Assembly (NCBI GenBank): GCA_009746045.1
Contig: RPFO01000154.1
Location: 4,875,137 to 4,939,136, forward strand
Length of the DNA stretch: 64,000 nucleotides
DNA from: Mesostigma viride
Lineage: Eukaryota; Streptophyta; Mesostigmatophyceae; Mesostigmatales; Mesostigmataceae
Direction: 5' to 3'
This document shows, piece by piece, positions 1-64,000 of this stretch. The notes under the pieces are model-generated. The model searched no databases, was not told the DNA's origin, and saw nothing but the letters and a program-made list of their open reading frames with translations. Within the stretch, counting starts at the first letter, position 1; each line of letters opens with the position of its first letter. The translations under genes were made by a program, and so were the position numbers.

Positions 1-287
1 AAGCAGCCCGGCGCCGGCCTGCAGCTAGAAGGGCACCTAGCTCGCTCGCACCCGAACCAGGTAGACACCTCACGTGAGGTCCCCCTGCGGGACTGCGCCC
101 AGCTCAGCCTGGCCGGCACCTTCTGACGTGGGCCGGGCCCCGTGATGCTAGACGCCGCAAGGCCCGCACCTTCAAAGAACAGCTAGTAGAGGACATGGGG
201 GGCCTAGGCCTCTCCGTGATTTGGAAAAAGATGATGGACAAGGCCAAGTGGGCCCAGGTCATAGAGGACAACGAGCCCCCCCAGTAA
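1..287 (+). pseudogene. LINE ORF2 C-terminal fragment
   Basis: An open frame running in from the window edge ends at a TAA at 285-287. Its product includes NQVDTS, a QPGRHLLTW stretch and a final KARTFKEQLVEDMGGLGLS-like helix followed by a W-x-K-M-M-x-K-A-K-W pattern. This basic, tryptophan-containing tail is typical of the extreme C-terminus of non-LTR retrotransposon polyproteins. It is clearly related to the LINE tails at 4650-5080 (+) and 8372-8945 (-), which carry the same TDQVDTS and PAQPGRYVLT motifs. Only the end of the ORF is in the window, so it is a remnant or a truncated copy. The family assignment rests on resemblance between the copies and general LINE knowledge. Confidence 0.6.
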
Positions 288-668
288 GGAGTGCTAACGC
301 ACAGGAGCGGTTGTATTTGTTGCTTGAGAGCACAGAGAGCTTGGTTGGCAATGAATTGCTTGCTCATTAGAAAATAGGTTTACCCTTTATCAACGTTCCT
401 CTCACTGACCGCGCTGCCAGTGACCGTTGGGTGCAGACCGTTGGCCCAAGGCCGCACGATGACAGGTAGCAGTCTAGTCACAGCATCGTGTGATCACAGA
501 TCAATCCACTCTGCAGTATGTTCCCTATCTTGGATACTCTAGTACCGTCCAATGGCAGGACCTTCACCTTCCCCTCCCCTGAGGATAAGCAGCGGTTCCT
601 CTCTCGTCGCAACTAGGTTGCACGACCTCACCTGGACGCTGGATGACGACCTGACCCCCGCTCAGCTA

Positions 669-1228
669 CAGCAGCGACGCGACCTGTGGCCGGAATACCT
701 CCGCCATAAGCAGGACCCCCAGAAGCTAGCCCAAGGTGTACTGGAGGGGCGGGGACCTGATGATCAACCACAAGATGTGGACGCCCCCTGGCAGCGGGCT
801 AGAATAGCAATAGCCCTAGCTTGTAACCATTGGAGTCACTGCCGCTAAGGCAGCCATGCTTAGACTGTTTGCCTAGCTGTTGCCAACATACCTAGTCACG
901 TGCCGCCAACGCACGGTACACAACCAGCCATAGCCTTCTAAGCCTAGTCCTAGTACAACCATGCTACGCCCTGGCTATGTTCAGATTACTTGCCCACGCT
1001 CCTTGTTATGCCACGCTAACATGGGTCTTATTGCACCCACAGATTGCCGGATCGTTAGCCTGTCCTTTTAGCTAGCGCGCCCGAATGCAGCTGTGGCATG
1101 CCTTTGGCATGAAGGAGACTGGGGGTCTCTGCCCTTTCTCCTGTAGTGCACACACAGGGATTAAAAGCACTTCGGTGCTCCGTGACTCCCCAACGGGATC
1201 GAGCACGTGTTTCATTAATTAATTAATG
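669..1228 (+). repeat. dispersed repeat A, copy 1
   Basis: About 560 bases repeated almost colinearly at 3919-4465 with scattered substitutions and small indels. It starts with CAGCAGCGACG and ends with a short hairpin (AGCAC-TTCG-GTGCT), a second hairpin-like GTGCTCC...GAGCAC module, and a TTAATTAATTAA run. One frame near the start reads KVYWRGGDLMINHKMWTPP before a stop, in the style of a LINE ORF end, so this may be a LINE 3' tail plus 3' UTR. The 98-aa frame at 552-848 overlapping its 5' part is probably not a gene. Confidence 0.65.
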
Positions 1229-1856
1229 GCAGGACACTACGTATACTGGGTACTGACATCTGTCACGTACCCCAGTACCCAAAGTACCTATCTAGGGACA
1301 TGTATGTGACTCGACTAGAAGTCCTATCTGCATAGCCCACGTGGTATTTATATGCACATACCAACGTAGGTTTACAAGGCTTATTCATACGTTGTATTCA
1401 CAATGCCCTTGAGACTTAGTCTGCAGCAAAGCATGGAGACTAACTCCAGTATTGTTTTATTCTTTATTTATTATGCAGGTCTGCACCCCCAACATTATTG
1501 TTATTGTTTTTGGGTTGATTAGGGGTACAAAATAAACATGGCTGGTTGGGCGGCAGGTTGGTTACAGCTGGCTGTTCTGGCAAGGTGTTGGATGGCACAT
1601 TAAATAAGGTGTACCCAGCTGGCTGGCTTGGCCAGTTATGGGAGTACACATTAAATAAAGTGTATAGAACATAAGGCTTGTGCCCTCAAGCTGAAAATGG
1701 ATATGAAAATGACACTGTTCAGCACCCACACCCCACAGCAATCGTGTTGAATTTTACAAGGCGCCCAGCAGCTATCGCTGTGGTTGCAGGGGTGTGGCTG
1801 ATTCAAGTGCTAAGCCAGAGCCATACAATTATTCAGACACTGACTCTAATTCCATA
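1229..1856. other. no gene recognised
   Basis: No convincing coding region, RNA gene or repeat structure was seen in this AT-richer spacer between repeat A and the copia remnant. A short internal similarity (AAATAAxGTGTA near 1606 and 1655) is the only pattern noted. Confidence 0.4.
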
Positions 1857-2343
1857 TTATGGATTCATGTTGTCAAATAGTAACTGGTATTGTGGGCCAG
1901 CCGAGTCCCGCAGCTTTGTTAGAGCGTCTGCCGGGTTTTCTTCATCTTCAACATGATGCCAACTGGAAAAGTAGGTGGCCTCCTTTTTGAGGATCACCCA
2001 ATCCAAGTCAGTGTGGCCAGCAGCAGAAACAGATTTCTTGGTTAGAAAACTGATCACAGAGTAGCTGTCAGTATAGAGATGGGAGATGACATTGCATGTG
2101 CTGCCTGCCTGGGTTTGTAACCAGGTACATAAGCATGTGTTGCAGGGAGCGAGCATGCAATGCAGCAGACACCACAGCACGACATTCAGCTGAGTTGCTG
2201 CTGCCAGGTAATTTTCTGCGGTGTAGTCTGCTGTACCAGGAAGTGAGGGACATGTAATCTGACCTGTTGGTGAGATAAAACAGCCCTGATTCCCTACTAG
2301 CCCCCATCTGATTGATTGTTCTGCTCTCCATGGAGCTGTCCAT
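1857..2343 (-). pseudogene. Ty1/copia RNase H fragment
   Basis: Two overlapping minus-strand frames together match the RNase H end of the copia pol at 16304-17173. One frame carries MDSSMESR...SLTSWYSRLH...SAECRAV. The other carries LYTDSYSVISF...DLDWVILKKEATYF...HVEDEENPADALTKL. In the longer element the equivalents are VDSSMDSR, SLVSWYSRL, IAECRAI, VKTDSMGMVQF and NPADALTKL. The change of frame near 2070-2200 shows that it is broken. It is the 3' end of a copia-like element with no RT or integrase attached. Confidence 0.75.
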
Positions 2344-2504
2344 GACACTGACTCCCCCCCGTGGGGAATGAGACTAACTCCCCCGCGTGGGGAAGCGCCC
2401 GCGTGTGCAAACATACGGGAAGCACGCCAGACAGGTCCCCTAGGGTAGGGCTGATATTTGTGGCTTGAGCTGATAGATATACAATAGATGTAGATAGCTG
2501 TTGT

Positions 2505-2655
2505 AGATATATATTAGACCGGTAGGACTGTTTGCACCCATCCATCCATCCATCCATCCATCCATCCATCCATCGGGGTTAATGCTCCGTGACTCCCCAA
2601 CGGGAGCACGAGTCTAATTAATTAATTAATTAATTAATTAATTAATTAATTAATC
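2505..2655 (+). repeat. ATTAGACCGGTAGGA / CATC / hairpin / TTAA module
   Basis: A conserved string (ATTAGACCGGTAGGA) is followed by a short CATC array (2539-2573). Then come CGGGGTTAA, the hairpin module TGCTCC-GTGACTCCCCAAC-GGGAGCA (2583-2608) and a long TTAA run (2617-2654). The same order recurs around 29090-29540. The first parts recur at 61318-61382. It is probably the 3' end of a dispersed element whose tail contains a variable microsatellite. Confidence 0.6.
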
Positions 2656-3660
2656 TAGTCTAACAATCCTAGCTAGCTAGCTATCGAACGCGTCCGGCCT
2701 CGGCTTGGGGCCGGGGGCCGCTGCCCACAGGTGCTGGCTCATGGGCAGTGGACCATGGTTTGCCATCTCCGCTTGTCCTGCATAGCAGTCCAAGCGAGGG
2801 AAAGAGTGTGAATGCAATGCTCCAACTTGGCTGGGACTACAATGTCTGACAGCAGCTATAGTACGTCGGTATGTTTAAACTTTTGTGTAATTATTTTTCT
2901 AATGAGATTAGCATAGTACTCCGTGGCATGCCTTGCGCATGACACGCAAGTACTTACTTATGTGCATTGGCCGGGCCACCCTTCCTGGGGATGCCCTCAG
3001 GTCCAGGCCATCTTAAGAGATGCAGCCCGGTATGGCCTACCCGCAATGGGCCATGCAGCCAGGCCAATGGAGCGGTATCCACCTGGCAAGATGTGGACCA
3101 CAATGCTACTGTATGATATCTGAGTTCGTTATCACGTTTGTTGCTTTCTGACGACAATGTAAGATCGGTTTATATTAGTTAGTTTCGGCTACGTCCTCTA
3201 GGTTTGTAACTGACATTACAACCAGATTCCAGCCGTGGTTAACCTGCCTACTTCGGCGATCGATACAGAATATAGTACTCCTGCGCACTTAGGTCTAGTG
3301 GTGAGTCATCTTCTATAGATTCAGCAATATCGGACATTTTGGCACCCCTCTCTGGTAAAGAGGTTTTTCGCAGTTGGGCTGTTTCGAAACGTTAAGTGAG
3401 ATGCCTTCGGATCAGGAGACTCATCACAGCTCTAGCCACGAAATCATGCCACAGGTCCTATGTTCGATTCCTTGCTGGTAGCTTCTAGGCTTTCTTACTT
3501 TCTGGGTTCCACGGAATCCCAGATTTGGGCAGCTAGTATTTTCACGTTCGTTGCTTTCTAACGACAATATCTGAGTTCGTGCTTTGATCTTTGCCTTACC
3601 GGCCATATAAAAGTAATCAGAGCTAACCATATGCATATACTAGCTGCGATATGCCTATCA
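2656..3660. other. no gene recognised
   Basis: Short frames exist on both strands but none shows a recognisable domain or a duplicate elsewhere in the window. A GTTCGATTCC string at about 3470 resembles a tRNA B box, but no cloverleaf could be built around it. Confidence 0.4.
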
Positions 3661-3895
3661 AGGAGACAACCAGCGCAGGCCAGAAATCGGGAGAATCAGG
3701 ACCATGCATGGTAGCTCGAGCCTGCCCTTATCTTGTCTGCGTGTTCAAGTCGTTCAGGATGATGAATATGAATGCAGATGGAAATGCGTAGTCTTGTGCA
3801 TTGAAACTATGGCTGGCGTAGATGCAGAGCGACTAGATGACCTAGACGGTGGGCCCGGAAACAACTTGCTTGATCATGATGATATACCTATCGTG
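3661..3895 (+). repeat. dispersed repeat B, copy 1
   Basis: This stretch is a diverged copy of 13024-13240. Both contain GAGACAACCAGC, CCAGAAATCGGGAGAATC, GGTAGCTCGAGCCTGCC, a GTCGTTCAGGATGATGAA string and a GACTAGATGACCTAGACGGTG string. In the other copy the reading frame belongs to the gag-like ORF at 12475-13200. Here that frame is broken, so the copy is a fragment. Confidence 0.65.
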
Positions 3896-3918
3896 ACCCC
3901 CGCTGAGCAGCAATGATG

Positions 3919-4465
3919 CAGCAGCGACGTGACCTGTGGCCGGAATACCTCCGCCACAAGCAGGACCCCCAGAAGCCCAAGGTGTACTGGAGGGGCGGGG
4001 ACCTGATGATCAACCACAAGATGTGGACGCCCCCAGCGGGCTAGAATAGCTTGTAGCCCTAGCTTGACTCATTGGTAGTCACTGCCGCTATGGCAGCCAT
4101 GCTTAGAATGTTTGCCCAGCTGTGCCAACATACCTAGTCACATGCACCGCTAACGCACGGTACCCAACCAGCCATAGCCTTAGCTTAGTCCTTGTACAGC
4201 CATGCTACGTCCTGGCTTCGATCAGATTACTTGACCACGCTCCTTGTTATGCCATGCTCACATGGGTCTTATTGCACCCACAGATTGCCGGATCGTTATA
4301 GCGTGTCCATTTAGCTAGCGCGCCCGAATGCAGCTGTGGCATGCCTTTGGCATGAAGGAGACTGGGGGTCTCTGCCCTTTCTCCTGTTGTGCACACACGG
4401 CCGGGATTAAAAGCACTTCGGTGCTCCGTGACTCCCCAACGGGAGCACGTGTTTAATTAATTAAT
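3919..4465 (+). repeat. dispersed repeat A, copy 2
   Basis: Second copy of the element at 669-1228. It ends with the uninterrupted hairpin GTGCTCC-GTGACTCCCCAAC-GGGAGCAC (4421-4448) and a TTAATTAATTAAT tail. Relative to copy 1 it lacks a few bases (for example CTAGC after CAGAAG), and its 3' hairpin arm is perfect whereas copy 1 carries an insertion (GGGATCGAGCAC). Confidence 0.65.
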
Positions 4466-4649
4466 CGTGATGATATACCCGTAGATAGTACACCTTTCCA
4501 TCTTAACGGAAGTTCCGCGCATGCATGCATGGAAGTGATGGAACTTTGCGGGTCATGGGTTAACCCTGGATATTGCCCTACTAATCAGTTGCTGGCCGAC
4601 CTAGTGGTCCCAGCCCAGTTTAAACACCGCATTTCCTCCCTCTCGGGTA

Positions 4650-5080
4650 GATACATCAGATAGACTAGCTGGCACCAAGCCCGCCCAGACTGGGCGATAT
4701 GTCCTCACCTGGCGTGCCCTCGGCCGCGCGCGGCAGGGCCGCCACCCGTGGACTTTTCGTGATACTGACTCGATCGGCATGGACTGATGTGCTACACTAG
4801 ACGTGACGGGCTCACACCCGGGCAGCCTCCTGGTTTGTCTGTAATATGGAGGCAGATGGTGCGCAAGGATAGATGGCAAGTAGTGATGAAGGAGACCACC
4901 CCTAAGCCTGTGGGGGCTCCGCGTGTGACCAAGTATGGCATTCATAGCGATTCGGGCCGCGGTGCCCACACCCCTGTAACTAGGACCTAGATAGCTTACA
5001 CCATCCATTCCATCCCATGTTCCCCTCCCACTGAGGACTTATTATGCTCACGTGACGCAGTCACGTGTCTAATTAATTCC
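4650..5080 (+). pseudogene. LINE 3' tail, inverted relative to the copy at 8372-8800
   Basis: The plus strand encodes DRLAGTKPAQTGRYVLTW and, after a stop, RRDGLTPGQPPG...IWRQMVRKDRWQVVMKETTPKP. This is a LINE C-terminal tail. The sequence continues into a 3' UTR ending in the 19-base palindrome CACGTGACGCAGTCACGTG (5049-5067). The whole stretch is the reverse complement, with moderate divergence, of 8372-8800, where it forms the 3' end of a longer LINE. It is a 5'-truncated copy, as expected for target-primed reverse transcription. Confidence 0.7.
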
Positions 5081-5099
5081 TCCCTCTCTAATTAATTCC

Positions 5100-5235
5100 T
5101 CCCTCTCTCAAGATTGCTTGGACTGCTATGCAGCACAAGAAGAGGTGGCAGACCATTGTCCAGCAGGCCCACACGCCAGCCGGCCCTGTGGGCAAGCCCC
5201 CCCCCCCCAGGAGGAAGGAACGCATTGCTGAGTAG
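5100..5235 (+). pseudogene. second LINE C-terminal tail
   Basis: A short plus-strand frame reads IAWTAMQHKKRWQTIVQQA, then a proline-rich segment and RRKERIAE before a stop. The spacing of W, K-K-R-W and V resembles the LINE tails at 134-287 and 4840-4910. It follows a duplicated TAATTAATTCCTCCCTCTC string (5070-5107). It is probably the 3' end of another severely 5'-truncated LINE, but it is too short for a firm call. Confidence 0.45.
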
Positions 5236-5354
5236 AGTAGCTATACTAAGGATTTTGGTAGATTAGATTAGTTAGATTAGATCAGCGTTAGCTTAGTTAG
5301 TTTTTGCGGCTCCGCTCACCCCCACCCATGCACCAGCAATGGAATACGTGCTAC

Positions 5355-5630
5355 ATGATCTCCCAACGGAGTCATTTAATAATATGATTTTAATTTTCAG
5401 TTTTTAATGTTCAATGCCCCTAATTAATTAAGTAATGCCTACAAAGGTATGACTACCCCCATTGAAGTCAGTGGGGGCTCCGCATGTAACCCAGTTTGGC
5501 ATCCATAGCGATTCGGGCCGTGGTGCCCACGGCCCTGTAAATAGGAACTAGATTCAATTCAATTCAATTCAATTCAACTCAATTCAATGCAATTCAATTC
5601 CATGATTACATGACTCCGTTGGGAGATCAT
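5355..5630. repeat. pair of inverted 21-base hairpins (putative foldback element)
   Basis: The string ATGATCTCCCAACGGAGT-CAT (5355-5375) recurs as its exact reverse complement at 5610-5630. Each copy is itself a near-palindrome: ATGA-CTCC, a GTTG loop, GGAG, one bulged A, then TCAT. Between them lie AT-rich sequence and an AATTC-AATTC microsatellite (5553-5600). A similar pair sits at 63720-63740 and 63918-63936 near the right end, so a small mobile element is likely. Confidence 0.55.
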
Positions 5631-6165
5631 TAAGGGGAGGTGGCACCCCAAAACCCTTAAAATTTGACATATGCTAATATCACTTGAAATTCATTTGCAC
5701 AATGCTGAATTATGATTGAGGGCACTAAATAACATCTCTCGTGAGTTGTCCATGCACTTGTTGGGGGTACTACCCCCATATATACGCCAATAATGCGCTT
5801 TAAATAGCAAGAGACGCTAATTAGGGCTGGGTATGCCCCAGCCAATGCACTTATTTGTTGGCTACCAAAAATCAAGGTCATATAGTTACCTGAGTTTGTA
5901 GCTTGCTGAGCTATTTACATAATGGAAATGGCAAAACCTTGAACAGGTATTAATTTTCCCGCAAAACAGGTCATTTTTTACCGGACATTGGGAATAAACA
6001 TATCATAAACACTTCCGATAGGGCCACAAAATCAACAAAAATTCCGGCTAACAGGGGGACAGCAGTGTTCCAAGTCCCAGGTCATTCCGACAAGTCTAGC
6101 TCAAGTTATTGCGTCAGACGTGTTTTCAGAAAAATGCCCGCTAAAACAGAAAATGTCACTATATA
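5631..6165. other. no gene recognised
   Basis: AT-rich spacer. It contains one copy (around 6079-6108) of a 29-base string beginning CAGGTCATTCCGACAAGTC that recurs at 6440-6469, so the broken PHD finger lies between direct repeats. Confidence 0.4.
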
Positions 6166-6169
6166 TCAG

Positions 6170-6448
6170 CCCGTGTAAGCATCCTGCACAAGGCAGGCAG
6201 GGCAAAACCAATCCCCCTTGGACTCCTTAGTCAACGGGGGGTCAGCGCAGCACCCATCCATGCAGTCCTCCCTTGCACCCCAATGTGCTGCACAGCAGGA
6301 AAGGGACACCGTCAATTTCATCCAGGGACGCACATGCAAGGCAAGGAAAATCATCAACATCATTCTCATCATCACTACTACCTTCCCCATCGTCCCCCTG
6401 CCCCTCCCTTTGCATCACGTTGTGGCAGCCACCCTTAAAACAGGTCAT
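6170..6448 (-). pseudogene. PHD zinc-finger fragment, frameshifted
   Basis: Two minus-strand frames together give a PHD finger. The first reads DDFPCLACASLDEIDGVPF followed by LLCSTLGCKGGLHG. The second reads W-M-D-G-C-C-A-D-P-P-L-T and then KGDWFCPAC. The order C-x2-C, C-x4-C, H, C, C-x2-C fits the C4HC3 ligands of this histone-tail-reading fold, and the closing GDWFCPAC is characteristic. A single frame change near 6255-6270 separates the halves. An acidic DDEND tract precedes the finger. Nothing else of the parent protein is recognisable. It could be a piece of a captured host gene or of a transposon-encoded protein. Confidence 0.65.
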
Positions 6449-6479
6449 TCCGACAAGTCTAGCTCAAGTAATAAGGTTA

Positions 6480-8371
6480 TGCGTGCTAAAACCTGAACAT
6501 AAGCTTAAGGGGGGTTTCTTTGTATATGGCCACTTAGGCATGCTGTTTTCCATCCAAAAAGCCAGAAAGCATGCCCCACTCGATCACAAAACATAAGCAA
6601 ACGGCTAGGCACCACATCTGCCCTCACCTGCCCTCGACATGGCCAACCTTGCCAGCGCAAGCATAGCAACACGATCGCTAGGTATACATGCCAAGAGAGC
6701 ATACACTATACTCTACCCAAGGTTACCTTGTAAACTTCATGCCAAGAACTCAGCAAATCTATGATCAAAAGCACATATAATTAACGCTAGCACACTGATG
6801 ACGATACATGCTCAAGGTTGGGGGTCACTGTGGCACGCACTGATGGGTTTCCTAGACGACCACTCACCACCTGACAAGGCGCTAAGGACCACTCAGAAAG
6901 CAAGTATACACAATCACACTTTACATGCCATCAACATGCATCAAATACATGCTGAATATGTTATGAAGTACACAGGGGTGGCCACACACCTCATACCCCT
7001 TAACCGTCCCTCGAGCATGGCCAGATATAAGCATGTGAATAGCAATAATGATGATGGCACTAAAATGCCTAACCAGCATTATCTATGTTTCTCCCAGGTT
7101 AGAGTGTAAGGTTTATGCCAACCAAGCTAATCAACACAGCAACAACTCCTTCACTGCCCTACCCGGCATGGGCAACAAACTGGAACTATGGAGGGCAAGG
7201 AACCATGCAAGGAGATCATGGCATACAATTAAGCTTGCATGCAGTCAATTAACCATGTCAACCATGGTTGGCTCAGCACATTGCTGTCTTGTCACATCAT
7301 CATAACAAGGAAAGCTCAAATAATAAACCAATGATGGCAGCTATCTACATGCAGTCACACAAATGCAATATCTCCAACATGATCGTCGATAAAAAAACTT
7401 CCTTCCCTGCACGATAAAATGCAAAGAAACCAGTGGCGGCCGTTCAGCTTCTGACCGCTGTGATGCCGCTGCGAGGAAAGGGTGCGTCACTATCACACAA
7501 CAAGAAGCGTCCATACGCACAACATCCTTGCCAGAACACGTGCTATGAAATCCCGTCCATACGCACAACATCCTTGCCAGAACACGTGCTATGAAATCCC
7601 TTACGCCTTCCCTAGGATCTATCGGCTGAGACTGAAGCGGATTTGATCAAGACATCAACGAAAACAAGCTAAAGCTGCCAGGTATTCGTCAACACGACGG
7701 CGAGCAACGGAGAGTTAACTGGCGGAAACTGACCAAAACAAACGCAAAAAACTTCGAACGATGAGCTCTTCGAAGAAAGAACTGATAGTAGATAACAGTC
7801 GCCACAAATATATACCTTGCCCTTGTAGATCTATCCCTCGCCCAGGCGCGCAACAACGGCCGTTCTTCCATGGAAGGTTCCGACATGCACTGCGCAGGCC
7901 TGAAGAAATACTTACCGAGAATGGCCGAAAATGGAGCAAAAAGCACCCGTTCGGTTTAGAATTCGATGCTACCGATATGAATGCATCCTTCACGGTCAAA
8001 AAGACCCCCCAAACTGAGAATTTACTGCCGCAATCACGAATTCTATTTTATTCCGCGCGACCAAAAAATGCAGATTACCCCCCATGCCGATGGCAGTAAA
8101 AGAAAGCAGCGATATCGTAAACCAGCCACTTGCCGCCGCAACCCTACATCATTAAATCATCGTCTTCAACATCCAAGCATTTTTTTTGCATTTCTCTAGC
8201 CATACATTGCTAGTTTCGCCTAAACGCAGTCGCCATGGCCACTTCCGCAAGTGGTGCGCGCACGGAGCACCCACTTTTCACCGTACGGCCGGTGCCGCGA
8301 ATTTTTTCGCGCAGAAAATATTCGGCGCGCCACGTCCCCTTAATTAATTAAATTATTAAGTAGTAATTAAA
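6480..8371. other. no gene recognised; one 46-bp tandem duplication
   Basis: Many short frames are present but none is recognisable. The clearest structure is an exact 46-base tandem duplication at 7509-7554 and 7555-7600 beginning GTCCATACGCACAACATCC. The frames around 7689-8100 lie on both strands at once and look like chance openings. Confidence 0.4.
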
Positions 8372-10191
8372 TAGACACGTGACTGCGTCACGTGAGCATA
8401 AGTCCTCAGTGGGAGGGGAACATGGGATGGAATGGATGGTGTAAGCTATCTAGGCCCTATTTACAGGGTTGTGGGCACCTCGGCCTGAATCGCTATGAAT
8501 GCCATACGCGGTCACACGCGGAGGCCCCACAGACTTGGGGGTGGTCTCCTTCATCGATCACTACTTGCCATCTATCCTTGCGTACCATCTGCCTCCATAT
8601 TGCAGACAAACCAGGAGGCTGCCCGGGTGTGAGCCCGTCACGTCTAGCTAGTGCATGTAGCACATGTCCATGCCGAGTCTATCACGAAAAGTCCACGGGT
8701 GGCGGCCCTGCCGCGCGCGCGGCCTGGGGCACGCCTAGGTGAGGACATATCGCCCAGGCTGGGCGGGCTTGGTGCCAGCTAGTCTATCTGATGTGTCTAC
8801 CTGATCTGTGCGGGCCAGGTGCCCGGCTAGGCCCAGGCGCCTGTGCCTAATAATGTGGGAAACATAGGGCAAATCAGCGTACAAATCCTCATTACTATAA
8901 TGTGCAAACCAAATTAAGGGGATGTTAAGGGCCTTGCGCAGCATCTTGGTGACGTTGCCGTCGAGTCGTTGCTCCAGCTCCTGCGTCAGTGTCCAGGTCT
9001 CGGCGCCGTACTAAGGTCAGGATCGTCAGAATGACGACCTTGAAGAGGTCACGCTTGACGATCCGGGGTAGGGCGGGGTTGCTCCACCAGCGGCTGTGGT
9101 CATGGAGTTGCGCCCGCGCCATGCCAACCCGTGTTGTCAGCCAGGTCGTCCTCGCAGTCGGGAAGCCAACTGCCGAGCAGCTTGAAGCGGCCTGAAGTAG
9201 GGTAGTTGACCTCGGTGTCGTTTAAGAGGCGGAGTGCACATGGGTGGGGGCCCTGCCATGCCGAGGGCCAGGGCCTCCGTTTTGGGGCTGATTTCTAGAC
9301 CAACCGCCCGAGCCTCAAGCGCCAGGCAGTCCAGCCAAAGCTGGGCAGACTCCGGCTTCTCGATGAGCGTGATGTCGTCGGCATAAATGAGGTCAGCTAG
9401 TAAATTCTGCTTGTTAGTCGGCCCCCCTTCTTCTCCGCGTGATCGCTATAGGCCAGGGGCACGCGGGCCTGCAATGCTAGCAAAGCGAGCACGTGCCTGG
9501 CGCATAACATAATCCACTACGATTATAAACAGGTACGGCGACAGGACGCAACCCTGCCAGACGCCGGTCTGCAGTGGGCATGCATGGCGGGGTAAAGCCG
9601 TGTTGAGTGCGCACCGAAGTGGTCGACCCCTCATACAGCGTGCGGACAACGGTAATCAGGGGAGTGGGGACGCGAGCGCGAGCAAGTACAGCCCATACAG
9701 CGTCCCAGAGGACAGAATCAAAAGCGTTGTTGATGAAGTCGACGAAGATCAGGATTGCGGGAAACTCACCAGGTTGCAGGAGAGCGATTTCCTCGAAGAG
9801 GCGACGCGCGACGAAGATGGCCATGACGGTGTTGCGCCCAGGACGAAAGCCCATTTGACTTTCCCCCTAGGTGACGGTCGAGAGCAGGACGAAGGCGGTT
9901 GAGGATCATGCGCATGAACAACTTGAGTGCGGCGCTCTGGATGCAGACTCCTCGGTAGTTGGCGGGGTCGTCAGGGGAACCTTTGTTTTTGTATGTACAG
10001 CATAATACGGTTGCTGTGCTGCCACTCAGGAATCGGCGGCGCGTCGGCATCCGGTTGCAGACGTCAAGCAGGAACCCCGTGAGCGCCGTCAGCTTAATCA
10101 CCGGGGCGGGGAGCTGGTCAGGTCCAACGGCGGCGTATAGAAGCGGAGTTGCTTGGCGGCGGTGCTCAGCTCGAGCTCGGTGAACGGCGGT
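8372..10191 (-). pseudogene. LINE (APE-type clade) reverse transcriptase, 3' part
   Basis: Read on the minus strand, several frames make up a non-LTR RT. The order is YKNKGSPDDPANYRGV (N-terminal RT motif, about 10000), MGFRPGRNTVMAIF and FVDFINNAFDSVLWD (first catalytic Asp, about 9720), then QTGVWQGCVLSPYLF (about 9540). An IYADDITLIEKPES segment (second catalytic pair, about 9350-9400) follows, and finally a C-terminal RRLGLAGHLARTDQVDT tail (about 8810-8840). Frames change at several points, so it is inactive. The 3' UTR ends with the palindrome at 8376-8394. The 5' endonuclease part is missing here, and a 639-bp repeat abuts the truncation point. Confidence 0.8.
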
Positions 10192-10830
10192 ATTTAGATG
10201 AACGCGGATCAGTGAGTTTCTGGTCTTCCCAAGATGTGATGAATGGAGCCATGGTTTCAACCAGCGGCTTTTAACCTTTACCACAGTTGCCTCACTACCC
10301 TGTGGTCACTAGCCTGAGGCGGCAGTACCCACGGACGGTGTTGGGAAAAGACGCTTGGCCACTGCTGTGTCCGAGCCTTTCTAGGTCTCACCATTGCTGC
10401 CAGGCCTTGCACGCCTTGGCAGGTCCGCCACTGTCAGTTTCCTTGGTTGCATCAATCCAGGACGTCTGTCCTTCCATGAATGACAGTAACGCTCTGGATT
10501 TATCCGTCATGACAAGTACCCATCCATCCCAGGCCTGCAGGACTGCCAGTCCTGAAGTCCTGTGACATTCTTGGTACCATCAACCAATACTGACCACAGT
10601 ATACCTCCTAGTGACAGTCGGTCCTGTGACACGTAACTTGTGATGGTTCACCCAACACTGCCACGTGCCCTGTCCCTCACGTGTCCTTAGTCCTGGTACT
10701 GCTGTAGCGTCCGGCGGCATTACTTCGGGACTTGATAACTCTCAAGTTCCTTGTCCAAATGAGGCGTTTAGCACGGCGTTGGAAAGGCCACTTCAAGTAT
10801 GATATGCTTAGCATATTGCATCACCAATAT
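10192..10830. repeat. 639-bp repeat C, copy 1
   Basis: This block recurs in the same orientation at 22225-22861. By eye the two differ by only two substitutions (GTCAGTTTCC/GTCAATTTCC and CCTGTGACAC/CCTATGACAC) and one 2-base indel (AGTATACC/AGTACC). Its right end forms, with six flanking bases, a perfect hairpin CTTAGCATATTG-CATCAC-CAATATGCTAAG spanning 10807-10836. It contains no convincing ORF. It could be a solo LTR or a non-autonomous element. The near-identity implies recent duplication. Confidence 0.75.
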
Positions 10831-11023
10831 GCTAAGTCCAACCCTTTCTTGTTTTGGAGCTGCAAGCTTCACACCATGACCAACCCATTCCTTGCTGCCT
10901 TCCCTAAGCTCGTCTGGATTTGTACTAGAACACGCAATTTGTAGTTCATTTTGAAAATTTGTATTTTATTGAATTTAAAGTTTCCACTAAAGTCTCTGAG
11001 GAAGGGGAAGTTCATAGGACCCG

Positions 11024-11200
11024 TGACACCGTGACATCGTGACACCGTGACACCGTGACACCTCAAAATGCATATAAACACACATCTTTGCATGTATGCA
11101 GTGATTATAAATGGGGATGATGTATTCAATGCGTCATTGCAAGTTTTACCTATGCTTCTGACACCGTGACACCGTGACACCGTGACACCGTGACACCGCA
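11024..11200. repeat. GTGACACC octamer arrays, left side
   Basis: Two short runs of the 8-base unit GTGACACC (11023-11062 and 11158-11199) flank about 95 bases of unique sequence. The reverse-complement unit makes up the arrays at 14785-15295, so the two sides of the 4.5-kb block carry the same satellite in inverted orientation. Confidence 0.8.
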
Positions 11201-11483
11201 AATTAATACCACGTATACACCTTCATAATAATCCTAGTAGAGACATTCATTTCTCCATACATCTCGGTCATCTCACCATATATCGTCTCATGTTGATGTA
11301 TTCTTGTTGTGCGTGTAGGTACCTTGCCGGGTCATGACAAGTTCAGCCATTCCTCGTTTATGCGGTCCAATGTCGCTTCAATAGGGCATGTGATTAATAT
11401 CTGGTAACAACTTATATATGTTGGCACGCCATGCGTCCAGGAATAGTTGTCTCACTTAATATGCATGCAAGCTACCATCAAAA

Positions 11484-11861
11484 TCACTTTGTCATTAAAT
11501 CACTTGCCGGGATTTCAGTTTCTCGCTGGCCGGCCTGAAAAAGCTGGTTCTTTATAAACTCTTTCCGATCCGCAGGCTTCTTAGACCACATGTCGGTCCT
11601 CATCGTCCTGAGCTCCTCGAAATGCACGCTTCTCAAACAATGGCGGCCACAACCACAGTCCCAGTCCCTGCAAAGTGCCGCAGCCAAGGACGAATCCTGG
11701 CTGCATTTCGCCAACACGGCGGCTGCAGATAACCGGACCCCGCGCCTCGCCATCATATTGAACACGACGACGCCCAGGAGTAATAGCAAGAAGAACATTC
11801 CCAAAACCTGCCAACCCAGCGCCCCCGCACTGGGCTCCATGAAAACGCCGGGTCTCGCCAT
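11484..11861 (-). CDS. small single-pass membrane protein, unknown
   Basis: An intact minus-strand frame of 125 codons starts at an ATG in good Kozak context (ATAGCCATGG). A longer frame begins nine codons upstream. After a short N-terminus there is one strongly hydrophobic segment (about residues 20-38: VLGMFFLLLLLGVVVF) followed by basic residues, a cysteine-rich stretch (CRDWDCGCGRHC) and a charged helix with DRKEFIKNQLFQ. This is the pattern of a signal-anchor protein with a soluble C-terminal domain. I do not recognise a family. It lies inside the 4.5-kb inverted-repeat block, so it may belong to a mobile element. The opposite-strand frame at 11590-11946 is probably its shadow. Confidence 0.4.
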   Translation of the reverse strand: MARPGVFMEPSAGALGWQVLGMFFLLLLLGVVVFNMMARRGVRLSAAAVLAKCSQDSSLAAALCRDWDCGCGRHCLRSVHFEELRTMRTDMWSKKPADRKEFIKNQLFQAGQRETEIPASDLMTK

Positions 11862-12108
11862 GGCTATGTCAACTGGGCAATGTTGCAAACATCATTTGTC
11901 CCCCCCCCTCCCCATCTATTTCTACGTTGGCAGATGGCAAACGTAGATCCCCACGCCATGTGTGGGGGGAATAAAACATGGCAGACCGGGATGTCACGCC
12001 AGCCCGGTCTGCCCGAGTTGTTTAGCCCATGTTACCTCATTTGGCAGCGATCACCATCGCTGCCGCTCTCGTGAATTCGGGGTGAAATTAGCGCACGGTG
12101 TCACGGTG

Positions 12109-12367
12109 TCTCAACATGTTTGTACTTGGTGTCTCGGTGTCTCAGAAACTCGTGGTCCGCATTGAGTGGGTGTCACGGTGTCTCGACATCTGATTGGCCC
12201 GGTTCAGATTCGTTTTTTTTAATTTTTTTTTTTAATTCTTTTTTTTTTTTTTAATTTGGGGCGAATCTGAACCGGGCCAATCAGATGTCGAGACACCGTG
12301 ACACCCACTCTGAATGCGGACCACGAGTTTCTGAGACACCGAGACACCAAGTACAAACATGTTGAGA
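12109..12367. repeat. long inverted repeat (foldback) with T/A-rich loop
   Basis: Bases 12109-12212 are the reverse complement of 12262-12367, with arms of 104 and 106 bases and very few mismatches. The arms are separated by about 49 bases consisting almost only of T and A (12213-12261). The arms contain GTGTCTCGGTGTCTC-like repeats related to the octamer satellite of the surrounding block. Such a structure can extrude a cruciform or be transcribed into a long hairpin RNA. Confidence 0.85.
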
Positions 12368-12474
12368 CATCGGTGTCACAACCGATGTCACAAGGTGTGC
12401 AGCAGGTATTTCCTTTCAATCCCCGAGGAAATTATCAACCATTCATCGGCCATTCTGGTCAGGATAGCTAAGAA

Positions 12475-13200
12475 TGGCTAGCGGCGAGCAGCAGCAGCCG
12501 GCGGCAGGTATTGGGAACAATGGCGTGGATGCCGAAAATGCATGAGGAGCATGACGATGGAACGGGCGTAGCACGGCCAACGGGGGAGGAGACTGAGAGC
12601 GCAGTTGATGCGGGGACACCCGTAGGTGATGAAGGGCGGGGGAATAAGAAATCGCACGTGTACGTCAAGGTTAAGGCCCTGACCGAGAGGGTCAATGCTT
12701 TGGAGAACCAACGAAGAATGCCATCCACCCCAGCAAGTGCTGCACCCAGCTCCAGCACTGGCGTTGGCACGGAGCTTCGCCGGCCCGCTGCGCCTGCCGC
12801 GTTGGGGCAACGCGAAAGCTTCAGCGCGGCCCATGGCCAAGTGACAGGACTGCAACCAGCACACCGTCAACAAGAGCCACGCGCGCGCGCAGTCGCAATG
12901 GATGGGCCGAGGCAGCTGGATCGGGAGGGGGAACCGTACGGCGAGCACGGTGTGTACGCGCCGTACGACCAAGGAATGCATGCCCAGCCTACTGCCGCTG
13001 GCAGGCAAGCGGCCAATGCTTATCAAAGAGACAACCAGCCCAGGCCAGAAATCGGGAGAATCCGGACCATGGTAGCTCGAGCCTGCCGTTATCTTTTCCG
13101 CGTTTTCGAGTCGTTCAGGATGATGAAGATGAATGGTGATGGAAATGTGTATCCTTGTGCATTGAAATTATGGCTGGCTTACGTGTGGAGCGACTAGATG
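12475..13200 (+). pseudogene. gag-like or ORF1-like protein with coiled coil, frameshifted
   Basis: An ATG at 12475 opens MASGEQQQPAAG...VDAENA and stops. The overlapping frame continues EEHDDGTGVARPTGEETES, a basic segment, then a short coiled-coil-like stretch (VYVKVKALTERVNALENQ). A long low-complexity region rich in A, P, Q, R and Y follows. This composition is common in retroelement Gag/ORF1 proteins, but no zinc knuckle was seen. The 3' part (13024-13240) is duplicated at 3661-3895. A plus-strand Y/P/Q-rich ORF at 14051-14476 could be its continuation, interrupted by the minus-strand RT fragment between them. Function not assigned. Confidence 0.45.
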
Positions 13201-13583
13201 ACCTAGACGGTGGGGCCGGAAACAGCATGCTTGATCAGGGCGTGTGTTTCGAGCCTAACTGGCCGGGAGTGTCTAGTGGTGAGCACCATTGCTGCGATCG
13301 CTCTCCCACCATTTACGAGGAAATACCCGCAAATGGAAAACCACTGAAAAGGTCTAGCTTAGTAGTCAGTCATCACGTTAGCCATACCATGATTCCAAAC
13401 GTCCAAGAACTGCACACGGTGCAAAGGCAAAAAGCCGGAGGACAGCACTTTCAAATGTGCGGCGGGAACCAAAAGCCCGCGGATGCCAGAAAACATCGTG
13501 TTGCGGCAGCGACGCGACGATGTGGACAACGAATCCAGTGCCAAGCTCGGAACGGCCGCAAAGGAGATCTGGCATCACATGGT

Positions 13584-14063
13584 TCAGATGTGCGGAGATA
13601 CTATGCGATCCAGCCGGTCCACGACCTGTTTGTAGAGCTTGTGCCAAGGGGCAGCACCGAACAGATGTGGGTGACGTTGCAAAAAACATCGGACTTGACG
13701 GAGCATAATGGCTCGGTCATAGTCTTTGACCAATAAACGCTGCAAGAGTTCAACAAGAGTCGTGATGAAATCAACACGATAAGAACAAAGACGGGAAAAA
13801 CGATGTAACTGAGAAAGAACAACACCATATTTTGCTGTGTGGGAAAGGAGACTGTGAATATCGGGGTAACGAATAAAAGGAATTTGCTGGTATTTAGGAT
13901 CCTTGCGCTTATCATAGACAGCCGTACGCCAGCCCTTCTTGTTATGGGTAATGTTAAGATCGAGGTAATTGCAATGAGTATCCTCCGACGTGAGCTTTAA
14001 TGTGAGGGACGCTTGCGGGTAGATGCCAGGCTTATGTATACCATGCCGGCATGTACGATCCAC
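13584..14063 (-). pseudogene. Penelope-like reverse transcriptase fragment
   Basis: A 159-codon minus-strand frame contains EDTHCNYLDLNITHNKKG, then TAVYDKRKDPKYQQIPF, a YPDIHSLLSHTAKYGVVLSQ segment and LHRFSRLCS. In Penelope-like elements and their relatives the RT palm-to-thumb region has the form F/YLDL-x-I ... Y-x-K ... Y ... S/YP ... H-x(n)-G ... Q/R-x-x-R-x-C. The upstream palm with its catalytic aspartates is not visible, and neither is a GIY-YIG nuclease. It lies antisense between two plus-strand low-complexity ORFs, so it is probably an insertion or the edge of one. The subfamily cannot be set from this fragment. Confidence 0.5.
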
Positions 14064-14476
14064 AGCCTGGCGAAGGGTCGGCAGCTAATCCACATCAGCC
14101 TCGAGGTCGCGGCACATTGCAACAAACCACCTACGTTGAGAACCCTGAGCCCGTGCAGCATTACAATGACGGCACTTACCGTTATGCCGCAGCCCCCCCT
14201 CTAAGGAGATCTCCAAGAGAGACAAAGCCGAGGCCCCAAATCCCCAAGGACGCCGGGGAGCAAGACTGGCAACATCATGATGAGGGAGGAGGTTATGCAG
14301 CCAGGGATTCTCATTTCATGGGTCATAGCGATTTTGATGAGCAAGGGACGCGGGCCTACAACGCCCACGTCCGGCCGGCCCCACAACCACATGCCCAGGC
14401 TCCACCGCGGAAAAGGCCACCCTACTCGCAAGATGTAGACGAGTCGGGGCAACACGATTATTATGGTTCATATTAG
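14051..14476 (+). CDS. low-complexity Tyr/Pro/Gln-rich ORF, unknown
   Basis: An open frame of 141 codons, ending at TAG, has alternating YDPQPGEG, HQPRGRG, PPLRRSPRETKPRPQ and a C-terminal KRPPYSQDVDESGQHDYYGSY. It looks intrinsically disordered, has no domain, and its style resembles the 3' half of the ORF at 12475-13200. It is possibly a 3' exon or fragment of the same element protein. Its first codons overlap the end of the minus-strand RT fragment, so only one of the two is likely to be functional in that overlap. Confidence 0.3.
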   Translation: MYDPQPGEGSAANPHQPRGRGTLQQTTYVENPEPVQHYNDGTYRYAAAPPLRRSPRETKPRPQIPKDAGEQDWQHHDEGGGYAARDSHFMGHSDFDEQGTRAYNAHVRPAPQPHAQAPPRKRPPYSQDVDESGQHDYYGSY

Positions 14477-14784
14477 ATTGGGCATGTATGGTTTTGATAC
14501 GGCATTTGCTTGGCACCAGATTCTGCATTAAAGAAAGCTGTATGCAAATCATTGTCAGGTAAGTTTGAGCTAATATACATTATTTTATCTTGCATTTGAT
14601 ATTAAAGAGGCACAGAGACACAGTTGGCAGATGCAAGTTTGCTAGGCCATGTAATAGGGATTATTGGTCATCCATCATATTCATAAATTTTCTTTTATTT
14701 ATACATGGTTGCGTTAATACTTTGTGGCACTAAACAACAAAATCATGAAATGCTAGTGCTATCGTGTCATATTGTCACTATCAT

Positions 14785-15295
14785 GCTGTCACGGTGTCAC
14801 AATGTCACGATGTCACGGTGTCACAATGTCACCTCATGTTAATCAGTGCTTCTGGGCAATGTAATATCATTGTTGCAACCCCATGGGCGCCACATTACCT
14901 TGTGACACCATACAAAATCGTAAAATACTAGCGTTATGGTGCCATCGTGTCACGGTGTCACGGTGTCACGGTGTCACGGTGTCACGGTGTCACAATGTCA
15001 CCTCATGTAAATCAGTGCTTCTGGGCAATGTAATATCATTGTTGCAACCCCATGGGCGCCACATTACCTTGTGACACCATACAAAATCGTAAAATACTAG
15101 TGTTATGGTGCCATCGTGTCACGGTGTCACGGTGTCACAATGTCACCTCATGTTAATCAGTGCTTCTGGGCAATGTAATATCATTGTTGCAACCCCATGG
15201 GCGCCACATTACCTTGTGACAACATACAAAATCGTAAAATACTAGCGTTATGGTGTCACGGTGTCACGGTGTCACGGTGTCACGGTGTCACAACA
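14785..15295. repeat. nested tandem array: ~150-base unit containing GGTGTCAC runs
   Basis: Three to four units each hold CTCATGTTAATCAGTGCTT (or a variant), then GGGCAATGTAATATCATTG, a CCCATGGGCGCCACATTACC string and ATCGTAAAATACTAG. Each ends in a run of the octamer GGTGTCAC. Unit boundaries fall near 14832, 15001 and 15147. The octamer number differs between units (3-6), so the array varies at two levels. Confidence 0.85.
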
Positions 15296-15406
15296 TGTTG
15301 GGACAATAACCTACATGCTTTGGACTTACGAGAGGCCCTAAATAACAAAGTTTGAAAAAACTCAATTTGTAGTAGTGTTCTAGTACAAATCCAGACGAGC
15401 TTAGGG

Positions 15407-16303
15407 CTTGTGAAATGGACAACTGGCTACCCTGGACTTATAATAAGCCTCATGAGCACCCCTTTTGCCACCTTAATAATATCCTTCTTAGGGATCTATG
15501 GTTCAACCCTGCCATCTGATCATTAACTTGACCTGCAGGTCATCCCCAACCCTTTCTTTTGCAACTGTACCTTTGCTTGGGCTTAAAGGAGGATATTGAA
15601 TATTCCTTAGGTAACATATCCTGGATATCTGAATGAGAGGCCCTGACTACAGGAAACGTATTACATTGAGTTCCTGGTCTTCCCAGTTATCACTGGCGCC
15701 CGTTTCATGGCGCCCGCCCCGAGCGTTCCAGGCATCATCCATCCAAATGTTCACCAATGGAAACCACTTCAACACCACTGTGCCACTGCTTGATGGGGAG
15801 CCCATGTCATCACTGGGTGTTAAAGCCCAGGAGTCATACATACCAGGCTGTGGCTCAACTAGGGAATCGAACCCTACCCCAGAATCCCCAGGTTAAACTG
15901 GTCACATGACAGACAACAAGAGAGATTGGCATACAACATGATTATGTTTTATTATAGAATATCCACCAAAACCAATGTTGAGTGTTCCCAGTGGACCAGC
16001 CTGCACCAGCAAGGCCCAACTGTCAGGTTACAACACCATAATATCCAAGGTTGTCACTTATTCACAGCTAAAGAAAACTAAACAAGAGAGATATATACAA
16101 ACAACCTGGAAGAACTCTCAACATGGCCTGCCCTGTCATGGCCTAACTGCCCGAGGCCAAAGGCATCCCACTGTGCTAATCCTTTACAGGAAGAGCTTGC
16201 TCCTGTTGAGCCTTCTACCTGCTTGGTGACAGGTAGGCTACCTGTTGCCCTCCCCCCTGGGGACAACAGCACTGGTCAGCCACCAACTGGCAAAGGCTGG
16301 ACT
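15407..16303. other. copia 3' flank, probable LTR region; no gene
   Basis: On the minus strand, just past the end of the copia pol, lies the purine run AGGGGGGAGGG (around 16250-16260). This is in the expected place for a polypurine tract priming plus-strand synthesis. An LTR should start below it, but no matching copy was found upstream of gag, so its limits are unknown. A perfect tRNA-T-arm-like TAGGG-TTCGATT-CCCTA occurs on the minus strand at about 15854-15870 without the rest of a tRNA. Confidence 0.4.
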
Positions 16304-19300
16304 TCAAGTCCCACCAGAAAAGGGGTCCATGAGCCCTTTGAGCACAGGGTATTGTAGCTCAGCCTTGCTCTCCAGCTTGGTGAGGGCGTCTGCTGGGTTG
16401 TCAACACCAGGCACATGTTCAAGATGAGCAAGGTAAGACATCTCCTTCAGCAACAAATAATCCAGATCCCTGCTCCTGGCGAGCTGTCTGTGCACAAACT
16501 GCACCATGCCCATGCTGTCTGTCTTGACCAGTGTGTGCAGCTGCAAGCTACAGGAAGCTACCTGACAGAGCTGGTAGAATAACTCCCTGAGGTAAAGAGC
16601 AGTGTGTAGCCCCTCACATATTGCCCTGCACTCAGCAATGTCACTGCTGGGCGTCACCCTGTTCTGTAACCTACTGTACCAGCTGACCAGAGAAGTGTGC
16701 TCCTGTTGTAGTGTAATGAGTGCTGCTGCCCTACCCCTGACATCCGTCACCTTCCTGCTGTCCATGGAACTGTCCACAAAAAGCACCATGTTGAGTGGTT
16801 TGTACAAGTCCACAGCTGCCAGTATGAGTGGAGGTGAGCTCCTGACAGACTCAACCACCTGCTCTGCCCCTACCTCAACCAGCTGAGCATCTGTGAGCCT
16901 ACTCAGCACCAACAAATCTGGGGCACAAATGCTAGCTAGCCAAGCCAACATTCCCCTGATTGTGGCACACCTGGCCTGGGTAATGGGCTGCTGGAGGGCA
17001 TCAATGATCTGCTGAGGATAGTTGTTGCCACCCTCCATCTTGATAAACCAAGTACCTGCCCTCTTGATCAGCGTGGCCTGCATTCCACAAAACACCATGG
17101 GCTCATCCTGCTTCATGTGCTGGACCTTTCCTAACTCAAACCTCTTCTGGATCTTGGACAGTACTGAATCCACCCACTCAGGAGGCCCTAAAGGTGCAGG
17201 TCATCTCCATGCAGAGATGCAAACACAGGCAACCCTTCATGAGTACTCTGGAACAAGCAAGGATCAACTGGAGACACAGTAAAGCCACAGTGAGTTTTCA
17301 GAAACTTTTCCAGGCTCTTTCTCCAGATGATAGGGCTGGACCTGAGACCCTCCAAACCCTTGAGTATTCTGAGATATTTTGACTTGATCTCTGCTCTCCA
17401 CACCTTGGGCACTGTTACAAAGAAGGGAGGGATATCACGCCACGTCTCCTTGGCCTGCTCCACATCACCTTTAAGAAAAGCCCTCTTGAAATCAATCAGC
17501 ACAGAGCTGTACGCAATGCCCTTGACCAGGAAAGACAGATATATACACAGAACAATCCTCCAGGTATCATGCAGCATCCCAGGCGTATACAACTCCTCAT
17601 CTGTCAGCTCCCCCGTGCCATGGTACTCAGTCACAACTGGCCTCACATGTGGCACCTGCACACCGTCTATCTCCTTCAGCTTGAGCACAAACAAGAGCCT
17701 TAGCAACTGATGCTCCCTGGGCAACTCATCCACAGGCTCAGCACAGTTAGACACTATCCAGTCATGCCCACTGGAGACAAACCCTAGAATCCATGCCTTA
17801 GCCATCTTGGGGCTTTGCATCAACTCTACCAACTGGTGCCAGGAAATAGGACTGTGACCAGCAATCTGGTACTTGTGCACCCCCAAGTCCCGTGGATCTA
17901 GGGTGGTTGGGATGATCAACAAGTCCTCAGCAATGGGCTCCTTGCCTTCAGGCCCCACACTCTGCTGCCCCTTCACAGCCTTGACTGCCACAGCTAGACC
18001 CTTGGAGTAGTGATATCTCTGGAGGGGCAAACTGCCATGACCTTCTAGTGCAAGCTCATCTGCTGACAGAGTCACTCCTGGCATGCACAAGAAATTCTGG
18101 CCCAAAATGGCAGGCCCCTGGTACCCTTCCACCACACAGAACGCAGTGGGGACACCCAGGATAGGCACAGTCACTTCCCCTAGGATCTTCATTGTTACAG
18201 TGCCCGTAAAGTCACTCACTGCCCTGCAGCCAGCCTTATTCACCTTCAGGCCCTGAGCATCCTCCACCCTGATGATAGACACCTCTGAGTTAGTATCCAC
18301 TTCTAGGGTAGCAGCCCAGCAAGAACCCCATTCAGTCAACTTAGATACCTTGGGATCCTTGTGCTTGTTGAACATGAGCGACCGGACAATGTCTGCCATG
18401 AGTGGCCTCTTGGACCCTGGTGCAGGCCCAGCCCCCGTTGGCTCCACCACAGGTGATGCAGTTGCCTCCTGCACCTCATCATCATCAGAGGGATAGCCAC
18501 CTCCCACGTCAGTGACAGGCACATCAACTACCTGGTCCTTAACCTGGCCCTCCAGCCAACACTGGGGTCCAGGCCCGTCTGCAGGCCAGATTGCATGTGG
18601 CTTGCGTTCCTTGACGTTGGCCCAGCTCAACCTGTAAACATGCCTGGGATTACTCTCCAAGGCCACAAGGCAGGAACGATTGGCATCTTCCACACAGGTC
18701 ACCACCCCGTTCTGCCACTTGCCCCTCTTGCCCTGCATTGATGGCTCCTTCCACATTCTGACCTTCAGCCCCACCTGAGGCCTCAGCACATTCCAGCCCC
18801 TATCCTTGCGTCTCAACTGAGCAAACACCCTGTCTGCTTTCCTCAAGCAAGCCTGGACCACTTCCTGGGCTAGCATCCCAAACTGCAGTGCTACAGGATT
18901 GACAGCCACCCCGTCATAATAGTAGTTTATTCTGAGGTTCAACTGTTCTTCCACCTGCCTGGTCCACACTGCCCTCTCCAAAGCAGATGCTACCAGTGGC
19001 ACCTTAGGTTCTGCCAGCACTACGGTCTTGACCTCCCTGATGGATCTCTCCACAGCACCTTGCTGTCCATGGCTCTCCCTGGGCGTGACCAGCAGCTTGC
19101 ATGGCAGTTGCTCCTGCTGTGACAGTAGGCACTCAAACTGAATATCAGCCTGTACTGTCTTGTACACCCCAAAGCCTGGTAAGAGAGTCTGCAAGCCCAG
19201 CAGCAGGGTATTCCCCTTCATATCTGGCAGAATCTGGAGCAGCCTGTACCTGCTAAATCTGTCCACTGCCACCAAAATGTATAAGCCCCTGATATGCTGG

Positions 19301-19842
19301 ACGTCTACCTGGATGTCCCCCTTCTCCCTGGCAGGCTCCCTAGCATGGGACCTTGGCTTCTTGGCAGCATTCTCCTTACAAGTACATTGCTCAGCTGCAG
19401 CCCTGCATGCTTCCCTCAGTGGCTCATCTCCAATCTTCCAACCAAACATCTCAGCCATGGCTGTGTGACCAAAGATATTGTGCAGCCTGCGTCCAGCATC
19501 CGTGTAGCTCAGTTGCCTAGCCAGATTACGCACCTGGGAAGACGCCTGGACGGGCCCTGCGTGTGAGGACGCAACATCCACCTTCTGCATCTTGGATCCA
19601 GAGGACCCAGCAGACCCTCCCAGCAGAGCATCTAGGCTCCCAGAGCCAACCCTGTCTGGGGACCCTCCACCTGTTGACAGTTGAGGGGATTGTTGTGCTG
19701 CAGCATGCATGCAATCTTGTGGAATGAGAACATCAGTACACCCCTGGTGCTGATCAGAGGTGGCACCCTGCCCAGATTTATTTACATGTGAAGCTGTGTC
19801 CCCACAGGGTGTCTCACTATGTACACGGGACTGCTTCACTAG
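16304..19842 (-). pseudogene. Ty1/copia pol: integrase, protease-like, RT, RNase H
   Basis: Minus-strand polyprotein in the same frame as gag. Order by sequence: an HHCC-type zinc region (LHNIFGH...CTCK), then the integrase core with QVDVQHIRG, VQADIQFE and GQQGAVERSIREV as the D, D and E segments. A retropepsin-like segment follows (LEVDTNSEVSII ... GPAILGQNFL, around 18290-18080), then RT with LIDFKRAFLKGDV and the catalytic-site remnant SLHGDDLHL. An in-frame TAG at 17185-17187 is next, and then RNase H (FVDSSMDS, AECRA, KTDSMG, NPADALTK). Decay signs are DTN in place of DTG in the protease, HGDD where the copy at 25555 encodes HVDD, and the stop. The protease lies after the integrase rather than before it. 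Confidence 0.85.
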
Positions 19843-21166
19843 TCACTTCTGATCAGACTGCCCCTTCTTCTTGTTTGGGCAATCCCTCTTCCAGTGACCT
19901 TCCTTGCCACAAGCAAAACACTTGCTCTTGCCAGACCCTCCCCCTGGGGCCTTGCTGTCCTGCTTGTTCTGGTTGCCTGAGGCCTGATTGTTATTCTGCC
20001 CCTGGCCACCACCCTTACCCTGCTGATGGCTGTTACGGTTGCCAGACTGGTTCCCCTGATTCTGGTTCCCCTGCTGACCTCCTCCACCACCCTGGTTCTG
20101 CTCCTTCTGGGCCTGCTTCCTTCTCCTGCTACCATACCGTGTCCCAGATGGGGTACGGTTCTTGCCCTGGCTAGCCTGAGACGCTGACCCTCCCTGAGAA
20201 CTGATACCCTTGCAGGTAGGGACCCGGGTCCTGAAGTTTAGTATCACACGCTTCAGAGCCCCCCAGGTGCCATCAGTGAGATCACAGAGCTGCCTAGCAG
20301 TAGCCCTACCTTCCTCTGACAAGCCCATCTTATCAAAGAAGTGGTCTGCTGCTGCCCTGACTGTCACACTGAAGCCCTGCTTCTTGCCTGCCTCCACGAT
20401 CAACTCAAACCTGGCCAGCTCAGCAGCCACCTCACCCTTGATCTCAAACTCATCAAATTCTCTCTTCTTTTCCATGGTGAGATTGTGAACCCTGTCAGAA
20501 AACTCCTCCTTGATGTCATCTAGGAACTGCAGCCAAGTGTGCCCCTCTTTCAGAGCATGCCTAGCCATGTCATTGACCCTTTCAGACGACCCCTTGTTTG
20601 CGGTGGAAGAGTGAAACACCCTGACAATATCCACACCTGCTGCGACAGAGCCCACAACTAGCTTCATGTCATCAAGCCATTTATCCAGGTTGTCTTGCTT
20701 CAGGGAGGGTTGAGCGCTTTCTGCCCATTCATGACTGTCACAGCATCAGAAAATGGACGGGTGCCAGGCAACACACTCCCCACACGCACTGGTGGTGCCT
20801 GGGGAGGGTCAATCCTAGCCTCCAAACGCTCGGGCAACATACCAGACACCCTATCGTGAACAGCAGCTTGCTTTGCAGCACGCACACCTGGGGTGACGAT
20901 GGCGTCCTCCTCACCAGGCGTTGTGAGCACCACTGCATCCGTAGGTCGCCTGGCACGCTTGACTTTCTCCGCCTCAGCTTGCCCATCACGCCACCGCTTG
21001 TGTGTTCTCCCGGCCTGGGGTCCATCTCTGGGATAGGTTGCCCAGCTGGCGCCTCCACGCCCCTCTCCTCCATCGCCTCCCCTTCCTCTCTGGCGATGTC
21101 CTCCTCTGCCGTTCGCTCCCGTTGCTCCTCGAATGTCGCCGCACCCCGGCTTGCCCTCCTAGGCAT
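19843..21166 (-). pseudogene. Ty1/copia gag with CCHC zinc knuckle, two frameshifts
   Basis: Starts at an ATG at 21166 (MPRRASRGAATFEEQRERTA) and needs two frame changes (near 20940 and 20700) to reach the 275-codon open frame from 20667. Capsid-like helices include LDKWLDDMKLVVGSV and MARHALKEGHTWLQFLDDIKEEF. A Q/G/N-rich linker precedes the nucleocapsid knuckle CFACGKEGHWKRDC (C-x2-C-x4-H-x4-C), followed by basic residues. The frame ends at UGA (19845-19843) and is followed in the same frame by CUAG and pol, a stop context linked to readthrough. Confidence 0.8.
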
Positions 21167-21234
21167 TATATACAATGGCTGCGACCAACTTTGCAACAAG
21201 AAAACAGCAAACTCTCCACCTATCCTCCACCCCC

Positions 21235-22200
21235 TCAAGCCTCGTTTTCAGACGAAGCTTCTCCTGCAACCGGTGCAGGTGCTGGCTCGTGGAACGGTCC
21301 CTCCACCGGATTCAATGGCTGCCCCTGGTCGTCGTGAGTAGGCACAGGCCTAATAACCACCGGAAGCCTCAAACCATACGCGTAATCACGTATCCAGCGA
21401 GAACGCCCCCACCTCAACAAATGGGCCTCACCTAAACCAACGTTGTCGTCAATGTGGTAGCGATTAAGCTCGTCCCGCTGCGCCTGCTCACGGCCCTCCT
21501 GAGAGCCGTCGCCCTCGTGACGCCTCTGGGCCGGCTGTACTACCGCCCCTGCTGGCTGATCTACGAAGTCGTAGAAGGCGTCGTCGGCTGAGACCTCTCG
21601 ACCGCCAACCACGTCGACAGTCAAACTTAGCTGGTTTAACTCTCGGCGAGAATGTGGAGTATCCCGACTAGTGTAGATGGAGAAGGGATTAAGAGTAATG
21701 AAGACACGATCAGCAGCGCCTCTGGTCAACTCTAAGACAGAGTGCGCCAGATTCTGGCACTCTGCCACCAACGCCTGCGTACTGCCACGAACGATGGCCT
21801 CCCGCCTGTCCCGGGCGACCTGCACCACGTTTGGCACGCCGGTGTAGTCGTCCCCAAGGCGGAGATTGGCGACAAGGTCGTTTATCTCTCGGGCACCCCC
21901 GAGGCTTATGGCAATTATCTGCAAAAGCAGAGTGACCACCTGCTCAAACGCGAATGCGTTTGTGTGGCCAGCCCGCCAAGACGCTGGCAGCCTTCTGATG
22001 ATTTCCGCGAGGTCCTCGCGAAATCTCAGCAGCTGCTCGGCTGCTCCTCGGACGTACTCGCCCGGCGCCGACACCGCACGAATATTTCGGCGCACTTCCT
22101 CCGAGTCCTCGTGCCCTCCTGCGGGTACTGGACTGGACGCCGCTACCGTTGCTGCACGCGCAAAGGTGTTTGTCCTAGCTTCAGAGTCCGAATTCGACAT
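21235..22200 (-). CDS. unrecognised 321-aa ORF upstream of the copia gag
   Basis: Intact minus-strand frame. The open frame extends upstream into repeat C, but the first Met outside it (MSNSDSEARTNTF, 22200) is the likely start. The N-terminal half is alpha-helical in character (EEVRRNIRAV, AAEQLLRFREDLAEIIRRL, FEQVVTLLLQIIAISLGG). The middle has LVAECQNLAHSVLELTRG and a beta-like FITLNPFSIYTSRD. The C-terminal third is acidic and proline-rich, ending EASSENEA. No zinc finger, catalytic motif or signal peptide was seen. Its length and coding character exceed the surrounding noise. It may be ORF1 of a mobile element. It starts 25 bases from repeat C copy 2 and ends about 70 bases from the gag start. 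Confidence 0.4.
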   Translation of the reverse strand: MSNSDSEARTNTFARAATVAASSPVPAGGHEDSEEVRRNIRAVSAPGEYVRGAAEQLLRFREDLAEIIRRLPASWRAGHTNAFAFEQVVTLLLQIIAISLGGAREINDLVANLRLGDDYTGVPNVVQVARDRREAIVRGSTQALVAECQNLAHSVLELTRGAADRVFITLNPFSIYTSRDTPHSRRELNQLSLTVDVVGGREVSADDAFYDFVDQPAGAVVQPAQRRHEGDGSQEGREQAQRDELNRYHIDDNVGLGEAHLLRWGRSRWIRDYAYGLRLPVVIRPVPTHDDQGQPLNPVEGPFHEPAPAPVAGEASSENEA

Positions 22201-22224
22201 ATCCGTCGACCAGACTGTAATACG

Positions 22225-22861
22225 ATTTAGATGAACGCGGATCAGTGAGTTTCTGGTCTTCCCAAGATGTGATGAATGGAGCCATGGTTTCAACCAGCGG
22301 CTTTTAACCTTTACCACAGTTGCCTCACTACCCTGTGGTCACTAGCCTGAGGCGGCAGTACCCACGGACGGTGTTGGGAAAAGACGCTTGGCCACTGCTG
22401 TGTCCGAGCCTTTCTAGGTCTCACCATTGCTGCCAGGCCTTGCACGCCTTGGCAGGTCCGCCACTGTCAATTTCCTTGGTTGCATCAATCCAGGACGTCT
22501 GTCCTTCCATGAATGACAGTAACGCTCTGGATTTATCCGTCATGACAAGTACCCATCCATCCCAGGCCTGCAGGACTGCCAGTCCTGAAGTCCTGTGACA
22601 TTCTTGGTACCATCAACCAATACTGACCACAGTACCTCCTAGTGACAGTCGGTCCTATGACACGTAACTTGTGATGGTTCACCCAACACTGCCACGTGCC
22701 CTGTCCCTCACGTGTCCTTAGTCCTGGTACTGCTGTAGCGTCCGGCGGCATTACTTCGGGACTTGATAACTCTCAAGTTCCTTGTCCAAATGAGGCGTTT
22801 AGCACGGCGTTGGAAAGGCCACTTCAAGTATGATATGCTTAGCATATTGCATCACCAATAT
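22225..22861. repeat. 637-bp repeat C, copy 2
   Basis: Near-identical to 10192-10830. Both copies lie next to pieces of LINEs read on the minus strand: this one directly follows an endonuclease fragment and copy 1 directly precedes an RT fragment. The terminal palindrome seen in copy 1 is imperfect here because the outer flank reads ATGCTTAC instead of GCTAAG. Confidence 0.75.
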
Positions 22862-22869
22862 ATGCTTAC

Positions 22870-24010
22870 TGCGGTAGCTCGTTGGGCCGGGTCGGCCAGG
22901 GGTTCCGTCAGGGCCGCCGGGTACGTGTAGTCCTGCTCAGCGGCGGGCGGCGTGGGCGGCGTGGGCGGCGCAGGGACGTCGGCAGGCGCTACTGCCAGGC
23001 GCGAGGCCGCCAGAGGGCCAAGCGGCGGAGGCGGCGGGGGGGCGCCGAGCAGCCGGGACTGGGAGGAATACCACTGGTCGAGCTGCTGCTCAGTGCGGTG
23101 AGCCAGAGATCGAGCGTCTGCGGCGCCGGCTGCGCGCCGCCGGCGGGCCGTTGGGCGTGCCGCAGGCGGGTCCAGGCGTACTTGCCGTGCTGGTCCTTGA
23201 GGTGCATGGGCGAAGTACTCGCGGACATGGAGGTCCTCCTGCTCCTTGGTCGCCTGCCGGATGGCCGAGTGGTAATCGGCTTTGAGGCGGGCGTAGCGGG
23301 CGGGGTCGCAGTTGTCGCGCAGGGCTTGCCGGGCCTGGATGACGGCGGGGAGCCGGTGCAGGCTGCAGTGAAGCGGGGCGGGCGGCGGGGGGGCAGCAGG
23401 GCCTCGGCCGCGGGCAGCTTGCCAGCGAGGTGCCGAAGGGCCGATGCCGGGCCGGCAGCGAACAGCTAGCTGGGCGTGGCTGGCCGGGATGTCCAGCGCA
23501 TCGACGAACGGCCTCTGCCGCGCGCTTGTGGGCGCGTTTTTCAGGAAAGTCCTCCATGCAGAGCGTCGTCAGATTTCTCAAGCAACTGCAGTGTGCGCAA
23601 ATCAGGTGATGCCACGTGCTTACGAAAGGGCGAGGGGAATCGCAGGCGGATGCGGGCGGTGACGATGCGATGATCGGAGCGCACCAGGGGGATCACGTGC
23701 GAGAGGATCTCGGCGAGCAGCTAGTACAGATCCTTGATGACGCAGCTTGCGCATTACAACATAGTCGATGCAGCGTTCAGTGCCAGTTGGCGAGGTGTGT
23801 GTGACCAAAGCATCTGGACTACGTGGAAAGCGGGTGTTGGCAGTGACCAAATCGCATGTCGTAAGCAAATCAGCAAATATAAGTTCAGTGTTGGCATTGG
23901 AGACCGTACCGTTGGGGGCGTGCTGACATCCGCCAGTACCCGGTGGTAGCGTAGCGTTGGCGTCCAGTAGCAGAGCGAGGTAGTTGCGACCAAGGGTGCC
24001 GTTCGCCAGG
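22870..24010 (-). pseudogene. LINE apurinic-type endonuclease fragment
   Basis: Minus-strand frames carry an endonuclease-like region. GRNYLALLLDANATLPPG is followed by a segment with NGTVSNANTELIF and then by LLTTCDLVTANTRFPRSPDA, THTSPTGTERCIDYVVMR. The order N-T-x-F ... T ... S ... IDYV is the closing part of the APE-type endonuclease of LINEs. The rest toward 22990 is GC-rich and shows ALSSSSTSGIPPSPG-like frames with several shifts. It may be the 5' half of the same LINE family whose RT half lies at 8372-10191. Broken in several frames. Confidence 0.6.
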
Positions 24011-24539
24011 TCAGACGAGCCCTGCCTGTGCTGCGTTTTATAATTTATGATATTGCGCTAAATCTTGGGCGATCGATGGCGGCCGAAAATTATATCATCG
24101 TGTTCGTCATCAAAAGGCGCGTCTATTGCAATTTACCCGACCAAATTTCATGCCCGGATGTAAAAGTTATGAGCATTCTCGGCATCCATAGCTAGTCACA
24201 CCGTCTGCTGAGAAGCCAGAAGTGGACCTGCGGAGGAGGCAGTTGTACTGTGTAGTTCTACTCAGTACCATAAATCCTAGTGTGGACGCCGCGCCGTCAG
24301 CATCTTTGCTGCGTCGGAATCTTGTGAATGGCATCTAGCGTCGCGTCGAGGAATCTCGGACTATGTTAAGCAAGTCCAATGCACGATGATAAGTTAATGA
24401 GAAATAAATGCAACGTGACGGCGGACGAGGTAGCCGCCTGCGTGTTCCTCTGCGTAGCACCAAAGCACTTGCCTCAGACTCGACGAAGAGCGTTGACATC
24501 CAAAACACATTATTGCAACTTGTACTCAAGAAAGAACAT
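24011..24539. other. no gene recognised
   Basis: Spacer between the LINE endonuclease remnant and the next copia fragment. No structure or frame could be assigned. Confidence 0.35.
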
Positions 24540-25680
24540 TTTCAAAAATGTTCCGGACGGGCCTGACAACGCCGTCGTCCAAAATCAAACACAAAATCAA
24601 GCTGCCGAATCTCGGAGCCCTGGGCTCGAAGGGCGTGGGCACACTCCGCAAGCCCACCGCGAGCGAGATTCAGAGGAATATGAACGAAGAATTTGCCAAG
24701 CATGCAGGATAGCCCCGCAGTGGTGGACACTGCGGCGGAGGAACCTGCACCTGCAGCTGCCCGTGCAGCGGAGCTGCCAAGTGGATCACAGGCGAGAATC
24801 ACCAACGAGGCTGGGCTGCGCACTGCAAGCCTGGACCGTGCTGCCCGAATCCTCTGGATGAAGGAGCAAAAGGTGATCGAGGAGCGAATTCCTGCGCCGA
24901 TTCCAGCGGCTCCTGAGCCATCAGAGAAGGTGAAAGAACAGTTTATTTTGAATTGAGTGTCAAACGGAGGAGGGGCTAGATGGGTGGACTAAGGCCATTA
25001 TTGCGTCAGGTGAAAGGTGGCTTGCATACCGTGCTGTTGAACCGGTTGATGAAGTGCCCAGTGGTGCTCGCCTTTTGCGCCACAAGTGGACTTTGGAGCG
25101 TAAGTTGGTGCCTGACACAACAACTAGGGTGCCTTTTGTTCGCCCGGTGGTCTTAGAATTTTCAGGTACTAGTGATCTTCCGGACAATGCCATCTCCGCA
25201 CCTGGGTTGATCAAGGATAATTGGCGCATGGTCGTGTCCTTCTACCTAGGCCAGCTCAACAAGGGACTTCCGTATGAGTCAGCCCTCATGGATTTCAGCA
25301 AAGCTTTTTTGAATGGTGATCCCAAGCTCGCTGAGAATGTGTGGGCTGGCACGACCCGCTTGTATGTGCGCTGTCCTCCCTTGTGGCAGCATATTATGGG
25401 CAAGAAGTTTCTCCGTCTCTTGAAGGGTGTTGACGGTACTGTGACAGGTCCTCGGATTTGGCGCCTTTGCCTCGAGCGTCTTTTGCTTGATGTGATGCAC
25501 ATGTACTATCATGACCTGGACCGCTGTTTGTTGGCTCATGGGAGGGGCAGCCAGTTTTTGTGTTCATTCATGTCGATGATGTGGACTGCATGGGCCCCAC
25601 ACCGTGGCTAGACTGGTTTTGTGCCACTGTTGCTCAGCACTTCCCAGTCGGCAAGGTCATAGTCGGCAACTGAGGCCAGC
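24540..25680 (+). pseudogene. Ty1/copia fragment: integrase-RT linker and RT
   Basis: Plus-strand frames with an internal stop (TGA at about 24955) and later frame changes. After a linker (ASLDRAARILWMKEQKVIEE) comes RT. The segments are RLLRHKWTLERKLVPDTTT, FVRPVVLEFSGTSDLPD, LMDFSKAFLNGDPKLAENV, FLRLLKGVDGTVTGPRIW and then, in a shifted frame, FVFIHVDDVDCMGPTPW with the catalytic Asp pair. It is colinear with the RT of the element at 16304-19842 (TEYHGTGELTDEE, LIDFKRAFLKGDV, RILKGLEGL) but clearly diverged. Integrase and RNase H are missing, so it is an internal fragment. Confidence 0.8.
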
Positions 25681-26454
25681 GCCATTATTAAGTTTAAGGT
25701 TAAGTGGCCTACGTCAGGCGCGCGCCAAGTACATGGCGCGAGTCCAAAGTACCTTCAATGGACGGGCGCACCCCTGCAATCAAAGCAGGTGACTTGGTTT
25801 TAAATGAGGGCCCCCACCAAGGCCGCTTCTCGCACAAGTTCGAGTGTCGCGTCTGCGTACCACAATCTCCGGCGCCACCATGGCGGCTGGCCATGCTCAG
25901 CTTTGGTAAAACCCAAATGAGCTGAGCTGACGTGCCTGCCTTAACTGCATGCCCGGTGGGGTGGGCGAGGACCTGTTTAGAAATCCCTTTGTCGGGCTGC
26001 CAGCGATTTTGCATTCATTCCAGCGATCTGGCTCCGCACCGCAAATTGTCCTTTTCCATTTTCTGTCCAGTCCTCATAACGTTGACCCGCTATTCTACAC
26101 CACAAAGACACCTGGCCTGTCAATGTCAATAGCCTCGGCGCTGTTGAAGTCCAGCAGACTGTCCAGCTCCAGCTCCAGCTCCAGCTCCAGCTGTCCACTA
26201 ACTCGCGTATGATCCTCTCGACGCTGCGCACTTGTGCTGCCGTCCGCTCAAGTACGTCTGTGCTGCGCGCCCAGCCGTGCCTGGCCCGGCGCGCGCGCAC
26301 GTGCACTTTCGTCCGCTCTTATGCTGCAAGTGCTAGTGTCCCCCCCCCGGTCACTAGCCTTTGTCGAAAATGCGCAGAAAACAAATTCCTTGCGCACGTC
26401 ACCGGTCTTGTGCATAGTGGGCGCCCGGATGACATAGCTCGCGTCCGTGACAGG

Positions 26455-26860
26455 AGGACAGCCTGAAGGTCAAGCTCCGCCCCTTATTCCTTGGACCGTA
26501 TCTCAGTGGTTGAGAAGGTGGTCAATGAGGTGATGGTGTCTGTCGCCATCACGGACTCGTGGCAGCTGAAGTCCAATGTTTTCCACGTTGACCAGCTTAA
26601 TTAAGCTTTACCGCAAGAGCACCTTCCCAGGTCGTGTCATGGCTGCCACCCGCTCCCTTGGTTGAACCCCGAGACGGGCGAGCCCGAGGATGAGGTGGAA
26701 GACATTGTAGCCCACCGCAATCGAGGCCGACGCCGCGAGTACCTTCTTTAGTGGAAGTTCTCCCAAACAGAGCTAGAGCACTCATGGGTAGCTTCGAGGC
26801 TGGACTCACGGGCTGTGCACGCTTGCTACAGGAGTATAAAGCCGGGCAGGGTAACACTTG
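26455..26860 (+). pseudogene. Ty3/chromovirus integrase tail and chromodomain remnant
   Basis: Plus-strand frames give KVKLRPLFLGP, a shifted ISVVEKVVNEV, then SNVFHVDQL, the usual end of Ty3/gypsy integrases (GPF-type domain followed by VFHVSxL). After about 60 bases a frame reads PEDEVEDIVAHRNRGRRREYLLQWKF, then S-Q-T-E-L-E-H-S-W-V. This fits a chromodomain, with an aromatic position replaced. Upstream (25950-26450) is too decayed to assign, but QLQLQL and RTCAAVRSS frames may be further integrase. A TATA-like TATAAA lies at about 26835. Confidence 0.65.
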
Positions 26861-26914
26861 GCATAATCCCGGCCCTTCTCTTACCTTCTGCCTAATGCCA
26901 CTAATGCTCCTTGC

Positions 26915-28190
26915 ATGTGCAATGCCATGATGCAGGCCGCCCCGCCCCAGGAGTCCACGGGCGACATCGAGTTATTCGGTGCGGATACCGCCGGTGGTGG
27001 AAATGCATCCCCTGCGGTGGCAGATGACAACAGTTCCTCTGCCGGCGGGCGACCGACTCAGGGGTTGGTGAGCGCGGCGCGATGGGTCCAACAGCTCCCG
27101 GCAGCGCCCCCCTGCCGCAGACGGCAGCTGAGCCGGCTCAGGGGCAGGTTGCTGGTGCGTTGCCTGCGCTGGCGGGTGGAGTCAACGCTCCCTGGCAGCG
27201 CGGCCACCGTGGCTAGTACCCCCCAGCTGGTCGAGCTTTTCCAGCAGCAGTCACATATGCATGCTGCAAGAGATGTTGCGACAGCAGTCACTTTTGGTGC
27301 AACATCTCCTCGGAGCCCAGCAAGCACCGGCAGCGGTTACTCCCGCGGCCGCGACCACAGTGCCTCGGTCGATTCCGCCCGCCCCTGTCCTGCGGCCCCG
27401 GCGTTTCACGAAGGTAACCACGGTTCTACTTCGTTCGCAGGCTGCCACCATTGCTCGCGTGCGAGTCATGTGCGCCGATGCATGCTGGGCCTGCCCCCCA
27501 GGGTTTCGTGTGCGCCCGCGTGAGGGTGCGTCCCACATTAGGCGTTCAGTTGGCGCAACCAGAGCCTGGGCATGGCCTTACTGGAGCTTGACGTCGATGT
27601 GCCGCTGGCGGTGCCCGTTGCGGCGCGCCGCCGCGTCGTGGCCCCAACCCACGTGATCGACGGGATCATGTACGATCTCGCGGGGGACATCCCGGGCGGC
27701 GCCCATGCAGGTGCTGCACATCCGCGGTTTCACGCGGATCAGCCGGTGGAGTTTTATTGGCACGTGCTCCCGCCAGAGATGTTCTCCGCCGTACAGTTCA
27801 CGGACCCATGGGGCGCCCGGTATGTTCTCGACCAAGCCATGGCATCCTTTGTCGGGACCCACCACTGCGGTATCGTTTGGACAGGAGGTTCAACTGGTGT
27901 CGCTCACCCGACACACGTTCCTTGCCGCCTTCTTGAGCGTTTTCCCTCTGGAGGCACTGCGGGATGTCAACCTGGCCAAACGCCATGATGCACGCGCCGG
28001 CGAGCGGCAACTCACCTGCCAGCACGCTCTAGTCCAGGCCAATGGCCTGCCTCTTCCCGAGCCGGCTGAGGCCGCACCGGCTGAGCGTGTCCACCGGTGT
28101 CAACGCCCGGCCGCACCTCTGCGCGGGCAAGGCCGTGGGGGCCCCGCTCGTGGGGGTCACCGCTCGAGCCCTTACCGCCCGGCGCCGTAA
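26915..28190 (+). pseudogene. gag-like region, probably of a chromovirus
   Basis: Overlapping plus-strand frames. The first (MCNAMMQAAPPQESTGDIELFGADTAG) leads into TPQLVELFQQQSHM, and a shifted frame continues LQEMLRQQSLLVQHLLGAQQAPAAV. This Q- and L-rich helix is common ahead of capsid in Ty3-type Gag proteins. A third frame (27572-27988) begins MALLELDVDVPLAVPVAARR and contains FYWHVLPPEMFSAVQF. No zinc knuckle was found, frames shift repeatedly and homology is not certain. Its position after the chromodomain remnant suggests a second chromovirus copy. Confidence 0.35.
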
Positions 28191-29085
28191 ATCAGCGCCA
28201 ACCGATGGTGACTTGGCACGTTGCGAGCCCTGGAAGGCAACAGCGACCATATATGCAGTCATTTATAAGTCCCGGCTACAGGAGTAGCCTCCCCTTTTGT
28301 TGGGGGGGGAGGTGTGTTGCACGGATGCGACATGCCATTTAATTGTGGTATTAAATTATCCGGGCGTCCGGGTCGATCGGCGCCGACCGTAATCCGGCGC
28401 CAGTGCCGAGGCCAGAGTATAGTCGGCAGCCGAGGCAATCCTTGTGGAAGTAAGTGTAGAAGTTTTGCTAACGAACTTGGCCTTTGCGCCGTAGGCGGAC
28501 CTAGTGCCTGAACGGAAGTTGCAGGACAGCCAAGTGGCACTGCACACACGTTATGATGGTACCTACGGACATTTGGATATTTTTCAGGAGAGTCCTAGCC
28601 GTACTGGTCTTTAATGTGTTCTAGACGGTTCGAGATGCCCGTCCCCGCGGACCTGACGTCATGCCTGGTTGGCAGCGCGAGGCACAGCCACCAACGGGGA
28701 CGAAGGGACAAAATAGGCAAGGCACAAGCTATGCCAGCAGTCCGGACCTTGTATCGTATTTACCACGTTGCCCTACAGATTTACTACCGCTTAATCCTGG
28801 AGTGTAATTCTTCTGTGGGCTCGAGTGCGAATCCCTCGCCTACTTGGTGTAAGTCTTCCCGTATTGAGTGTTCTGTGTGGTAACATTGTAATATACGAAA
28901 CCGGTTTTCCGGGTTTGAGCTTATTCGTATTGTGTGACAAGTATTCTTAAGCCACCATTGTACGCTGTGACGCATAGGAAGTCAAAGGTCTTTCGCATTC
29001 ATTATCAATCATCAAGGCGCTATTTTAGATAGCCATACGTGTTAAAGAGAGCTTAGAATAATAGAGTCGGCGTGATGTTGTAGAT
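28191..29085. other. no gene recognised
   Basis: Only short decayed frames. The right end (from about 29060) begins the GTAGATAGATTAGACCGGTAGGA module that precedes the CCAT array. Confidence 0.35.
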
Positions 29086-29112
29086 AGATTAGACCGGTAG
29101 GATTGTGTGTCC

Positions 29113-29488
29113 CCATCCATCCATCCATCCATCCATCCATCCATCCATCCATCCATCCATCCATCCATCCATCCATCCATCCATCCATCCATCCATCCAT
29201 CCATCCATCCATCCATCCATCCATCCATCCATCCATCCATCCATCCATCCATCCATCCATCCATCCATCCATCCATCCATCCATCCATCCATCCATCCAT
29301 CCATCCATCCATCCATCCATCCATCCATCCATCCATCCATCCATCCATCCATCCATCCATCCATCCATCCATCCATCCATCCATCCATCCATCCATCCAT
29401 CCATCCATCCATCCATCCATCCATCCATCCATCCATCCATCCATCCATCCATCCATCCATCCATCCATCCATCCATCCATCCATCCAT
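29113..29488. repeat. pure (CCAT)94 microsatellite
   Basis: 376 bases of uninterrupted CCAT with no variant unit by eye. Both strands are open in all frames (IHPS or MDGW repeats), so the long ORFs here are artefacts. It is bounded by the ATTAGACCGGTAGGA module on the left and the CTGTGACTCCCCAACGGGAG hairpin plus TTAA run on the right. Confidence 0.95.
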
Positions 29489-29539
29489 CTCTGTGACTCC
29501 CCAACGGGAGCACGAGTCTAATTAATTAATTAATTAATA

Positions 29540-31055
29540 TGCTATTTAGATGAAACATTCAATCAATGAAATGTTGTGGGCAGGCCTTACAAATTGTTAC
29601 CTGTATAGCACTTGATTCAAGCAAAAACATGGTTTATAACCAGAAAGAAGTCGTGTGGCCTAGTTTGCTCAGGCCGTGCCAGGTGAAATAATCTATATAC
29701 AGAAATGATATATATACAGGAATGTCAGTTTGGCCAGGCCAGCAGCTATGGCCTCCATTGACAGGTCCCCTTTCTCACCACAGGTGGAGGGCCGGACCCC
29801 TAGCCAGTTCATGCCAACTATCCACACCAGGTTGGTGCCACGCACGCCTAAAGTGCGTGCATGGCGCACTTGCTTGAGAGCACAACCCCGTTGCCATTTC
29901 TGCGTACCTAGCGACAGGGCTGCCAGCACACTGGCGGGCGAGATGTACTTGGCGACAGGTGGTGTCCATGGTCCCACGCCGACACACTAGGGAGGCCGAA
30001 CATGAGCAGGGCCGCAAAACATGTTGACGATCTTATCTCGCACGTATAGCCCACATGTCACGCTTGCCTCGCCGCACTGCGGAGTACACCAGGGACACTC
30101 TGCGCATGCCTCAGCCACCTGCAGGCGATTGCCTTGTGCAATGGATGGCTGAAGGCGGCAGGCCAGCGCTGATGGTTCCGCCACCGATTCGTGGGTAACG
30201 CAGCCTGCAGCACACAGACGATACTCAAGGCTATCGCCGGCCTTGCGGCACATGCGGTGGACGGCCGCGCATAGCGCACGCAGCCACACGCAACGCACAG
30301 GGACCGGCGGGGTATCATGGGAGTGGGCCACGCGCGCAGGGAGTGAGAGCAACGTACATTTCCACGTACTCCTGGCGCACGGCACTCCGGACCACTCGTC
30401 TGTGCAGGATGGCAGGTCGAACCCGTCTCATCTCCATGCACGAACAAATGAGCACAGGAACAGATTCGGGGGTGGTGGCCATGTGTCGCCTGGCGGCAAG
30501 CATCGGGAGGGGGACACCAGGACGCGGTCTGGAGATGCACCAAACAGTGCGGCCACTGCTCCCAGCGCGGCCGTTGCCAGGGGACCCTGCCAGCCCCTTG
30601 GCAGGCATGACATTCCCACGATTTATGGCGCTGTGGACGAGGCGCGATGCCTGCATGGCACGCGGGCGAGAAACCGGGATGACGTGGGCATGACACGGGG
30701 TTGATAAGCAAGCTGTAACGTTGCCAGGGTATGGCTGGACACGGCACAACAGTTGCTGCCAATAACACGAAGCTAACACAAAAGGAAAAGGCACGCATCA
30801 GTGCCAGCTCCTGAGACAGGCACGGAAACCGATTGAAGCTGCCAACATGAGACACCTGCCTAGCCCCCTGGCCTGATCCATGAACAGCAACGTGCATGAT
30901 CGCAGCGCGCAAGAAGCGAGCACACGTGCGGTGCGGCATGCCCTAGCCAAAACAACCAGGTCCCCCCGTACAGGTGGGGACATTTGCAGAATCTTCTGGC
31001 GGACCTCGATCAAACGGAAAGCGTTATGCCCCATACTAAAAACCGACACCATCAC
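29540..31055. other. no gene assigned; possible spliced gene on minus strand
   Basis: GC-rich from about 29720 with long overlapping frames on both strands, so frame length is uninformative. The minus strand contains some splice-like strings (CTGCAG|G at about 30205 and 30123). No domain was recognised in any frame. It may be the 3' end of, or an intergenic stretch behind, the exonuclease gene at 31056. Confidence 0.3.
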
Positions 31056-34000
31056 TCACTCACTCATCCCGGCCGCACCCGTTGCCAACACTTGGCTGCC
31101 GCCATCCGCACCGCTGGCCCCTGCCGTGCCCTCTACGCGATCATCCTGTGCTCCGCATGAAGGCACCCCTGCGGGCCAGGTGGCGGCGCCAGCATTAAAA
31201 TCGTTGCCATACGCACCCGTACTGACCCCACCATCCTCCCCCACGCAGGGACCATGCTGGACCACAGGCCTCTTCTCATCCTTACCCCTCCCCTCATCCT
31301 TGTCTGCCTCCCCATCTTTGTCGCTGCCCTTCTCCTTGTCCTTGTCAGACTCGCCGCCCTCCCTCCCCTTCCCCTTCTGCTGGCGTTTGCCACGCGCCGG
31401 CCTCTCTGGGCCATCCCCGCTCCCCCTGCGTGCAGCCGGCTGCTTGGCCCCAGCATGCCTGGGCCCTGACGAGAAGAGCAGACGACGCCAGTGTGCGTAC
31501 GGCAATATTGCGTTTGTCCCCACCGGCATATCCCCCGCAACCACGGGGTAGAGAGACGTGAGGACATTGCTGCCCTCGCCGCAGGGGCAGCAGGCATCCC
31601 TGGCCATCGTGCCAGGGTCCCTGGCACCCTGGCCATCGACTGCCGAGCAGGCGAGCCCATTGGCCGCATCCCTGGGACCCAGGTCCCCGGCCTGCTGGGT
31701 GTCTGGCCGCGGCGGCTGCCCCCCCTGGCAGGTGCGCGCGAATATCCCCAGCAGGCAGTGTGCGTCCAGCGCCGCATAGGCAAGCTGAGCATTTGACAAG
31801 GGGCGCGCCTCCCAATCGGACATGCGCTGGCTTTTCTTGAGGGGACGGCCCAGGCATGCTTCCGCCAAACCGCTCAGGCCACGAATGGGCGCAGCCGACG
31901 CAGCCCCGTTGTCGCCATCACCGCCAGTATTGCTACCGCCGCCGGCATGGCTGTCACCGCCGGCATCTGGTCTCGACGCGTCCCACACCGCGCCCACGTC
32001 CAGGAAGGAGCGTCCGTGCGCCAGGCAGGGTGTCAGCAGGTCGGGGAAAGACGAACGCAGCTTGGACAGGTCTCCTGCCAGCGCGTAGCCCACCTTGACG
32101 ACAGCTGGCGCGCTGAAGAGGCGGGTCAGTGCCTCCTGCAGCTGATGGGGGCAAGCAGCGACCGTGTTGTTGCTGTTGTTGTTGAAGGTGGCAGTAGTGG
32201 TGGGCAGGTCCAGCATGCCGCTGGCGTCGCCCGCTGGATGACCCCACCCTGCCCGCTCCTGCTCCACGGCGGTTTGCCCAGTGCTGCTGCCGCTGATGGC
32301 TGTGCGTTGCTCCCCATACTTGCTGGCAGATGCCGGGTGGGTACCGTCGCTGTCACACTCACCATCGCCACTGGCACCACCACCACCTCGACAGACCCCC
32401 TCACCATCCTCATCCCCCCTCGCCTGACCAACCCCACCCTCACCGCTGCCACCATCACCAGTGGTGGTACCCCCCATCGCTCGCACGGCCCCCTCGCCCT
32501 GGCCGCCACAATCCCACCCAGTCAGGGCGATCATGTCGAACAGGAACACCTGCGTGGCGGACGCCAGGGACAGGATGGCCACGGGGCGGGGCGGCGCGGA
32601 GCGCGAAAAGGTTGGCTTCCACTCGGTGTCCATCCCCACCACGGATGATGCCAGCAAGCACTGCGTGGCATACGCCAGGTCGCCCGCGCACGCCACCATG
32701 CGCACGCGGACGCCAACGGGTAGCTCCAGGTACCCATTGGTGGCGCTGGCACCCGGCACGCCCATCCCCGCCGCCACCACGCCCCACCGGCTGTCCCCTT
32801 GCTCCGGCACACCCTCATCCGACGACAACAGCTGGCCCGCAGTCAGCTCAAACCGCTCGCATAGGTCGGCAAAGACGCCCGGTTCGTTCAGGTCTAGTGC
32901 CAACAAGGCCAGGAAGCGCCGCAGGTGGGCGCTTGTGCCCGCGAACGCGGCGGCCACCTCCCACTGGCCCTTGCGCGTGACCATGCGGGCAATGGACCCC
33001 TCCTTGTACCGCCGCTCCGCGTCAGGGAAGAGATCCCGCAGGCCAAACGCAACCACGCACTCATAGGCGGGCTTGTACAGGCCCAGGGTGGTCAGGTAGG
33101 CCACCAGGGAGGCCTGCGCGTCCCTGCCCAGCCTGGCGGCAAATGCGCGCGCGAGCGCCACCTGTCCCGACCGTGCCAGCAGGTGCAGCACGTCCTCCCC
33201 CTGGAACTCGGCCAGGGACAGGTGGGCCACCAGGCCCGCGGCGGGGGCCAGGCTGCGGCGCGGGGGGGGGCCAAACAGCAACCCGCGAATGTAGGAGTTT
33301 ACCACGCGCTGCCAGGGAGCAGGCGGCTGCGCTCCCGCGCCAACTGGGGCCCCGCTCTCACCCTGCGCCCCTTCTTGTAACTGCCGCGCCACATCACGCG
33401 ACGCTGCCCAGTGGGAGCCCTCGGCGCGGCCCTGCGCGGCGCCACCTGCCCCGCCACATGTGCTGCCATCCGCCGCATCACCACACAGTGGGGGCTCACA
33501 GTGTGGCGTGGGTGGCAGCTGCAGGCTGGCGTCACGCAGGTCGTCGGTGGTGATGCCGAACGTTCGCGTTATTTTTAGCACCACGCGGGGGTCCACCACA
33601 CAGGGGGTTGCCGGCGCGGCGGGGGGTGGCTCACCACTGGCACAGAACTCCACCGCACCCTGCCAGCCGCAACCCTGGCCATGTCCCTGGCCACCCACGT
33701 CCCCCTGCAGCTCGCGCGTCATCAGGTCAAGCACCAGGCGGGCGGCCAGGGTGGAGGTGGCGTGCCCACTGCCAGCAGATAGCAAGGGCGAGGCGTCACG
33801 CACCATGAGGGCAGCCAGGTCGGGGTCCTCCCCTGGCTGGGTGCTGGCATCCGTCCCCGTAGGACCAGGGCCGCGCTTGGGCCCACCCACGCTTGGGGCG
33901 CTGTTGCTGCTGCCATCCGGTGTGCTGGAGAGCGCGCGTGGGGGGGCGTGAGAGGCCAGTGCGTCCAGGAGCAGGTGGCACAGCTGGAGGCGGGCGTCAT

Positions 34001-34394
34001 CACTGATGCTGGTGTCCCAGGCACCGGCCCTCCGCAAGCAGAACAAATCCGGCAGGAGGAGGCGCAGGCTGTGCACCACGCATACCGCCGCGGCGAGCTC
34101 CCCCCCGACCTGTGTGCTTGCCAGGCGGCAGAGCATTGTCGTCGCGCTGTCACGGAGGATATGGTACTTGACCCCGCCTGGTGCAGTGGGCCGAGGCATG
34201 CCATGATGGCGGCAGAAGAGAGGGACGACGCCAAGGGGCATACACGCAACTTCAGGCCACGTGCGACGACGGACAGACTCAAAAGACAATTGAAGTGGAG
34301 AGCGTGGCATGGTGATGATTGAATTAAAACACTTACCGTCGGAAAAGCGCCGGGCCAAAGATAGAAGCCACCCTTCCAGCCCATCCGAAGCCAT
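31056..34394 (-). CDS. DEDDy 3'-5' exonuclease, Mut-7/EXD-like
   Basis: A continuous 1112-codon minus-strand frame. The exonuclease domain lies in about residues 575-890: motif I VVGMDTEWKP (Asp and Glu), motif II VKVGYALAGDLSKL (Asp), motif III LAYAALDAHCLLGIF (Tyr and Asp). All DEDDy metal-binding residues are therefore present. Upstream (about 380-560) is a helical region (EDVLHLLARSGQVALARAFAARLG, YKEGSIARMVTRKGQWEVAAAF) like the N-terminal part of Mut-7 relatives. Gly/Ser-rich inserts separate motifs I-II and II-III. The C-terminus is a Lys/Asp-rich tail (KDKEKGSDKDGEADKDE). A GTAAGT donor at 34336 and a CACCAG acceptor at 34178 define a possible 159-base in-frame intron near the start. 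RNA-processing or trimming activity is inferred from the family; substrate unknown. Confidence 0.85.
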   Translation of the reverse strand: MASDGLEGWLLSLARRFSDGKCFNSIITMPRSPLQLSFESVRRRTWPEVACMPLGVVPLFCRHHGMPRPTAPGGVKYHILRDSATTMLCRLASTQVGGELAAAVCVVHSLRLLLPDLFCLRRAGAWDTSISDDARLQLCHLLLDALASHAPPRALSSTPDGSSNSAPSVGGPKRGPGPTGTDASTQPGEDPDLAALMVRDASPLLSAGSGHATSTLAARLVLDLMTRELQGDVGGQGHGQGCGWQGAVEFCASGEPPPAAPATPCVVDPRVVLKITRTFGITTDDLRDASLQLPPTPHCEPPLCGDAADGSTCGGAGGAAQGRAEGSHWAASRDVARQLQEGAQGESGAPVGAGAQPPAPWQRVVNSYIRGLLFGPPPRRSLAPAAGLVAHLSLAEFQGEDVLHLLARSGQVALARAFAARLGRDAQASLVAYLTTLGLYKPAYECVVAFGLRDLFPDAERRYKEGSIARMVTRKGQWEVAAAFAGTSAHLRRFLALLALDLNEPGVFADLCERFELTAGQLLSSDEGVPEQGDSRWGVVAAGMGVPGASATNGYLELPVGVRVRMVACAGDLAYATQCLLASSVVGMDTEWKPTFSRSAPPRPVAILSLASATQVFLFDMIALTGWDCGGQGEGAVRAMGGTTTGDGGSGEGGVGQARGDEDGEGVCRGGGGASGDGECDSDGTHPASASKYGEQRTAISGSSTGQTAVEQERAGWGHPAGDASGMLDLPTTTATFNNNSNNTVAACPHQLQEALTRLFSAPAVVKVGYALAGDLSKLRSSFPDLLTPCLAHGRSFLDVGAVWDASRPDAGGDSHAGGGSNTGGDGDNGAASAAPIRGLSGLAEACLGRPLKKSQRMSDWEARPLSNAQLAYAALDAHCLLGIFARTCQGGQPPRPDTQQAGDLGPRDAANGLACSAVDGQGARDPGTMARDACCPCGEGSNVLTSLYPVVAGDMPVGTNAILPYAHWRRLLFSSGPRHAGAKQPAARRGSGDGPERPARGKRQQKGKGREGGESDKDKEKGSDKDGEADKDEGRGKDEKRPVVQHGPCVGEDGGVSTGAYGNDFNAGAATWPAGVPSCGAQDDRVEGTAGASGADGGSQVLATGAAGMSE
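34178..34336 (-). other. candidate 159-base intron in the exonuclease gene
   Basis: Minus strand: GACG|GTAAGT donor at 34336 and TGCACCAG|GCGGGG acceptor at 34178. The length is divisible by three and the frame is open throughout. Removing it joins ARRFSDG to GVKYHILRDSATTM. The removed peptide (KCFNSIITMPRSPLQLSF...) has no recognisable feature. Either form would translate. Confidence 0.55.
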
Positions 34395-34439
34395 CGGGGG
34401 ATCGATTCACGACCTTCGTAACTTGATAGCGACAAGTCC

Positions 34440-35580
34440 TAAAAGGCATTGGGGTGTACCAGAAGGGCACTTATAACCTCGCTCCACAAATAGCATAGAA
34501 CACGCGCCCACCGCGTCTGTAGGTTGCCTGAAGGCAATGCGGACACTTGCTTGCAGGCACACCTAACTACGGGTGACTGCGTGAATGCATGTTACAGTTG
34601 CGGCGCCAGCTTCAGCTTACTCGTTAATGTTGCAGTACGCAATATGCCACAGACCCTACCCTGGCTGCCCTACAGCTAACAAACTCTGGATGACCTTAAG
34701 GTCGACGTCGTCACGCTAATCAATTATAAATTGACAAAGGAAGATACATTTTTTTTGAGTCTGCAATCGACGATAACGCTGCGACTCTGACAGACAAGGA
34801 AATCGATTATTGTTGGGACGTTGGGACCTGGCCGGGGGGATGTTTACACTAAATTATTTATAAATATTGTTGTTGTTGTGTTGTTGTGTTGTTGTGTTGT
34901 TGTGTTGTTGTGTTGTTGTGGTGGTGGTGGTTCGTTGTTGTACACATTTGTTGTACACCGGACACCCCTACCGGGAATCCTCAACTCAACTCAATTGTTC
35001 ATGTTCGTGCCTCATGCCTTTTATGGGGCTTGCCACCCCATACTGTACAGTAAGGCAGGACCAGCCGTTGGATCCACTATTAATAACCCTGTCGGTTCAC
35101 CGGCGTGGGAATAAACTCAACTCAACTCAACTCATGCCTGACATGATCAACCAACGCGGGTGTCAGTCAGTCAGTCAGTCAGTCAGTCATTCAGTCAGTT
35201 AGTCAGTCGATCAGTCAGTCAGTCAGTCAAGTCAGTCAGTCAGTCAGTTGTATCCCATTATTATTATTTTGAATATTTTATTGTTTTATTCATCGTTTGC
35301 AGCTTATTGCAGATGTTTGAGCCGGTGTGGTGTACGAGTACGACTGTACCGTCTGTCCGTCCACTTGTCGTCCAGAATCAAAATTATTGATGCGAAAGGG
35401 TGCATTACTGTACAGTACTGTACGCATTTATGGAGTCATATATATGTAAAAAATATAATTACTTACAACAGAGTGAAATCACTCAAACCAAAGCAAACGC
35501 CCAGCTATAAACCTATATACAGAGCCATGTCAAAGCTCTATACTACGATAAGACCAATGGAAACGCCTAACGGGAGGAAC
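34440..35580. other. intergenic, microsatellite-rich
   Basis: Contains a TTGTTGTG array (34867-34930), an ACTCAACTCA repeat beside 34981 and again at 35113-35132, and a CAGT array with slips (35163-35249). The short plus-strand frames across these arrays are artefacts. No gene seen. Confidence 0.5.
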
Positions 35581-38567
35581 CTAATAGCCCTGCTGCACCG
35601 CAAAATCAGCCCGCGTACGGCGGAGCATGATGTCAGCCATGGCCCGAGTCAGCGCCACCGACAAGCGCTGACGCCAATATGACGTCCAGGTCCGCGCCGA
35701 CCATGGGGCCCGCTGGCCCTCCAGGTCCAGCCGGTCCTCCCGGAGCCGGCAACACTCCTTGAAGAAGGCGGAGGTCAGGGGCCCCATGGCCCCAAACTCC
35801 TCCAGGACAAAGGGCACCACACGATGGTGCCCGACGTCGCCATAGGCCAGGAGCTTGGCCCGCTCCGCCCGGTCCGCCGTGTAACCTGCCGTGAGGGAGG
35901 CCCCAGCCACGTGGCTAAGAGCCAAGGGCCGCGCCACCGAAACGTCAATAAGCAGATGCCGTCCACCCCCCTCAAAGTCCAGCACCACGATGTCAGGCCG
36001 GTGGTTGGGGGAATAGAAGGCAGCGCCATCCGCATCCTCGGACCGGATGTTCGCGTGGGGGAAGACCGACCGAATCATGGCGAGCACCACCGTCAGGAGG
36101 ACAGTGTGCAAATACAAATACCAATTCTGATTCTGTTGGCCCCCCATGCAGGCAAGGTAGTGAGTCCCCGTGGGATCCAGCGGCTGCCCACAGCTACCAC
36201 AAGGCCGCCCGGCCGGAACAAGAGGCTGCGGGGCAAATAGCTGGTGCCGGAGCGCCACCGAGTAGTGGCTGGGAGCCAAGGCGAATGGGGGGGCCATGGG
36301 AAGAGCACGAAGGTACGCCGAGCCCACACTCCGCAAGGAAAGCGAGAACAGCCACGCACGTCCCTGGGCGTTGAGGTCCGCGAAAAGAGCAATCCAATCA
36401 GCCGTGTGCAGAATACCCGCGTAGGTTTTCTGGTGTTTATCGATGACGCGAGCAGGGAATGCGGCGGGAGATTGAACGGAGGCGACCGAGGGAGTGCCGC
36501 GAGGGAGGTGGCGCTGTACCGCCTGAGCGGCACGGACGGGAGAACAGGCCTGCTGGATCTCAGCATAGGCCTCCTGGATGGCGGTGACGAAGGGCAAAGG
36601 GCTGCTGGGGTCCAGGAGGTCAGGCGCTGCTGTTGCCAAAAGGGGCAGGAGCCGGCAGCTTTCCGCCCACGACTGAGCGACGGAGCCCAAAAATGCTGCT
36701 GGGGCCAGCCGGGCGGCACGAGTCAGACCGCAGCCACCCATCCGTGCAGGCAGGGAGGCAATGCAAATAGCATGTGGCGGGAGGTCGGGGCCCGGGACCA
36801 GCTGCGCCAAGGCCGACTGGATGCGTTCGTCGTGGCCCTCGGCGGCCAGCCGGACCTGAGCCGGAAGAGCGCCCCGGAGCCAGTGAACGACGCGAGGGTG
36901 AGCGCAAAACCACAGAAGCAGACCCTTGGTCTGCGAATCATGAAGGCGCGCAATCAAGGGCAGTACCTCAGTGCGTGCCTCGAGGGCGGCCCGCAGAGCA
37001 TCGATGACAAACGCGGGGTCGCCAACCGGAACGCCGAGGACATCCAACCCATGGAGGCGCTCGTCCCGGCCCAAGAGCTGGGGCGGAAAGCCGGAGCAAT
37101 CACCTTGGGGCGAGTACACCGCGCACTTGGCCAGGGTCAACTGGAGGTTGATGTCGGCCACCGCGGTCTGCAGTGCAAGCAGAGCCGCGGTGGTGTCCGG
37201 CACAGGGCCCAGAAGGTAGATATCATCCAAGTAGGCCTGAATAGCGACCGCCGGGTGGGCAGCATGGACCGCTTGGAGGCAACCCTGGAGGGGGGCGGAA
37301 AAGTACAGGGGTCCCAGGGGGTCCCCTTGCTGGGTGCCCGACCGCGACAGCAGGCCGCCGCGAGTGCTGTCCTCCATGATGTGAACCAGTTGGCCGGGCT
37401 GGCCGTAGCACACGGCTGTCCAAGCGTACAAGTCCTCGAAGGACTCCATGACGGCCGCAAACATGCTGGCGCGGGACAGACTGTTGAACGCGTTGTGGCA
37501 GTCGACCTTGACGACAGCGTGGGTGGGGTGGGCCTCGAGGTAGGCCTGCACCGAATGGATGAGGATATCCGCCCCGCCTGGAGTCGTCACCCCCAGCTGG
37601 GCCGCCACCGAGGTCTCACCCGCTGCGAGGGGCGGGCAGAAAAAGGCACGGAGCTCGGGCGCCTTTTGGCGGCAGATCACTTTGCCCACGAGCTTGCGGA
37701 GCACCTCACCGCAGGCGATCGGGCGCACCTTGCCCTCGGGGGGGGCAAGACACCCTTGAGCAGAGCGAGGAGGCGAGCGCCCGCTAACCACTCGCGCGCA
37801 GCGGGAGGAACGCGACCAGCCGCCAGGTCAATGAGGGTGTCAAAGAGAATGTCCTCGCCCCCATGCCCCACCAGGACCTCCAAGTGCTCGTAGCGCCAGC
37901 CCGACGGCCCGGGAGAGGAAGCCCGCGGGACCGCACGCATCACCTCCAGGAAGCAGTCGCGGTCCAGCCGGAGGGGGGCCGGCAGGGGGTCCGGCACGGG
38001 CAGCTGGAATCCGGGCTCCGCAGGGTGAAGAGCCTCCAAGGCCGCCAGGGTAGCCGCATTGGCGGGGGCCAGCTTGGCCATTTCCAAGCGGGTCATGGCC
38101 CGGCTGAGCTGCCCCTCGCGGACGAGGCGGATGACATCGGCGGCCACCCGCTCGAAGTTGACCTCCCCCGACAGCCGGGCCGTGCGCGGGGGCGGCACGC
38201 CAAACAGCCCCTCCCAGTCCCCCTGCAGAAAGCGTCGGCAACGGGCAATAACCGCACCCTGGAGGCCGCGCACACCACGCCCGAGAGGGGTGAGGAGCAG
38301 GCGGGGGGTCACCATGTGCAGTTTAAAGCCCAGCGGGTCGTCCGGAGCGGCGTGCATGCGCCGGAGAGAAACGATTGCACATTGCGCGAAAAGGCTACGC
38401 GCGCGGTGGGGGAGGTCGGTCAGGGTAGACGTCGGGTTGATGGCGCATGCATCCCAGGGAACCGTGTCAAGCCAACGCCAACTGGCCGAGTAGTCGGGCG
38501 GCGGGGGCTGGGAGCCGGTGGGAGTCATATATATGTGCCATAAGCCAAAACCGGTGAAATAATGCAC
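35581..38567 (-). pseudogene. LINE with restriction-enzyme-like endonuclease (one frame change)
   Basis: Two long minus-strand frames join at a run of eight G (37738-37745). The first (38567 or MTPTGS at 38528) ends LLKGVLPPP. The second continues EGKVRPIACGEVLRKLVGKV. The RT palm shows VVKVDCHNAFNSLSR (first Asp), TQQGDPLGPLYF and AYLDDIYLLG (catalytic Asp pair). Downstream is a CCHC-type finger (CGSCGQPLDPTGTHYLAC), then RPDIVVLDFEGGGRHLLIDVSVA, the PD...D-x-K-like core of the REL endonuclease carried by R2/NeSL-type LINEs, which cut specific targets. No N-terminal DNA-binding zinc fingers or 3' tail were found. About 985 residues would be intact apart from the homopolymer shift. Confidence 0.85.
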
Positions 38568-38683
38568 TCGAAGGGAAGCGAAAAGCCCCAGTGCCGCTCA
38601 CTAAAGCCAAGGTCTGCGGCCCAGGGACTGCCTATTAGTTGGTGAGAATGGTTGCTGGTGTACTCTCTGGCCGTTGGTTTACA

Positions 38684-38693
38684 CTGTTGTTGC

Positions 38694-38726
<33 letters not shown>

Positions 38727-38950
38727 GTACCACGCGGCCGCGCCGCACATGGGCAATGAGAATCTATCTACACTCTGTACAGGGAACCGTGTTGAGTTTG
38801 AGTTGCGGCGTGGGCAACAACAACAACAACAACAACAACAAAAAAACAACAACAAAATACAGGGGACCTTTCGTTGTCCAACCGGTGCTGCAAAGTAACA
38901 ATTTGTGGCAATGTACCGTTGTACGAGTAGTGAGTACTATTTCCTTTATA
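38684..38950. repeat. (TTG)n and (CAA)n pair plus dispersed module D, copy 1
   Basis: A TTG array (38686-38726) and a CAA array (38817-38859) are mutually complementary across about 90 bases, so the stretch can fold back. Immediately after comes ACCTTTCGTTGT...GCTGCAAAGTAACAATTTGTGG...CGTTGTACGAGTAGTGAGTACTA (38868-38940), which recurs at 62511-62572. Confidence 0.75.
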
Positions 38951-39920
38951 TCCAGTGTTAATTATGGTCGTAAGTGGTGTAGGGGTGGAGAAAACTGCTT
39001 CAAGGCGCCGTGCAGGTTGCAACTTGCAATTTTGAAACATATTTGCACCATGCTGTTGCTGCCGCACGCAAGGGGACCTACTCTTTCTACTTCGTAGAAT
39101 GGCCTTCGCGACCAAGAACATGATGTTCGCGACCAAGTATGGTGCCCTGTTCCTGTGATAAATCTCTCGCTCTCATATCAGGTGCTCGCGCCACCTTAAC
39201 GTCGTTATATCTAGCAAAGCATTAGTAGAAATGGCACCTCTTGCTCTAAATCTACCTGTAAATAAAGAAGCTAGTGCGGCTGGATGCATGGCGAGATCAT
39301 TATCTTGTGGCTCGGAGATGTAGATCTATAGGGGATTGTCGAAAAGTTACCATTTTTCGACCAAGTAGCCATCAGAGCTCTAGGCGGCATTTTAGTTCAC
39401 CGCCATTTGCCTTGCTGGAGGGCACGATTCAGTTGCCGGCGGGACGTCCTGTATTTGTCGGCAAACCCAATGTTTACGATGGCGGTGGAATCCTCGACTC
39501 TTGGTATTTCGCGAGAAGCGCACGCCTTGATCGCGTTGTCTGTCCCGGCTGGGCCTCGATGGTCATTGTTTGTATCCTCTTCTTGCAGCGACGATTAGAT
39601 ATTGAAAGGAAAAAATCAAGTCGATGACCCGACTAAAGGCCAGGGCCGATCTTTGAACAATGTCCGCAAGCTGGGCCGCTAGTAACTGATGAAACGTGCT
39701 GGTCGGTCGCACTATCTCCTGCACGTTCTACTCCGGCTCCTGACGCAGTCACGTGCTTTTTAATGTACTCCGGGTAGTGGCTCTCCTCGGCACGGAGGGC
39801 AGCCTATTGGAAATATTGTAGGCAGAAACGGGGCTGTAGGCGGGCGGGCTAGCAATTCAGGGCTGTCCAGGAAAACTCTGTGGAGGAAACAGGCTGAACT
39901 ACTTATCTGCTGACAGGGAC
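38951..39920. other. no gene recognised
   Basis: A 117-codon plus-strand frame at 39274-39627 contains LLEGTIQLPAGRPVFVGKPNVYDGGG but no recognisable domain. A TGACGCAGTCACGTG string at about 39740 matches part of the LINE palindrome at 5049-5067. Function not assigned. Confidence 0.35.
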
Positions 39921-40481
39921 ATGGAGTCAAGTCTGCCGCGCTTGCGCAATATGCCGGAAAGCGGCAGCGGCACCGCAAGTGGTCCCCCCTGCGAACCCGC
40001 CCTTCCCCTGGCCGATGTCACCGCGGGGGATGTGCGGGGGGCATCACCGACCCCCAAGCCGCCACCTGTCATCGCACCGCCCGCTGGCCCCGCCATCAAG
40101 GTCCCCCTGCCCAAGGGGGTGCTGTCGGGCATGGCCTACGCCCACATCGCGCACGAGATGCGCAAGGGGCGCGAGGCTGCGGCGCCACGTGGTGGCGGCA
40201 AGTCAGGCGCGCTGCCCTCCATCCCCCGCCGCCGCTGGCAGGGCGCCTACCACTGGGATGTGGCGGGGTTGCGGGCCCTCAGGGAGGAGGCGTCCGCTTC
40301 CCTCCCCCCGCTCACCAGCACGCGATGCTTCCGCGACTCGACATCCCCGCCAGAGACGCCCTCGGATGCGTGCCGGCTGGAGCCTGTGCTGCTGGAGGAT
40401 GAGGAGGAGAGGGGCAGGGTAGGGGCGGCCGTGCTGGAGCAGGTGGGTGACCGCTTAGGCTACAAGGGGGTTGGCGTTTGA
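39921..40481 (+). CDS. hypothetical protein, 186 aa
   Basis: An intact GC-rich plus-strand frame, ATG at 39921 to TGA at 40479-40481. The N-terminal third is proline- and glycine-rich (GSGTASGPPCEPALPLADVTAGDVRG). The middle has VPLPKGVLSGMAYAHIAHEMRKGREAAA and a basic-aromatic RRRWQGAYHWDVAGLRALREEA. The end is acidic (LEDEEERGRVGAAVLEQVGDRLGYKGVGV). Its third-position GC preference matches the neighbouring synthetase gene, which starts about 260 bases downstream on the same strand. No family recognised, no signal peptide or membrane segment. Confidence 0.5.
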   Translation: MESSLPRLRNMPESGSGTASGPPCEPALPLADVTAGDVRGASPTPKPPPVIAPPAGPAIKVPLPKGVLSGMAYAHIAHEMRKGREAAAPRGGGKSGALPSIPRRRWQGAYHWDVAGLRALREEASASLPPLTSTRCFRDSTSPPETPSDACRLEPVLLEDEEERGRVGAAVLEQVGDRLGYKGVGV

Positions 40482-40744
40482 TAATATTGAGTGGGAGGAG
40501 GGGCCTGGTGCGCTGCGGGTAGTGCTTATATGGCACACATAGGGCACATTTCTAGCACATATTCAACACAGAAAAAAGCGCATGTATAGCACGTACAGGC
40601 GCACAGCATTTGGGTGTGTGGCACGTCGCGAGCTATGAGGTGGCCTGGTCTGCGCTTGCTTGCCCCACGCTCACCCTGCAGGTGCCTCTTTTCCTACTCC
40701 CGCCACCCTGCTTCGCCACCATCGTGTACCATCGTGTTGCCACC

Positions 40745-41160
40745 ATGGTTGTTACGTCGCAGCCGTGCGGCGCCTACCGGACGGTGGTCGTGGGTGAGCA
40801 AGAGCTCACGCTGCAGTGCCTCAAGCTGATGCTGCCGCACGTACCGTCCCAGCTGGAGGTGGCCGCCGTCATCTCGTCCAACCCGAAAATAGCAGCCGAG
40901 TGCCGGTCCTCCCTGCCCGGCACCCCGCTGTACCCCAACGTGAAGGCGTTCATGGCGTCGCACCCTGCCCCCTTTGACGTGCTGTGGAGTGTGTACAACC
41001 CTTACTACGTGCCCAGGGAGATGCTGTCCCTGGCCAGGGTGGGCGCGTACAACTGCCACAACGCACCGCTGCCTGCGTACGCGGGCGCGCACGCTGCCAC
41101 GTGGGCCGTCTTCAACGAGGAGGCATCGCACGGGTGCACCTTCCACGAGATGACCGAGAA
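40745..41160 (+). CDS. synthetase exon 1: formyltransferase N-terminal half
   Basis: ATG in strong Kozak context (GCCACCATGG). Encodes [20 protein letters not shown], a beta-alpha start like formyl_trans_N. Then come [49 protein letters not shown] and [15 protein letters not shown]. The N-x-H pair within NCHNAPLP corresponds to the catalytic Asn and His of 10-formyltetrahydrofolate-dependent transferases. It ends at a GTGGGT donor with two bases of a split codon. Confidence 0.85.
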
Positions 41161-44100
41161 GTGGGTGTGGGGGGCGGGGGGATGGGGGGGGTTGAACGTG
41201 GGGGTTGAGAGTGGGGGGATGAAGGGGGGGGGAGGGGGGGGGATGGATCTGGGTGGCAAATGCGGGTGGATAGGCGTCAGGGGACAAAAGCGTTTTGGCC
41301 GGGAAGATGAAGGGGGGTGCGCTCATACCACGTCCATGCACGAAGATTTCATCTCACTACAACCCGGCATAAAACAAGGAGTGGGTGTTTGCCTGCCGCC
41401 TCGCCCTACCTGCGTGCACGTCGTGGGATGGGGCGGTGGGCAGCAAGGAAGGGGAAGAAACCAAGGGTGGGTGCACGGGGGGGGCGTGGGAAGGGAACCT
41501 GGGCAGTCGGTTGAACCATCCGTGAGGCATGGCCCCTGCAAGGGTAGCACGGTCTGGGGGATCGCAGCCGGCCCATCGTGGAAAAGCCATGTGGATGGGT
41601 GTGGTCACTCTATGTGGACGGACCTGTGGTAGCACACACGTCCGAGGCGATGCGTTGGAACATGCGCAGGGAGGGGAGCATCTGCGGAGTAGGCGCGCGT
41701 CCCACTCATCGCTTGTCGCGTCCTGTGGCCATGGCCTTTGAGCATGGCTGTCCCTGTCCACACCCCTAATGTCTTTTTCCATTGTCATTTTTGTCATGTT
41801 TCTCGCCTGTATGATTGTCATAATAGCAGATTATCATGTTGTTGTCACCAGCGTAGATGCTGACATTTCTAGTACCTCCTCCCCCTCCCTGCCCCTATCT
41901 CCTCCCTCTCTTTCCGTTTAGTAATTCCCTCTTCCCTTCGCTGCTGCTGTCTCTCCCGTCGCTTGCATCCGCCCATGCCAACCCCCTGGTCCATGGCTCA
42001 CCCTTGCGGTCTCCATCCCATCACCCCCCCCTGCGCCCTTCCTAAACCCACCCTCTTGCCTCCTGTTGGCCATCCCCCCACCCCCCCCCCACCCCCCTCC
42101 CCATGCAGTTACGATGACGGCCGCATCGTCGCGCAGCGCACCTTCCCGCTGGATGACAGGGACACGGCGCTGTCATGCGAGCTCAAGGCGCACGACGCGG
42201 GGCTAGCCATGTTCCAGGAGCTGCTGGACAAGATGCTGGGGGGGGAGGGGCAGGGGGGCTTGGCGGGCCAGGGCGCGGGAGGGCATGAGGGGGAAGGCAA
42301 GGAGGGGGTGGAGGGCAAGGGCGCGGGCGGCCACCGCGTGCTGGCGGGCGTGGAGCAAGACCTGGCCAAGCGCACCTACCATGAGTACTGGCAGCGGCTG
42401 CCGCGCGGCGCGGTGGTCAACTGGGCGGAGCCGGCCCACAAGATATGTGCGCTCGTGCGTGCGCTGGACTACGGGCGTGCCGTCAACCGGCTGGGGGTGG
42501 CCAGGGTACGCGATGAGGGTGCCTGTTGACAGCATCTCTGGCGGGGGAGCCGTGGGGGCCGTGGGGGCAACCAGTTTGTCTGCCCGTTGCTATTGCCGTG
42601 TTGCTGTTACTGCCTGCCTGTGCTGCCACCTTGTCTGGTTACCTCTTAGTTTTTCTAGTTTCTTTGGTTGCCTGCAGAGGGCGCCCCACGCATCAGTTTT
42701 TCCTCAGGGGCCTGCAAGGATTTTACGGTCGATACCCCAACACCCTGCTCACCCTCGAGTCTGGGAACAGTTGGGGGTGGGCCTGTTTTCCATTCATGTG
42801 GAGACGGCGAAACGGCGCACTGACAAGCTGCCCACCTTTCTGGCCCCCTGTTGCGCCTGTGTTCCATGTGCCCACCCTGCAGGTGGCGCTGGCCCCGCAT
42901 GCCCTCTACGCGCTGCTCTCCGCATCCGTTGCTGATGTCAGCGCGGGGCCATCCGAGACGTCAGGCAGCAACCAGTGGACCGCCGCCGGTGCCATGCCAC
43001 ACGGTTCCCACCGCGTTGCTGGCAGTCACGTCACACAGCCCCCCTTGGCCGTAACAGTGGCGACATCCTCCGCGGTCCCTGGCACCATCCTGCGGGTGCG
43101 CGCGGAGGGCGGTGTAGAGGTGATGGCGGGCGACGGCATGTCGCTGGTGCTGCAGCGCGTGCGGGCGCTCAGCTGCTACGCAGCTGAGGTGCCAGCAGCC
43201 ACCGCGGTGGCCGAGTGCGGGCTGAGGGAAGGGGACGTGCTGCCTTCCTTTGCCTGCGACGGCTACGTGGAGGCGTTGCTGCGCGCGGCCAGGGACGAGG
43301 CCTGGTGGGTCAAGAGGCTGGCGCCGGTCACCGAGGCGGTCTGCTGGTACATTGGGCAACCTGTGGAGCAGGACGCGCCGCTGTCGCCGCCATCAGACCC
43401 AGAGGGGTCCTCCGGACGCCACAGCAGGGACAGCTTCTCACCACAGCTGAGCCGGCGGCGCACCACCGTGAGGCGGCTGCTGCGGCAGCACACGGCGCCC
43501 GCGGACAGGCAGGCGGTTGCTGAGCACGCCGAGACGCCCAGTTCCGCCCCGGCCCTGCGAGGGGAAAGAGATGCCGCAGGTGATGCCGCGGGTTTCGACG
43601 GGGCCAGCGCGCGCAACCTGCGACATGGGGGCGGCCTGGGGGGGTCGTTCCGGGCGATTGCGGACGTGGCGGCCGCCAGCGATGCCGGGTCACCGCAACG
43701 GGGCGACCAGGCAAGTCCATCAGCGGCGTCTGACAAGGGGAGTAGCACGGGGCACCACCCGCACGTGATCTTCTGTTGCCCGGTAACCGTGCCAGGTGTC
43801 GACATCAAGTTGTTCGATGGGCGCCCCGCCAACAGTGTGGAGGCGCTTGTGGCGGCATTTGCCACGGTGGTGTTCCGTACGGGCGGCCATGACTGCCTGC
43901 CACGCTTTACGCTGCGCCTAATGGACCGCCGCGTGGCCACGTGGGGGGGGCTGTTCAGCAGCAGCACGCCCCTGGCTGTGGTGTTGCCCTGCCTGCCGGA
44001 TGCCAGCAATAAAGACACGGACGCGAGCAGCCGTGGCGGCAGCATGCATGGTGGTGGTGACGGCGGCGGGGAGGGCAGCCCTGCCGACCTGGACGCCCCC

Positions 44101-47100
44101 TTCACGGCGGTCATGGACTCGTTGCATGCTGAGCTGGCAGCCATCCACAAGCACGGGGGAAGCTTCCCGACCGACATGCTGCTGCGGTACCCTGGCATTG
44201 AGGGGTTTGCGCACCTGACGGTGGGGGTGGAGGTGGTCCTAGTTGACAACAGCGGCGTTGGGGGGGGGGTGACGAGCGGCAGGACCAAGGGGGCGCGGCG
44301 CCGTCCGCCAGCGGGGAGGCCTCACTGGGCCAGGTGCGCGAGGGCGACTCAGGGCAGGTGACCGACTGGGACGTGCTCAACGCGTCGGTGGTGCTCGTTC
44401 TGCACGTAGTGGAGGAGGACGGTGGGGGGGGCTCCCCCTTCACGCGCGTGGAGAGTGCCTGCCTGACCATGTCGGGCCACCGCATGGTCGTCGAGGACAT
44501 GGTGCGGCTGGTCGATGTCTTCCAGGCCGTGCTGGCGGATGTGCTGGCCAGTCGCGGCCGCAAGTCCCCCTGGCTGCTGTCGCTGCTGGGCAAGGGGGAG
44601 CGTGCGAAAATGCTCACCCACTGGGCGCAGAGCGACCTGCAGCAGCCGCACGCGCTGCTGGCAGGGAACAACCACGCGGTAGAGCTTCTGGCGTCGCTAC
44701 CCCGCGAGCCCGCCACGCGCATTACCGACGGCAGCAGGAACGCGGGCGGGGGCGCGGGCATCAACAACAGCAGCTCTAACGCGGGCGCGGTTGCGGGCAT
44801 GAACAACAGCAGCCGTAACTCGGGTGAGGGCGATGGCCTGTCGCCCAGCGCGTCGTCACCGGAATCCAGGGATGCCGAGGCGGCGCTGGCAATAGCGGCG
44901 GCGGCGGCACTGTCACCTAGCGCCAGCTTGGGCACGCACCCCCCCACGCACCTGATCCACGAGGTGATCACGGCATGGGGCGCCCGCACGCCGCACGCAC
45001 GCGCGCTGCTGGACCACGAGGGCGCCTGGCTGACACATGGCGAGCTGAGGGCCCGGGCGCACGCGCTGGCACAGGTGCTGCGGCGACGGGGGCGCGGCGG
45101 CGCCGAGGGCGGCACGGCATCCACCGCCCCCTTCAGCCTGGGCCCCAACGTCCCTGTAGCGCTGGCCATGCACTCCTGCGCCGACTACGTGGTGGCCATG
45201 TTCGCGGTGCTGGCTGCTGGCGCCGCGTTTGTGCCGCTGGACCCGAGCAACCCGATGGACCGCGTGCGCTACATCATCGAGCTATGCGGTGCGCCGCTGG
45301 TGTTGTCCTTGCGACGGCACGAGGCGCTGCTGCGCACCCTAGGTCTCACGTGGGATGGGCCGGGGGGGGGGCGCGAGGAGGGGGGCGGGGGGGGGGCAGC
45401 AGAGGCAGCGCAACAAATGGCTCGCAGCCGCCCCCGGCGGATGCCGATCACGCGGCGCCGCCTGGCCAGGGACCGATGGTGATCTTTATCGACGACATCC
45501 GGCACCTGTGGGAGGTGCGGGTGGGCCCAAATGGCGACACATACCCCCACGACACTCCCGCTCGCGCCGCCACCACCACCACAACCGCCCCTGATGAGGG
45601 GCACAAGCCACCCTTGGACGCGTCGTCGGCCCACTCCCCGCCCTGTTCCCCTCCCCCACCGACATCTGTCACAGCCACAGCGATGCCAGACGAGTCGTTG
45701 CCCCCCCCCTGCGGCCGCGGCCGGATGACCTGGCGTACATCCTGTACACGTCCGGCTCCACGGGGCGGCCCAAGGGGGTGCAGGTGACCCACCGGGGGTT
45801 GGTGCCCCACTTTCTGGACGTGGCGCTTCGGCTTCGCATCACGTCTGCCGACCTTGGCCTGCAGGTGGGTGGCGCCCGGTCTGTCCATGGATGCTCTGTA
45901 CCGAAGTGTTCTCACACGTTGAGCCGTAGGCGGTTGGAAACCCCGATGGGGTGCTGGATGTGCACCTCCACGTCGGGCGTGCGTGGCTGCTGCTGCTTGC
46001 GCAGGGCTGGCAAGGTAAAGACACTGCGCTTGCACGCTTGGTGTAGGCGAGTGCGGGGAAGGCGTCCAGGTGGCGGCCATTCGCGCTGCCGTGTGGCCCA
46101 TGCCTGCGTACGTGCAAGGGTGGTCACATGCCTTTAGCAGCCGGGGGGCGACCCAGCCGTTGGCTACTTTGTGGGGTGTCTGCGGGGCCCCGCTCACTCC
46201 TTGTGCTGGTGGCCGCGTCGCCGCCTCCTGTGGCGGCCGCGTCGCGATGCCCGGGCCCGCTGCGTGCGTGTCGCATCCTGCGCTCGCGCTTGTGGGCACC
46301 GCGCTGGCGAACAGGATATTGCTGGCGTTTGATGGAGGAGGCGCGTGGAGGCGGCGGCATGTCTCCATGACGATGGCCGTGAGCTTGTTGGATGCATGAC
46401 GCGAGTGTGCAGGCTGTGGCTGGCCCCAGCGGACAGGCTGCGTGCCCTGTGCTGTGCGCCCTGTCGCTCTGTGCACGCCCCCACCGATGCTGACTTGTGC
46501 ATATTGAATGTGTGCGGCTGCGGCCACGACCCCCTCTCACCTGCCCCCCCTCCGCCCCCCCCCCGGCAGGCACTCACACACACGTTTGACGGCTCACTGC
46601 TCGAGCTGCTGCTGCCCCTATTCTGCGGCGGCGCCGTCTACCTGGCGCCGCCAAAGTCGCTGTCGGATCCGCAGCTGCTGGCCTACAAGATCGGGTCGCT
46701 GGGCGTCACCTACATGCTGATGGTGCCCAGCGTGCTCACGCTGCTGCTCAACGTGATGGGCCAGCTGCCGCCCTGCCTGCGCAACGTGTTGGTGGGCGGG
46801 GAGGCACTCACCACCGCGCTCATCGACCGGTGCGTCTGTCTGTCATTCTTGCGGCTCACGGTCATACTCACACACCTACGTTTATTCATGTGTCACTGGT
46901 GGCGTACGTGCCGTCGCCGCACCCATGCCTTTGTGCAAGTAGCCTCACCCATGCCCTGCGTGATGTTTTGTGCACTGCCATCCGGTGGCATGGCAAATGC
47001 ATCGTGGCTGGAGGCTGCAGGCGGGAGAGGGTGATGGGTGGCCATGAGGGTGTCGGTGGGGGCTAGGGTGGTGTGGGAGGCTCGTGCTCAGTGTTGAGCA

Positions 47101-50100
47101 TGAAGGATTTATTCCTTGGGAATATTATCACTGCTATCTCGGTCTAGGGAGAATAATCGCGTACAGACACCCGCCCGTAATGGGTGTTGCTATAGGAATA
47201 AACCCAAGGAGGGCGCGTGCTGGAGCGTGCTTGTGTAGCCAATCGTGGTTATTAGGCAGAGAAGTTGCAAGAAAGATGTGGCCCAGTGCCCAAGGCCCTC
47301 CTGGGAGCCTCGATGAAACTTCGGATGGAGCCTGTAAAGGTGGGCAACAGCTTGGTTGGACTGGACTGAGCTGGGCTGCGGTGGCGTAGCGGTGGCGTGC
47401 AGTGCCATGCGGTTGCCCACGGTAGGGTGTGAATGCCTGGGAACCAGCTTGCGCGCTGTGGCTGGCTCGCTCCAGTGACGTACACGTGCAGGTCCCAGTG
47501 GGTATGCTGGCCCTTGCCACCAAATCTATATCCCATCTATACCCTATAGATACCCTATCTATGCCCTATATATACCCTATTGATGCCCTATCTAAACCCT
47601 AGATATTACCTATCTGTATGCTATCTATGCCCTGTTGCTTATCTGTAAGCTATCTAACGCGTGGCACCGCCGTGGCCGCCCTGCGTGCTCCCTCGGCCCC
47701 TGCCCTTTGGGTCCTGCCCCCGGCCCCTGCCGCTGGTGGCCGCAGGTTTGTGGAGCACAGCGGCCCCCACGTGCACCTGCACAACTTCTATGGGCCCACG
47801 GTGCGTGTGCGGCGCGGCCCACCGCTGCCCTCGCTCGCTCGTTTGCCCGTTATGTGTGTTTTGAGGTGCGCATCAAGGGCCTGCATGTTCGCTCGTCGGT
47901 GTGCACGGCCTGAAAAAATAGCCTTGCTTTTTTCTTTTCTTTTGATATGGGAGGACAGGATGCGCCCGTCAGGCCGTACAGAGCAGATTCGTGTACCCCT
48001 GGCGGACATCTTGCTTGCGGTGGCCAGATATACAGCACCCATTGGTGCGTATGACAAGCAATAATGCTAGCCAGGGCCGGGCGTGCACTTCGGATGTGCT
48101 GGAGGCTGGCATGCCCATGGGCGTGTGCAACTATTGTTGCGGGTGTTGCGGGCCTCGGCGCCCAACTCCCTGATGCTGCGGTGCCTAACCTTTTGTCTTT
48201 TGTGCAGTTGTTGCCAGGCCTATTGCCTGGCCCAGGATGCTGAAATACAAATCTTTCAATGCTAGTATTGCTATAACATCAGTAGGTGTGGCCTCCATTA
48301 GCACCACCCATACCACTAATCCTACTAGTATTGATACAACTGTACAACAACACGGCTGCGGTGTGCCGGTGGTTTCTGGCTGCGGCGCGCCATCCTGTCA
48401 TGCACCCTCTCAACGACGGCGCCCGGGAAGAGAGTAACGCCCATGCTGGCACGCGTAACCCTGGTCCCCGCCGCCTGCCCGCTTCGCATTGTGTGCTGTA
48501 ACCCACCCCCGCTGATGCATGCTTTGTACCCAGCCCCTGCACGCAGGCTTGGCACGGCACCACCGCAACCACTGCGGCCATCATCTTATCTCCACCGCCA
48601 CCACCATCTGTTGTGTGTGTACGTGTGTGTGCGTCTCCTTGTGGTCAGGAGACGACCATCTTCTCCACCGCCGCGTACGACGTGGACGCCTTTGTCTGCA
48701 AAGGGGCCACCGCGGACATCGGGCAACCCGTACTGGGCGACACGGTCTACGTGGTCGACCGCAACCTGCAGCTGCTGCCCGTGGGCGTGCCGGGGGAGCT
48801 GCTCATCGGCGGCGTGGGCGTGGCCAGGGGTTATCACCTGGCGCCAGGGACCGGCCGGTCCCAGTCGGCGCGCTTCATCCCCGACCCGTTCTGGGCGGAG
48901 GTATGCGCGCCGCCGCCGCCCTCCACCTCGCACATTGCAGCGTCCACCATGCCTGCCAGCTGGCGCAGGCAGGGCCGTGACTCCAGCGGTGCAGACATGC
49001 TGTTCTCGCCACTGTCCTCGGTGCACGGGCCTGTGCTGTCGCCGGGGCTGTCCCTGTTCGGGTGTTTCCGCGGCGACGGGCGCTGCTTCCGTAGTGGTGA
49101 CTTGGTAGCGTGGAACAGCAACGCCACCATCCAGTACGTGGGCCGCATCGACACAATGGTCAAAGTGCGGGGCTACCGCATCGAGCTGGGGGAGATCGAG
49201 CAGGTGCTGCTCAAGGTGAGGACACTGTAGCACTTTAGTGACCGTTGTTGGGGTCCATGGAATCGGCCAGTAGGCAGAGGGCTGTGCGTGCCAAGGTGAC
49301 TTGCTTGGGGCTCTTCATGCAGCGGTGGTTCATGCACCGCCACCGCTCCATGCATGTGCCTGTGTCGGGAGAGCGTTGGCCACTGCTCCCACGTTGGTCC
49401 GCTGCTGCCATCCCGCCCTGAGCATCTCCCTTGTTCTGCTTTGTGAGTGGTGGGCCATTCCATGTGTGTTGCCCCTCACCCACCCCTGTTTAGCCCGTGC
49501 CTTATGCATGTGCCCTTTCTCACCCCCCCCCCCCCTATGTCGCTGCCTGTTGATCAAATAACCCCACCCATGTCGCTGCCTGCTGACCACCCCCCCCCTT
49601 TGTCGCTGCCAATTGCTCAAACCCACCCACCCATGTCGCTGCCAGTTGCTCAACCCCCCCCCCCCATGTCGCTGCATGCTGATCAACCCCCCCCCCTCAT
49701 GTCGCTGTTTGTTTATCAAACCCCCCTCCCCCCATGTCGCTGCCTATTGATCACCCACCCACCCATGTCGCTGCATGCTGATCAACACCCCCCCCTCATG
49801 TCGCTGTTTGTTTATCAAACCCCCCTCCCCCCATGTCGCTGCCTATTGATCACCCATCCACCCATGTCGCTGCATGCTGATCAACACCCCCCCCCTCATG
49901 GCGCTGTTTGTTTATCAAACCCACCCCCCCACGTCGCTGCCTATTGATCACCCATCCACCCATGTCGCTGCATGCTGATCAACACCCCCCCCTCATGTCG
50001 CTGTTTGTTTATCAAACCCCCCTCCCCCCATGTCGCTGCCTATTGATCACCCATCCACCCATGTCGCTGCATGCTGATCAACACCCCCCCCTCATGTCGC

Positions 50101-53100
50101 TGTTTGTTTATCAAACCCACCCCCCACGTCGCTGCCTATTGATCACCCATCCACCCATGTCGCTGCATGCTGATCAACACCCCTCCCCTCATGTCGCTGT
50201 TTGTTTATCAAACCCCCCTCCCCCCATGTCGCTGCCTATTGATCACCCACCCACCCATGTCGCTGCATGCTGATCAACACCCCCCCCTCATGTCGCTGTT
50301 TGTTTATCAAACCCCCCTCCCCCCATGTCGCTGCCTATTGATCACCCATCCACCCATGTCGCTGCATGCTGATCAACACCCCCCCCTCATGTCGCTGTTT
50401 GTTTATCAAACCCACCCCCCCACGTCGCTGCCTATTGATCACCCACCCACCCATGTCGCTGCATGCTGATCAACACCCCCCCCTCATGTCGCTGTTTGTT
50501 TATCAAACCCCCCTCCCCCCATGTCGCTGCCTATTGATCACCCATCCACCCATGTCGCTGCATGCTGATCAACACCCCCCCCTCATGGCGCTGTTTGTTT
50601 ATCAAACCCACCCCCCACGTCGCTGCCTATTGATCACCCACCCACCCATGTCGCTGCATGCTGATCAACACCCCCCCCTCATGTCGCTGTTTGTTTATCA
50701 AACCCCCTCCCCCCATGTCGCTGCCTATTGATCACCCATCCACCAATGTCGTTGTGTGCTGATCAACCCCCCTTTATGGCACTGCCTGGGCCTGTGCACG
50801 CGTGCAGGTGCCCGGCGTGCACGCGGCGGTGGTCGCAGTCCACGAGGAGAAGAACGGCACAAAGCACCTCGTGGCCTTCGTGGCGCCAGACGCAGGCATC
50901 CATCCGCGCAAGCTGCAGTCCACCTGCGCGTCCCACCTGCCCTACTACATGGTCCCTGGCTACTACACCGCCATGGCGGAGCTTCCCGTGACGGCCGCTG
51001 GCAAGGCCGACCGTTCCTACCTGGGAAATCTGCCGCTGCCCATCGGCCAGCGGGGCTCGGGCAAGGAGGCCACGGCGCGCGCAAAGGCAGCGGGGAGTAA
51101 ATTGGAGGGGGGCGCGCCAGCCAGCAAATTAGAGCTCAAGGTGGGTGGCTATCATTTGTTAGCGTAGTCGTGTTTGTTATGAGCTGCTGTGTACTAGGCT
51201 TGCTGCGCAGGTATGCGCTGCGCCTCCCTGGATGCCAGTGGCCAGGGACACCCTGCGTGTATACTGTAGGCCACCGCCCTGTAGCTTGGCCAAGGGCTCG
51301 TGCGTGCCCCGGTGCGCGGACCAGGCAGGTCACCGCCTCCTCCCGGCCACATCCCACCCACAACCGTTCCCCCACCCCCACCCGTTCCACCCCACCCCAC
51401 AGATCATACGCGCGATGAAGGTGGTGCTTCAGGTACCCGAGGGCACGGACGTGTCGCCTGAGGACTCCTTCTTTGAGCTGGGCGCCGACTCGCTGATGGT
51501 GGCACGGCTGGTGGCGGAGATGCGGGACATTGCGCGCGGCAGCATCAGCGTGGTGGACGTTTTTCGCAACCCGAGCGCGCGCCAGCTGGCAGAGGCCGCG
51601 CTGCGCAACAGCGGCGGCAAATTTATGACGACCAAGCAGGTGGGCATGTGCATAACCACCGCCCATGGGAGCACATGGGCGGGTGGCGGTTCATTTCAGG
51701 GCCTGTTGCCGCTGGGCAATAGGAGCCTGGTGGTGTTGTGGTCAAGGGGCACGGGTGAAATGTCCGTCCCGCGAGGCAGTCCGGCATGGCTTTGAGGGGG
51801 GTATCAATTCTCCAAGTGTGGGTACGGAACAGCTGTATAACTCGGTCATGGTGGCCGTTCCTTTCCCCCCCCCATCGCTCCCGGCTCCCAACGGAACGGC
51901 GTGCGGATGATGTGTGCAGCACTCTCGTTGTGCGACCACCCCCCAAGCCTCCCCCTGTCCCCGTCACACCCTGCTTGGGGTGGTATGCGGCGCCACCACC
52001 CACCTTGCCGTGGCTAGCAGGCCAGCGCGCCCACCGTGGGTTGCGCACGCGCACATGATCACATCATGCAGTTGCCTCCGGTTGCATGGGCAGTGGCATG
52101 TGGGCCTTGTCTGGTTGCAGGGCCAGGGCACACCCGGCCACTGACCGATGCACATGCCTCTTTGCTATTGATTGCGCGTGCCATTTTGCTGGTGGCGTAT
52201 GCTTCGCCTTGCTGAGGGATATGCTCTTTCCGCATAGACTTTTCCACACATACACACACACTCACCCCCTGCCCTTGACTCCCCCCCCCCCTGCGTGCCA
52301 CCCCCCAGCTGAGCAAGACGCTCTCGCAGCGATTCCCTAGCCCCAACGCCAGCCTGCGGACCCCGAAGTGGCTGATCGAGGGGGGCTTTCGCCCCGTGTT
52401 GCTCACCCACACGGTCACGCGCCACGGCCACGGGGCCATTGGCGTGTTTGGCCGGCTGGCCCGCGCATGGCACAGAAAGGGCAGGGAGGGCAGGGATGTC
52501 GGCAAAGGGGGGGGGGGACAGACGGGGGGGGGGCGGCTGGCCGCATGTGGACGGGGAGCAAGGGTTTGGGCCGCTACAAATTGAGCGTGGCTTAGGGGGC
52601 GATCCCGCGCATGCATCGCAGTCGGGCGACCACCCAAGGGGGGAGGACTCCAGGTCCTCGCATACGTCAGGGGGGAGGACTCCAGGTCCTCGCATACGTC
52701 CATTCCCCCGCCGCCCCTCGGCCGCTCCTCGCGCCCCACGTGGTGCTCCTGCAGTTGCTGTCACTCTTCCTCAAGGCCTACGTGCTTTTGGGCAGCGCGG
52801 GGCTGGGGGCGGCCATCGTGGTCTACGCACAGGACCGGTGGGGGGACGGCGCAGCGCTGCTGGCGCTCCCCGTGGCATTGCCCGCGTTCGGCGTCGCCCA
52901 CACCGCCCTGGTGGTGGCGCTCAAGTGGCTGATACTCGGGCGCCAGCGTCCGGGCATCATGAGCCTGTGGTCCCTGGAGCACCTGCGCTGGCTGGCCGTG
53001 CGCTCCTTGGCCCAGTCCCTGGGCGACTACGTCCTCTTCTGCGTGGCGGGCACACCGCTCATGGCCCTCTACCTGCGGGCGATGGGCGCGCGCGTGGGGC

Positions 53101-56100
53101 GTGCCGCGCGCGTGGACGCGGTCGCCCTGCTGGACTGGGACCTGCTGGACATCGGCGCGGGGGCGTACGTCGGGCGCCGCGCGACGCTGGTCGGTTTCGA
53201 GCACGTGCCGGCGGGGCTGCTGTTCCAGCGGGTGCGTGTGCCCCCCTGGGGCGTGCTGCTGCCATCCGAGCACGCAGGCCCCTACAGCGGCCGCTTCAAG
53301 GGGGGGGGGACACGGCCGCGGCATCCGAGCGCGCCAGCACAAGAGAAAAGGAGGAGGTTGCGCGGTCACCCCTGGGGCGGTTCCACAACAAGACGCGCGA
53401 CAACGCCATGTTTGCGGCCGGGGAGGACAAGGGCAAGGCGCTCTCCTCACTCTCCGCGCTCACTGAGGTGGTCGTGGGGGGGGCAGCGAGGGAGGGAACA
53501 AGGACGGCCGGCCAGGGGGGGCGGAACGGCTCGGGGTGAGCGGTCGTCTGCGGCGCTGCTGGCGCGGGGGCGGGGAGCAGAACGCGGCGCGTCGCTCGAT
53601 GGCCAAGAGCCACCCCTTCTACAACGAGTTCTACAACCGAGGGGAGAGCTACAGCCTGGAGCCCGGAGCAGGGGGGGCGGGGGAAGGATTGACCGAGGGC
53701 CAGCAGGGGGGAACAAGGGGGGCTCCTACTCGGGCGCAGCTCCGCCACCATTGCGTGACGGCGGCGGTGACAAGAGGGAGGACGGCTCGTCAGCCATCAA
53801 CCGCTTGCTGCGCCTGCCAATGGTACCCTGGTGGTGCTGGGTCCCTTGCATTGCCGCCCAGGTACTGGCCCATTCTGCTGCGCTCGCCCCCGCCGTGTAC
53901 CTGCTCATCCTACTGCTGCACGCGGACGCGCTGCCCCACCTGGCGCTCGCCGCGGTGCTGCCCTGGCTGTTCATGATGGTTGGGGGGGCGCCTACGCGCT
54001 GGTGCTGCTGGCGGTCAAGCTCGTGCTGCTGGGCTGGCGGCCGCCCCCCTGGCCCCGCCTGACCCCCTGGCGCGCGGGCCGCCACTGGCACGTCTCTTGT
54101 TGTGTCGAGTCCCCCCTCTACCAGCTGTTTCTGCGGCTTTGGGATGGTGCCTGGACGCTCAACGCCTACTACACCCTCATGGGCGCGCATGTGGGGAGGC
54201 GCGTCTTCCTGCCGTCGCCGGACGTGGTGGACTTCCACCTCCTGCACGTGGGTGATGACGTCACCTTTGGGGGTCTGGTCACGCTGATCACCACGGGGCT
54301 GGCACTCCCAGGGAGCGGCGACGGCACCCTGGAGGGTGAGCGGGGCTCAGCGCAGGCGCGGGTCACGCTAGAGGCTGGGTGTTCGTGCTTCGACAGCGCG
54401 ATCCTGGCCCCCGGCACGCACGTGAGGCGCCGCGCGGCAGTGGGCTCCTACACCTTCTTACGCACGCACTCGCGTGTGGCGGAGGACTCGGTGTGGCAGG
54501 GGTGGCCGCCGATGCTGCTGGTGAGTGCGGTCGCTAGTTTGTGCGTGCGTGCGCTAGCGTGGCTGTATGCGCGCATTCCGTCCTGTCGGCGGCACCGGTC
54601 AGGGTGGGCACGAGGCAGCACGTCTCCGTAGGGCGTTTGTGGAGAGGTTTGTGGTGGGGGGCGCACCATGGCATGGCATGGCCTTGTTTTGTTGTCATTA
54701 CTTGTTGTCATGTTTTGGCATCGGGTGCAAGTGTACGGTGTTCCCCTGGCGTGCTTGCGCAGCGTTGATAGCCACGCTATGTGTATGTGCGTGGGATCAT
54801 GTTGGTGTGGTGCGAGGAAGCTGCTTCATTCATTCCTGCGGTGTTGGGTTGCAGTTGTGCCTTGTTTGGCCTACTGCACTGGGAACGTGGTCCAGCAGTG
54901 GTTTGGCAGAGCCGACACATGCTCACGCGGATGCCCACACCCTCCGACATATGTGTGCTCCCTTTTTGGTTTCCTGGTCGACATAGTCACTGACGCTGCC
55001 TATCTTCCTTGCTCCCCCCCTCCCCTTGGACCTGCAACCACAACCCTGCTGCTGCCGACATTGCGCTCGCCCCTGCCCACTGGGCGCCCTCGCCCCCCTG
55101 CGCCTTGTCCCCCCTGGCAGCTGCAACGGTCGGCGCAGGTTGCCAAGGCCCAGCTGCAGCGGCACGCCAGCATAAATGCGGCACAGGGGCACGGGCTGCA
55201 GCGACAGCCCACATATGAGACAGCCGCGCTGACAGGAGGCGGGGTGGACGCGGGGAAGGGCGGGGGCGCAAGAGGAGATGTGACAGATGGCAGGGGCAGG
55301 GGCAGCGCCAGGGCGTCGGCGTCCACGTCCGCACATTCCTTCATAGAGCTGGTAGCGGACGTGGCGCGGGGCACGGCGACGGGCCAGGAGCGCGCGCAGG
55401 CGCCCAACATGCACCGCCTGCGGGTCAGCGACGACGGCGTGCTGCCAGGCACCCTGGGCCTGGGCGGCGGCATGCACGAGCTGCAGGCCGCCGGCATGTC
55501 GGACCATCGCTACATCTGGGGTCAGCTGGGCAACGTGCTGCTCCGCTTCTTTGCCGCGCCCACCACGCTGGCGGTAATGTACGTCGTCTCCTACGCCATC
55601 AACCAGCGGGTGCAACGTGCCTTTGACGACAGCGTCGTCGGCAGCGCCGTATCCCTGGCGGTCTACCCAGCCTGCTACGTGGTTGGCATGTTTGCGATGG
55701 TTGTCTATCTGGTGCTGTCCAAGTGGCTCGTCATGGGCCGCTACAGGGAGGGGCTGTACCCCTTCTGGAGCACCCGCTTTAACCTGTGGCAGCTGCAGGT
55801 GGTCTTCATGAAGATCGTGGACATGTATGTGCTGGCCGACCTGCGCTCAAGCTATCTGCTGACCCTCGTCTACCGGCTCATGGGCGCCACCATCGGAGCC
55901 GACGTGCTGCTGGACGCGCACCCCCGCGTCGAGATGGACCTGCTGACGATGGAGGACGGCGCGGTGCTGGGCTACCGCGCGTTCCAGTACGGCCACGTCA
56001 TAGACAACATGTGCCTCCAGTTTGGGCGCACGCGCGTGGCGGCGCGCGCCATCGTGGGCGCGCGCTCCATGGTCCTGATCGGCTCCACGCTGGAGGCCGA

Positions 56101-56206
56101 CGCGATGCTCCTGGGCTACTCGCTCGCGCTCAAGGGGGAGCTCTTCGCGCCCAACACGGTGTGGGAGGGGCTGCCCGCCGTGCGCGTGTCACGAGGCTCG
56201 GGGTGA
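40745..56206 (+). CDS. formyltransferase-NRPS-Pls-like synthetase, eleven exons
   Basis: Spliced gene read as exons 40745-41160, 42109-42505, 42883-45864, 46570-46829, 47746-47800, 48649-49215, 50808-51140, 51403-51639, 52309-~52500, ~52755-54520 and 55121-56206. Most junctions are GT-AG and keep the frame. Domain order: formyltransferase, condensation-like linker, adenylation (A), carrier (T), then three repeats of two membrane helices plus a beta-helix-like module. A-T followed by six TM helices interleaved with three modules is the known layout of bacterial epsilon-poly-L-lysine synthetase. The added formyltransferase resembles N-terminal domains of some bacterial synthetases. It probably activates an amino acid as an adenylate and thioester and couples or releases it at a membrane. 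The product is unknown. Frame changes at G/C runs (44260, 45362-45396, 45701, 53300 and later) look like length errors. The exon 9-10 link is unresolved. A full-length reading is about 2,750 residues. Confidence 0.8.
42109..42505 (+). CDS. synthetase exon 2: formyltransferase C-terminal half
   Basis: The acceptor ATGCAG is followed by [23 protein letters not shown]. The Asp before Gly-Arg-Ile takes the place of the third catalytic residue. Then come [20 protein letters not shown], a Gly-rich insert, and [18 protein letters not shown] with [17 protein letters not shown], typical of the link to the C-terminal subdomain. Ends phase 0 at AGG|GTACGC. Confidence 0.8.
42883..45864 (+). CDS. synthetase exon 3: linker, condensation-like part and A domain start
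   Basis: Begins [12 protein letters not shown] and reads [20 protein letters not shown], the small C-terminal domain of formyltransferases. A condensation-like region follows ([11 protein letters not shown] ... [20 protein letters not shown] ... [20 protein letters not shown]) without a visible HHxxxDG motif. The A domain starts at about 44955 ([37 protein letters not shown]) and reaches core motif A3, [15 protein letters not shown], at 45735-45779. Three frame changes coincide with G10 at 44260-44269, G runs at 45362-45396 and C9 at 45701-45709. Ends at CAG|GTGGGT. Confidence 0.75.
46570..46829 (+). CDS. synthetase exon 4: A domain core (A4 region)
   Basis: Acceptor CCGGCAG. Encodes [20 protein letters not shown], which holds the conserved Asp that anchors the alpha-amino group, then [15 protein letters not shown] and [12 protein letters not shown]. 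It ends with two bases of an Arg codon completed by exon 5. Confidence 0.85.
47746..47800 (+). CDS. synthetase exon 5: 55-base microexon with NFYGPT
   Basis: Acceptor GCCGCAG|G and donor ACG|GTGCGT. The product [18 protein letters not shown] carries the first half of A5 (NxYGPTE). The Glu comes from exon 6. Phase and motif continuity on both sides support the call despite the small size. Confidence 0.8.
48649..49215 (+). CDS. synthetase exon 6: A5-A9 motifs
   Basis: Starts [13 protein letters not shown], then [34 protein letters not shown] (A6), RFIPDPFW, an insert of about 45 residues, [10 protein letters not shown] (A7) and [20 protein letters not shown] (A8). Ends phase 0 at AAG|GTGAGG. 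The insert before A7 is longer than usual. Confidence 0.85.
49537..50780. repeat. higher-order minisatellite inside synthetase intron 6
   Basis: About 37 subunits of 31-36 bases, each starting ATGTCGCTG and containing a GATCA-like core followed by a C-rich stretch. From about 49730 three subunit types alternate in fixed order: CTATTGATCACCCAxCCACCC, CATGCTGATCAACACCCCCC and TTTGTTTATCAAACCC. This gives a ~99-base higher-order unit repeated about ten times. Homogeneity within each type implies that the trimer, not the monomer, was amplified. Confidence 0.9.
50808..51140 (+). CDS. synthetase exon 7: A domain C-terminal subdomain
   Basis: Acceptor CGTGCAG. Encodes [47 protein letters not shown] and AGKADR, which is A10 with the catalytic Lys that contacts the adenylate. 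A basic linker leads to the carrier domain. Donor AAG|GTGGGT, phase 0. Confidence 0.85.
51403..51639 (+). CDS. synthetase exon 8: carrier (T/PCP) domain
   Basis: A single exon encodes the whole carrier fold: [58 protein letters not shown]. The Ser of LGADSL is the site for the 4'-phosphopantetheine arm. Acceptor CCCCACAG and donor CAG|GTGGGC are in phase 0. Confidence 0.9.
52309..52500 (+). CDS. synthetase exon 9: post-carrier linker (3' end uncertain)
   Basis: Acceptor CCCCCCAG, then [40 protein letters not shown] and a basic stretch. No clear donor was found. G10 runs at 52507-52530 and a 33-base tandem duplication at about 52646-52700 follow. The end is a guess, and the frame linking it to exon 10 is unresolved. 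Confidence 0.45.
52755..54520 (+). CDS. synthetase exon 10: Pls-like modules 1 and 2
   Basis: Possible acceptor CTCCTGCAG, although the same frame is open further upstream. TM1 [22 protein letters not shown]2 [20 protein letters not shown], the motif [16 protein letters not shown], then module 1 ([35 protein letters not shown]). After frame changes at G runs (53300-53309, 53476-53521, 53671-53735) come TM3 and TM4 ([36 protein letters not shown]), a further shift at 53982-53988, then [15 protein letters not shown]. Module 2 reads [31 protein letters not shown] and [17 protein letters not shown]. Donor CTG|GTGAGT, phase 0. Confidence 0.7.
55121..56206 (+). CDS. synthetase exon 11: Pls-like module 3 and stop
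   Basis: Acceptor CCTGGCAG. A disordered start ([20 protein letters not shown]) leads to TM5 ([20 protein letters not shown]) and TM6 ([20 protein letters not shown]). [20 protein letters not shown] follows, then the third beta-helix-like module ([60 protein letters not shown]) and [14 protein letters not shown] before TGA. This exon is free of frame changes. Confidence 0.85.
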   Translation: MQRSAQVAKAQLQRHASINAAQGHGLQRQPTYETAALTGGGVDAGKGGGARGDVTDGRGRGSARASASTSAHSFIELVADVARGTATGQERAQAPNMHRLRVSDDGVLPGTLGLGGGMHELQAAGMSDHRYIWGQLGNVLLRFFAAPTTLAVMYVVSYAINQRVQRAFDDSVVGSAVSLAVYPACYVVGMFAMVVYLVLSKWLVMGRYREGLYPFWSTRFNLWQLQVVFMKIVDMYVLADLRSSYLLTLVYRLMGATIGADVLLDAHPRVEMDLLTMEDGAVLGYRAFQYGHVIDNMCLQFGRTRVAARAIVGARSMVLIGSTLEADAMLLGYSLALKGELFAPNTVWEGLPAVRVSRGSG

Positions 56207-57772
56207 GCATGTATGTGCAGGGCAGCAGCGCCCGGTGGCATGCGGGAATCCTGCGGGCACATGCCACCAACTAGTTGTCGAGGAGGCAGGGGTACGGGGA
56301 GGTCCCAACGCAACACTGCGGCTTGATCCACCGTTTTCGGCGATACTTGTTTTATCGGCAATGTGATCGCAGACGGCAATGTTACTCTTCTGCTGTTTGT
56401 TGTGACCCCGCGGCCTGTGCTGTTTGGGCCAGCTGGCAATGGGCGTACCTTGGCGTCCCACCGAACAGGAGTGCAGGTGTTTTCCTTTTGTTCACCAGCT
56501 GCCGGGGGGGGTTCGGCGCTCTGGCCATGTATTCCATACTCCGGCCAACCAACTGCGGTAGAGCTAGCCATTTTGTGCTCTTGCCAACCCATTGGATTGC
56601 TGTTTAGGTCTGCAAGCCCTGTCATGTTGTTGCACATTGTTTGCATCTGCACTGCTGTGTTTTTTGCATTGCCTGGGTTGGGGGGCGATGGCAACCACGG
56701 CGTGTTTATAGTATTGGTTTCTTGGGGGGTAGATCCTGAACCTCCTCATGATTTGAGACTCATGATTGTAGCTGACATATTTACCTTACGGTGGGTGTGA
56801 ATAGAATCGAGGCAGGCAGCAAATATTAAACCAAATGCTGGTGTGGGAGTTCTTGTACTGTACTTTTATATAATGTACAATATATATTTAAAAAATATAA
56901 TGTACAATATATACATTGTGGTAACTCTTTTTAGTGTTGGCTTTGTTTATTAAGTGAGACAACTATGTTTGATTGGGTGCTTTCCCTCTGATGTAAGTTA
57001 TTATAATTTTTAATGCATATTTTTTGTCGTGGTATCTCTTGTTAGCGCTGGCTTTGTTTATGTTTGATCGGGTGCTTTCCCTCTGATGTAAGTTATTATA
57101 ATTTTTAATATATATTCATTGAGAATGATAAATTACGGAGGTGAGATTGGCATGCAAGATAAGGAAACCCCCCCAAAGAAGAAGAACCCTAAAGAAAATA
57201 ATGGTAATCTGACACGGGCATGCAAGGATCACGCCAGCTGCACAAGGTACAACTAACTACATCACAAAACTACGACACACAGCAACATCGCAGTTGTGCT
57301 CCCGAGTGGCATCTATCCGCCGGCCGGTAGTCGCCGGCCCGGACGCCTAGTTAGGTGGGCATCAAAGATTGGTGTCTAGATGCTAGTCGGTGCCCGTAAG
57401 CAAGGTACGGAAGCCAGTGCGCGCCGGGACGGTCAGAGAACCGTCGCCCTCGGTAGCACAGATCCGCTGAGTGCCGGTAGTCTCGGGTTAGAGGCTCGAG
57501 CATGCACTATCGGGTAGCCTACCGGTAGTCTCGGGTTAGAGGCTCGAGCATGCCTTATCGGTTAGCGCCGCGCCGCTAGCTGAGCTCCTTGCGGCCTGGC
57601 CAGCTGTAAGGGTTCAATAGCAATCAGTGGCGGCTGCGGGCTCAGCCTCCCACAATCGGTTCCCCAAACAACAAAAATCCCGTCTCCATCGCCGGCGTGC
57701 TAGCCAGCGGTGAAGGGCATTCAACTTGTATTCACAACAGTCAACATTTCCGTTGACCATTTTTCTGGGCTC
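56207..57772. other. no gene; short tandem duplications
   Basis: Probable 3' UTR of the synthetase, then AT-rich sequence. About 108 bases are duplicated (56915-57015 and 57025-57112: GTGxTGGCTTTGTTTAT ... GGGTGCTTTCCCTCTGATG). A 38-base unit, GGTAGTCTCGGGTTAGAGG..., is repeated at 57475 and 57524. The latter lies just upstream of the copia gag and may be LTR or leader. Confidence 0.5.
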
Positions 57773-58978
57773 ATGGCGCGTGGCGCGGAGCGAACGCCAG
57801 CTGCAACCCAGGACCAGGGAACGCAAGCTTCAACTCCGGCGGATGGGAGTGGCGCAGCCACGGTGGCGACTGGGCCAGCTGGTGGCTCGGCCAGCACAGC
57901 TCCGGGGCAGCAGTCAGCACCAACTGCCCGGAAAGTTTTCAAGAAAGAAGAGCTGCCAAGTAAGCTGCCAGAAATTCTGACGCCGTCCGCCGTGGAGGAG
58001 TTTATTAACAGCCTGGGCGAGCTCCGGCAGGACTACAACGAACTGTCCGACGCAGTTTTCCTCACCAAGCTGCGCCGGTCAGAGGTATGCAACGAGGCTA
58101 CGGGTAATGCGGACGTGCGAGGGGTCATTATCAACGCCAGCAAAGAGGCGTGGACCTGGCCCGACACAGTGAAGGCCCTGCAAGAGGTGCTCGACACCTC
58201 AAGCTTTCCTGACGAGGAAAAGGAGGGGCAGGCGCTGGTGCGCAACCTGTCGCTTGACCCCAATTACCTCAGCTCGGACATGGCCAGATTCGCGGCCCAG
58301 GTCCGGAGCAAGGGTGTCTTGAAGCACATGAGTAGCGAATATTTACTCAGCGCAGTTCTGGATGCGCTGGGGCTGACGCCAGAGAGCCGTGCCAATGTCA
58401 AGGCCGGTCTCGGCATGAAAATTGCGCTAGCTTCTTCCGTGGTAGTGGGCACCCCGGACGACCAGAAACGGTTCAACGCAGCCATGGCGCACCTCCGAGA
58501 GATGTTCAAGGACCGGGGCGGCCCCAGGCGTAACAACAAGCTGCCGACAGTTGCTCAGGTAAACCCTGTGCCTGCCTCGACCCCGCCAGCAGCTTCTCTG
58601 TCGGACTTGACCACTCTTGTTACCCAGCTGTCCACGACGGTGGCCGACAACGTGGTGCGAATGTTGGGTGGCAAACGCCGAGCTCGCGGTGGTCGGCACA
58701 ACCAGAACGCGTCCAGCAAACGCGGGCCGGGAGGCGGTCAGGGCAAGCAGCCTCGACAGGAGGGCGGCGCTGGCAGGCAGCAACAGCAGCAGGGTGGCGT
58801 CCCCAAGGAGAAGGTCGTCTGCGAGCGGTGCACCGGCGTGGGGCACACCGAGGCCAACTGCACGCTGGGGCTGGACCTCGGCAAGGTGACTCGAGTGTGC
58901 CGGCGCTGCTGGGCGGTTCGGCTTCCTGGACACGACCCCAACACATGCCGCGCCCCACGGCCAGCCATGCCCAAGTGA
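57773..58978 (+). CDS. Ty1/copia gag with zinc knuckle, intact ORF
   Basis: 402-codon frame from ATG 57773 to TGA 58976-58978. Ala/Thr/Gly-rich N-terminus, then a helical capsid-like region (LPEILTPSAVEEFINSLGEL, TWPDTVKALQEVLDTSSF, YLLSAVLDALGLTPESRANV, AHLREMFKDRGG). A Gly/Arg/Gln-rich basic stretch precedes the knuckle CERCTGVGHTEANC (C-x2-C-x4-H-x4-C) and a second Cys/His cluster (CRRCWAVRLPGHDPNTC). The two-cluster end resembles a nucleocapsid. It differs from the gag at 19843-21166 in the capsid and in having the second cluster. Pol is present only as the remnant at 59289. Confidence 0.75.
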   Translation: MARGAERTPAATQDQGTQASTPADGSGAATVATGPAGGSASTAPGQQSAPTARKVFKKEELPSKLPEILTPSAVEEFINSLGELRQDYNELSDAVFLTKLRRSEVCNEATGNADVRGVIINASKEAWTWPDTVKALQEVLDTSSFPDEEKEGQALVRNLSLDPNYLSSDMARFAAQVRSKGVLKHMSSEYLLSAVLDALGLTPESRANVKAGLGMKIALASSVVVGTPDDQKRFNAAMAHLREMFKDRGGPRRNNKLPTVAQVNPVPASTPPAASLSDLTTLVTQLSTTVADNVVRMLGGKRRARGGRHNQNASSKRGPGGGQGKQPRQEGGAGRQQQQQGGVPKEKVVCERCTGVGHTEANCTLGLDLGKVTRVCRRCWAVRLPGHDPNTCRAPRPAMPK

Positions 58979-59288
58979 CGTCCTAGAGGTGATGTGTGTC
59001 GCGGTGAGTCGGCTACTAAGGCGTGAGGATGCTGTGCCTTGTAGTCCTAATGTTCCCACGTCAGTGGTTCAGAATGGAAGTGCATGTGCTGCAGCTGATC
59101 AGGAGTGCGTGCCCAGCGTGGTCGCAATAGAGCCTGAACACTGACGCCCTACCGGAGCTCACCCCTTCAGGTGAGATAGTGCCGGCGGATGCCGAGGTAG
59201 CCCCTCACGTAGACGTGGAGTTGGGTTGCCGCCTCAGTAAGGCCTCACTAGAGCGCATTGCCGACAGGAATGCACATGCACGGAGAGC

Positions 59289-59630
59289 TTGGCGGGGCAG
59301 GTGCCTAGCATAGAAGGGGATGGCACCACCCCCACGGCCATAGGATTGCGGATGCTTGCTCACCAGATTCACCTTGCGGTGGGTCATGTGGCGGGGCAAA
59401 CGCTAGACTGGGCGACTTGGCTTATGGGGGCGCCGGGGTTGAAGGTCGCTCAGGCGGAGTTAGAGGAGTGCCACGCATGCGCCAGTGTCAGGAAGAAGCG
59501 TAGGCGCTGGCATGCTAAGACTCCTTACCCGTACCGGGGGAGGTTAGTGGGGGAGGTCATGCATTTGGAGGAGGGGGACTATTATTCACATCAATCCGAC
59601 GCCGCGCCAAAGTGTCCGCGGTAATTCCGG
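59289..59630 (+). pseudogene. copia pre-integrase zinc-binding fragment
   Basis: The frame reads LAHQIHLAVGHVAGQTLDW, then KVAQAELEECHACASVRKKR and PYPYRGRLVGEVMHLE. H-x3-H with C-x2-C is the HHCC domain that precedes copia integrases. PYxGRLVGEVMHLE matches the region before the first catalytic Asp. Coding similarity ends near 59625. This is probably the continuation of the element whose gag lies at 57773, with a decayed or deleted protease. Confidence 0.65.
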
Positions 59631-60560
59631 GGTGAAATTGACGAAATTCGGTGCGCGCGGGAGATGTTGAGTGCAAATTTCATTGCGAAGGCTATGGTAG
59701 CGTGAAAATTTACTGTGCACGAATTACGAAGCCATTTTGTACCTGATTTCGCTTGTTCGATCGGCATTCACGTAAGGAAATTTATTCTGAAAAAAAAACG
59801 TTCGAACGCAGTTCTGTTTTTGGAGGGTGCGAGGGCAAACACGCAGCAGTGGCCAGTTTCGCACGCCGCGCACAGCTACCCGTGTGTTTTCAAAGGTAAC
59901 CTCCAGAGTAGATTAAGACACTTATGGTGGGAGGGCACACTTTCGAACGATTCCTTATATCATTTCGAAGAAATTTAATGTTGGAATTCCCTTAATTTTG
60001 CGTTTCCATGTTGCACGAAATTTTTCCGAAAAAGTCAGATTTATAGGAGCGCTGACAGGGGCAACCATGCATGTAAGGATTTACTCGCTTTTACGCCATT
60101 TCCTGCAGATTTATGACTTCCCTCGGGGGGTAAACATTGTCCGCTGCATGAACTGCGGGCGGGGCTAGCTGGCGATGTCTTAGGCGTGCCCCGGGTGCGG
60201 GAGAACCAACATCTACTGGTTTCCATCGTTGTAACCCGCTTTTTTATCGTCATTAACCGGCGTATTCTAGTGGTTTAAGCGTCCGGTGACGGGCGAAAAG
60301 AACTCTTACCCTGCCGCCATGGCCTGAGGAGGCACTGCGACAAGGACTGGGGGCGGGCGGGCAAAATAAAACGCGACAGTGCCCGCACCCCGCCGGCGCA
60401 CCCCGGCGAACAAAGCGCACCGTTACCCCCCTGGGCCCATCGCTGCCGTCGCCGGGCGGCACGTTGGGGAGGCGGCTCCTTCTCCCTTTTCTGGTGTCTG
60501 TTGCATCATTTCGAACCCCTGACCAACGGAGGCATATTAATGAACGAGTGGATGCATGGA
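59631..60560. other. no gene recognised
   Basis: AT-rich then GC-rich spacer with short frames only. A TAGTGGTTTAAGCGTCC string (60268) is A-box-like and a GGGGTTCGAAATG string (minus, about 60505) is B-box-like, but they lie on opposite strands and form no tRNA. Confidence 0.4.
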
Positions 60561-60565
60561 GGGAT

Positions 60566-61250
60566 GAAGGGAGGGAGGAAGGGAGGGAGGGAGGGAGGGA
60601 GGGAGGGAGGGAGGGAGGGAGGGAGGGAGGGAGGGAGGGAGGGAGGGAGGGAGGGAGGGAGGGAGGGAGAGGGAGGGAGGGAGGGAGGGAGGGAGGGAGG
60701 AGGGAGGGAGGGAGGGAGGGAGGGAGGGAGGGAGGAGGGAGGGAGGGAGGGAGGGAGGGAGGGAGGGAGGGAGGGAGGGAGGGAGGGAGGGAGGGAGGGA
60801 GGGAGGGAGGGAGGGAGGGAGGGAGGGAGGAGGGAGGGAGGGAGGAGGGAGGGAGGGAGGGAGGGAGGGAGGGAGGGAGGGGGGAGGGAGGGAGGGAGGG
60901 AGGGAGGGAGGGAGGGAGGGAGGGAGGGAGGGAGGGAGGGAGGAGGGAGGGAGGGAGGGAGGGAGGGAGGAGGGAGGGGAGGGAGGGAGGGAGGGAGGGA
61001 GGAGGGAGGGAGGAGGGAGGGAGGGAGGGAGGGAGGGAGGGAGGGAGGAGGGAGGGAGGGGGAGGGAGGGAGGGAGGGAGGGAGGGAGGGAGGGAGGGAG
61101 GGAGGGAGGGAGGGAGGGAGGAGGGAGGGAGGGAGGGAGGAGGAGGGAGGGAGGGAGGGAGGGGGAGGAGGGAGGGAGGGAGGGAGGGAGGGAGGGAGGG
61201 AGGGAGGGAGGGAGGGAGGAGGGAGGGAGGGAGGGAGGGGAGGGAGGGGG
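60566..61250. repeat. polypurine (GGGA)n tract, about 685 bases
   Basis: Almost entirely GGGA units on the plus strand with scattered GGA, GGGGA and GAGG interruptions and essentially no pyrimidine. Long open frames in all registers (EGGR or LPPS repeats) are artefacts. The perfect purine-pyrimidine asymmetry and dense G-triplets allow H-DNA and G-quadruplex structures. Confidence 0.95.
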
Positions 61251-61299
61251 CATGCTAGACAAGACCCCTAGGGTCGCGGACACCATAGTTATAGGACTG

Positions 61300-61382
61300 T
61301 TTCAGTAGATAGCTTGTAGATAGCTTAGAACGGTAGGATTGCCGGCGTGTACCCATAGTCCGGCATCCATCCATCGGGGTTA
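61300..61382 (+). repeat. TTAGAACGGTAGGA / CATC module, third copy
   Basis: GTAGATAGCTTAGAACGGTAGGATTG, then a very short CATC run (61367-61377) and CGGGGTTAA. It is the same order as at 2505-2590 and 29080-29120, but here the microsatellite has only a few units and the hairpin module is missing. A GGGA tract sits about 60 bases upstream. Confidence 0.55.
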
Positions 61383-61593
61383 AGAAGATGTGCTATTATG
61401 TACCTAAGGTATGATCTGAAATCCTCTCTGCGAGATCTGTCGATTGCGCTACTAAAAGTTTTATTCGGGGTCGATCTACGTGCCCGGGTCTACCACGAGT
61501 AGACCGGTCCGCCGCCAACTGTTTCAAGTGTTGGGTGGGCAGGGTGGCGCGGGCTGGCGAGTGGCGACCACCCAGTCGCGGCAGTCAAAAATT

Positions 61594-62330
61594 CACAGGT
61601 CGGACAAATATAAATGATATTTGGCCGTATTTGCGCATTTGATTTATAAATGTTGCATATTTAGTCCACTAAATTAATCCAACGGTGAACCCCGTTCGGC
61701 AACAAATATTTAGATTAATCCAACGGTGAAACCGGCTTTGACCAAAATATTTAGATTAATCCAACGGCGAAAAAGTTTTCACGAAAATATTTAGATTAAT
61801 CCAACGGCGAAATCGGCCTTGACCAAAAAATCTAAATTAATCCAACGGTGAAACCGGCTTTGACCAAAATATCTAAATTAATCCAACGGTGAAACCGGCT
61901 TTGAATATTTAAATTAATCTAAATGAATATTTAAATACTCGTGCCGCCAGGGCCTTTAACTTTAACATCTGAAGTTGAACATGTCGGACAAATATAAATG
62001 ATATTTGGCCGTATTTGCGCATTTGATTTATAAATTTCGGCAAAAAATATTTGGATTAATCCAACGGCGAAAAAGTTTTCACCAAAATATTTAGATTAAT
62101 CCAACGACGAAACCGGCTTTGACCAAAATATTTAGATTAATCCAACGGCGAAAAAGTTTTCACCAAAATATTTAGATTAATCCAACGGCGAAACCGGCCT
62201 TGACCAAAAAATCTAAATTAATCCAATGGTGAAACCGGCCTTGACCAAAATATTTAGATTAATCCAACGGCGACCGGTAAGCAGCCAAAAGTATTTGAAT
62301 CATATTTTATTTGTATTTGTCCGACCTGTG
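61594..62330. mobile_element. 737-bp non-autonomous DNA transposon with 8-bp TSD and internal satellite
   Basis: Terminal inverted repeats CACAGGTCGGACAAATA (61594-61610 and, inverted, 62314-62330) with AYAAAT extension are flanked by perfect target duplications CAAAAATT at 61586-61593 and 62331-62338. Eight-base duplications are typical of hAT-type transposases, although the terminal CACAG is not the usual hAT end. Inside, a 41-base unit (AATATTTAGATTAATCCAAC...) forms arrays at about 61655-61930 and 62040-62280. A second copy of the 5' terminal region (61982-62035) separates them. No ORF, so movement would need a transposase in trans. Confidence 0.85.
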
Positions 62331-62373
62331 CAAAAATTTAAACAGTGCTGGACACGACACTAGAAGCCAGTTC

Positions 62374-62490
62374 ACGCCTTAAGTTGGGTTTTCGCTAGTA
62401 CAGCCAGCAGCCTTAAGTTGGGTTCGCCAAGCAGCCAACTGCGACCCAACTTAAGGCGTGAACCCAACTTAAGCCAACCCAACTTAAGGC
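62374..62490. repeat. AACCCAACTTAAGGCG inverted repeat cluster
   Basis: CGCCTTAAGTTGGGTT occurs twice in forward or partial form (62378, 62411) and AACCCAACTTAAGGCG three times in inverted or partial form (62444, 62461, 62475). The segment can therefore fold in alternative hairpins. A CTGTACAG string follows. Confidence 0.75.
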
Positions 62491-62499
62491 GTGAATGAC

Positions 62500-62586
62500 T
62501 GTACAGGGAACCTTTCGTTGTGCTGCAAAGTAACATTTTGTGGCAATGTACCGTTGTACGAGTAGTGAGTACTAATTCCTTTACAC
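62500..62586 (+). repeat. dispersed module D, copy 2
   Basis: ACAGGGAACCTTTCGTTG, then GCTGCAAAGTAACATTTTGTGG and GTACCGTTGTACGAGTAGTG followed by AGTACTA match 38858-38942. In that other copy a CAA array precedes it; here a palindromic cluster does. Confidence 0.7.
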
Positions 62587-63355
62587 CGTCCGCATTGGAA
62601 GTTTGTTATTATGGGTCAATTTTTGCCGTATTTGCATTACGAATAACCCTGGATTGTTTGTTGGGGAGCCAGTTAGAGTCCCGGGTTTTTATTATTTAAT
62701 TAAAACCTTTTGTTTGTTTGTTTGTCCTGCAGCCGTTCACGGCACTTGGGTACTTATTTAATTAAATTTCTTTTGTTTGTTTGGTAGATATGGTACACGC
62801 CGTCCCCAACCCGGCCCGGCGGCCCCCCTTTCGGCGGCCACAGGCTATAGTCAGTGGAGGTCTCAGGTCAGTGATACCCTATTTAATTGCTCAAGGCCCA
62901 GTATCGCACATGAGTAGTACATCTTACATGTACATCTGTAGACACGCTCAGGCCTCAGCCTCTACTGAGTACCGACCGACGTGCCCTGCCGAGGCAGTAG
63001 AGCGTGGATTGCTGGATGCAAAAGCGGTTCACTTGGTTCGCGCCTCACCCCGCGCTCGGCCTGAGTCTCGCGGTTTTTTTTCGATTTTCACGATATTTCA
63101 TGTTCCCCGCCTGTCCACTGAAGGTATTTTCGAAGGTTTTATGTACTTTTATATAATATAAAGTGTTTGTTTGTTTTCTCACAGGGCGACGACCCCGTGC
63201 CCACATGAGTTAATTAATTAATTTTGTTTGTTTGTTTGTTGAGTCCAGTCCTCAGCCCCCGGAGTTAATTAATTAATTTTCTTTTGTTTTTTTTATGGTT
63301 TTCAGCCAGAACATTTTCCAGAAGCTAATTATTTAGTTAGAACTTCCAACAAGAA
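62587..63355. repeat. four TTAATTAA + TTTG-run units; no gene
   Basis: TTTAATTAAAxxCTTTTGTTTGTTTG-type strings occur at about 62693, 62754, 63206 and 63263, each followed by unique sequence. A 126-codon frame (62781-63161) between them shows no domain. It might be a short repeat family or exons with repeated intron ends, but neither is supported. Confidence 0.4.
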
Positions 63356-63362
63356 AAAAGTG

Positions 63363-63392
63363 GGGGAGGGGGGGCTATCGCCCCCCCTCCCC
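63363..63392. repeat. perfect 12-bp G/C hairpin
   Basis: GGGGAGGGGGGG (63363-63374), loop CTATCG, and CCCCCCCTCCCC (63381-63392). It would form a very stable stem in RNA or single-stranded DNA. No T-run follows and there is no evidence for a terminator. Confidence 0.7.
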
Positions 63393-63719
63393 GACTTGAG
63401 AGGACGTGACTCGCCGCTAGCGGCCCAGAGGCCGATAGTCGACCTTCTGGGCGCCAACCGCACCGGCCCGCGCGACGCGCCAAGACCCTTCCACGGAGGA
63501 CGCGCGAGCGGACGATTCCGACCGGGACGAACCGCCTCCGTGCGCCACTCGCAACGGACCCTTCCCCGTGAACACCGTGAAAGCTCTCCGAGCGTGAGAT
63601 ACTTGGAAATTTCGTCACGTTCGTATCGAAATTAAAAATTCTGACAAATTTTCAGCTCGGACTGAACCACAATGAAATAATTCTGACAAATTTTATCCTG
63701 AACTATTTCGCATCATAAC

Positions 63720-63936
63720 ATGACTCCGTTGGGAGATCATCATGTAGCACTGGCTAACATATTCCCTTGCTGGATGGATGGAGGTAGGTGAAGAATTAAA
63801 CCTTTTTGAATGACCTTATTTGTCTAATTGTAATTGCCTAGCACAGTCTACCTAGAGGAGGGCCCTGATTGGCACAATTGTGGCCATGTACGTAATTATG
63901 CTACATGTCTGTCGTACATGATCTCCCAACTAGTCA
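63720..63936. repeat. second inverted hairpin-pair element
   Basis: ATGACTCCGTTGGGAGAT-CAT at 63720-63740 is identical to 5610-5630. A diverged inverse (two bases shorter) lies at 63918-63936 and is extended outward by TACATG. The 177 bases between show no ORF and do not resemble the interior at 5376-5609, so the shared feature is the ends. Confidence 0.55.
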
Positions 63937-64000
63937 TGTTATAATTTAATTTCATTTTAATGCTAGCATGTCTTGTTGCATGCCCTCAAAGCTAAAATTG

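Follow-up and report, generated by a model that had tools for sequence, protein, structure and literature searches.

In polylysine-like synthetases, the Pls-type domain is known as the half that polymerises. In the window, the 64,000-nucleotide stretch of the Mesostigma viride genome analysed here, such a domain closes a predicted gene that opens with a formyltransferase, and this raises the question of what the domain does there.

Gene layout and domain content

The gene lies on the + strand, from an ATG at 40745, or probably at 39921, to a stop at 56206. Its exons encode, in order, a formyltransferase, a condensation-like linker, an A domain, a carrier (T) and three Pls/PosA-type membrane modules (Table 1). 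Ten exons from the 40745 ATG fit with GT-AG borders. The exon further upstream likely belongs to the gene as well: its translation matches a copy on contig C2179 at 96.6% over 174 aa and three paralogues at 80% over 100 aa and, twice, at 57.9% over 57 aa, and it matched no Pfam family. An earlier note on this DNA had counted eleven exons, which could be correct if translation begins at 39921. The junction of exons 8 and 9 keeps the reading frame and has GT-AG borders, from which we infer that the carrier continues into the membrane half.

Table 1. Features of the locus, numbered from the first letter of the window.
Feature	Position	Strand	Content
Probable first exon	39921..40442	+	174 aa; ATG, GT donor; joins in phase at 40682 (AG acceptor)
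Exon 1	40745..41160	+	Formyltransferase N-terminal part; N103 (41051-41053), H105 (41057-41059)
Exon 2	42109..42505	+	Formyltransferase with D141 (42113-42115)
Exon 3	42883..45864	+	Formyltransferase C-terminal part, linker, condensation-like region, first half of A domain
Exon 3 frame changes (three)	placed at 44260-44269, 45362-45396, 45701-45709	+	
Condensation-like linker	43756..44627 (limits approximate)	+	Within exon 3; weak evidence
Exon 4	46570..46829	+	A domain, A4 region
Exon 5	47746..47800	+	A domain, A5 (NFYGPT)
Exon 6	48649..49215	+	A domain, A6-A8, contains insertion
Exon 7	50808..51140	+	AMP-binding_C, A10 lysine
Exon 8	51403..51639	+	Carrier (T) domain; Ser codon 51490-51492 in GADSL
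Exon 9	52309..54520	+	Linker, Pls modules 1 and 2; six frame changes in chosen reading
Exon 9 32-bp tandem duplication	52637-52700	+	Frame change placed here
Exon 10	55121..56206	+	Pls module 3 and stop; invariant His codon 55994-55996

The introns, the GC of 0.575 in the window and the light-harvesting genes of the 440 Mb genome (33 family matches) rule out a bacterial contaminant, against which other Pls ends and a copy of the gene on contigs of 2.4-10 Mb also speak. That the gene is native and spliced, as had been claimed, is further borne out by exon copies and paralogues at other sites of C1690 (9.1 Mb) and on three further contigs of 48-201 kb, C2179, C1507 and C623. Contaminant-like contigs are present in the assembly (C2011, GC 0.40, and C870, GC 0.35, with one locus each) and were kept apart. 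One phosphopantetheinyl-transferase match (C1106) lies outside the low-GC contig C2011.

Profile searches of the gene bore out the formyltransferase motifs noted earlier, with Formyl_trans_N over cut-off (4e-13) and Formyl_trans_C, in a part that holds an insertion, under it (0.15). Residues N103, H105 and D141, which we take to be catalytic, are invariant in all five aligned sequences (the window protein and four bacterial relatives), and by comparison with solved structures this part, N-terminal to A-T, resembles sugar and LgrA formyltransferases. The linker that follows occupies the position of the C-terminal half of Condensation in a Legionella lytica relative; no such half was found in a Ruegeria relative. 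Against 87 ORFs the best phmmer E-values were 5.8e-4 for the window linker and 1.5e-4 for that of C1507, and the linker has no HHxxxD.

The A domain (AMP-binding 3.4e-69, AMP-binding_C 3.2e-10) and the carrier with its LGADSL motif (PP-binding 1.5e-10) were likewise as described, all over cut-off. By motif anchors, the predicted A pocket reads DGLLLGFIFK and is hydrophobic. Inference from pocket code to substrate is weak for eukaryotic A domains. The pocket is without the Glu of Pls proteins, which the A4 contexts of Aureimonas, Rhodococcus and Sphingomonas Pls show at position three; a Glu is also given for the PosA pocket (PMC10522769, section 8). When 86 rows were ranked against the window A domain by summed scores, which favour multi-module proteins, the top four were bacterial formyltransferase-type synthetases and the fifth the alga's own C-A-T modules, and seven Pls-linked A domains ranked 54 to 80. 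The protein thus looks chimeric, with a formyltransferase-type A domain before a Pls-type end. The earlier view that the product is not predictable seems slightly too cautious: an N-formylated hydrophobic residue would be expected as the acyl part, and the acceptor is indeed not predictable.

The membrane half matched the Pls model TIGR02353 in pieces of 207 aa (1.2e-18, 66.9 bits) and 538 aa (8.5e-34, 116.9 bits), and it aligned with bacterial members. Both scores lie below the curated cut-off of 423 bits, over which there is no match in the genome; introns and divergence both reduce such scores. Domain searches thus returned the similarity of the C-terminal modules to Pls-type proteins, behind formyltransferase-A-T, that the earlier note had proposed. 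The six membrane helices it described agree with a Kyte-Doolittle scan whose hydrophobic peaks, at three places, would make up about six helices and which peaks inside the A domain too, and alignment with eight bacterial Pls/PosA members also gives three helix pairs. The motif assigned to each module, KxLxxGR...W, is clean in modules 1 and 3 and reads VKLVLLGW in module 2. The last module has one invariant His, which all 13 aligned sequences share, five of them algal and eight bacterial. Hexapep stayed under cut-off in the window (0.11) and came over or near it in other algal Pls ends, so that the left-handed beta-helices expected for the three modules would follow by homology. Searched against solved structures, the 538-aa piece gave no meaningful match (best E 0.16); for the Pls-type domain, section 13 of PMC10522769 reports no structural information at that time. 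In a tree of the last module the algal copies did not group, the five algal rows needing 4 changes, a result compatible with one origin or several. The earlier description of the locus therefore stands in part, corrected in its motif, in the basis for beta-helices and in the frame changes described below.

Frame changes and near-identical copies

No single frame is open throughout exon 3 or exon 9, and our chosen reading shifts frame nine times. Runs of 6-11 G or C were taken as the sites of eight shifts, and the 32-bp tandem duplication, which contains G6 runs, as that of the ninth; in stretches without sequence conservation their exact location is our choice. If the locus were a young decaying duplicate, these breaks would be real, no full-length protein would be made and working relatives would lie elsewhere in the genome. 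We regard this as unlikely, but as deserving real weight. Besides the nine shifts, sites s1, s6, s7 and s11 are identical in both near-identical copies, which retain one stop codon in the incoming frame around s4-s5, and exon 3 of the copies has further single-base length differences (43110, 44302, 44327 and 45448), some away from long runs. A partial copy at 3.72 Mb on C1690 has internal stops, and its similarity stops in exon 6. Against decay, 2823 positions are read without an in-frame stop, though the frames were picked for that; moreover, both near-identical copies keep the frame at s2 and s10, C2179 keeps it at s3 and the C1507 paralogue at s1, and C623 is open across the stretch holding s2 and s3. 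The copies carry one extra base at 52733, past which the incoming exon 9 frame is open into module 1. Between copies, exon 9 differs by 0 substitutions and 2 single-base length differences, the pattern of consensus error, and dN/dS, a rough value for the formyltransferase-A part only, is 0.38 against C1507 and 0.41 against C623. We think that most of the frame changes are consensus errors.

The terminal domain on other assembly lines and its possible role

The same terminal domain recurs in this genome. One 1602-aa frame holds a Pls-type end after KR and carrier (TIGR02353 2.8e-51, KR 3e-10, PP-binding 4.3e-11), and the 10 kb upstream of it on that strand hold KS, AT, DH, ER-like and KR parts. 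In a 927-aa frame such an end comes after a carrier (TIGR02353 1.6e-40), and the same strand carries an AMP-binding ligase upstream of it; on C1468 one follows AMP-binding and a carrier (8.1e-37). Of the three enzymes that the domain ends here, one is a reducing polyketide synthase; the other two pair a carrier with an acyl ligase, which in one of them is fatty-acyl-AMP-ligase-like. Common to all of them is a preceding carrier, and the presence of the membrane half on several assembly-line enzymes suggests a general product-release device. Our best reading, to which we give about an even chance, is that the domain is a membrane-embedded acyltransferase that releases chains from carriers, and not a polymerase. 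In the window protein, the A domain would charge the carrier's phosphopantetheine arm with a neutral amino acid, probably an aliphatic or aromatic one, and the formyltransferase would cap the alpha-amine of the loaded residue, as in formyltransferase-initiated peptide synthetases. The six-helix domain would then take the N-formyl-aminoacyl thioester off the carrier and hand the acyl group to an acceptor at the membrane, either an amine or a hydroxyl, which would release an amide or ester. We infer this acyl transfer from the family of the domain and its invariant His. Tentatively, and at somewhat less than an even chance, the Pls-type domain may be, in this alga, an interchangeable membrane-embedded release module that serves peptide (formyl-A-T), polyketide (KS-AT-DH-ER-KR-ACP) and fatty-acyl (AMP-ligase-carrier) lines and passes their widely differing acyl groups to a common acceptor, with the bacterial polymerisation of basic amino acids as one special use.

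The A-T-Pls order, the TIGR02353 similarity and the existence of Pls in fungi (as reported in PMC7179176) would also suit a Pls- or PosA-like synthetase of cationic or isopeptide homopolymers whose chain ends are formylated. We give this very little probability, and a basic homopolymer is an unlikely product: the hydrophobic pocket lacks an acidic residue for a diamino acid, the formyltransferase and A domain are of the initiation type, and polyketide and fatty-acyl-type carriers precede the same terminal domain. A formylated alpha-amine on a residue with a neutral side chain leaves no second amine, which argues against the isopeptide homopolymer. Of the earlier interpretation, the native gene and the Pls-type domain after formyltransferase-A-T therefore survive, whereas the isopeptide homopolymer does not.

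Alternatively, the locus could hold two genes, one for a soluble formyltransferase-A-T protein and the other for a Pls-type membrane protein, the two meeting in trans; separate Pls proteins may have parallels in Actinomycetota frames of 824-946 aa that hold all or most of the Pls domain and are too short for A-T-Pls, and in a Streptomyces plasmid Pls protein of 846 aa. The in-phase join of exons 8 and 9, and the single open frame that spans carrier and Pls on both C557 and C1524, make this improbable. Slighter still is the chance that the gene is the initiation module of a longer line, handing a formylated residue to C-A-T modules of other genes with the Pls part only an anchor. Formyltransferase-A paralogues on C1507 and C623 (57-85% identity by segment) are indeed followed by same-strand C-A-T modules, and the genome has many condensation-domain matches; but the last Pls module retains the invariant His, and the sequence covered at C1507 and C623 is without matching exons 6-8, which breaks the link between the halves, so no intact line of this kind is shown.

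Comparison with known systems

If the release reading is true, the function of the Pls domain, acyl transfer from a carrier at the membrane, is separable from the polymerisation it was named for, and a new release chemistry is to be looked for. A scan of genome contigs with single proteins gave no relatives for 12 stretches, and viral contigs gave none for 7. An alignment scan gave at least 585 bacterial formyltransferase relatives, and a Pls-type domain was found in 0 of the 80 loci kept (tblastn, 1e-3), some of which are short (down to 3.3 kb) and may stop before the gene end; as a control, the Pls parts of the window and C1524 found 5 of 5 Pls plasmid loci, and that of C557 found 4 of 5. 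TIGR02353 matched at 1e-30 in 59 of 1171 bacterial genomes (26/398, 25/396 and 8/377 in three phyla). With at most two candidates scored per genome and frames cut at contig ends, the longest matching frame in these 59 was 1565 aa, too short for these fusions. Among the matches listed from open-licence PMC literature, no formyltransferase-A-T-Pls enzyme, no polyketide synthase with a Pls end and no green-algal Pls was described.

Formyltransferase-initiated synthetases (linear gramicidin LgrA and the bacterial proteins L009, L010 and L011) share with the window protein the order formyltransferase, A, T, and L009 also has the C-terminal half of a condensation domain between formyltransferase and A. 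They differ in what follows: L009 ends in a thioesterase, L011 has its carrier at the end after an inserted monooxygenase and L010, judged by eye, continues to further modules, whereas the window gene has no downstream condensation module and a Pls-type domain follows its carrier. Algal type I PKS and NRPS are likewise large assembly-line enzymes of algal nuclear genomes, and the passages on them in Shelest 2015 (PMC4661987), which give NRPS as rare (7 of 32 species), do not mention a Pls-type end; this alga adds a genome with many peptide-synthetase matches to that group. Epichloe Epls is, like the window protein, a eukaryotic Pls-type enzyme, and is described in PMC7179176 as 51% identical to Streptomyces Pls; it is a plain A-T-Pls protein with a lysine pocket, unlike the window protein.

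Like Pls/PosA (TIGR02353; bacteria and some fungi), the window protein has behind its A-T a membrane domain of six helices and three modules, which resembles theirs in sequence and has the invariant His in its last module. It differs in its additional formyltransferase and condensation-like part, in its hydrophobic, Glu-free pocket and in an A domain that is not of the Pls-linked kind. It is about 2800 aa long, whereas four A-T-Pls plasmid proteins measure 1353, 1360, 1335 and 1368 aa, and TIGR02353 frames of the sampled genomes, counted irrespective of A-T, at most 1565 aa.

A spliced gene and its domains

The gene spotted in the earlier note is real and unusual at the level of sequence, in its domains, their order and its introns. 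The window occupies positions 4875137-4939136 of a 9.1 Mb contig (C1690) in an assembly of 2243 contigs totalling 440 Mb, and the genome comes from a photosynthetic eukaryote, since searches of it returned 33 light-harvesting-family matches. Ten exons consistent with GT-AG rules and phase are probably extended by a further 5′ exon that joins them in phase and whose translation, in whole or in part, is kept in four other loci. When the exons are translated one after another and each frame change is marked X, the window protein has 2823 positions including spacers and no internal stops, the frames having been picked to avoid them. A 99-bp tandem repeat array (12.7 copies) makes up most of the intron that separates exons 6 and 7. 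Located 3′ of the gene is a 424-aa open frame that matched no Pfam family above cut-off; near its end is a CxxCxxxxHxxxxC stretch of the kind seen in retroelement gag.

Coordinates of the features discussed (window positions unless a locus is named)
Feature	Position	Strand	Remark
Probable additional 5′ exon	39921-40442		in-phase junction at 40682
Ten exons	40745-56206
99-bp repeat array	49522-50772		intron between exons 6 and 7
Perfect 32-bp tandem duplication	52637-52700		inside exon 9, at one frame change
424-aa open frame	57704-58978		3′ of gene
Reducing polyketide synthase parts leading to carrier and Pls-type end	L045:5002-9807 and L046	(-) for L045	contig C557
Successive AMP-ligase, carrier and Pls-type domains	L048:2963-4033, L041:3658-10000		contig C1468

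Pfam searches of the window protein placed Formyl_trans_N (4e-13), AMP-binding (3.4e-69), AMP-binding_C (3.2e-10) and PP-binding (1.5e-10) above cut-off, and Formyl_trans_C (0.15) and Hexapep (0.11) below it. Alignment found formyltransferase N103, H105 and D141, which we take to be the catalytic residues of the family, identical in the window protein and four bacterial relatives. A condensation-like stretch separates the formyltransferase from the A domain; HHxxxD is absent from the window reading. At the same place a Legionella lytica relative matches positions 194-451 of the 456-position Pfam Condensation model, and the linker of a Ruegeria relative gave no Condensation match in Pfam. Compared by phmmer with 87 bacterial ORFs, the linker showed weak resemblance (best E 5.8e-4 for the window, 1.5e-4 for its paralogue on C1507). 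The carrier is followed by hydrophobic helices in three groups, and the two membrane pieces that were searched each match the NCBIfam Pls/PosA terminal domain (1.2e-18 and 8.5e-34); the Pls-type similarity claimed earlier for the membrane half holds.

Frame changes, copies and paralogues

Nine frame changes are needed to read the window gene: exon 3 accounts for three and exon 9 for six. We place eight at G or C runs 6-11 bases long, and the ninth at a tandem duplication with G6 runs. Two near-identical copies of the gene bear on these sites, one 39 kb further along (C1690:4969380, with no exon 1 match nearby) and one on contig C2179 (48 kb). Both copies read through s2 and s10 without a frame change, C2179 does so at s3 as well, and the C1507 paralogue does so at s1. 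Near s4-s5 the copies have one extra base, at 52733, with which the incoming exon 9 frame is open into module 1 bar one stop codon. We judge most of the frame breaks to be consensus errors. The window gene would encode one continuous protein. The window gene may instead be decayed and its frame breaks genuine: s1, s6, s7 and s11 are identical in both copies and the window gene, and exon 3 of the copies has additional single-base differences of its own, several away from long runs. Between the copies, exon 3 differs by 64-67 substitutions and exon 9 by none, with two single-base length differences. Rough dN/dS for the window gene was 0.38 against C1507 and 0.41 against C623, two values in which codons of exon 6 are paired with unrelated modules; it was 0.53 and 0.48 against the near-identical copies and 0.63 against a partial copy at C1690:3.72 Mb, in which similarity stops in exon 6.

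The paralogues of the formyltransferase-A part, on C1507 (L029/L030) and C623 (L031/L032), are 57-85% identical to it by segment, and both have repeated, similar C-A-T modules downstream on the same strand; the C623 paralogue is itself interrupted locally by breaks and stops. A good part of the 77 Condensation matches genome-wide fall on C2011 and C870 (GC 0.40 and 0.35, one locus measured each), peptide-synthetase contigs (L001-L008) that are likely to derive from a bacterial companion. Other contigs with condensation-domain matches include C887, C1846, C1602, C1622, C2, C131, C224 and C1801; so many matches are unusual for an alga. Phosphopantetheinyl-transferase matches numbered one on C1106, which also carries weak light-harvesting matches, and two on C2011.

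Pls-type ends on other assembly lines

The Pls/PosA terminal-domain model TIGR02353 gave 30 matches genome-wide, none above the curated cut-off, and those at or below 1e-10 are confined to C1524, C1468, C1690, C2179, C557, C1579 and C1602. Contig C557 has a single 1602-aa open frame of KR, carrier and Pls (2.8e-51, three stretches), with KS, AT, DH, ER-like and KR parts lying on that strand within the adjoining 10 kb upstream. On C1524 (L039, L040), a single 927-aa frame runs from carrier to Pls (1.6e-40), with one more module match downstream and acyl-CoA-ligase-like AMP-binding frames upstream on the same strand. Consecutive AMP-binding (5.1e-23), carrier (2.9e-6) and Pls (8.1e-37) matches occur on C1468, whose ligase motifs are presumably those of fatty-acyl-AMP ligases; its Pls end is resembled by that of C1602 (9.9e-35), and C1579 has two partial ends. 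These loci were read as separate exons, with fusion seen within a single frame at C557 and C1524 and elsewhere by order and strand. One histidine of the last module is identical in all 13 aligned sequences; a tree of this module gave no resolved branching.

Among bacterial formyltransferase relatives (the best 80 of at least 585), none had a Pls-type domain. A TIGR02353-type domain was found in 59 of 1171 bacterial genomes, where the longest open frame with such a domain is 1565 aa, too short for the window-gene architecture; both results come from samples (three bacterial groups in the latter) and are no proof of absence. In the Actinomycetota sample, Pls-type domains lie in open frames of 824-946 aa, with no room for an A domain too. 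In the excerpts consulted, PMC10522769 names homologues from bacteria, archaea, cyanobacteria, fungi, Metazoa, Alveolata and Amoebozoa and no green alga. That one membrane end is common to quite different assembly lines of this genome is a more interesting fact than how the synthesis by the window gene is read.

Predicted substrate and proposed release

The motif anchors give the A pocket of the window protein as D G L L L G F I F K. In Pls proteins of Aureimonas, Rhodococcus and Sphingomonas the third pocket position is Glu, as read by eye from A4 contexts; the pocket script mis-anchored the Sphingomonas and Legionella codes, left one Aureimonas position blank and yielded no code for Skermanella or two Mycetohabitans stretches. 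The PosA residues given in PMC10522769 fit an acidic residue as the partner of the side-chain amine. In a profile search the window A domain was best matched by bacterial formyltransferase-type synthetases (ranks 1-4 of 86, all proteins of >2000 aa, which summed scores favour), then by the alga's own C-A-T modules (rank 5), and seven Pls-linked A domains ranked 54 to 80. Because the predicted pocket is hydrophobic and lacks the Glu of Pls proteins, and given this ranking, a homopolymer of basic residues is unlikely. Judged from its sequence, the A domain would select a hydrophobic substrate, and the acyl group loaded is expected to be an N-formyl hydrophobic aminoacyl, which the Pls-type end would release. 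The reading of the synthesis should be changed to that of a formyl-aminoacyl release enzyme, in place of a homopolymer synthetase like the bacterial Pls and PosA enzymes.
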